DNA of 34,737 nt from the NCBI GenBank assembly GCA_016197225.1, contig JACPWC010000091.1, forward strand, positions 1 to 34,737, in the 5' to 3' direction. The first letter of the stretch is position 1, and every line of letters starts with the position of its first letter. The DNA comes from Chloroflexota bacterium (GTDB taxonomy: Bacteria > Chloroflexota > Anaerolineae > Anaerolineales > VGOW01). Shown one piece after another: positions 1 through 34,737 of this stretch. The notes under the pieces were generated by a model, which was not told the origin of the DNA, ran no database searches, and saw nothing but the letters and a program-made list of their open reading frames with translations. Both the position numbers and the translations under genes were made by a program.

Positions 1-630
1 ACTGCCGGACTGTGCGAGGAGACGGCCCGCTACGCCGTTTACCGCTGGTGGATCAGGTCGGCGCGAACGTGGCGCGAGGCGCTGATGTTCGGGGCCGGGC
101 ATGGCGGCATCGAGGCCATTCTCCTCGGCGTGCTGGCCGGCATCGCCTTTGTGCAGTTGGCCGCCTTGCGAGACACCGACTTGACCACTCTGCCGCTCAC
201 TGCCGAACAACTGGCCGCTCTGCAAAAGCAACTTGCCGATTACTGGGCCGCGCCCTGGTATTTTGGTTTGCTGGGCGCAGTCGAACGGGCTTTGGCGTTG
301 TGCCTGCATCTCTCGCTGGCGGTGATGGTTTTGCAGGTGTTCAGGCGCAAGCAGGTTTGGTGGCTTGGAGCGGCGATTCTGTGGCATGCTACCGTGGATG
401 CGGTTGTACTGTATGTGTTTACGCTCTGGGGCGCGTACTGGTCGGAGGCAGTTCTGGCCGGTTTGGCCGCCGTGAGTTTGGGCATCGTGCTTGCCCTGCG
501 GTCGTCGGAGGAGGCTCCTTTGCAGGAGCCGGTTTCCACAGCAGTGACGGTCGCCCCGGCGCCGGTCGTGGTTGCCCGTGCGGAGTCTGATCTCGAAGAG
601 AAGTTGCGCGAGTCTCAGTTCATCAAATAG
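1..630 (+). CDS. YhfC-type intramembrane metalloprotease family protein, 5' partial
   Basis: The frame is open from the first base of the window, so the N-terminus is missing; the ATG at 85 is internal. The visible part reads EETARY early, then FGAGHGGIEAI, then hydrophobic segments, and WHATVDAVVLYVF near residue 130. The GHGGIEA and WH motifs with several membrane spans match the YhfC family (PF10086), thought to be intramembrane metalloproteases with histidine and glutamate ligands. About four membrane segments remain. The cytoplasmic tail ends EEKLRESQFIK, similar to the tail of the membrane protein ending at 3189. It is followed after 9 bases by an ABC ATPase and permease on the same strand, so it is probably co-transcribed with them. 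The family call is recognition of motifs; the substrate is unknown. Confidence 0.75.
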   Translation, partial: TAGLCEETARYAVYRWWIRSARTWREALMFGAGHGGIEAILLGVLAGIAFVQLAALRDTDLTTLPLTAEQLAALQKQLADYWAAPWYFGLLGAVERALALCLHLSLAVMVLQVFRRKQVWWLGAAILWHATVDAVVLYVFTLWGAYWSEAVLAGLAAVSLGIVLALRSSEEAPLQEPVSTAVTVAPAPVVVARAESDLEEKLRESQFIK

Positions 631-639
631 GACATCAAC

Positions 640-1572
640 ATGATTCAAACCGAAGGATTGACCAAGCGTTTTCCGGCCCCCAAAAACGGCCAGCCGATTA
701 CGGCAGTTGAGGGGCTTGACCTGACGGTGCAGGAAGGCGAGGTGTTTGGCTTTCTGGGGCCGAACGGGGCCGGGAAGACGACGACGGTGCGGATGCTCAC
801 CAGCCTGATTGGGCCGACGAGTGGCCGGGCCATTATCAACGGGCTGGAGGTGGGCAAGGACGACGGAGCCATTCGCCAGTGCGTTGGAATCCTGACCGAG
901 ACCCCCGGCATGTACGACCGTTTGAGCGCCGAGAAGAATCTGACAATTTTCGCCAACCTGTACGGGGTGAAGGACGTGGCCGGGCAGACGCAAAAATACC
1001 TGCGGATGCTGGGGCTGTGGGAGCGGCGGCACGACGAGGCCGGGAGTTTCTCCAAAGGGATGCGGCAGAAGCTGGCCATTGCCCGCGCCCTGTTGCACGA
1101 GCCAAAGCTGGTGTTCCTGGACGAGCCGACCAGCGGCCTGGACCCGGAGGCGGCCAAGCTGGTGCGCGACTTTATTGCCGAGTTGAAGGCTGAGGGGCGG
1201 ACGATTTTCATGTGCACCCACAACCTGGACGAGGCTGAGCGGCTGTGCGGGCGGATCGGCATCTTCAAGACGCGGCTGATCACAGTGGACTCGCCGGCCA
1301 ATTTGCGCCAGCGGCTGTTCGGGCGGCGGGTGGTGTTTCATATGAAACGGCTGGAGCCGGGCTGGGTTGAGGCTGTGCGCGGCCTGCCGTTTGTGAAAGA
1401 GGCCCAGGCCGTAGACGCCAGGCTGGTGGTGGGGCTGGACAGCCCTGAAGAGCACAATCCGATCATCATCCGCCAACTTGTTGAGGCCGGGGCCGAGGTG
1501 CAATTTGTGGGCGAGCTTCGACACTCGTTGGAAGACATTTATTTGCAGTTTATCCGCAACGACGAACGCTAA
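640..1572 (+). CDS. ABC-2 type transporter ATP-binding protein
   Basis: This 310-residue ATPase would energise an efflux or export complex at the cytoplasmic membrane with the permease that follows. Walker A is GPNGAGKTT (40-48), the ABC signature is FSKGMRQ (137-143), Walker B is LVFLDEP (157-163) and the H-loop histidine is H194. The last ~80 residues form the C-terminal extension usual in ABC-2 drug and Na+ exporters (CcmA/NatA-like). AGGA lies seven bases before the ATG. It lies between the YhfC-like gene and an ABC-2 permease, which suggests one operon. The exported substrate cannot be read from the sequence. Confidence 0.93.
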   Translation: MIQTEGLTKRFPAPKNGQPITAVEGLDLTVQEGEVFGFLGPNGAGKTTTVRMLTSLIGPTSGRAIINGLEVGKDDGAIRQCVGILTETPGMYDRLSAEKNLTIFANLYGVKDVAGQTQKYLRMLGLWERRHDEAGSFSKGMRQKLAIARALLHEPKLVFLDEPTSGLDPEAAKLVRDFIAELKAEGRTIFMCTHNLDEAERLCGRIGIFKTRLITVDSPANLRQRLFGRRVVFHMKRLEPGWVEAVRGLPFVKEAQAVDARLVVGLDSPEEHNPIIIRQLVEAGAEVQFVGELRHSLEDIYLQFIRNDER

Positions 1573-1574
1573 GG

Positions 1575-1614
1575 TGTGGATAACCTGTCTCAATCTGTGG
1601 ATTGCTGTGGAGAA
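1575..1614 (+). promoter_or_regulatory. Three DnaA-box-like nonamers in tandem
   Basis: The 51-base gap between the ABC ATPase stop and the permease start holds TGTGGATAA (1575-1583, a perfect match to the DnaA box TTATCCACA on the other strand), TGTGGATTG (1596-1604) and TGTGGAGAA (1606-1614), all in the same orientation. dnaN lies 1.7 kb downstream. No AT-rich unwinding region and no dnaA gene are visible, so a replication origin is not supported. The cluster could bind DnaA, or it could be one arm of the short-word repeats found at other gene ends here. Confidence 0.4.
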
Positions 1615-1623
1615 CCCAGTGCT

Positions 1624-2415
1624 ATGAACAAGATTCAAACGATTGTTGACAAAGAGTGGGCCGAGGTGTTCAAGAACCGGATTGTGCTGTTCACCGTCGC
1701 CTTCCTGCCTCTGCTTTTCACTGCCCTGCCGTTGATCATTCTTTACACCACCCGATCCATTTCTGGCGATGCCGGCGGCGACGTGACCGACATCCCGCCT
1801 CAATTCTTTGAAGTGTGCGGGGACATTCCGGCTGGCGACTGCCTGCAAATTTTCCTCATCAACCAGTTCCTGCTGTTGTTCATGATGATGCCGCTCATCA
1901 TCCCGGTTTCAATCGCCGCTTACAGCATCGTCGGCGAGAAGACCACCCGGAGCCTGGAGCCGCTGTTGGCGACGCCGATCAGCACGGTTGAATTGCTGAC
2001 TGGCAAAAGTTTGGCCGCCACGATTCCGGCGGTGCTGGCCACCTGGCTGGGGTTTGGCGTTTTCGTCATTGGCGTGCCGCTGGTTGGCGGCAAGCCCGTT
2101 GTGCTGGCCAGCATTTTCAGCCCGGTGTGGCTGTTGGCGATTTTTGTGGCCGGGCCGCTCATGGCGGTGATGGCCGTCAACTTTGCCATCATCGTCTCCT
2201 CGCGCGTCACCGACCCGCGTGTGGCCGAGCAAACCGCCGCCGTCATCATTGTGCCACTGCTGGGCGTGCTGTTTGGGCAGTTGGCCGGGGTGATCGTCCT
2301 CAACCTTCAATTTATGATGCTCGCCGTCGGGGTGCTGGCTCTGGTTGACATCGGGCTGATTTATCTCGGCGCGCGCCTCTTCCAGCGCGAGACGATTTTG
2401 ACCAAGTGGAAGTGA
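1624..2415 (+). CDS. ABC-2 type transporter permease
   Basis: The protein is 263 residues from the ATG at 1624. A GTG at 1576 would add 16 residues, but they are encoded by DnaA-box-like repeats and do not resemble a family N-terminus; GGAG lies about 10 bases before 1624. The order is MNKIQTIVDKEW (cytoplasmic), a first membrane helix near residues 20-40, a loop with two cysteines near 70-80, then five more hydrophobic segments. TTRSLEPLLATP is the conserved cytoplasmic motif of ABC-2/NatB-like permeases. It should form the membrane channel for the preceding ATPase. The substrate is unknown. Confidence 0.88.
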   Translation: MNKIQTIVDKEWAEVFKNRIVLFTVAFLPLLFTALPLIILYTTRSISGDAGGDVTDIPPQFFEVCGDIPAGDCLQIFLINQFLLLFMMMPLIIPVSIAAYSIVGEKTTRSLEPLLATPISTVELLTGKSLAATIPAVLATWLGFGVFVIGVPLVGGKPVVLASIFSPVWLLAIFVAGPLMAVMAVNFAIIVSSRVTDPRVAEQTAAVIIVPLLGVLFGQLAGVIVLNLQFMMLAVGVLALVDIGLIYLGARLFQRETILTKWK

Positions 2416-2421
2416 GGCCGT

Positions 2422-3189
2422 ATGCTAACTCGAAAAATCTTTGCGGTTCTTCGCGTAGCGGTCCTTTGCGGCCTGGCTCTGCCTGTGTTAGCGCAAGATG
2501 AAGAGTTGCAGTTGGCTGTGCGCCGCAACTTTGGCTACGGCGGCGGCAGTCAGATTCAGGGCAACTTCCGAATGGAGCTTGTGGACTCGCCGCCGCTGAC
2601 TTCGGCGACGTTCAAGATTGACGGGGCGGCCGTGGCGACCGTGACTGAGCCGCCTTTCAGAATTGACTTTGATACTGAAGATTACCCTTTCGGTTGGCAC
2701 AACCTGACCGCTGTCGGGCAAACACCTGACGGGCGAACGTTGAACTCCAACGTCAGGCGCTTCGAGTTCGTCTCTGCCGAAGTTGGTTGGGCCGCCGCGC
2801 GTGCCATCATGATCCCGTTATTCAGCCTGGTAGGCGTGGCGATCTTGTTTGGCGTTGGCATTCAGTTATGGAGTTCGCTGTCTGGCGGAAAGTCGGCGTT
2901 GCCGCTGGGCGCGCCACGCAAGTATGGCTTGCTGGGCGGCGCTATCTGCCCAAAGTGTAGCCGGCCATTCTCGATTCACTGGTGGAGCCTCAACGCCGTC
3001 GGCGGCAAGTTCGATCGCTGTGATCATTGTGGCAAGTGGAGTTTCGTGAGACGGGCGAGTCGTGAGAAGCTGGCCGAAGCCGAAGCGGCGGAATTGGCGA
3101 TGGCCCGGCCCGAAACGCCGGTGGCCGAGATGTCGGCTGAAGAGAAGCTCAGGCGGCAATTGGACGAGTCGCGGTTCGACAACCCCTGA
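2422..3189 (+). CDS. Membrane protein with extracellular Ig-like domain and cytoplasmic zinc ribbon
   Basis: The protein is 255 residues. Residues 1-24 form a signal peptide (hydrophobic core, then PVLA-QDE). Residues ~30-118 look like a small beta-sandwich of the bacterial Ig type (SATFKIDGAAVATVTEPPF). A membrane helix spans ~125-150. A cytoplasmic zinc ribbon follows with C176, C179, C200 and C203. The Ala/Glu-rich tail ends EEKLRRQLDESRF, echoing the tail of the YhfC-like protein at 1-630. It starts six bases after the permease stop, so it probably belongs to the same operon and may be an accessory part of the transporter. I do not recognise a named family; the role is not known. Confidence 0.8.
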   Translation: MLTRKIFAVLRVAVLCGLALPVLAQDEELQLAVRRNFGYGGGSQIQGNFRMELVDSPPLTSATFKIDGAAVATVTEPPFRIDFDTEDYPFGWHNLTAVGQTPDGRTLNSNVRRFEFVSAEVGWAAARAIMIPLFSLVGVAILFGVGIQLWSSLSGGKSALPLGAPRKYGLLGGAICPKCSRPFSIHWWSLNAVGGKFDRCDHCGKWSFVRRASREKLAEAEAAELAMARPETPVAEMSAEEKLRRQLDESRFDNP

Positions 3190-3216
3190 GACGGCTTACA
3201 CGATAACAGGTAAGAC

Positions 3217-3244
3217 AAAGGCGCGCTTGTCGAGGCGCGCTTTT
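3217..3244 (+). terminator. Intrinsic terminator after the ABC operon
   Basis: The stem AAAGGCGCGC pairs with GCGCGCTTTT around an 8-base loop (six G-C pairs, one G-T and three A-T pairs). It ends in a T run and lies 28 bases after the stop at 3189, ahead of the dnaN promoter. Confidence 0.8.
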
Positions 3245-3286
3245 GCTTTGTCGCACAAGATTGGAAACAAACCTCCGGCTCTGTGC

Positions 3287-3315
3287 TTGAATACCCTCTC
3301 ATCTCTTGGTATACT
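3287..3315 (+). promoter_or_regulatory. Sigma-70-type promoter of dnaN
   Basis: The -35 box is TTGAAT (3287-3292), followed by a 17-base spacer and the -10 box TATACT (3310-3315). TGG just before the -10 gives an extended -10. It lies after the terminator at 3217-3244. The predicted start near 3322 leaves a leader of about 20 bases containing GAGGAG (3331-3336), five bases before the dnaN ATG. Confidence 0.75.
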
Positions 3316-3341
3316 GCGCCCACAGCCTGAGAGGAGCCAAT

Positions 3342-4475
3342 ATGAAAGTATCCTGCCTGCAAGAGAATCTCGCCAAAGGATTGAGCATTGTCAGCCGCGC
3401 CGTTGCTTCGCGCAGCACCCTGCCGGTGTTGGGCAACATCCTGCTTGCCACCGACAATTCGCGCCTGCGCCTGTCGGCAACTAATCTGGAGATGGCGATC
3501 ACCTGTTGGATTGGAGCCAAGGTTGAAGAAGACGGCTCCACCACCGTGCCGGCCAAAACCTTCGCCGACATCGTCAGCGCCCTGCCCTCCGGCCAGATGG
3601 AAATGGGCCTCACCGTCCGCACTCAAACGCTCAACGTGCGTGGCGGGGCGTTCAACAACGACGTGAAGTGTATTGACGCCCAGGAGTTCCCCATCATCCC
3701 TCAGGCCGAACTCAAGCACGGCATTCATCTGAATGAGAACGACTTGCGCGATATGATTGAGAAGGTGGTGTATGCCGCCGCCACCGACGACGCCCGCCCG
3801 ATCCTCACCGGGGTGCTCGTCAAAGTGGAAGGGGAAACCGTCACCTTCGCCGCCACCGACGGCTTCCGGCTTGCAGTTCGGACGGCCAATTTGTCCTCCA
3901 AAATTCTGGAGCCAGTGATGGCCATCATCCCGGCTCGCGCTCTGGCCGAACTGGCGCGTGTGGTCGGCGATCAAGAGGAAGCGGCAGTCATGACACTCCC
4001 GCCTGGCCGTGGTCAGGTCATCTTCCACTTGCGTGACGTTGAATTGGTCTCGCAACTCATCGAAGGCGCCTTCCCCGATTATCAGCACATCATCCCGCGC
4101 TCGTATCAAACGCGCAGTGTCATGTCCACCGATTCGTTCCGCAAAGCCTGCAAGGCCGCTGATATTTTTGCCCGCGAGAACGCTCACACCGCCCGGTTCA
4201 AGATCACGCCTGGTGAGGAGATGACGCCGGGGGTGGTGGAGATTGACGCTCAGGCGGCAGAGACGGGTTCCAATGAGACCAGGCTCGATGCTACCATTGA
4301 GGGCAAGCCGCTGGAGATCGCCTTCAACGTCAAATTTATGTCCGATGTCTTAAGCGTGGTAGACACACCCAACGTTGCTCTCGAAACGGCCACCTCTACC
4401 AGCCCCGGTCTTGTTCGCGCAGTCGGGCGCGATGATTTCTTGTACGTCATCATGCCCATGCGGCTTGGCAAGTAG
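3342..4475 (+). CDS. dnaN: DNA polymerase III beta subunit (sliding clamp)
   Basis: This is the replication clamp: a dimer that encircles DNA and tethers the polymerase. The protein is 377 residues, the normal length, with three clamp domains. It begins MKVSCLQENLAKGLSIVSRAV and contains RSTLPVLGNILL and NLEMAI in domain 1. The C-terminus ends DDFLYVIMPMRLGK, matching the usual YVIMPMRL ending. The start at 3342 is set by GAGGAG five bases upstream; the 12 codons upstream of it overlap the promoter. The gene is not next to dnaA, gyrB or recF in this window, unlike the common origin arrangement. The next gene on the same strand begins 114 bases later, after a palindrome. Confidence 0.97.
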   Translation: MKVSCLQENLAKGLSIVSRAVASRSTLPVLGNILLATDNSRLRLSATNLEMAITCWIGAKVEEDGSTTVPAKTFADIVSALPSGQMEMGLTVRTQTLNVRGGAFNNDVKCIDAQEFPIIPQAELKHGIHLNENDLRDMIEKVVYAAATDDARPILTGVLVKVEGETVTFAATDGFRLAVRTANLSSKILEPVMAIIPARALAELARVVGDQEEAAVMTLPPGRGQVIFHLRDVELVSQLIEGAFPDYQHIIPRSYQTRSVMSTDSFRKACKAADIFARENAHTARFKITPGEEMTPGVVEIDAQAAETGSNETRLDATIEGKPLEIAFNVKFMSDVLSVVDTPNVALETATSTSPGLVRAVGRDDFLYVIMPMRLGK

Positions 4476-4478
4476 AGA

Positions 4479-4574
4479 TTAGAACTTGGAGATTGGAAGT
4501 TTGCGCCAGCGGTTGGAAGTCCACGCCAGACCAAGAGCGTTTCCGGCTTCCAACCTCCAGCTTCCAATTTCTAA
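4479..4574. repeat. Imperfect palindrome of TTGGAAG words
   Basis: One arm (4479-4499) reads TTAGAA, CTTGGAG, ATTGGAAG. The other (4547-4574) is its imperfect reverse complement, built from CTTCCAA-type words. It begins four bases after the dnaN stop and fills most of the gap to the next gene. Confidence 0.75.
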
Positions 4575-4589
4575 ATTCTGACTCTATCC

Positions 4590-7037
4590 ATGCCTCCAAC
4601 TCCTCTCACGCCCTCCCAACTTCGCCGCGTCTGCGATCCGGCCTCATTCAATTTTGAAACCACCGCCGACCTGCCGGTCAGTTCCGACATCATCGGCCAG
4701 CCGCGCGGACTCAAAGCCATCGAGTTCGGCATTGGCATTGACAGCCCCGGTTACCATATCTTCGTGCTGGGCGAAGAAGGCACTGGCCGCACTACGGCCA
4801 TTGGCCGCTTCCTGCGCGAGCGCGCCGCCGGCCGCCCCACGCCGCAAGACTGGATGTACGTCAACAACTTCGCCGAGCCGCACAAGCCGCGCGCCCTCAA
4901 CCTGTCTGCCGGGCTGGGCGTTGCCTTGCGCGACGACATGGCGGCGTTGATAGATTATCTTCGCCGCAACCTGCCGCAAGCCTTCGAGCAAGAGTCGTAT
5001 CTCGAAGCCCGCAACCAGGGCCGCCGCAATTTTGAAGCCGACCGCAGCCGCCTCTTCGACGAATTTCAACACAAGGCCGTCGCCGCCGGTTTTGTCCTTT
5101 TGCAAACGCCCGGCGGCTGGATGCTCAATCCGGCGCGCAACGGCCAGCCTCTCACCACCGAAATCTATGAGGCTCTGCCCGAAGCCGAGCGCAAAAATTT
5201 TGAGGCGGTTGGCCGCGAGTTGAACGACGATCTGGAAAATATGCTTCGCGCGATTCGCAATCTCGAACGCGCCGCAAAGGACGCGCAACGCGACCTCAAC
5301 CGGCAAGTGGGCGCGGCAGTGGCCGACGGCCACCTGAATGATCTCAAAGCCAAGTATGCCGCCTCCGAAGAAACGATTCTCTATTTAAACGAAGTGCGGC
5401 AGGACGTGATTGATCACGTCGCCGACTTCTTGCCCGTTGACGACGCCCAACCGGAGTCTGGGGTGAAGCCGCCGCCGCCCGACTTCCGCCAGTACACGGT
5501 GAATCTGGTGGTGGATCACAGCCGGACTCAGGGCGCGCCCGTCGTCGTCGAACTCAACCCCACGTACGGCAAACTCCTGGGCCGCATCGAACAAGAGTCG
5601 CGCTTCGGCGTCCTCACCACCGACTTCACCCTGATCAAAACCGGCGCTCTGCACGCCGCCAACGGCGGCTATCTCGTCCTGCGCGCCCGCGATGTGTTCT
5701 ACGAGCCGCTGGCCTGGGATGCCCTCAAACGCTCTCTGCTCTCCGGCTACGTTCGCACCGAAGACATCCCCGCTCGCGCCGGTTCCACCAAGACCCTCGA
5801 CCCGGAACCGATCCCGCTTGATCTCAAAGTCGTCCTCGTCGGCGTGCCCTGGGTCTACTATCACCTCTTTGACACCGACGAAGACTTCGGCTCCATCTTC
5901 AAAGTCAAAGCCGACTTCTCCAGCCGCATGCCGCGCACGCCGGAAACCGAAGGGCAATACGCCGGCTTCATTGCCGCCCGTTGCGCCGAAGAAAAACTGC
6001 GCCCGTTCGATCGGGGCGCAGTCGCGAAAGTGATCGAGTACGGCGCGCGCGCGGCAGATGATCAGTTCAAGTTGAGCGCGCGTTTTGGCGAAGTGACCGA
6101 TCTCTTGCGCGAAGCCAACCACTGCGCCGCCCGGGCTGGGCGCGAGACCGTTACCGCAACCGACGTGATGGCCGCCCTCGACGAAAAGGTTTACCGTTCC
6201 AACAAAGTCGAAGAAGCGTTACGCAACGACATTCTCGAAGGCTCGGTGTTCATTGATACTGAAGGCTCAGCCATCGGACAGGTGAACGCCCTGAGCGTGA
6301 CTGACTCGGGTGATTACGCCTTTGCCCTCCCCAGCCGACTCACCGCCCGCACCTTTGTCGGTCATGGCGGCATCGGCCAGATTGATCGCGAGACCAACCT
6401 GGCCGGGCCACTGCACAACAAGGGCGTGCTCACACTTTCCAGCTTCTTCAATGCCACCTACGCCGCCCACCGCTCGATCTCCTTTTCGGCCCACATCACC
6501 TTTGAGCAAAACTACGGCCACATCGAAGGTGACAGCGCCTCGTGCGCCGAACTGTATGCCTTGCTCTCCAGCCTGTCAGGTCATCCGGTCAAACAATCGC
6601 TGGCCGTCACCGGGTCGGTGGATCAAAAAGGCCGGGTGGAACCGATCGGGGCGGTGAACGAAAAGATTGAGGGCTTCTTCGCCGTGTGCGTAGCGCGCGG
6701 CCTCACCGGTGATCAGGGGGTGTTGATCCCGGCGGCCAATGTCCGCGAATTGATGTTGAACGAAAAAGTGGTGGCGGCGGTGGAGGCGGGCCGGTTCCAC
6801 GTTTGGCCGGTGGAGACGGTGGACGAAGGAATTGAAATCCTCACCGGCGTCCCCGCCGGAGTCCGAAAAGATGGCCGCTTCCCCGACAACACCCTTCACG
6901 CCGCCGTGCAGAAACGTTTACGCGAGTTGATGAAGGGCCACGACCGCGAGCATGACGAGGATCGGGAGCGTCAGCCACCCAAAAAGGCGGTTAAGAAAAA
7001 GCGCCCGGCCAAGAAACGCCCGACGCGAAAAAAGTAG
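4590..7037 (+). CDS. LonB-like ATP-dependent serine protease (AAA_32/Lon family)
   Basis: The protein is 815 residues and matches the Lon-related family of COG1067: an N-terminal AAA-like module, a long helical insert (~130-290), a second part of the ATPase (~305-530) and a C-terminal Lon protease domain (~550-770). The P-loop is GEEGTGRTT (61-69), with Arg in place of the usual Lys, which I believe occurs in this family. The catalytic Ser is S649 in EGDSAS and the Lys is K692 in VNEKIEGFF. The last ~35 residues are a Lys/Arg-rich tail. It should degrade unfolded or regulatory cytoplasmic proteins. No good ribosome binding site is seen. The TAG stop is part of a palindrome at 7034-7060. Confidence 0.92.
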   Translation: MPPTPLTPSQLRRVCDPASFNFETTADLPVSSDIIGQPRGLKAIEFGIGIDSPGYHIFVLGEEGTGRTTAIGRFLRERAAGRPTPQDWMYVNNFAEPHKPRALNLSAGLGVALRDDMAALIDYLRRNLPQAFEQESYLEARNQGRRNFEADRSRLFDEFQHKAVAAGFVLLQTPGGWMLNPARNGQPLTTEIYEALPEAERKNFEAVGRELNDDLENMLRAIRNLERAAKDAQRDLNRQVGAAVADGHLNDLKAKYAASEETILYLNEVRQDVIDHVADFLPVDDAQPESGVKPPPPDFRQYTVNLVVDHSRTQGAPVVVELNPTYGKLLGRIEQESRFGVLTTDFTLIKTGALHAANGGYLVLRARDVFYEPLAWDALKRSLLSGYVRTEDIPARAGSTKTLDPEPIPLDLKVVLVGVPWVYYHLFDTDEDFGSIFKVKADFSSRMPRTPETEGQYAGFIAARCAEEKLRPFDRGAVAKVIEYGARAADDQFKLSARFGEVTDLLREANHCAARAGRETVTATDVMAALDEKVYRSNKVEEALRNDILEGSVFIDTEGSAIGQVNALSVTDSGDYAFALPSRLTARTFVGHGGIGQIDRETNLAGPLHNKGVLTLSSFFNATYAAHRSISFSAHITFEQNYGHIEGDSASCAELYALLSSLSGHPVKQSLAVTGSVDQKGRVEPIGAVNEKIEGFFAVCVARGLTGDQGVLIPAANVRELMLNEKVVAAVEAGRFHVWPVETVDEGIEILTGVPAGVRKDGRFPDNTLHAAVQKRLRELMKGHDREHDEDRERQPPKKAVKKKRPAKKRPTRKK

Positions 7038-7060
7038 GGGCGCGAGCGCCGCGCCCTTAC
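7034..7060. repeat. GTAGGGGCG-type palindrome between convergent genes
   Basis: Outer GTAGGGGCGCG pairs imperfectly with CGCGCCCTTAC; the strict 7-bp stem is 7038-7044 with 7050-7056. The TAG stop of the Lon-like gene (7035-7037) and the TAA stop of the broken pcm on the other strand (7057-7059) both lie in its ends. On the minus strand a T run follows four bases after the stem, so it could terminate minus-strand transcription. The word family is the same as at 18843-18898. Confidence 0.65.
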
Positions 7061-7556
7061 AAGTGTCTCCACCCCTCTTCTCCCACCAGCGGCACAAATC
7101 GCACCGGGGCCAGCCGCCGGGTGCGCCACGTCTCCCCGGTCCGCTCCCAATACTCAAGTTCCTGATCCTGTTCTGAGCCAATGGGGATGACGATGCGGCC
7201 GACCGGCTTGAGTTGTTCGAGCAACGAAGGCGGCATGAAGGGGGCCGCCGCCGTCACGATAATCGCGTCAAACGGCGCGCGCTCTGCCCTGCCCCCGTCC
7301 CAACTTCCAACACCGCTTCGCCGCCGGCCAGATGCAAGGCTTCCGTCATCAGGCCCACAATGAAAGGCTGAGAGATCGTCTGGTCACAGCCGATGGGCAG
7401 AGGCCGGTCTTCATAAGCATCGGAGCGAAACTCCGGCGGCACAAACTGCTCACGCGGTAGTTCGCCCATTACGGCCAGCACCCGCCGGTCGGTGATGCCA
7501 CGCCAGCGCAATTGCTTGCGCGCCATCTGCGCTCGTTTTGTTGCAAAGTCCATCAA
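7057..7556 (-). pseudogene. pcm: Protein-L-isoaspartate O-methyltransferase, internal deletion and frameshift
   Basis: The family repairs isoaspartyl residues in damaged proteins using SAM. The N-terminal part (7553 down to ~7280) reads normally: MARKQLRWRGITDRRVLAVM, then REQFVP, then the DQTISQPFIVGLMTEAL motif and VLEVGTGAGQ (SAM motif I). The frame then changes, and the second part resumes at PFDAIIVTAAAP and continues LLEQLKPVGRIVIPIG to the C-terminus. About 50 residues between motif I and the FDAI motif, which help bind SAM, are absent, and 497 bases is not a multiple of three. An inactivating deletion is the simplest reading; an assembly collapse is possible. A TACAAT box lies eight bases before the ATG at 7553. 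Confidence 0.8.
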
Positions 7557-7561
7557 GGCTC

Positions 7562-7567
7562 ATTGTA
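7562..7567 (-). promoter_or_regulatory. Possible -10 box of pcm
   Basis: TACAAT on the minus strand lies eight bases upstream of the ATG at 7553, with no ribosome binding site between. This would suit a leaderless transcript. No convincing -35 box is seen. Confidence 0.35.
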
Positions 7568-7617
7568 GCACCTGGCCGTTTGAGAAATAAAGGCTCTTCC
7601 GGGTTTAACGGGAATTT

Positions 7618-7695
7618 TTAACGCAAAGCCGCGAAGTTGCCAGGGCGCAAAGAAAAACCTGTTCATTTCTTGGCGGCTTTGCGCCCTTGCGTTAA
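7618..7695. repeat. Imperfect palindrome of CGCAAAG words
   Basis: The left arm (7618-7652) starts TTAACGCAAAGCCGCGAAG. The right arm (7669-7695) is an imperfect reverse complement ending CTTGCGTTAA. It lies in the gap between pcm and the sulfite-oxidase-like gene. Confidence 0.75.
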
Positions 7696-7729
7696 GTGTT
7701 TTCACATTCAAGCTGGTGGAGCCGAAATA

Positions 7730-7762
7730 AAAAGCGGCGGGTTGTCTCAACCCGCCGCTTTT
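7730..7762 (-). terminator. Intrinsic terminator of the sulfite-oxidase-like gene
   Basis: A perfect 15-bp stem (AAAAGCGGCGGGTTG with its complement) closes a 3-base loop. On the minus strand it is followed by TTTTTATTT. It lies 20 bases after the minus-strand stop at 7783. Confidence 0.88.
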
Positions 7763-7782
7763 ATCAGAAATGACCGAAGCCG

Positions 7783-8427
7783 CTAACTGTCGTAGGCAAA
7801 CCGCTGTTCTTTCCACACGTCGGCTTCGTTGTGGTAACCGGCCTGTTCCCAGAAGCCTAACTGATCCTTCGCCAGAAACTCCAGACCGCGAACCCACTTG
7901 CCGCCTTTCCAGAGATATGGCGTTTTATGCTCTGTGCCAGGAACTGCGCCAATGACGCCGCGCAAGGGATAGCCGTGATCGGGGTCGAGCGGTTGGCCGT
8001 TGAAATGAGTGGCCAGCAGGAAGTTCGGTTGCAGGGCCACTTCCACCGGCACGTTGACGGTGAAACCGTATTCGCAGTGTTGAAGCAAATGCCTGGCCGC
8101 CGGCTTGAGCTTGATGATGCCCTCATCCAGCAACGTTTTCAGATGCACGCCTTCCCAGTCGGTGTCGAACTTGCTCCAGCGAGTCACGCAGTGAAGGTCC
8201 ATTGTCACTTTGGTGCGCGGCAGTTTATTGAACTCGTCCCACGTCCAGCGTTTCTCCTCTTCCACTTCGCCAAAGACGCGCAAATCCCACGTCGCCGGGT
8301 TGAATTTAGGAACCGGGCCGTAATGCAGAACGGGGAAACGCTGGGTGAGCGACTGACCGGGGGGAAGCCGCCCCATTTCCTTGACACTTTCCTCTTGTTC
8401 CTTGCGTCCAAAAAGTTTGTCTAACAT
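7783..8427 (-). CDS. Sulfite-oxidase-like molybdopterin oxidoreductase
   Basis: The protein is 214 residues, the size of the short bacterial sulfite-oxidase-like family with only the molybdopterin-binding fold. The motif LHCVTRWS (near residue 80) carries the cysteine expected to bind molybdenum. DTDWEGV, QHCEYGFTVNVP and LDPDHGYPLRGVI also match this family. No signal peptide or twin-arginine motif is present, so it is probably cytoplasmic, unlike periplasmic MsrP/YedY. AAGGAG lies eight bases before the ATG. It stands alone with its own terminator. The substrate is unknown. Confidence 0.9.
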   Translation of the reverse strand: MLDKLFGRKEQEESVKEMGRLPPGQSLTQRFPVLHYGPVPKFNPATWDLRVFGEVEEEKRWTWDEFNKLPRTKVTMDLHCVTRWSKFDTDWEGVHLKTLLDEGIIKLKPAARHLLQHCEYGFTVNVPVEVALQPNFLLATHFNGQPLDPDHGYPLRGVIGAVPGTEHKTPYLWKGGKWVRGLEFLAKDQLGFWEQAGYHNEADVWKEQRFAYDS

Positions 8428-8487
8428 CGCTTGTCTCCTTCCGCTCCACAGATTATCAATAATTGCTTACGAAAGTATATCGTTCGG

Positions 8488-8527
8488 CAGACCCTAAGGG
8501 TCCGCTACGCGAGACCCTTAGGGTCTG
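8488..8527. repeat. Perfect 15-bp inverted repeat (AGACCCTAAGGGTC type)
   Basis: CAGACCCTAAGGGTC (8488-8502) pairs perfectly with 8513-8527 around the 10-base loop CGCTACGCGA. Each arm is itself nearly palindromic. The minus-strand stop of the phosphoribosyltransferase falls in the loop, and its last residues come from one arm. Confidence 0.85.
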
Positions 8528-9074
8528 TGAAGATCGGCAAGTGCCCCAGCGAGATAATGTTCTCCCACTGCGCCCGTTCGCCTTCGGTGAAGATTGCGCT
8601 CTCGGCCACCACCTCGGCCTCGGCCTTGTCCACCACCAGCCGCATCCCCTGCAACGTTGAGCCGGTGCTGATCACGTCGTCCAACAACACCACATTCTTG
8701 CCATGAATCAGATCGCAATCCTTTTCGTCAAGATACAATGTTTGCGTTGCGCCAGTGGTGATGGACAGCGTCTCAGCTTCAATGGCTTCACCCATATAGG
8801 GCTTGTAGGCTTTGCGAAGAACCACGTAGCCCTTGCCAGTGACGACGGACAGGGCGTGAATGAGTGGAATGCTCTTGGCCTCTGCCGTCACCAGCAAATC
8901 ATAATTCACGGCCTTGAGTTTTTCGCCCAGGGCAACCGCCGCCGCCTGCACCAGTTCGGTGTCGCCGAGAATGTTGAGGATGGCGATCCGCAGGCCCGGC
9001 TTGACCTCGAACAGCCGCAGGTCGCGCTTCACCCCGGCCACCTCAACCGAATACACTTCGCGTGTGTTCTTCAT
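8505..9074 (-). CDS. Adenine/xanthine-type phosphoribosyltransferase family protein
   Basis: The protein is 189 residues. The PRPP-binding motif VVLLDDVISTGSTL sits near residues 129-142. The N-terminal part (LTAEAKSIPLIHAL-like VTAEAKSIPLIHALS) and LRKAYKPYMGE match the adenine/xanthine phosphoribosyltransferase group used for purine salvage; which base it takes cannot be told. GGAG lies six bases before the ATG. The last residues, TDPKGLA, and the TAG stop are encoded by the inverted repeat at 8488-8527, so the natural C-terminus has probably been replaced or extended by the repeat. Confidence 0.88.
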   Translation of the reverse strand: MKNTREVYSVEVAGVKRDLRLFEVKPGLRIAILNILGDTELVQAAAVALGEKLKAVNYDLLVTAEAKSIPLIHALSVVTGKGYVVLRKAYKPYMGEAIEAETLSITTGATQTLYLDEKDCDLIHGKNVVLLDDVISTGSTLQGMRLVVDKAEAEVVAESAIFTEGERAQWENIISLGHLPIFTDPKGLA

Positions 9075-9101
9075 ACTGTCTCCGCATCAATCTAAATCGT
9101 T

Positions 9102-9171
9102 ACACCAAGAAGGCACGAAGCCCCAAAGCCACAAAGAAAAACTTGGTGGCTTGGCGTCTTCGTGTCTTTGT
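9102..9171. repeat. Imperfect palindrome of CACGAAG words
   Basis: The left arm (9102-9136) contains AAGGCACGAAG and CCCCAAAGCCACAAAG. The right arm (9142-9171) is its imperfect reverse complement with CGTCTTCGTGTCTTTGT. It fills the gap between the methyltransferase and the phosphoribosyltransferase, both on the minus strand. Confidence 0.75.
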
Positions 9172-9186
9172 ATTGAAATTTGGTCG

Positions 9187-10080
9187 CTATAACGGCTCTT
9201 TGAAATCGTAGATTCCGTCTTTGATGCCCCAGCGTTTGCCGCAACAGTAGCACTCCAGCACATCGCCGCTCCGGCTCAAACTGCTGTCGCAGTTCGGGCA
9301 ACAGAAGATTTCCCTGATTTCCTTTATTTCCTTCTTCTTTCCGCCCTGCACCCGGCACTTCACAAACACGCTGGGGGCCAATTGCCACCACTCACCCGTC
9401 GGCTGAAACAGGCCGTCGGCGGCGGCCAGCAGGCTGGCCGGGACGAGGCGCTTGAGCAGGCTCAAACGATAATGTGATACCGTCCTCTGCGCTTCCACAG
9501 CAAAGCCGGTTTCTCCCAGCCACTCGCGCATCGCCCGCGGGTGAAAGTCAAAGTTCAACTTCACAAACTCCACCGGTTCCGGCGAGAACGGACTCCAGTT
9601 CTGTCGGCGAAGCCAGTAGCGAAGAATAGCTTTGACGTTTTGCTTATTGGCAAATTCAAGGATGAATGCGCCGCCGGTTGACATCACATTGTGAATCTCT
9701 TTCAAGGCGGCCCGCCCGTCCACCAGATGGTGCATGACGCGGATCATCGAAGCGCCGTTGAACACGCCCGGCACGAACGGCAAGTCATACACGTTGGCGG
9801 CCACGTAGGTGAAGCGGGGGCCATCGCCCAGCCGCGCTCGCGCTTGCTGTAATTGCGTGCGCGAGTAATCCAACAGCACCACGTGCTCGAAGCCGGCCAG
9901 GGTCGGCGTCAGCCGCCCTGCGCCTGCGCCGATCTCCAGAAACAGGCGGCCCTGCGCCGGCAACATCGCCCTCAGGGCGATGCGCTCGGCCAGGTCTTCA
10001 TAGTCGCGCCCGCCCTTATTCCAGAACTCGGCCTGGTAGTTCGAGCCTTCGTAATCACAAACAGGCTTGGCGTCTATCAT
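9187..10080 (-). CDS. Class I SAM-dependent methyltransferase with C-terminal zinc ribbon
   Basis: The protein is 297 residues from the ATG at 10080. This start forms an ATGA overlap with the stop of the upstream membrane protein, so translation is probably coupled; the ORF could begin at 10107 but that lies inside the upstream gene. SAM motif I is LEIGAGAGR (48-56), with VVLLDYS (motif II) and SMIRVMHHLVDG following. The C-terminus is a zinc ribbon: CCPNCD and later CYCCGKRW. The linker between them is KKKEIKEIREIF, encoded by 9-bp GGAAAT repeats like those at 33031-33080. Methylation target unknown. Confidence 0.88.
   Translation of the reverse strand: MIDAKPVCDYEGSNYQAEFWNKGGRDYEDLAERIALRAMLPAQGRLFLEIGAGAGRLTPTLAGFEHVVLLDYSRTQLQQARARLGDGPRFTYVAANVYDLPFVPGVFNGASMIRVMHHLVDGRAALKEIHNVMSTGGAFILEFANKQNVKAILRYWLRRQNWSPFSPEPVEFVKLNFDFHPRAMREWLGETGFAVEAQRTVSHYRLSLLKRLVPASLLAAADGLFQPTGEWWQLAPSVFVKCRVQGGKKKEIKEIREIFCCPNCDSSLSRSGDVLECYCCGKRWGIKDGIYDFKEPL
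9303..9342 (-). repeat. In-frame 9-bp GGAAAT repeat inside the methyltransferase
   Basis: On the minus strand the units AAGGAAATA, AAGGAAATC and AGGGAAATC follow one another and encode KEI, KEI and REI. It is one arm only; the word matches the palindrome at 33031-33080. Confidence 0.7.
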
Positions 10081-10889
10081 TGGCTCCCGGTGAACAATTG
10101 CAACCACGAATCGGGCAGTTGCTGAACAACGTCGTTGTAGGGCGCGAACAGGTTGCGCAGACTGGAGAACGGCTGGTGAAGTTCGGTTTGTTCGAGTGGA
10201 ATGTCAACCGCCACCGGAATGTTGACCGGCACGGTGAGGGCCACCGGGATCGTCTGGCTGACCGGGACAGTCAAATTGAGAGTGACGGGCAGGACGGTGC
10301 CCTTCGGCAGAATGATCGTCGTCGGCGCGTTGCTCAACTGCAGGATGCCGCCGTTGATGGTCACCGAAGCGCCCGTAATCAGCGTGTCTTCCGAAAGCGT
10401 GACGTTTGTGTTCTGGTTCAGCGGCAGGTCGAACACCACCGGCATCGTGTCATTCACCAGAATGGTGGTGTTGACCGGGATGGTCGTTTCAATGTGGGCC
10501 TGATCCATCGCCACAAAGTTGTCGTGCAGGCCGCCGATGAGCGGCCCGGCAATCGCTCTCTTGATTTCAAACAAGGACAAGCCCAACACAACCAGCGCCA
10601 CCACCAGAATCAAATTGACGACGAACGAGAACATGATGGCGAAGTTTTTGAACGTATCGTTCATCAGAGGCTTTCGATCGGGTTTGGCCGGTTCGGCCTT
10701 CGATTTCGGGGTCGCCGCCTTTGTTGTGGGAGCGGCGATCTGCGCTGAAGCCGCGCCCGGCGCTGAAGCGGCTTCTAAGGCCGCCGCTGACGCTTGAGGC
10801 GCGCTCTGGGGTGAGCCATCCTTTTCGTCAATCTTATCTATAATCTGCCTGAAACGCGCGCCGCTGGAACTTGGAGTGTTGTCGGCCAT
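10077..10889 (-). CDS. Single-span membrane protein with Val/Pro-rich beta repeats
   Basis: The start at 10889 (MADNTPSSS) is chosen because AAGGAG lies eight bases upstream; the frame extends to 10943 without a better start. The protein is 270 residues. An Ala/Pro/Lys-rich cytoplasmic part (1-90) precedes one membrane helix (~100-125, FAIMFSFVVNLILVV...). The external part shows a regular alternation of short beta-like segments with V-P-V, such as TIPVNTTI, TVPVSQTIPVAL and VPVNIPVAVDIP, which looks like a beta-helix or stacked sheet. I do not recognise a family. It overlaps the methyltransferase by four bases, so the two are probably made together. Confidence 0.8.
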   Translation of the reverse strand: MADNTPSSSGARFRQIIDKIDEKDGSPQSAPQASAAALEAASAPGAASAQIAAPTTKAATPKSKAEPAKPDRKPLMNDTFKNFAIMFSFVVNLILVVALVVLGLSLFEIKRAIAGPLIGGLHDNFVAMDQAHIETTIPVNTTILVNDTMPVVFDLPLNQNTNVTLSEDTLITGASVTINGGILQLSNAPTTIILPKGTVLPVTLNLTVPVSQTIPVALTVPVNIPVAVDIPLEQTELHQPFSSLRNLFAPYNDVVQQLPDSWLQLFTGSQ

Positions 10890-10971
10890 TGAAAATTCTC
10901 CTTCAAGAGTAGGCTCCGGGTACTGGCGGCATGATGATAGCATCCTGACTTGTAAAACGCAACGTTGGTCA

Positions 10972-12306
10972 TCACCCCGTAAACCTGAACCCCTCCACCT
11001 TCATCGCCGGCAAACGGTGACTGCCATAGTAGCCGCCGATGGGCCGCGACTCCTTGCCCAGCGCCACCACGTTTTTCAAGGCAGGCACGAGCGCCTGGGT
11101 GAAGCGCAAGTTATGCACCGGCCCCACGATCTCGCCGCGCTCGATCAGAAACGTGCCGTCGCGAGTCGTGCCCGTCAGCACACAATCATGCTCCGAAACA
11201 ATGTTGGTGTACCAGAAGCGCGTCACGAACAGCCCCTGCCTCGTGGAGCGGATCATGTCCTCCACACTTGAGTCGCCGGGGGCCAGGTGCAGGTTGCCCG
11301 GCATGGGGCCATCCCAGTCTTCGTCCACTGGTTGGGCGTGGCCGGTGGAGGCCCGGCCCGGCTCGCGGGCCGCCGTGTGGGTGTCGTACACTGGCGCGGT
11401 TGGCACCCCGGCGCGCACGATGTCCACCCGCTGTTTTGGCACACCCTCGCAATCAAAGGGTTGCGGTTCGCCATCCGGGTCAAGGCCGTCGTCCCAAATT
11501 GAAAGCAGAGGCGAGAGGGCCGGTTTGCCCATCCGACCATTCATCCAACTACGCCCCTCCTGCACTGCCAGCGCGCTCATGCCTTCTGAGGCCAGGCTTT
11601 CGATGATGTCGGCCACAGCGTAAGGTTCGAGAATGACGGTGTACTCGCCCGGCGTGGCCCGGCGCGGAGCGCGGGCGGCTATAGCCCGTTGAATCGCGTC
11701 GGCACCCAGCGATTCGGTGTTCACCCGGTCGAGCCGCCACGAAGTCCCGTGGCTGTATCCTGTCCCCTCGCCGCAGGCCACAGCCAACGTCAGGTCAACC
11801 GAAGTAGACGGATGATAAGCCCACAGGCCGCGTGAATTGGCGACGGCAAACTCGATGCTTGAGGTTGAATAGGCGCCGGCGGCGACAGTGTTGGCGGCCA
11901 GGGCCGCCCGGCAAACGCCGCCCACCGCCCGCGCCCGCGCTTCGGGTGTGATGGAAGCGGCGGCGTCATCGAAAGAGTGAACGGCTGGAACGGGGCTTGG
12001 GTCGGGCAAGCCGGGGAATTCCGGATTCTCCGGCTGGTGGCGGGCGATCTCACAGGCAATTTCTACAGCACGGGCCAGCGCTTCGGCTGAGAGATCGTTG
12101 GTGGCCGCCGCGCCCAGCCGTTTGCCAAAGGCGGCCCGCACTTGCAGAACCGCGTCCCGCTCAGCCACGTTCTGGTGAATGGCATTGTTGGCAAAGCGCG
12201 TGAGATACTCGTCCACCGCCGTCACCGAGACTTCAGTCTCGTCGGCAGTGGACAATGAAAGTGCTGTCTCCAGCAGGTGTTTGACTCGGTTTTCTCCAAA
12301 TATCAT
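10972..12306 (-). CDS. TldE/PmbA-like protein of the TldD/PmbA family
   Basis: The protein is 444 residues. In the family, TldD and TldE form a heterodimeric protease that processes small peptides, and the zinc-binding HExxxH motif is in TldD. No HExxxH is seen here. The C-terminal region with GTTRDGTFLIERGEIVGPVHNLRFT matches the conserved PmbA/TldD C-terminal domain, so a TldE-like role is likely. No TldD partner is in the window. It starts 11 bases after the stop of the repeat protein ending at 12318, so the two may be co-transcribed. Confidence 0.88.
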   Translation of the reverse strand: MIFGENRVKHLLETALSLSTADETEVSVTAVDEYLTRFANNAIHQNVAERDAVLQVRAAFGKRLGAAATNDLSAEALARAVEIACEIARHQPENPEFPGLPDPSPVPAVHSFDDAAASITPEARARAVGGVCRAALAANTVAAGAYSTSSIEFAVANSRGLWAYHPSTSVDLTLAVACGEGTGYSHGTSWRLDRVNTESLGADAIQRAIAARAPRRATPGEYTVILEPYAVADIIESLASEGMSALAVQEGRSWMNGRMGKPALSPLLSIWDDGLDPDGEPQPFDCEGVPKQRVDIVRAGVPTAPVYDTHTAAREPGRASTGHAQPVDEDWDGPMPGNLHLAPGDSSVEDMIRSTRQGLFVTRFWYTNIVSEHDCVLTGTTRDGTFLIERGEIVGPVHNLRFTQALVPALKNVVALGKESRPIGGYYGSHRLPAMKVEGFRFTG

Positions 12307-12317
12307 TTCAACTTGAG

Positions 12318-12749
12318 CTACTCTCCACCCTCTTCACTCTTCTCTTCCTTCGTCTTCTCCGCCGCCAACTTTTCCTCAATCAGCGGCCAGACCAATAACA
12401 GAAAAGCTGCGCCGCCGTGCGCGTAAGAAGTCGTGTCCTCGATCTTGCCGATATACTCGTCGGTTGCCATCGGCTTGTGGCGGAAAAATTTTCCGTCGGC
12501 ATCCACCCGGCCCAGGTATTCGTCCATTGCCATCGGTTTATGGCGGAACACTTTGCCAGTGTCGAGTTGGACGCGGCCAAGGTAGTTGTCCGGCCCCAGG
12601 CGGGCCTCGAAGATTTTGCCAGTGTCGAGTTCGACGCGGCCAATATATTTATCCGGGCCGAAGCGGCTCTCGTACACTTTGCCGTCGTATTCGACATGCC
12701 CCAGCAGTTCATCCGGGGCGAGCGGCTTTTGGTGGTAAACGTTATTCAT
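12318..12749 (-). CDS. Small protein with five 21-residue tandem repeats
   Basis: The protein is 143 residues; AGGAG sits seven bases before the ATG. Residues 1-110 are five units of about 21 residues with the core DEYLGRV-DADGK-FF or GPDKYIGRVELDTGKIF. The middle units come as two pairs: two with (E)xR(F/L)GPD and two with RHKPMA. The pattern Y-(I/L)-G-R-V-x-x-D-G-K-x-(Y/F) suggests a small beta-propeller or beta-flower fold with one blade per unit. A short hydrophobic stretch (GGAAFLLLVWPLI) and a charged Lys/Glu tail follow. I do not recognise a named family. It lies upstream of the TldE-like gene. Confidence 0.78.
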   Translation of the reverse strand: MNNVYHQKPLAPDELLGHVEYDGKVYESRFGPDKYIGRVELDTGKIFEARLGPDNYLGRVQLDTGKVFRHKPMAMDEYLGRVDADGKFFRHKPMATDEYIGKIEDTTSYAHGGAAFLLLVWPLIEEKLAAEKTKEEKSEEGGE

Positions 12750-12799
12750 GGCAAACTCCTATTTCTCACCACAGAGAACACGAAGATCACTGAGTCAAC

Positions 12800-13786
<987 letters not shown>

Positions 13787-13794
13787 AGGCTGTC

Positions 13795-13824
13795 AGTATA
13801 AACGAACGCGGGCGAGATGGGCAA
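13795..13824 (-). promoter_or_regulatory. Promoter of the glycosyltransferase gene, leaderless type
   Basis: On the minus strand TTGCCC (13824-13819), an 18-base spacer and TATACT (13800-13795) precede the ATG by eight bases. No ribosome binding site fits between, so transcription would start at or next to the start codon. Confidence 0.5.
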
Positions 13825-13826
13825 GA

Positions 13827-14837
13827 TTACCTCTTTTGCCAGACATCCAGAAAGAACAACACAAAGTAGCCGACAAGCAGAATCAGCCAGCCGGCGATCT
13901 GGACGATGTCGAGCAGGCGTTGCCAGGAAAAGGCGAAGTTCTCGCGCACGGCGCTGGTGATGGAGTCGAGCTGGTCGAGCTTGCCGCGCACGGCGGTCTT
14001 CCAGTCGTCAATGTAAAACTCGTCCACGATCAGCCGGTAAAGCTGGGCCGAGTACCAGTCGCCGATGAGCAAAAGCAATTGCTCGGTCTTCTCAAAGTTG
14101 AGCATAAGTTCCAGCCGCTGTTCGAGCGTCTCACGCAGGACGGCGTCGCTCAAAAAATTCAACCGGCGCTTGCTGGCCAGTTCGCGCCGCACGGTTTCCA
14201 AATTGCGCTCAATGGCCCGGTCGAGCAGGCGGTAGCGCAAAAGTTGGTAGTTGCCGATCTTCAACAGTTCAATGTCGGATTGAAAGTCGCCTTCCGAGGC
14301 GATGATCAGCGCGCCTTCCCAGTCCACAATCGTCAGGTCGTGATCCGAATACTGGGCGCGAGAGATCAACGTCTGGTCTACATCAGACTCGCCAAGCGAC
14401 TGGTTGCGGAGCAGGGTAGCCAGAGCCAGGCGGTTGGCCTGCACAAACTCGCCGGGCGCGGGCGGGGCGGCGCTCAGGCAAACGGCCATGTACTCCTCAA
14501 AAAACGAGCCACTGTAACCGGCCTCGCGCAAGATCATCTCCCGTAGTTTGTTGTGCAGAGTTTGCTTGCGGAAGTTGCCGTCCGGGGCCAGCGCGTCGGC
14601 CAGCGTGTAAACGCATTCCACTGCCTGCACCAGGCCGTCAATCACTTGCCGTCGAATGGAAATCGAACAACCGTCCACCTCGGCCTGGCTCTGGCCGAGT
14701 TCGGCCAGCTCGGTGTCAAGTTCGAGAAAGTAGGGAGCAGATTTTTTTAGAGGCGGAGGCTGGGTTTGGCCGGTGACAGGGGCCACGCGCGGAAAGAAGA
14801 TCAAGTAGACGATTTGTGCGTCGGTTGGATTGAACAT
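13827..14837 (-). CDS. Unassigned protein with C-terminal membrane helix
   Basis: The start is placed at 14837 (MFNPTDAQIVYLIFFPRVAP) because the upstream in-frame stretch is the terminator hairpin of the neighbouring gene. The protein is 336 residues. The region before the membrane is helical and rich in Leu, Glu and Arg; there is a single C-terminal span (~305-328, VQIAGWLILLVGYFVLFFL). The layout, with a soluble domain followed by one C-terminal span, recalls the RMD1/DUF155 group, but the motifs are too weak to assign it. No ribosome binding site is obvious. It stands alone on the minus strand. Confidence 0.82.
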   Translation of the reverse strand: MFNPTDAQIVYLIFFPRVAPVTGQTQPPPLKKSAPYFLELDTELAELGQSQAEVDGCSISIRRQVIDGLVQAVECVYTLADALAPDGNFRKQTLHNKLREMILREAGYSGSFFEEYMAVCLSAAPPAPGEFVQANRLALATLLRNQSLGESDVDQTLISRAQYSDHDLTIVDWEGALIIASEGDFQSDIELLKIGNYQLLRYRLLDRAIERNLETVRRELASKRRLNFLSDAVLRETLEQRLELMLNFEKTEQLLLLIGDWYSAQLYRLIVDEFYIDDWKTAVRGKLDQLDSITSAVRENFAFSWQRLLDIVQIAGWLILLVGYFVLFFLDVWQKR

Positions 14838-14847
14838 ACGACGGGTG

Positions 14848-14880
14848 AAAAAGGGGAAACCGCCACGCGGCGGTTTCCCC
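14848..14880 (-). terminator. Intrinsic terminator of the C39/LysM gene
   Basis: A perfect 12-bp stem (GGGGAAACCGCC) with the loop ACGC is followed on the minus strand by TTTTT (14852-14848). It lies 21 bases after the stop at 14902. Confidence 0.85.
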
Positions 14881-14901
14881 GTGGGAAGGCCGGGAGTGAC
14901 T

Positions 14902-15867
14902 TTATCCGGTCGGGCCGCCGTGTCCAAAGGCGGGCACACGAGAATCTTCGCCCGGATTAAACGTGGCGCGCGGCATCATGAGCGTCTCACCCACTTCGAG
15001 CAGGCCGGGGTGAGTCATTTCGTTGAAGTACACCACCACTCGCCACAAGTCTTTGTCCTGATAAAACATGGTGGCGATCTTGGAAAGACTGTCGCCGCGC
15101 CGCACCGTGTAAGTGTCCCACGTCGCGCCCCAGTCGCCCAGCGTTGCTAACGCCATTTGGGCGGCGGCCGGATCGTCAAGATTGGGGTCAGGCTTTCGTT
15201 CGTAAGCGGCCTTGGCCCGGATGCGGCGGCGTGTCGTCTCGTCGAGCGTGGCCGGTTTGGCCGGCGGCGCGTCGGGGCGGGCGTCCATAGGCCGCTCGGT
15301 GAGGAAGCCCACTGGCTTGTCTGAGATCAGAGCGGCGTAATTTGGGTTTCCCTGCGCCAGTCGGCCCCAGGCATCGAGGAATTGTTCGTAAGTGTAAGCG
15401 CAGAAGTTGCCTTGTTCGCGTTTGTGTTCAGGCCGGGGTTTGCCATCCCGGAAGAGCGGGTCGTGGATAAAGACCTGATCGTCGTCGTAGCCTGTCACCA
15501 GCACGAAGTGCGATCCCTTGAAGCCGTTGTGAACAATCGGATCCCAGAAAGCATAGTTGACAAGGGCGATGAACGGTTTGCCCGCGTTGAGGGTGGCTTT
15601 GAGTTCGTCGAGGGCCTTGCCCGGCAGGAAGTTCTTGCGCGTCATCGTCAGGTTGCGGGCTTTGGCCGCCCGCGTCAGGTCGCCGAACGAAGTGTACTCA
15701 CTCATGCCGCGCTGGCCGATATAGGCATACATCTGGTCAGGCGAGATCGGATCGCCCAGAGCGGCAAGGAGCATAGACAGCGAGGTCGGCCCGCAGTCGG
15801 CGTTGTGGTCTTTGGCGTCCGGGTCCCATTGCGATCTGTAAGGAACGTTGAGTTTGACAGTGGGCAT
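14902..15867 (-). CDS. C39-like cysteine peptidase domain with LysM domain
   Basis: The start is at 15867 because GGAGG lies five bases before it. The protein is 321 residues. Residues 1-140 are a papain-like C39 domain (PF13529 type): C25 in NADCGPTS, H120 in GSHFVLVTGY and D136 in FIHDP. A LysM domain follows near 245-295 (TYTVRRGDSLSKIATMFY, then MMPRA). LysM usually binds peptidoglycan, but no signal peptide is visible, so how it leaves the cell is unclear. It lies 36 bases after the stop of potD and may be read with that operon or from its own promoter. Confidence 0.85.
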   Translation of the reverse strand: MPTVKLNVPYRSQWDPDAKDHNADCGPTSLSMLLAALGDPISPDQMYAYIGQRGMSEYTSFGDLTRAAKARNLTMTRKNFLPGKALDELKATLNAGKPFIALVNYAFWDPIVHNGFKGSHFVLVTGYDDDQVFIHDPLFRDGKPRPEHKREQGNFCAYTYEQFLDAWGRLAQGNPNYAALISDKPVGFLTERPMDARPDAPPAKPATLDETTRRRIRAKAAYERKPDPNLDDPAAAQMALATLGDWGATWDTYTVRRGDSLSKIATMFYQDKDLWRVVVYFNEMTHPGLLEVGETLMMPRATFNPGEDSRVPAFGHGGPTG

Positions 15868-15903
15868 GTGGGCCTCCATAGGTGTCTATATAATTGTCTT
15901 GGC

Positions 15904-17055
15904 CTATTGTTTGATCCGCGTCCAGATTTCGTCGTAGAGCGGGGTGGCGTCGCCCACGTCGTCAATGCGGTGGCCGTTCTGGATGGCCTCGGGCGGGGTG
16001 TTGGTGATGGGCGAGTTGAAGTAGGCGTCGTAGATGTCCTTTTGGTTCTCTTTGGCGTAATCGAGCGCGGCCTGGTTGGGGTTGGTGTAGGGGAAGTCGC
16101 GCAACATCATCCAGAACACATCGCCTTGCATCGAGTAGTTGAGCCAGGCGTAGGCGGCATCGGTGTGAGGCGCGTTAGCCGGAATAGCGTAATTATCCTG
16201 CCACAGAATCGCGCCCTCGGTCGGGTAAATGTATTGAATGGCCGGGTTTTCCTGTTGGGCCAGGAAGGCCTCGCCCGTCCAGGTCATGCCCAGGTCGGCG
16301 TCGCCGGCGATGAGAGCCGTCTTGGGGCTGTCGCTGTCGAAGAGCTTGATACCCGCCGCCAGCTCGGCCAGCTTGGTTTCAGCTTCTTTCAACTGGGCCG
16401 GGTCTTTGGTGTTCACGTCGTAGCCGAGCGTGAGCAGGGTCAGGCCAATTGTCGCCCGCGAGTCATCCAGGAAGACCATCCGGCCCGCGTATTCCGGTTT
16501 CCACAAGTCGGCCCAGGACTGCGGCACGTTCTCTACGGCGTCGGTGTTGATCACAATGGCGTCCGTCCCGGCCTGGTAGGGCAGGGTGTATTCGTTGCCC
16601 GGATCGAAAGCGAAGTTCAAATAGTTGGGGTCGAGGTTGCCAAAGTTCGGCAGTTTGCTCTTGTCGAGCTTTTGCAGAAGCCCCTGGCGGATCATCAGGC
16701 TGACGATGTAATCGGTGGGCTGGACAAGGTCGTAGCTGGTGCTTCCCGCCGAGAGCTTGGCGTACATTTCTTCGTTGGCCGAGTATTCGTCGCGATTGAC
16801 TTTGATGCCGTAGACCAGTTCAAAGCATTCAATCGTGTCGGGCGGAATGTATTCCGTCCAGACGAAGAGGTTCACTTCGGTGGACGTGACCGACGTCTTC
16901 GGGTTTGGCTCCGGGCAAATGAAGCCGTTCGAGGTGGTTTTTGGCCCGGCGGTGGCGGCGGGCGCGCCGCTCCCACTGCCGCAGGCGGCCAGGATCAGGC
17001 TGATGACGGCGAGAGCCGCCAGCCCCTTCCAGATTGCGGTGCGTTTATTCGACAT
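15904..17055 (-). CDS. potD: Spermidine/putrescine ABC transporter substrate-binding lipoprotein
   Basis: The protein is 383 residues. The lipobox is LILAAC with C25 as the lipid-bearing cysteine, so it is membrane-anchored outside the cell. Features of the PotD/PotF group are VNLFVWTEYIPPDTIECFE, DLVQPTDYIVSLM and GMTWTGEAFLAQQENPAIQYIYPTEG. It should capture polyamines for PotB/PotC/PotA. AGGAGG lies five bases before the ATG. It is the last transporter gene, 34 bases after potC. Putrescine, spermidine or a related amine cannot be told apart from sequence alone. Confidence 0.92.
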   Translation of the reverse strand: MSNKRTAIWKGLAALAVISLILAACGSGSGAPAATAGPKTTSNGFICPEPNPKTSVTSTEVNLFVWTEYIPPDTIECFELVYGIKVNRDEYSANEEMYAKLSAGSTSYDLVQPTDYIVSLMIRQGLLQKLDKSKLPNFGNLDPNYLNFAFDPGNEYTLPYQAGTDAIVINTDAVENVPQSWADLWKPEYAGRMVFLDDSRATIGLTLLTLGYDVNTKDPAQLKEAETKLAELAAGIKLFDSDSPKTALIAGDADLGMTWTGEAFLAQQENPAIQYIYPTEGAILWQDNYAIPANAPHTDAAYAWLNYSMQGDVFWMMLRDFPYTNPNQAALDYAKENQKDIYDAYFNSPITNTPPEAIQNGHRIDDVGDATPLYDEIWTRIKQ

Positions 17056-17088
17056 GTTCTCCTCCTAAAGAGATTTGTGGCTCAATGT

Positions 17089-17931
17089 TCATGCTTCCCG
17101 GCTTTCCAATCGTTGCGAAAAGAAAACGACGATCAGCACCATCGAAATCCAGACGGTTGAGAGCGCGTTGACTTCCGGGGTGATGATGCGGCGCAATAGA
17201 CCGTAAACGTAAATGGGCAGGGTCGTCGAGCCGGGGCCGTTGGTGAAGAAGGTGATGATGAAATCGTCGAGCGATAGAGTGAAGGCCAGCAACGCCCCCG
17301 ACAGCACCCCCGGAGCGATGATCGGCAGGGTCACCCGCCAGAACGTGGTCACTTCATTGGCCCCCAGATCCATCGCCGCCTCTTCCACCGCCTTGTCGAA
17401 GCCGTGCAGGCGGGCGCGCACCACCAGGGTGACGAACGGGACGCTGAAGGCCACGTGCGAAACGATGACCGTGCCAAGACCCAGCGAGAGCCGCTGGCCG
17501 GCGGCCAGCCCGAAGGTGGTGTTGATCCAGGTGAACAGGGCGCTGAACAAGACCAGGATGCCGATACCCATCACGATTTCGGGGATGACGATGGGAATGT
17601 AGAGCGCCGCTTCTGAAAACGTTTTGACCGGGAACGAATAGCGTTGCAGGGCCAGGGCGGCCATGGTGCCAATGATGGTTGCCAGGACGGTGGAGGTAAA
17701 GGCAATGGTCAGGGTGTTGCGGGCGGCTTCCACCACGTCGTCGTTCTCGAACAATCGGCAGAACCAGTAGAACGGGCCGCACGCGCCCTGATTGACCACG
17801 CCCTCAAAGACGATGTTGGTGCGCGACGAGTTGAAGGAAAACAACACCAGGACGGCGATGGGCGCGTAAAGAAAAATGTAGACCAGGATGGCCGAGACAA
17901 CAACCAGCGGCGGGCGTTTGGTGAGGTTCAT
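17089..17931 (-). CDS. potC: Polyamine ABC transporter permease
   Basis: The protein is 280 residues with six membrane helices and the binding-protein-dependent permease EAA loop, [19 protein letters not shown] (~178-196), which docks on the ATPase. It matches the PotC/PotI group. It overlaps the potB stop by four bases (ATGA), so the two permeases are probably made in equal amounts. Confidence 0.92.
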
Positions 17932-18830
17932 GCTGAGGCGATCTCCTCTCCGAAGCCGAACCGGCGGGTGTAGAAAATGGTGACGATCAGAGTCATGATC
18001 ATTAAGATGATCGAGGCGGCTGACCCGAAGGCCGGGTCGCGGGCGTCGAGGAATTGGCGCTGGATGAGGTTGCCCACCAGGAACACCTGCCGCCCGCCGA
18101 GGATGTCGGAGACGACGAACGTGCCCATGACCGGCACGAATACTAGGATCGTCCCGGCCACCACGCCCGGCATGGAGAGCGGCAGGGTGACGCGGAAGAA
18201 GGTGCGAATGGCGTTTGAGCCCAGGTCGGCGGCGGCTTCAAAGAGCGAGCCGTCAATCTTTTCCAGCGAAGTGTAAATGGGCAGGATCATGAAGGGCAAA
18301 AATTCGTAGACCATGCCCACCAGCACCGCGCCCGACGAGGGGTAAAAATCGAAAGGCTCAAACGGGATTTTAAACAAACCGGCGACCAAACCGAGGAGGC
18401 CGTTGAGCACGCCCTGCGTCCGCAAAATCATAATCCAGGCGTAGATGCGAATGACAAAGTTCGTCCACAGCGGAACGAGGATGAGGAAGAGGAAGGTGTT
18501 GCGCTGTTTGGCCGGGCCGCGAGCCACAAAGTAGGCCAGCGGGTAGGCCATCAAAATGACGATGATCGTCGTCTGGAAGGCCAGGATGATGGAACGCCAC
18601 AGAATTTCCACGTACAGCGAGTCGAAACCTTCGGGGGTGATGCCGGCCAGTCGCAAATAGTTGTCAACGGTGAAGGTGTAGATCACGTTGCCGTCGGCGT
18701 CGCGGCGGCCAAAGCTGGTGATGACGGTGAAGATCAGCGGGATGATGAGCAGGCCGATCATCCACAGCAACGTGGGAGAGATGAGGAGCGTGCCCTGGAG
18801 TCTTTTGTTCTCGCGGAATTTTTGCAACAT
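17928..18830 (-). CDS. potB: Polyamine ABC transporter permease
   Basis: The start is at 18830 ([12 protein letters not shown]), with AGGA seven bases upstream; the ORF reaches 18857, but those nine extra codons are encoded by the palindrome at 18843-18898. The protein is 300 residues with six membrane helices and the EAA loop [19 protein letters not shown]. It matches PotB/PotH and pairs with PotC in the membrane. Confidence 0.92.
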
Positions 18831-18842
18831 AGTTGTGTCCTG

Positions 18843-18898
18843 GTAGGGGCGATTCATGAATCGCCCCTACAATTTGCGATTCGTGAATCGCCCCTACA
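18843..18898. repeat. 28-bp perfect palindrome plus a partial second copy
   Basis: Bases 18843-18870 form a perfect 28-bp palindrome with outer GTAGGGGCG and centre ATTCATGAAT. A second, shorter copy follows at 18877-18898 (GCGATTCGTGAATCGCCCC). It lies between potA and potB, two bases from the potA stop. Confidence 0.85.
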
Positions 18899-18899
18899 A

Positions 18900-19997
<1,098 letters not shown>

Positions 19998-20247
19998 AAG
20001 GCCAGTCTCCCCGAAGGGCACGGATGGGTCGTGCCGAGAAGTCGCGGAAGCAACCCGCGCTAGTTTGGGATTCTACTACAAGATTTGGGCCGGGATAGGC
20101 TTTTTTTCCAATGTCATCTCGGGCCTGACCATGTTACACTCCGGCTGGCTTCGGATTCTAACAGGGTTATGACCAAACGCTGATTTTCCGGCTGTATCTT
20201 TACGCTGCCAAAAGCGGCCCGACCCAATTTTCATACAAGGTGTTTCC

Positions 20248-21258
20248 ATGAATAGATTGTTCTCGTTTTCAACCATCATCATTTTGTTGTTGACCGCCTG
20301 CGGCGGCCAACCCACCGCCGCGCCGACCACCGCGCCCTCGGAAAGGGCGCGCACCGCTACCCTGAGCGAGGTTGTCAATGTGGTGGAAGCGCGCGCCGCC
20401 GAGGCCGAGGCTTTTGCCCAGGCCGACGACGGCCTCGCGCTGGGCGTGGGGAGCCAGGTGCGAACCGGCGAGGCCTCCAGCGTGCGGCTGGACTTTAGTG
20501 AAGGCACAATTGTTCGCGTGGCGCAGAATTCGTCCTTTGTCGTTCGCGTGCTGGAACAGGAAACAACCAATGCCCTGACCCGCCTGGCGCTTGAGACCGG
20601 CAAGATTTGGGTCAGCTTGACCGGCGGCTCGGTGGAAGTGGAAACGCCGGTGGGCGTGGCCTCGGTGCGCGGGTCGTTCGCCGTGTTTGAATACGACCCC
20701 GGCGACCCGGACGACCCGACCGACGATGTGCTGGTGATCAGTTGCATTGAGGGCGAATGCCAGGCGCAGAATGAAAACTTTGACGAGACGGCGGGCAACC
20801 TGGAGCGGATTGTATTGTCGGAAGGCGGCGAGGAAGTGACGCGCATTGTGTTGACCGGCGACGACGTGCAGGAATTCATCAGCAACAACCCGGAAGTGGG
20901 CGCGGCTATCGTCGCCACGCTCACGGCGGCTCCATCGGCCACCCTTCCGCCGACCGAGACGCCAACGGCTTCTTCGACCTTCACGGCCACGATTCCGCCG
21001 AGTCCAACCGAAACGGCTACCGCCTCGCCTGCGCCCACTGACACCAACACGCCCAGGCCGCCGGCCACGCGAACCCCGGCACCCACTTCAACATTGGCTG
21101 ACACGCCGACGCCGGAGGCCACGCCGTTGCCATCGTGTACGCCGCCGGAGTTCTTCGACCCGTTCCTGAATCGTTGCCGGTTGAATTCGGACTTTACTGC
21201 AGCGCCGAGCCAGACGGATGCGCCTCCGCCCACGCCGACCTATGACCCCGGCTTCTAG
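20248..21258 (+). CDS. FecR-domain lipoprotein with Thr/Pro-rich tail
   Basis: The protein is 336 residues. The lipobox LLLTAC gives C18 as the anchor. Residues ~35-160 are a FecR-like beta domain (LSEVVNVVEARAAEAE, VGSQVRTGEASSVRLDFSEG, TPVGVASVRGSFAVFEYDPG). After residue 230 comes a Thr/Pro/Ala-rich stretch rich in TPT and PTET, the kind of spacer common in Chloroflexota surface proteins, with a short SCTPPEFFDPFLNRCR patch holding two cysteines. FecR domains can act as surface sensors or decoys; function here is unknown. AAGGTG lies six bases before the ATG. It diverges from potA across a 250-base gap. Confidence 0.87.
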   Translation: MNRLFSFSTIIILLLTACGGQPTAAPTTAPSERARTATLSEVVNVVEARAAEAEAFAQADDGLALGVGSQVRTGEASSVRLDFSEGTIVRVAQNSSFVVRVLEQETTNALTRLALETGKIWVSLTGGSVEVETPVGVASVRGSFAVFEYDPGDPDDPTDDVLVISCIEGECQAQNENFDETAGNLERIVLSEGGEEVTRIVLTGDDVQEFISNNPEVGAAIVATLTAAPSATLPPTETPTASSTFTATIPPSPTETATASPAPTDTNTPRPPATRTPAPTSTLADTPTPEATPLPSCTPPEFFDPFLNRCRLNSDFTAAPSQTDAPPPTPTYDPGF

Positions 21259-21338
21259 CAGTCCACCAAGCTTGTTTTGATGAGCGGCAGTTCGCAAAGC
21301 GTGCCGTCCGCGCCGCGCGCTTCGCAGACACCCAGTGT

Positions 21339-21445
21339 CTCTAAAAGAGCGTCTTAAAAGTCGCTCCAAGCCCGCGTCCTCGCAGGCCCCTTCGGGCAAA
21401 CGCGAGGACACGGTTGGAGAGCAGTTTTAAGACTGTCTCTAAGAG
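21339..21445. repeat. Long imperfect hairpin, ~107 bp
   Basis: Arms 21339-21383 and 21402-21445 are imperfect complements (GTCTTAAAA, CTCCAA and GTCCTCGC are shared words), with a GCCC/GGGC mini-stem at the tip. A separate short hairpin, AGACAC-CCA-GTGTCT, lies at 21326-21340. The gap 21259-21554 holds nothing else I recognise. Confidence 0.6.
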
Positions 21446-21554
21446 CAGTTGATAGAAATTTGTGGGTGGCCTGCCGTGAATTCATCTTCTTGTAGTATCA
21501 TTTCCTTCAAACCCTGCCTCCCTGTCTGCTCGCCCCCTTATCAAGGACTCTCTC

Positions 21555-22826
21555 ATGACCCAACCCAGCGTCGTCACCCACATCTCCCCCATCTGGTCTC
21601 GAAGCGCGACCATCATCGCCGAGCGCGGCGAGGGCGCTTACCTCTACACGACCGATGGCCGCAAGCTGATGGATTTCACCTGCGGCATCGGCGTGACCAA
21701 CACCGGCCACGCCCATCCCAAAGTGGTGGCCGCCATCCAGGAGCAGGCGGCCAAACTGATTCACGGCCAGGCCAACATCGTCTACCACCGGCCTATGTTG
21801 GAACTGGTCGAAGAACTGCTCACCATCGTTCCTGCTAAACTCAGTTCGTTTTATTTCTCAAACTCCGGCGCAGAAATTTTAGAGGGCGCGGTCAAGCTGG
21901 CCAAGCACGCCACCAAGCGCGCCAACGTCATTGTCTTCAGCGGCTCATTTCACGGGCGTACCCATCTGACGATGAGCATGACGACCTCCAAGACGGTTTA
22001 TCGAGTCGGCTACCAGCCGCTCGTGCCGGGCATCTTCGTCACCCCGTATCCTTACGCTTATAAATATGGCATGAGCGACGACGAAGTGACCGACTACTGC
22101 TTGCGCGAACTCAGGCTTCTGCTCAAATCTCAAACCGCCCCCGAAGAGACGGCGGCCATCGTCATCGAGCCGGTGCTGGGCGAAGGCGGCTACGTCGTGC
22201 CGCCGGTCCGCTTCATGCAAGAGTTGCGCGAGTTGTGCGATCGCTACGGCATCCTGCTCGTGGCCGACGAGGTGCAGAGCGGCTTTGGGCGAACAGGCAA
22301 GTGGTTCGCCGTCGAACATTTTGGTGTTGTTCCAGATATTTTGACGATGGCGAAAGGGATTGCGTCCGGGATGCCGCTCTCCGGGTTGGCGGCCAGCCCG
22401 GAGTTGATGGCCAAGTGGACGCCCGGCACACACGGCGGCACGTACGGCGGCAACGCCGTTTCGTGCGCCGCCGCCGTCGCCACGATCCGAGTCATGAAAG
22501 AAGAAGGCCTGATCGCGAACGCGGTCAAGATGGGCGAAGTGCTTGTAGCCGGTTTACGCAAGCTTCAAGAGGAGCATCCTGAGATCGGCGACGTGCGCGG
22601 CGCAGGCTTGATGATCGCCACCGAGTTTACTGATCCCAAGCGTCAGCCCTGGACCGACCGGGCCAAAGCCGCCACTAAAGCCGCCCTCGAGCACGACCTG
22701 ATGCTTCTCACTTGCGGCTCCTACGACAACATCATCCGCTGGATACCGCCGCTGGTGGTGAACGAGTCGCAAATCAAACAGGCGCTCGGCGCGTTTGAAA
22801 GCGCGTTGAACGACGCCAAAGCATGA
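21555..22826 (+). CDS. Class III PLP-dependent aminotransferase (GABA/acetylornithine type)
   Basis: The protein is 423 residues, normal for class III. PLP-binding features are HGQANIVYHRPM, FSNSGAEILEGAVKLAK, the SFHGRTHLTMSMT motif, VADEVQSGFGRTG and the lysine in ILTMAKGIASGMPLSG. These match 4-aminobutyrate and related omega-amino acid aminotransferases, which move the amino group to 2-oxoglutarate. AAGGA lies eight bases before the ATG. A polyamine importer 1.6 kb away makes a role in polyamine breakdown possible, but this is inference. The TGA stop starts a palindrome. Confidence 0.93.
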   Translation: MTQPSVVTHISPIWSRSATIIAERGEGAYLYTTDGRKLMDFTCGIGVTNTGHAHPKVVAAIQEQAAKLIHGQANIVYHRPMLELVEELLTIVPAKLSSFYFSNSGAEILEGAVKLAKHATKRANVIVFSGSFHGRTHLTMSMTTSKTVYRVGYQPLVPGIFVTPYPYAYKYGMSDDEVTDYCLRELRLLLKSQTAPEETAAIVIEPVLGEGGYVVPPVRFMQELRELCDRYGILLVADEVQSGFGRTGKWFAVEHFGVVPDILTMAKGIASGMPLSGLAASPELMAKWTPGTHGGTYGGNAVSCAAAVATIRVMKEEGLIANAVKMGEVLVAGLRKLQEEHPEIGDVRGAGLMIATEFTDPKRQPWTDRAKAATKAALEHDLMLLTCGSYDNIIRWIPPLVVNESQIKQALGAFESALNDAKA

Positions 22827-22898
22827 CACGGTGACAAGATGAAGAGATGACAGGGCGAAAGAACATCTTGTCATCCGGCCATCTTGTCACTGTGTCAC
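22824..22898. repeat. Imperfect palindrome of GTGACA/GATGACA words
   Basis: The left arm (22824-22854) begins TGACACGGTGACAAGATGA and the right arm (22869-22898) is the near-complement ending TTGTCACTGTGTCA. The TGA stop of the aminotransferase is its first three bases, and the next ORF's GTG start is five bases after it. Confidence 0.85.
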
Positions 22899-22902
22899 AG
22901 AT

Positions 22903-23568
22903 GTGTTCCAGTTCACCTCCCGCACCCTCGCCCGACGCTTCCTGCTCGCCCTCACCCTGGGCCTGACGATGACGTGCGCGACGGCGGGCGGGCTGGTTTG
23001 GTATCTGACTCGTTGCGACACACTCAGCTATCTCAACCGCGCTTCCGCCTCGCCGCGCGATCCCAACGAACGCTACCTCTTCGCCTGCAGTTACGTGTGG
23101 CACAGCACAGACGGCGGCATTGCCTGGAACCGCATTGACCCGCGCGGCCTGCCGTTCGGCGCGCGCGACGGCCTGATTGCCGTTGACCGCAAACCGGGCT
23201 TTCTCTATCTTGGCCTGCTCATTAATACCAGCAGTTCCGTTCATTGTTGGAACTGCGCCTGGAAGAATCTGCGGCCCGCCATTTTTGTGAGCGCCGATGA
23301 CGGACACACCTGGAACTTCACCTACAAGTTCAAACGCGGCCCGGCGGGCGACCTCACCTTTCTGGCGCTCATGGTTGACCCTGAAAAAGAGGGCAACGCC
23401 TGGGCCGTTATCCGCAGTGAAGGCGAGATTACCTACTACGGCAGTGGCACAGCGGGCAAATTCTGGAAGCCCGCCTGCCGCGAATTTTACTATTCCGGCT
23501 CCGGCGGTTGCGAACTGCCCGACGACCTCCTGCGACCGCCAACCGGCAACTCCACCAATGGCAAATAA
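22903..23568 (+). CDS. Membrane-anchored protein with two Asp-box motifs
   Basis: The protein is 221 residues from a GTG at 22903. An ATG at 22969 (MTCATAGG) is a possible later start. Residues 10-35 form a signal anchor (LARRFLLALTLGLTM). Two Asp-boxes (SxDxGxxW) are visible: STDGGIAW (68-75) and SADDGHTW (130-137), a motif of sialidase-like and BNR beta-propellers. Only two repeats fit, so a full propeller would need other units. Four cysteines lie in the exported part. The function is not known. It overlaps the DUF952 gene by 11 bases. Confidence 0.7.
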   Translation: MFQFTSRTLARRFLLALTLGLTMTCATAGGLVWYLTRCDTLSYLNRASASPRDPNERYLFACSYVWHSTDGGIAWNRIDPRGLPFGARDGLIAVDRKPGFLYLGLLINTSSSVHCWNCAWKNLRPAIFVSADDGHTWNFTYKFKRGPAGDLTFLALMVDPEKEGNAWAVIRSEGEITYYGSGTAGKFWKPACREFYYSGSGGCELPDDLLRPPTGNSTNGK

Positions 23569-23923
23569 CATCCTCCACCTCGTCCCCGCCGATTATTTCC
23601 ACAGCTTCCCAGCCTCCGAGCCTTACTTCCCTGAAGCCTTCACTGCCGACGGATTCATTCACTGCACCAAAGAGCCGGAAGTGATGCTGAAGATCGCCAA
23701 CCGCTTTTATAAGGACTTGCCAGGTGAACTGCTGGTGCTGGTGATTGATGCTGACAAAGTGGCCGCCGAAGTGAAATGGGAAGCCCCCGCCCACCCGGAC
23801 GGTTCAGCCGCCTCTGCCGGGGAACCGCTGTTCCCACACATCTACGGCCCGTTGAACCGCAACGCCATTGTCGAGATTCACCCGGCGGTGCGCGCAAAAG
23901 ACGGGACGTTTCTGGCAGTGTAA
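23558..23923 (+). CDS. DUF952 family protein
   Basis: The start is at 23558 (MANNILHLVPADYF), 11 bases before the end of the upstream gene. The protein is 121 residues, a typical length. Features are FTADGFIHCTKEPEVMLKIANRFY, LLVLVIDADKV and PHIYGPLNRNAIVEI. DUF952 (PF06108) is an uncharacterised family of small, glutathione-transferase-neighbour-type proteins; no activity is established. The TAA stop lies four bases before a palindrome shared with the chelatase gene on the other strand. Confidence 0.87.
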   Translation: MANNILHLVPADYFHSFPASEPYFPEAFTADGFIHCTKEPEVMLKIANRFYKDLPGELLVLVIDADKVAAEVKWEAPAHPDGSAASAGEPLFPHIYGPLNRNAIVEIHPAVRAKDGTFLAV

Positions 23924-23926
23924 ACT

Positions 23927-23959
23927 GTAGAGCGACGCGAAGCGGGCATCTCGCTCTAC
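23927..23959. repeat. GTAGAGCGA inverted repeat between convergent genes
   Basis: GTAGAGCGA (23927-23935) pairs with TCGCTCTAC (23951-23959) around a 15-base loop. The TAG stop of the BchD-like frame on the minus strand (23958-23956) is inside it. Confidence 0.75.
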
Positions 23960-24804
23960 CCCCCATCCAGTTCTTTCTTCACCGTCTTATACAACGTCTC
24001 GGCGCGCAGGTCGTGCAGGGTGAGGCAGGCGCATCCAAGATGCTCGGCCAGGCCGCGCGCCAGTCCCTGGTCGAAGGCGGCGTGCTCCATATTGATGACT
24101 ACGCTTTTGATGTTCTCGTCCTTGATCAACTCGGCGGCGCGGTAGGCTTCAGTCTGCGGCGGCAGGTCGGTCATGGAGACGTTGCCGGCGCCGTCGGTCA
24201 GCAGAATCATCAGCGGCATCACGTCAGGGTGCAGGCGCTTCTCCTGGGCCAGAATCTTGAAGGCCATCGTCAACCCGGCGGAGAGCGGAGTCTTGCCGCC
24301 CACCGGGATGTCGGCCAGCGCCTTTTGGGCCAGCATCACCGAGTTGGTCGGCGGCAGGATGAGGCGGGACTGGTTCTTCTGGAAGACGATGAGGCCGACG
24401 CGGTCGCGGCGCTGGTAGGCGTCGGTGAGCAGGGACATGATGGCCCCTTTAGTGGCGCTCATGCGCTCGGCTACGGCCATGCTCCACGAGGCGTCTACGA
24501 CAAACAGAATCAGGTTGGCGGCTTTGCGGACTCGAATCTTGCGATGGAAGTCTTCGGTCTTGACGGCGAAGGCTACGTCGTGCTCGGCGCGCTGTTCGCT
24601 TCGCTGAACCTGAAACGGGGCGGCGGCGCGGAGGGTGGCATCGAAGGCCAGGTCGTCGGTCTTGCCGTGCGTGGGCCGGGCCTGAATGTAACGGCCACGC
24701 TTGCGGTCGGTGCGCGTTCGGCTTCGCTTGCCGCCCTGGTTGCGGGTGAGTTTGTCGAGCGGGGTGTTGAGACTGCGCGGGCTGAACTCTTCGGTGGCTT
24801 TCAC
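23956..24804 (-). CDS. BchD-like von Willebrand A domain part of a chelatase, -1 frame
   Basis: The frame is open without a stop back through the A run at 24927-24919 into the BchI-like gene, and its only in-frame start codon is a GTG at 24804 with a distant GGAGG. The 282 residues after that GTG hold a VWA domain of the chelatase D type. The metal-ion site is D104-A-S106-W-S108 (the usual G is W), T172 and D204. The N-terminal ~60 residues are Lys/Arg-rich. Chelatase D subunits bind the I-type ATPase and help insert magnesium or cobalt into tetrapyrroles. I expect most product to come by -1 frameshift. No large subunit (BchH/CobN) is in the window. Confidence 0.85.
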   Translation of the reverse strand: MKATEEFSPRSLNTPLDKLTRNQGGKRSRTRTDRKRGRYIQARPTHGKTDDLAFDATLRAAAPFQVQRSEQRAEHDVAFAVKTEDFHRKIRVRKAANLILFVVDASWSMAVAERMSATKGAIMSLLTDAYQRRDRVGLIVFQKNQSRLILPPTNSVMLAQKALADIPVGGKTPLSAGLTMAFKILAQEKRLHPDVMPLMILLTDGAGNVSMTDLPPQTEAYRAAELIKDENIKSVVINMEHAAFDQGLARGLAEHLGCACLTLHDLRAETLYKTVKKELDGG

Positions 24805-24908
24805 CTTTTGGCCGCCCTCCCACCAGTAAGCGTCACGGGTATCCGACGCTTGTTGGGGAGCGGCCTCGGCCTGCCCGAAGTCGGGCGTTTCTTCAGAAGA
24901 CTCGTTCG

Positions 24909-26006
24909 CTACGCCCTGTTTTTTTTTACCTGCGACTTTTCTTCCGAGGGCGTGGGCTGGCTTTCGGCCCCGCCAAACTCAGAACGAATTTGCTCCATGC
25001 GCTCTTCGAGATCGTAGGCGGTCACTTCCGTCTTCTGGAAGGGGCCGTGCTTAATGCGGTGCGGCAGGGCCAGTTCGGCGGCCAGAATGATGTCTTCGTC
25101 GTTGATCGTCACCCGCCCGCCGAAGGCGGCATGGGCGCGGGCGGCGCGCAGAATCACCAGGTCGGCCCGGTGGCCGTCCACACCCATGGAAGTGGTGAGC
25201 GAAGCGATGGCTTCGAGATCGCGCTTGCCATACTTCACCTCTTCGACGATCTCGCGGGCCTGCTCGATCTCGTCGGCCAGTTCGTGTTCTTTTGGCTCCC
25301 ACTCTTTGTGGAAAGCGTCAGGATCGGCTTCGTAATTCAGGTTGCGTTCCATGATCGCCACCCGGTCGGTTGAGGTGGTGAGGCCGTGAATGTCCACCGA
25401 CAGGGCGAAACGGTCGAGCAGTTGCGGGCGCAGGTCGCCTTCTTCGGGGTTCATGGTTCCTACCAGGATGAAGCGGGCCGGGTGGGCGAACGAAATGCCT
25501 TCCCGCTCCACGACGTTGACCCCCATCGCCGCCGAGTCCAGCAAGACATCCACCACGTGATCGTCCAACAGATTCACTTCGTCCACGTAAAGCAGGCCGC
25601 GATTGGCAGCGGCTAGCACGCCGGCCTCAAAGTGGCGTTCGCCTTTTTGTATGGCCTTCTCGATGTCGAGCGTGCCGACCACGCGATCTTCGGTGGCGCT
25701 GACGGGCAGGTTGATGAACGAGGTGCGGCGGGTGGTGAGCGGAAGCTTGCCGTCTTTGGCGGCGCGCTCCTGGCACTCGGTGCACCAGGTGGAAGGCCGG
25801 TCGGGGTCACAGCCAAAGCGGCAGTCTTTGACCACGCGCACGTCAGGCAGAAGGGCGGCCAGGGCGTGGGCGGCGGTGGACTTGGCCGTGCCGCGTTCGC
25901 CGCGAATGAGCACCCCGCCGAGGCGCGGGTTGACCGCGTTCAAAATCAGGGCGCGCTTCATGCGTTCCTGCCCGACGATGGCCGTGAAGGGGAAAATAGG
26001 GGGCAT
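24909..26006 (-). CDS. BchI-like AAA+ chelatase ATPase subunit
   Basis: The protein is 365 residues in the zero frame. Walker A is GERGTAKS (36-43), a cysteine cluster (CRFGCDPDRPSTWCTEC) matches the BchI/ChlI and cobaltochelatase type, NLPVSATEDRVVGTLD follows, Walker B is LLYVDEVNLL and the sensor is GTMNPEEG. It ends KSQVKKNRA just after the A run, where a -1 slip would continue into the BchD-like frame. GGAG lies six bases before the ATG. The closest group is the ATPase of magnesium or cobalt chelatases, and I cannot tell which metal. Confidence 0.92.
   Translation of the reverse strand: MPPIFPFTAIVGQERMKRALILNAVNPRLGGVLIRGERGTAKSTAAHALAALLPDVRVVKDCRFGCDPDRPSTWCTECQERAAKDGKLPLTTRRTSFINLPVSATEDRVVGTLDIEKAIQKGERHFEAGVLAAANRGLLYVDEVNLLDDHVVDVLLDSAAMGVNVVEREGISFAHPARFILVGTMNPEEGDLRPQLLDRFALSVDIHGLTTSTDRVAIMERNLNYEADPDAFHKEWEPKEHELADEIEQAREIVEEVKYGKRDLEAIASLTTSMGVDGHRADLVILRAARAHAAFGGRVTINDEDIILAAELALPHRIKHGPFQKTEVTAYDLEERMEQIRSEFGGAESQPTPSEEKSQVKKNRA
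24916..24930 (-). promoter_or_regulatory. Slippery A9 run, likely programmed -1 frameshift site
   Basis: On the minus strand GGT is followed by nine A and then CAGGG. In the zero frame this reads GTA AAA AAA AAC AGG GCG TAG. A -1 slip reads AAA CAG GGC and stays open for 38 codons to the GTG at 24804 and on to 23956, giving a 683-residue fusion. GGGCGT just downstream could pair with ACGCCC about 25 bases later, a possible stimulator. Confidence 0.65.
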
Positions 26007-26038
26007 ATCAACTCCGAATGTTTTGTTGAGCGGTGAGG

Positions 26039-26044
26039 ATTATA
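26039..26044 (-). promoter_or_regulatory. -10 box of the chelatase gene
   Basis: TATAAT on the minus strand, 32 bases before the ATG at 26006, leaves room for a leader with the GGAG site. No good -35 box is seen. It is divergent to the gatC promoter at 26081-26110. Confidence 0.5.
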
Positions 26045-26080
26045 CCGTAACCTAAGGAATTTTGATTTTCGCTTTGTTCA

Positions 26081-26110
26081 TTGTCTCATTCTTCATTGTT
26101 CATTTATAAT
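26081..26110 (+). promoter_or_regulatory. Promoter of gatC, leaderless type
   Basis: TTGTCT (26081-26086), an 18-base spacer and a perfect TATAAT (26105-26110) end seven bases before the gatC ATG. There is no ribosome binding site, so the transcript would begin at or beside the start codon. The TTCATTGT words around it (26075-26104) look like one arm of the short-word repeats. Confidence 0.6.
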
Positions 26111-26117
26111 TCCCACC

Positions 26118-26405
26118 ATGCCCCTCACTCTCCAAGAAGTCCAACATATCGCCGAACTGGCGAAACTTGAATTGACCGAAGCCGAGACTATTCACTTCCG
26201 CGAGCAACTGTCGGCAGTGCTGGATTACGCGGCGGCTTTGCAGAAGGTGGATACTTCGGCCATCCCGCCCACGGCCACGGTCCTGCCGCTCCGCACCGTC
26301 CTGCGCGACGACGTGGCCCGGCCCTCGCTCGACCGTGAAACCCTGCTGGCCAACGCCGCCGAGTCGGAAGCGGGGTGCTTCAAAGTGCCGGCTGTGCTTG
26401 AGTAA
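26118..26405 (+). CDS. gatC: Aspartyl/glutamyl-tRNA amidotransferase subunit C
   Basis: The protein is 95 residues, the normal length. MPLTLQEVQHIAELAKLELTEAE and LRDDVARPSLDRETLLANA are the family motifs. GatC wraps around GatA and GatB to form the amidotransferase that converts Glu-tRNA(Gln) or Asp-tRNA(Asn). It appears leaderless and starts a gatC-gatA unit; gatB is 5.2 kb further on. The stop is two bases before a palindrome. Confidence 0.95.
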   Translation: MPLTLQEVQHIAELAKLELTEAETIHFREQLSAVLDYAAALQKVDTSAIPPTATVLPLRTVLRDDVARPSLDRETLLANAAESEAGCFKVPAVLE

Positions 26406-26454
26406 ATAGTTATTGGTTATTGGTTATTGGTCATAACCAATAACCAATAACTAT
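26406..26454. repeat. Perfect 22-bp inverted repeat of ATTGGTT words
   Basis: ATAG followed by TTATTGG repeated forms the left arm (26406-26427). The right arm (26433-26454) is its exact complement around the loop TGGTC. It sits between gatC and gatA, two bases from the gatC stop. Confidence 0.92.
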
Positions 26455-26468
26455 TTGCCGACAATCAC

Positions 26469-27923
26469 TTGGAATTACACCATCTTTCCATCACCGCCGC
26501 CGCCGCCCAGCTTCGCGCTGGCGAGATCACCAGCGTCGAGTTGACCGAGGCCTTGTTGCGGCGCATTGAAGCTCTTAATCCAAAGCTCAACGCCTTTCTG
26601 GCCGTCACCGCCGGCCTGGCGCTTGAACAGGCGCGGGAGGCCGATTGGCGACTCAAAACAGAGGCGGCGAGGCCGCTGACCGGAATCCCGGTCGCCATCA
26701 AGGACGTGATCTGCGTCAAGGGCGTCCCGGCCACCGCCGGTTCAAAAATCCTCAGCGGCTACATCCCGCCCTACAACGCCACCGTCGTCGAAAAACTTCT
26801 GGCGGCAGGGGTCGTGATTTTGGGCAAGACCAACACCGACGAGTTTGCGATGGGATCGTCCACCGAGAACTCGGCTTACGGCCCGACTCGCAATCCGTGG
26901 GATGTGACTCGTGTGCCGGGCGGATCGTCCGGGGGAAGCGCCGCGGCGGTGGCCGCCGGACTCGCCCTCGGAGCGTTTGGAAGCGACACCGGCGGCAGTG
27001 TGCGCCAGCCCGGCGCGCTGTGCGGCGTGGTCGGCCTCAAGCCGTCGTATGGCCGCGTCTCGCGTTACGGGTTGATCGCCTTTGCCTCGTCGCTCGATCA
27101 AATCGGCGTCTTCGCCCACACCGCCGAAGACGCCGCGCTTCTGCTCAACGCCATCGCCGGCCATGACCCGCATGACGGAACCAGCATGCCCACGCCCGTG
27201 CCCGATTACACTGCCAAGCTCGGCGAGGGTTTGCGCGGCTTGCGCATTGGTTTGCCCAAAGAATATTTCATCGGCGGCGTGAACGCCGAAGTGAGCGCGG
27301 CGGTGAATGTTGCGGTGAAAGTGCTGGAGAGCCTCGGCGCTAAAACGCGCGCAGTCTCCTTGCCTCATACCGACCTGGCGCTCTCGACATATTACATCAT
27401 CGCCCCGGCCGAGGCCTCGGCCAACCTGGCCCGCTTCGACGGCGTGCGTTACGGCCCGCGTGTGGACGCGCCGGCGATGTGGGACGAATATCGCAAGACG
27501 CGCGGCGCGGGCTTCGGGCCAGAAGTGAAGCGGCGCATCATGCTTGGCACGTACGCGCTCTCGACCGGCTACTACGACGCCTACTACCTGCAGGCGCAAA
27601 AAGTGCGTACGCTGATCAAGGGCGATTTCGACAAAGCTTTCGCCGACGTGGACGTGATCGCCTGCCCTACCTCGCCGGACACCGCTTTCAAAATTGGCGA
27701 GAAGGTGGACGACCCGCTGGCGATGTATCTCGAAGACGTGTTCACCCTGCCCGGAAGTTTGGCCGGAATCGCCGGCCTGTCCGTCAACTGCGGCTTCGAC
27801 GCTTTTGGTTTGCCCATCGGCCTGCAACTGCTCGGCCCGGCCTTCAGCGAAGAGCGCATTTTGCGCGTGGCGCACCAGTATCAGCAAGCGACGGAGTGGC
27901 ACAAACGAGAGCCGAAGTTATGA
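26469..27923 (+). CDS. gatA: Aspartyl/glutamyl-tRNA amidotransferase subunit A
   Basis: The protein is 484 residues from a TTG at 26469, which gives the expected N-terminus MELHHLSITAAAAQLRAGEI; no ATG fits. It is an amidase that releases ammonia from glutamine for GatB. The Ser-Ser-Lys triad is K78 (IKDVI), S153 (GGSSGGS) and S177 (DTGGSVRQP). No ribosome binding site is seen before the TTG, so translation may depend on gatC or on the palindrome between them. The HEPN gene follows with an ATGA overlap. Confidence 0.95.
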   Translation: MELHHLSITAAAAQLRAGEITSVELTEALLRRIEALNPKLNAFLAVTAGLALEQAREADWRLKTEAARPLTGIPVAIKDVICVKGVPATAGSKILSGYIPPYNATVVEKLLAAGVVILGKTNTDEFAMGSSTENSAYGPTRNPWDVTRVPGGSSGGSAAAVAAGLALGAFGSDTGGSVRQPGALCGVVGLKPSYGRVSRYGLIAFASSLDQIGVFAHTAEDAALLLNAIAGHDPHDGTSMPTPVPDYTAKLGEGLRGLRIGLPKEYFIGGVNAEVSAAVNVAVKVLESLGAKTRAVSLPHTDLALSTYYIIAPAEASANLARFDGVRYGPRVDAPAMWDEYRKTRGAGFGPEVKRRIMLGTYALSTGYYDAYYLQAQKVRTLIKGDFDKAFADVDVIACPTSPDTAFKIGEKVDDPLAMYLEDVFTLPGSLAGIAGLSVNCGFDAFGLPIGLQLLGPAFSEERILRVAHQYQQATEWHKREPKL

Positions 27924-28318
27924 GCCGGGAATCTGATCCACAAGAATGGTTGCGCTTTGCCGAAATAGATCGCCGCGCGGCCAAACATTTGCTTGAGGCG
28001 GGCGAGTACGAGACATGCGCGTTTCACTGCCAGCAGGCAGTCGAAAAATTGCTTAAAGCTGTTATCGTGAAACAGACAGGGCAAAACCCGCCCCACATTC
28101 ATGATTTGCTTACTTTACTCAGGAAAATAGACCTGGAGACGGACGAAGAATTCCAACGAACCTTCAATATCTTGGATGCTTATTACGTCGGCTCACGTTA
28201 TCCACTTGATGTAGCAGATGCCGATACTTTCATTCGACCTTTGGCAGAGTCGGCCATTCGCAAAACAGATGAGATTTTCAAATGGTTTTCAGCTCGGATC
28301 AGCTTCGAAGACACTTAG
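27920..28318 (+). CDS. HEPN domain protein (toxin-type partner)
   Basis: The start is at 27920, four bases overlapping the gatA stop. The protein is 132 residues and matches the HEPN family (PF05168): WLRFAEIDRRAAKHLLEAGEY, FHCQQAVEKLLKAV and PPHIHDLLTLL. HEPN proteins often act as RNases in toxin-antitoxin pairs with an MNT nucleotidyltransferase. The usual R-x4-6-H active site is not clear: histidines 59 and 61 are there but a lysine (K51) sits where Arg might be. It overlaps the MNT frame by 37 bases. Confidence 0.85.
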   Translation: MSRESDPQEWLRFAEIDRRAAKHLLEAGEYETCAFHCQQAVEKLLKAVIVKQTGQNPPHIHDLLTLLRKIDLETDEEFQRTFNILDAYYVGSRYPLDVADADTFIRPLAESAIRKTDEIFKWFSARISFEDT

Positions 28319-29664
28319 AACAATATCTTGCCGCCGTTCGAGAGCAATATCAGGTCGAACGAGCGATTCTTTTCGGCTCGTATGCTAAAGGCACGCAACG
28401 CGAAGACAGCGACATTGATCTGATCATCGTCTCGCCGGATTTTCGTGGAGTGCCCAAGTTGGAGCGGCATCAACGGCTGGGCTGGATTGCCTGGAATGCC
28501 GACACCGACTATCTAGAGCCTCTCGGCTTCACGCCGGAAGAATACGCGAACGCCGGCCCGCTCGGCCTGCTTGGCGAAGTGAAAGACACAGGCGTCGTCG
28601 TCTACGAAGCCGAACCGACCGTCGCCGTTCACGAACCGTCACCGGCTTACACAGTTGAAAGGAAAACGCAGAGCATGAAAGTCGTCATCCCTCTCGCCGG
28701 CTTTGGCACCCGCCTCCGCCCCCACACCTTCACCAAGCCCAAACCGCTCATCAACGTAGCCGGGAAGCCGGTGCTGGGGCATGTGTTGGATATGTTCAAC
28801 AACCTGCCGGTGGACGAATTCATCTTCATTACCGGCTATTTGGGCGATCAGATCGAGCAGTACGTCACCCAAAAATATCCGCACCTCAAAGCCAGGTACT
28901 TCGAGCAAAAGGAGTTGAACGGCCAGTCTACTGCCGTTTATCTGGCGAAGGATTACCTCGAAGGTCCGATGCTGATCGTGTTCGTAGATACCATTGTGGA
29001 AACTGACCTTTCGATGTTGAAGGACGAAAAGGCGGACGCCGTGGCCTGGGTGAAGCCGGTGGAAGACCCGCGCCGCTTCGGGGTGGCGCTGGTGGGGCCG
29101 GATGGCTACGTGACCCGGCTGATCGAAAAGCCGAGCGACATGACGAACAACCTGGTCGTCGTCGGCTTCTATTATCTGAAGGACTCGCAGGCCTTCATGC
29201 GAGCCATCGAAGAACAGCTGGCGCGCAACATCAAGACCAAGAATGAATACTTTTTGGCCGACGCTTTGCAGTTGATGCTGGATAAGGGCATGAAGATGCG
29301 TGTTCAGCCGGTGGAGGTCTGGGAGGACTGCGGCAAGCCGGAGACGGTTTTGCACACCAACCAGTATTTGCTCGACCACGGCCACGACAACAGCGCCGAG
29401 ATCAAAATGGAAGGTAACATTATCATCCCGCCGGTCAATATTGATCCCAGCGCCAAACTTGCCCATTCCGTCGTCGGCCCCCACGTCACCATTGCCGCCA
29501 ACTGCGTCGTTGAAGACTCCATCATCCGCGACTCGATCATTGATCGGGGCGCGACGATCCACAACGCTGTGCTCACCCAATCGCTCATCGGCCAGGATGC
29601 GCGTTTGAACGGCAAGTTCCGCACGTTCAATATTGGCGATTCGAGTGAAGTGGGATTCGAGTGA
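28282..29664 (+). CDS. MNT nucleotidyltransferase fused in frame to an NDP-sugar pyrophosphorylase
   Basis: One open frame of 460 residues. Residues 1-105 are an MNT domain with G32-S33-x10-D44-x-D46 (FGSYAKG then DSDIDLIIV), the antitoxin-type partner of HEPN. A 25-residue linker (EAEPTVAVHEPS and onward) follows. Residues 132-460 are a sugar-phosphate nucleotidyltransferase: MKVVIPLAGFGTRLRPHTF, KPKPLINVAGKPVLGH, and a C-terminal left-handed beta-helix with hexapeptide repeats (NIIIPPVNIDPSAKL). An internal ATG at 28675 has AAAGGA 11 bases upstream, so the second part may also be made alone. Nothing marks the boundary with a stop. The TGA stop lies in a palindrome. Confidence 0.85.
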   Translation: MVFSSDQLRRHLEQYLAAVREQYQVERAILFGSYAKGTQREDSDIDLIIVSPDFRGVPKLERHQRLGWIAWNADTDYLEPLGFTPEEYANAGPLGLLGEVKDTGVVVYEAEPTVAVHEPSPAYTVERKTQSMKVVIPLAGFGTRLRPHTFTKPKPLINVAGKPVLGHVLDMFNNLPVDEFIFITGYLGDQIEQYVTQKYPHLKARYFEQKELNGQSTAVYLAKDYLEGPMLIVFVDTIVETDLSMLKDEKADAVAWVKPVEDPRRFGVALVGPDGYVTRLIEKPSDMTNNLVVVGFYYLKDSQAFMRAIEEQLARNIKTKNEYFLADALQLMLDKGMKMRVQPVEVWEDCGKPETVLHTNQYLLDHGHDNSAEIKMEGNIIIPPVNIDPSAKLAHSVVGPHVTIAANCVVEDSIIRDSIIDRGATIHNAVLTQSLIGQDARLNGKFRTFNIGDSSEVGFE

Positions 29665-29737
29665 ACAGTGGATAGTGAGCAGTGAACAGTTGCCTTGCCA
29701 TCGCATACATTTCTGTTCACTGACGACTGATCACTGG
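29661..29737. repeat. Imperfect palindrome of AGTGAAC words
   Basis: The left arm (29661-29689) runs GTGAACAGTGGATAGTGAGC with about 7-bp spacing. The right arm (29713-29737) is its near complement CTGTTCACTGACGACTGATC. It contains the TGA stop of the upstream gene and ends five bases before the ATG of the next. Confidence 0.82.
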
Positions 29738-29741
29738 CTTT

Positions 29742-29957
29742 ATGGAACTCGTCGAGTGTCACTCCGGCTACGAATACGCCGAGCGGCCCGTTGCCTTGCA
29801 GTGGCAGGGCGAGCGGTTGGAGATTGAGGCCGTCGAGCAACAGTGGCGCATTCCGGGCGGCAAATGCTTTCGGGTGCGGACGACGGGCGGGCTGGTGTTT
29901 GAGTTGATGTATGGCGAACTGTATGATGAGTGGCGAATCAATCTCGTCAACGGATAA
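29742..29957 (+). CDS. Small protein, DUF6504-like
   Basis: A 71-residue protein, MELVECHSGYEYAERPVALQW. The run ERPVALQWQGERLEI then QQWRIPGGKCFRVRTTGG and FELMYGELYDEWRI resembles the small DUF6504-type domain, which has no assigned function. The similarity is from memory of the pattern and is tentative. No ribosome binding site is visible. Its stop lies inside a palindrome of ATCCGTT words. Confidence 0.55.
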   Translation: MELVECHSGYEYAERPVALQWQGERLEIEAVEQQWRIPGGKCFRVRTTGGLVFELMYGELYDEWRINLVNG

Positions 29958-29995
29958 ACCAAAGAAATATCCGTTCAATCCGTTTTATCCGTTGA
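29947..29995. repeat. Inverted repeat of ATCCGTT words
   Basis: TCAACGGATAAA (29947-29958) pairs perfectly with TTTATCCGTTGA (29984-29995). The right side adds two further ATCCGTT words. The TAA stop of the small protein (29955-29957) is inside it. Confidence 0.72.
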
Positions 29996-30020
29996 CCCTT
30001 TCTCTTTTCAAGGACGTCCT

Positions 30021-31181
30021 ATGCGCAAATTCACTTCCCACCGAGTCGACTCTGTTCCCCCGTCCGGCATCCGCCGGTTTTTTGATATTGCGGCCACGAT
30101 GAAGGACGTGATCTCGCTCGGCATCGGCGAGCCGGACTTTGTGACGCCGGAGCGAATCTTGAACGCCGGCACGGCTTCGCTCAACCGGGGCGAGACGCAG
30201 TACACGTCCAACTCTGGCATTTTGCAGTTGCGGCAGAGTCTTTCGGCCCACCTCGCCAAGCTTTACGGCGTGACTTACGACTCCGAAACCGAATTGCTGA
30301 TCACCGTCGGCGTGTCCGAGGCGCTGTACCTGGCTCTCACCGCCGTGCTTGATCCGGGCGACGAGGTGATTGTGCCCCAGCCATGCTTTGTGGCGTACAT
30401 GCCTGAAGTGGTTTTTGCGGGTGGCAAGCCGGTGACCATCGCCACTTCGGTGGAAAATGATTTTCAGGTGACGGCCAGTGAAATAGAGGCGGCCATCACC
30501 CCGCGCACTAAAGTTCTGCTGATCGGCTATCCCAACAACCCGACGGGCGCGGTGATAACGCGCGAGCGGCTGATCGAGATCGCCGCGCTGGCCGAGAAAC
30601 ATGATCTGCTCGTGATCTCGGATGAGATTTACGACCGGCTGGTGTATGGCTTCGAGCATGTCTGTTTTGCGGCCCTGCCCAACATGCGCGAGCGCACGGT
30701 GACGCTCGGCGGGTTCTCGAAGGACTATGCGATGACGGGCTGGCGCATCGGCTATAGCGCGGCCCCGCCAGAGATTACGGCGGCGATGCGCAAAGTGCAT
30801 CAATACACGATCATGTCCGCGCCGACGACGGGGCAGGTGGCGGCGATGGAGGCCCTGGCGACGGGCGAAGAGTATGTGCAGAAAATGGTCGGGGAATATA
30901 ACCGGCGGCGGCAACTGATCGTCGGCGGGTTGAACACGCTGGGGCTGGACTGTTTCGAGCCGCGCGGCGCGTTCTACGCCTTTCCTTCAGTCGCCCGCAG
31001 TGGCATGGACGAGAACGAGTTTGCCGAGCGGCTTCTGCAAGAGGAGCAAGTGGCGGTCGTGCCGGGGTCGGCGTTTGGCGAGAGCGGCAGAGGGTTTGTG
31101 CGAGTGTGCTACGCCACCGCTTATGAAAAAATCGAAGAGGCCCTTAATCGTCTGGAACGATTTATGAGACGGCACGGATAA
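30021..31181 (+). CDS. Class I/II PLP-dependent aminotransferase
   Basis: The protein is 386 residues. MRKFTSHRVDSVPPSGIRRF leads into ISLGIGEPDFVTPE. YPNNPTGAV, SDEIYDRLVY and the lysine in GGFSKDYAMTGWRIGY are the PLP-binding motifs of the aspartate aminotransferase fold. The substrate cannot be read from the sequence; aspartate or aromatic/branched-chain donors are possible. AAGGACG lies about six bases before the ATG. It precedes glutamate dehydrogenase by 95 bases. Confidence 0.92.
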   Translation: MRKFTSHRVDSVPPSGIRRFFDIAATMKDVISLGIGEPDFVTPERILNAGTASLNRGETQYTSNSGILQLRQSLSAHLAKLYGVTYDSETELLITVGVSEALYLALTAVLDPGDEVIVPQPCFVAYMPEVVFAGGKPVTIATSVENDFQVTASEIEAAITPRTKVLLIGYPNNPTGAVITRERLIEIAALAEKHDLLVISDEIYDRLVYGFEHVCFAALPNMRERTVTLGGFSKDYAMTGWRIGYSAAPPEITAAMRKVHQYTIMSAPTTGQVAAMEALATGEEYVQKMVGEYNRRRQLIVGGLNTLGLDCFEPRGAFYAFPSVARSGMDENEFAERLLQEEQVAVVPGSAFGESGRGFVRVCYATAYEKIEEALNRLERFMRRHG

Positions 31182-31276
31182 AACACACCACGCCGAGAGG
31201 AAAGTCTACACTAGCCGCGTTGAGCGGAGGGTGACAGAATCAAAGCGCACTTTATCTCTTTACAGGAGGCCCGGAC

Positions 31277-32566
31277 ATGCCTGCTAATCATCTCAATGCG
31301 TTTGAAATGGCCCAGAATCAATTCGATGTGATTGCGGCCAAACTCAATATCGAATCGGAAGTTCGCGATGTGCTGCGCTTCCCGGAGCGTGAGTTCCGTT
31401 TTCAGATTCCGGTGCGAATGGACAACGGCAAGATCAGAGTGTTCTTCGGCTTTCGCGTCCAACACAACGACGCCCGCGGCCCTTCCAAAGGCGGCATCCG
31501 CTTTGCCGCCAACGAAACGCTCGACACGGTGCGGGCGCTGGCGATGTGGATGACTTGGAAGTGCGCCGTGGCCGACATTCCGCTCGGCGGCGGCAAGGGC
31601 GGCGTCATCGTCGATCCGTCCCTGCTTTCGGTCGGCGAGAAGGAGCGCCTGTGCCGGGGCTGGATCGATCAGGTGTGGCACGACATTGGCCCGCGGGTGG
31701 ACGTGCCCGCGCCCGACGTCGGCACCACGCCGCAAATGATGGCCTGGATGATGGACGAATACTCCAAGCTGGCCGGGCACTACTCGCCGAGCGCCATCAC
31801 CGGCAAGCCGCTCGGCGTGGGCGGCTCGCTGGGCCGCACCGAGGCCACCGGCTTCGGCGTGGTAGACACCATTCGCGAAGCGATGAAGCACCTGCGAATG
31901 AACCCGGAGAAATCGTCGGCGGCCATTCAGGGGTTTGGCAACGTGGCTCAGTATGCCGCCGTTGCCTTCAAGAAGACTCTCGGCGGCAAAGTGATGTGCG
32001 TCTCGTGCTACGATCATAACGACAAAAATTCTTACACCTTCAGCCGTCGCGACGGCATTGACCCCGAGTTTCTGCAAACCATCACCGACCAGTACGGCAC
32101 GATTGACAAAGCGAAGGCCAAAGGCGCCGGTTACACGATTGAAGACGCCGACGCCTGGCTGACAAAAGACGTGGACGTGTTAATCCCGGCGGCGCTCGAA
32201 GGCCAGATCACCGGGGACAACGCCTCCAGCATCAGCCCTCAGGTGAAAATTGTGGCCGAGGGCGCCAACGGCCCCACCACCCCCGAAGCCGACGCCATTT
32301 TGCAACAGCGCAACATTTTCAACATCCCCGATTTTCTGTGCAACGCCGGCGGCGTCATCACCTCGTACTTTGAAGGCGTGCAGAACGACATGAACTATTA
32401 CTGGGATCACGAGGCCGTCCTGCGCCGCCTCGATCAAAAGATCACCACAGCCTTTCACGGCATACTGGCCGTGGCTGTGAAGAAAGACATTTATATGCGC
32501 GACGCCGCTTATACCATTGCCATCGGTCGGGTGGTGGAGGCGATGGAATTGCGCGGCTGGATTTGA
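31277..32566 (+). CDS. Glutamate dehydrogenase (Glu/Leu/Phe/Val dehydrogenase family)
   Basis: The protein is 429 residues with the family's two domains: substrate binding (PLGGGKGGVIVDP, lysine in the active site; APDVGTTPQMMAWMMDEYS) and nucleotide binding (IQGFGNVAQYAA). NIFNIPDFLCNAGGVITSYFE is the conserved C-terminal signature. It interconverts glutamate and 2-oxoglutarate plus ammonia. GGAGG lies eight bases before the ATG. Coenzyme use is not clear from sequence. A palindrome of GGACG words begins five bases after the stop. Confidence 0.94.
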   Translation: MPANHLNAFEMAQNQFDVIAAKLNIESEVRDVLRFPEREFRFQIPVRMDNGKIRVFFGFRVQHNDARGPSKGGIRFAANETLDTVRALAMWMTWKCAVADIPLGGGKGGVIVDPSLLSVGEKERLCRGWIDQVWHDIGPRVDVPAPDVGTTPQMMAWMMDEYSKLAGHYSPSAITGKPLGVGGSLGRTEATGFGVVDTIREAMKHLRMNPEKSSAAIQGFGNVAQYAAVAFKKTLGGKVMCVSCYDHNDKNSYTFSRRDGIDPEFLQTITDQYGTIDKAKAKGAGYTIEDADAWLTKDVDVLIPAALEGQITGDNASSISPQVKIVAEGANGPTTPEADAILQQRNIFNIPDFLCNAGGVITSYFEGVQNDMNYYWDHEAVLRRLDQKITTAFHGILAVAVKKDIYMRDAAYTIAIGRVVEAMELRGWI

Positions 32567-32571
32567 GAAAT

Positions 32572-32620
32572 GACGACGGACGATGGACGTAGGACGAAAG
32601 CATCTGTCGTCTTTCGCCCG
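32572..32620. repeat. Imperfect palindrome of GGACGNN words
   Basis: The left arm (32572-32600) shows GGACGAT, GGACGTA and GGACGAA in a 7-bp rhythm. The right side (32604-32620, TGTCGTCTTTCGCCCGT) is a partial complement. It begins five bases after the glutamate dehydrogenase stop. Confidence 0.62.
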
Positions 32621-32627
32621 TAACAGC

Positions 32628-33038
32628 ATGCCAGAAAAAGACTATTCTCACCGCGACGTGACCGACAAGCTGGGCCTCAAGCCCGGCTTCCTTGTTCGGG
32701 TGATAGGCAAAGGCCGTAACAAGGAGTTGCTGGCGCGCGTGGGCGAGAAGATCGGGCGGGCGGTGACACGGTCTGGCAAAACGCCCGCCGACGTGATTTT
32801 GTATTGGCCGAAGTCGGCAGGCGAAATCACGGGAACGCTGATCGAGTTGAAAACGGCCATCGTTTCAAATGGCGGCATCTGGGTGATCACGGCCAAGCGC
32901 GGCCTGCCCGGCTACATCAATCAGGACGGCATCATTCCTCTTGGTCTGGCCGCCGGTTTGGTGGATAATAAAATCTGCTCATTGTCCGAAGAAGAGAGCG
33001 CGATGAGGTTTGTGATACGAAAGGAAAACCGGAAATGA
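32628..33038 (+). CDS. DUF3052-like protein
   Basis: The start is at 32628 (MPEKDYSHRDVTDKLGLKPG), since the frame back to 32583 is made of the GGACG repeat. The protein is 136 residues. KLGLKPGFLVRVIGKG, DVILYWPKSAGEITGTLIELKTAI, NGGIWVITAKRG and AAGLVDNKICSL resemble the DUF3052 family, of unknown function. The last residues, RKENRK, and the TGA stop (33036-33038) are inside the palindrome at 33031-33080. Confidence 0.8.
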   Translation: MPEKDYSHRDVTDKLGLKPGFLVRVIGKGRNKELLARVGEKIGRAVTRSGKTPADVILYWPKSAGEITGTLIELKTAIVSNGGIWVITAKRGLPGYINQDGIIPLGLAAGLVDNKICSLSEEESAMRFVIRKENRK

Positions 33039-33080
33039 AGGAAACGAAGGAAATTTCCTTCGTTTCCTTGATTTCCTTTT
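33031..33080. repeat. Palindrome of GGAAAN-type 9-bp words
   Basis: GGAAATGAAGGAAACGAAGG and AAA form the left arm. The right arm (33054-33080) is nearly the exact complement, centred between 33053 and 33054 with no loop. The DUF3052-like gene stops inside the left arm, and the same word is found in frame in the methyltransferase at 9303-9342. Confidence 0.87.
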
Positions 33081-33098
33081 GTTGGCGCCGGTACTTTT

Positions 33099-34550
33099 AT
33101 GAACTTTGAACCTGTCATCGGCCTCGAAGTCCACGCCGAACTGCTCACCCAATCGAAGATGTTCTGCGGCTGTGCAGTGGTGGACTCGACGACTGCCGAA
33201 CCGAACCGATACGTTTGCCCCGTTTGCACCGGCCAACCCGGCGCACTGCCGGTGGTCAACCGCCGCGCCGTCGAATTTGCCATTCGCGTCGGGCTGGCTC
33301 TGAACTGCACGGTCAACCGGGTCAACGTCTTCGCCCGCAAGAACTACTTTTATCCCGACTTGCCGAAGGGCTACCAGATTTCGCAGTACGAACTGCCGCT
33401 GGCGACCGAGGGCTGGATACTGATTGACACGCCCGAAGGCGCGAAGAAGATTCGGGTGCGGCGGGTGCATCTCGAAGAGGACACCGGCAAGCTCTATCAC
33501 GCCGACGGCCACTCGCTGGTGGACTTCAACCGCAGTGGCGTGCCTTTGCTGGAAATTGTGAGCGAGCCGGATTTGCATTCGGTGGAAGACGTGAAGGCTT
33601 ACGCTACCAAGCTTCGCGCGATTTTGCGCTACCTGGGCGTGAACAACGGCGACATGGAGAAGGGCGTGATCCGGTTTGAGGCCAACGTCTCGGTGCGCGA
33701 GGCTGGCACGGAGGCACTCAACACTCGCACCGAGATCAAGAACCTGAATTCATTCCGGGCGTTGGTGAACGGCTCGGCCTACGAGATCGCGCGGCAGAGC
33801 AAGGTGTACGAGGCAGGCGGCGCGGTGGATCAGGAGACGCTGGGCTGGAACGAGGCGACGGGCAAGACGGTTTCACAACGAAGCAAGGAGCAGGCCCACG
33901 ATTATCGCTACTTCCCTGAGCCGGACATTCCGCCGCTGGAACTGGACATGAACTGGGTCGAGGAGATTCGAGCCGCCCTGCCCGAACTGCCGGACGCCAA
34001 ACGCGAGCGCTTCCTGGCGCTGGGCCTCAACGCTTACGACGCGAGCGTGCTGGTGGCCGAGCAGGCCGTAGCCGACTACTTTGACGACGCCGTGAAGTTC
34101 GCCCAATCGCTCAAAGTGGAGCCGAAGGCGGTGGCCAACTGGATCATCTCGCAGTTGTTCGGGCTGTTGAATGAGGCTGGGCAGGAGATTGATCAGTGCC
34201 GGGTCACGCCAGAGAAGCTGGCCGGGTTGATCAGGCTGGTGGGCGAGGGCATGATTAATATCAACACCGGCAAGGCGGTGCTGGCCGAGATGTTCGTCAC
34301 CGGCCAGAGCGCGGACGAGATTGTGAAGGCCAAAGGGCTGGCCCAGGTGAGCGACGAGGGCGCGATTGCCGCCGCCATTGACAAGGTGATCGCCGACAAC
34401 CCCGATCAGGTGAAGGCTTACCTGGGCGGCAAGGAAACAGTAGCCAAGTGGTTCTTCGGCCAGGTCATGCGCGGCATGGGCGGGAAGAGCAACCCGGCGG
34501 TGGTGCAGAGGGTGTTGGAGGAGAGGTTGGAGGGGGTGAAGGGTAGATAG
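33099..34550 (+). CDS. gatB: Aspartyl/glutamyl-tRNA amidotransferase subunit B
   Basis: The protein is 483 residues, the normal length. [25 protein letters not shown] and [13 protein letters not shown] carry the conserved cysteines that bind zinc. [32 protein letters not shown] and [10 protein letters not shown]-type [10 protein letters not shown] match the GatB catalytic domain, and a tail domain follows (~330-483). GatB activates the tRNA-bound Glu or Asp for amide transfer. It is separated from gatC-gatA by about 5.2 kb. No ribosome binding site is obvious. Confidence 0.96.
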
Positions 34551-34632
34551 CAGATCAATATCGATACTTGAAGTGAACGCAGAATATAGTATATTTAACA
34601 GTAGCCGCAAAATTCCACCTACAAGGCGTTTC

Positions 34633-34737
34633 TTAAGGTTTATGGCGAATCGCCTCAGCCCATTGTTGTTCCAATTGCTTGAGACAACGCCGGGGGTGAT
34701 GGCGAAACCGATACAACACTTGCAGCCGTCGTTGGGC
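34633..34737 (-). CDS. Possible C-terminal end of an unknown gene, cut by window edge
   Basis: The minus strand is open for 34 codons from the window edge to a TAA at 34633. The translation ends CLKQLEQQWAEAIRHKP, which looks like a protein tail, perhaps of a transposase or helical protein. An ATG-led plus-strand frame (from 34640) is also open to the edge. The preceding ~80 bases are AT-rich. The strand and identity are not decided. Confidence 0.28.
   Translation of the reverse strand, partial: AQRRLQVLYRFRHHPRRCLKQLEQQWAEAIRHKP

Follow-up and report, generated by a model that had tools for sequence, protein, structure and literature searches.

The gene studied here belongs to fs-chlD, a kind of chlD-type gene known from the literature, in which two subunits are made by frameshifting (PMC3711429; PMC9227772, each cited from a part of its text). 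It lies on the minus strand of the window, by which we mean the whole analysed stretch of 34,737 nucleotides, contig C91 of a 4.8 Mb genome that is 98% complete. Ordinary reading of its mRNA would end at a TAG codon (24911-24909) and give a 365-aa AAA+ protein (I). In a fraction of the readings, the frame would shift by -1 at a run of nine A (A9), giving a 683-aa protein (I-D) with a C-terminal VWA domain. The likeliest step would be tandem -1 slippage of the ribosome on A_AAA_AAA, extra A's raising the rate, and slippage of RNA polymerase on the same A9 would probably contribute. One gene would thereby set the ratio of the small to the medium subunit of an AAA+/VWA complex. We judge this account, with the ribosome as the main agent, to be reasonably likely.

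The initial annotation had proposed that a programmed change of frame joins the I and D frames. This proposal is supported by the conserved run, the relation between the frames, the phased heptamer, the match to the TIGR02442 profile and published reporter data. The statement that chlD-type genes were already established to make two subunits by frameshifting agrees with the fs-chlD literature. In Escherichia coli, reporters of this family shift at rates of 63% for A11, 40% for A9, and 10% for A7 (PMC3711429). Herpetosiphon is among the named examples (PMC3711429), together with Brevefilum fermentans, Anaerolinea thermophila, and other Anaerolineaceae (PMC9227772). In the part of the earlier account covered here, fused chlD homologues are mentioned just as a sign of shared function (PMC3711429). 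The window's gene and fs-chlD have in common the overlap of I then D at -1, the poly-A slip site, and a short and a long product; nothing was found that sets the window's gene apart. A 2020 work by Antonov reportedly belongs to the same literature.

Reading frames and slip run of the window's gene

The features of the junction between the two frames are collected in Table 1. On the minus strand, the junction reads GTA AAA AAA AAC AGG GCG TAG, and the A9 run contains both a phased A_AAA_AAA and a phased A_AAA_AAC. The nine A's first noticed in this gene are indeed present; however, they stand seven bases before the stop of the I frame and not nine, as had been written. Analysis of the frames confirmed that the VWA frame is at -1 relative to I, translation through a -1 slip gave the announced 683 residues, and the first start codon of the D frame past the run is a GTG, as expected. 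An AAA+ I frame is followed by an overlapping VWA D frame, and the overlap holds an A_AAA_AAR heptamer, here A_AAA_AAA within A9. Runs of nine A occur at eight separate places in the whole genome. Another of these runs (contig C30, locus L241, 13714-13722) is found at the start of a gene that, named by eye, is presumably a myo-inositol-1-phosphate synthase gene.

Table 1. Features of the I-D junction and of its two reading frames in the window
Feature	Position	Strand	Description	Basis
I frame	24909..26006	-	ChlI/BchI-like AAA+ ATPase, 365 codons, ATG start at 26006, TAG stop; default (short) product	ORF list, TIGR02442 and TIGR02030 profiles, structural relatives
A9 slip run	24919..24927	-	nine T on the plus strand; zero frame GTA AAA AAA AAC	
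Stop of the short product	24909..24911	-	TAG, 7 bases (CAGGGCG) past A9	
Stretch open in both the I and D frames	24912..24978	-	67 nt	
D frame	23956..24927	-	-1 relative to I; acidic linker and VWA domain, which would be reached via the frame change; open from 24978 down to its own stop at 23956-23958	
WWEGG	24811..24825	-	in the D frame, upstream of its first start codon	
GTG	24802..24804	-	first D-frame start codon after the run, 114 nt past it; product would be D without the linker	
Proposed hairpin	24883..24916	-	GGGCGT (24911-24916) and ACGCCC (24883-24888)	unsupported as a conserved element

The joined protein aligns in one stretch with positions 1-640 of the 641 of TIGR02442 (putative cobaltochelatase). 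Its score of 779.1 bits falls 0.35 bits short of the cut-off (779.45 bits) and is a borderline miss. The I part by itself matches positions 1-346 of the same profile, and also TIGR02030. More generally, I and D match the ChlI and ChlD profiles, but under the curated cut-offs of TIGR02030 and TIGR02031. ChlI (8osf) and BchI (1g8p) are solved structural relatives of the I part. The D part is a ChlD-like VWA domain by profile match, and a DASWS sequence seen by eye in the D frame is what we take to be a MIDAS-type pattern. A W(W/F)xG(G/S) motif, hereafter the WW motif, is present in the D frame of 133/177 split and 22/33 fused loci of the sample described below.

The run in split and fused relatives

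A survey of 396 genomes gave I-part matches in 336, from which 30 loci and 120 further best-scoring stretches were taken; weak matches are therefore under-represented. In total, 237 loci were gathered. Removal of four with less than 55% identity to the I part, four without a D match, and 16 exact duplicates of the junction left 213 distinct loci, the window's own included (148 from genome searches and 65 from named loci). These comprise 177 split genes with D at -1, 33 fused genes, and three loci with D at +1 (L032, L137, and L226), which were excluded from the split and fused statistics. FastTree trees hold 210 of the 213 loci, with 67 of 207 inner branches poorly supported.

Within the genus, the gene is present in three of five genomes, the window's own among them. 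Both congeners that have it keep A9 and the -1 frame, as does the next relative (L040). At the threshold used, the remaining two genomes (63% and 76% complete) have only a 40%-identical paralogue.

Relatives that are devoid of the run and have a normal start for D had been named at the outset as a sign of an error or of a split gene. The run is present in all 177 split loci (window included), always with A_AAA_AAA phased on the I frame. Its length is A7 in 16 loci, A8 in seven, A9 in 134, A10 in 19, and A12 in one. A7 is found only in phase 2 (16/16) and A8 only in phase 1 (7/7), the phases in which so few A's can still contain the heptamer. In 160 split loci, the stretch open in both frames encloses the run entirely, and in all 177 the run is no more than 3 nt from that stretch. 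Elsewhere in the I part of these genes, leaving out the 30 nt before the run, only two runs of A7 or longer and none of A9 or longer occur in 186,447 nt; within those 30 nt, a second run of at least A7 exists in four genes. Codon-shuffled linkers carry a run of A7 or longer in 5% of cases, and the real linkers in 177/177. By these measures, the conservation of the slip run is beyond chance.

The slip site is also kept in 31 of the 33 fused genes (19 A9, three A10, and nine A7). The -1 frame of all 31 meets a stop 3-13 codons from the start of the run, while only 32% of control places in the I part of fused genes have one within 15 codons. Once grouped into 21 sequence clusters, fused genes have a -1 stop within 13 codons in 21/21 clusters vs. 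9.0 after codon shuffling, and a +1 stop within 13 codons in 16/21 vs. 4.4. The +1 stops may simply be inherited from the I stops of ancestors that were split. Since the slipped frame of fused genes stops early, a slip would yield the short protein there, with the polarity reversed. Two fused genes (L235 and L237) have no run, and in them the -1 frame stops after 16 and 39 codons; they speak against a universal rule of run retention. Together with the three loci having D at +1, these two are the loci of the sample that argue against our account.

On the FastTree tree of 210 loci, the fused or split state changes 14 times (at least 10 for the fused group, counting by the starred branches). Some single fused genes with A9 or A10 could be miscounts of A. 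The fused state is common to several species in an A7 clade of eight loci, in a clade formed by L138, L154, L156, and L167, and in the L169-L200 group, inside which two split genes are nested. Taken as a set, the relatives suggest that the slip site survives even where the halves of the gene become joined. One of the loci with D at +1, L032, has an A10 run, and on the tree it stands closest to L012, a fused gene with A9; L032 represents either a miscounted A run or a third type of layout.

Possible routes to the proposed change of frame

The ribosome need not be the main agent. RNA polymerase could add or drop A's on A9 and produce mRNA in all three frames, one class giving the long and two the short protein, as in dnaX of Thermus thermophilus. 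As the only or main route this is, in our view, unlikely, even if several observations lead to it. A9 is the commonest length (134/177 split and 19/33 fused loci) and is found in every codon phase. A ribosomal slip needs no more than a heptamer, yet most runs exceed this length, again in all three phases, which argues against a view restricted to the ribosome. In split genes with A9 or longer, the frame that is neither I nor D (the third frame) reaches a stop within 13 codons in 54/57 sequence clusters, compared with a mean of 36.3 after synonymous recoding (maximum 45 in 500 draws) and of 32.2 after 20-codon shuffling (maximum 42). In fused genes with A9 or longer, both other frames stop early, in 15 and 19 of 19 clusters (6.9 and 9.3 after recoding). 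In the window's own gene, the two other frames hit stops 2 and 7 codons in.

The dnaX gene offers a precedent. It resembles the window's gene in that one gene gives two products through an A-rich slip site, both in E. coli and in T. thermophilus. E. coli dnaX uses the ribosome, whereas Thermus dnaX uses RNA polymerase at an A9 run, with stops in both other frames (PMC1088944; PMC5009743, from the parts covered). The job of dnaX is unrelated, and its zero frame encodes the long form, whereas the zero frame of the window's gene encodes the short one. In this respect, the fused chlD relatives would be dnaX-like in polarity. Reversed polarity is reported for some dnaX genes (PMC3711429; PMC5009743). 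Since both non-D frames stop early after A9 or longer runs, as in Thermus, RNA polymerase may share the work, and its slippage may be a route to the frame change or a partner in it.

The short runs bear on the same question. The restriction of A7 and A8 to the phase required by a ribosomal slip is irrelevant to RNA polymerase. This phase rule would favour the ribosome, on the basis of only nine changes between short and long runs on the tree. With A7 or A8, third-frame stops within 13 codons are found in 6/10 split clusters (3.4 after recoding, P 0.046; 5.2 after shuffling, P 0.42), and with a 5-codon cut in 5/10 (1.6 after recoding, reached in 0/500 draws; 3.4 after shuffling, P 0.18); the clusters being related, the P values of these stop tests are too strong. 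The 5-codon result means that genes with short runs may show the same excess of early stops, and the difference between short and long runs is suggestive without being firm. Early third-frame stops are also possible traces of past flips of polarity. We keep tandem slippage of the ribosome as the most likely main route, with RNA polymerase as a probable partner.

A downstream stimulatory RNA structure is usual in fs-chlD (PMC9227772, from the part covered), and the GGGCGT/ACGCCC hairpin had been put forward as a possible stimulator in the window. The hairpin can form on paper, but its folding energy is ordinary (z of -0.42 over 83 nt), and at least one mismatch is found in each of the three closest relatives (G001, G003, and SJ338). 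The 59 nt after the window's run fold with a z of 0.65. Folding, the alignment of four sequences, and z-scores over the 213 loci gave no support to the hairpin in the window. Averaged over the 177 split genes, folding of the 60 nt past the run is slightly better than at control places (mean z -0.82 vs. -0.15 to -0.47), which makes structures conceivable in some members. A Shine-Dalgarno-like stimulator upstream of the run was also considered. Pairing of -7 or better at -22 to -5 is found in 31% of the 177 split genes (10-14% further upstream and 27% downstream) and in 52% of the 33 fused genes (15-21% and 42%). This candidate was rejected, the excess being seen downstream of the run as well, so that the signal may reflect base composition.

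I and D might instead be two ordinary adjacent genes, with D translated by reinitiation at the GTG (24804). A G-rich stretch does precede this codon. Congener G003 has an ATG in its place and further ATGs at +39 and +57 past the run, G001 has an ATG at +33, and some start codon exists between the run and the WW motif in 90 of the 133 motif-bearing split loci. However, the window's GTG sits 105 nt past the stop of I, WWEGG precedes it in the D frame, and no start precedes the WW motif in the other 43/133. Reinitiation would also leave the conserved run and the fused relatives unexplained, and we consider it very unlikely.

Phase variation, in which replication slippage would alter the length of the run and toggle the long form between cells, accords with the variation of run length and of the fused or split state (14 changes on the tree) among relatives. 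Yet run length and frame are identical in the three gene-bearing species of the genus, and the domains give no sign of a surface protein, which makes this explanation highly improbable. Finally, homopolymers are error-prone, and some differences between single fused and split relatives may be errors, but the idea of a fused gene misread with nine A's for ten has a negligible probability: both gene-bearing congeners and L040 share the same A9 and frame, and the 177 loci, 16 of them with A7 only, agree on the relation between frames, which speaks against an assembly slip.

The two inferred products and the large subunit not found in the genus

We infer that both proteins are made, in a ratio set by the frame change, and that they form a complex. 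The I and D parts resemble CobNST and ChlIDH chelatases in matching the ChlI and ChlD profiles, but these chelatases have a large subunit of the PF02514 family (CobN/ChlH). A PF02514 profile search found no match in the window's genome or in the four other genomes of the genus (0/5, three being at least 90% complete), and the same search was positive in 5/14 control genomes. Hence, "cobaltochelatase" is probably not the job of this gene, and its AAA+/VWA complex would probably not be an ordinary Mg or Co chelatase.

Among the 396 genomes of the class, PF02514 is over the cut-off in 46, and the I part is found at an E value of 1e-130 or better in 336. A comparison of the two lists by eye placed 43 of the 46 within the 336, leaving 293/336 without a PF02514 match over the cut-off, a figure in which some genomes may carry a stand-alone ChlI and not fs-chlD, and some absences may be draft gaps. 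Restricted to genomes at least 90% complete, the I part is present in 222/234 and PF02514 in 35/234.

For Anaerolineae-type bacteria, a wider scenario can be sketched tentatively, though we would sooner doubt it than rely on it. Selection would keep the slip site and not the layout. The chlD gene would have flipped many times between split and fused while holding the run. Lineages with A9 would depend on slippage of RNA polymerase and have stops in the two other frames, and lineages with A7 would depend on the ribosome. The products would serve an AAA+/VWA machine mostly devoid of CobN/ChlH.

Two elements appear to be new within the reach of our literature search, namely the site kept in fused genes with early stops in the slipped frame, and the early stops of both non-D frames after A9 or longer runs. 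The parts of the fs-chlD accounts covered here contain neither a run inside fused genes nor early stops in both other frames (PMC3711429; PMC9227772). The search found no published account of either; it covered titles and the openings of abstracts, with subscription papers mostly outside it, so such an account may be in print.

A published case of recoding is thus extended to many relatives, and the results suggest that a hidden short product may also come from genes whose annotation is simply that of a fused "cobaltochelatase". The natural series from A7 to A12 in one gene provides material on which the use of the ribosome or of RNA polymerase for making two proteins could be tested. The role of ChlI/ChlD-like complexes without a large subunit, a question raised earlier (PMC9227772, from the part covered), becomes sharper.

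Some genomes contain further ChlI-like genes. In the window's own genome, contig C14 (L245:2863-4002) carries a separate ChlI-like AAA+ gene of 379 aa, 40% identical to the I part; no VWA gene was seen by eye near it (ORFs of at least 150 aa over 7 kb). An fs-chlD gene plus a separate ChlI-like gene is the genotype called a potential intermediate in Anaerolineaceae (PMC9227772, from the part covered). In congener G001, locus L008 holds a further ChlI-like gene (51% identity), and roughly 1 kb downstream of this gene there is a weak D-like match at 34% identity. Several genomes of family f7, such as G123, G160, and G297, encode two full-length PF02514 proteins each, and these genomes may therefore possess a ChlH-like large subunit alongside a CobN-like one.
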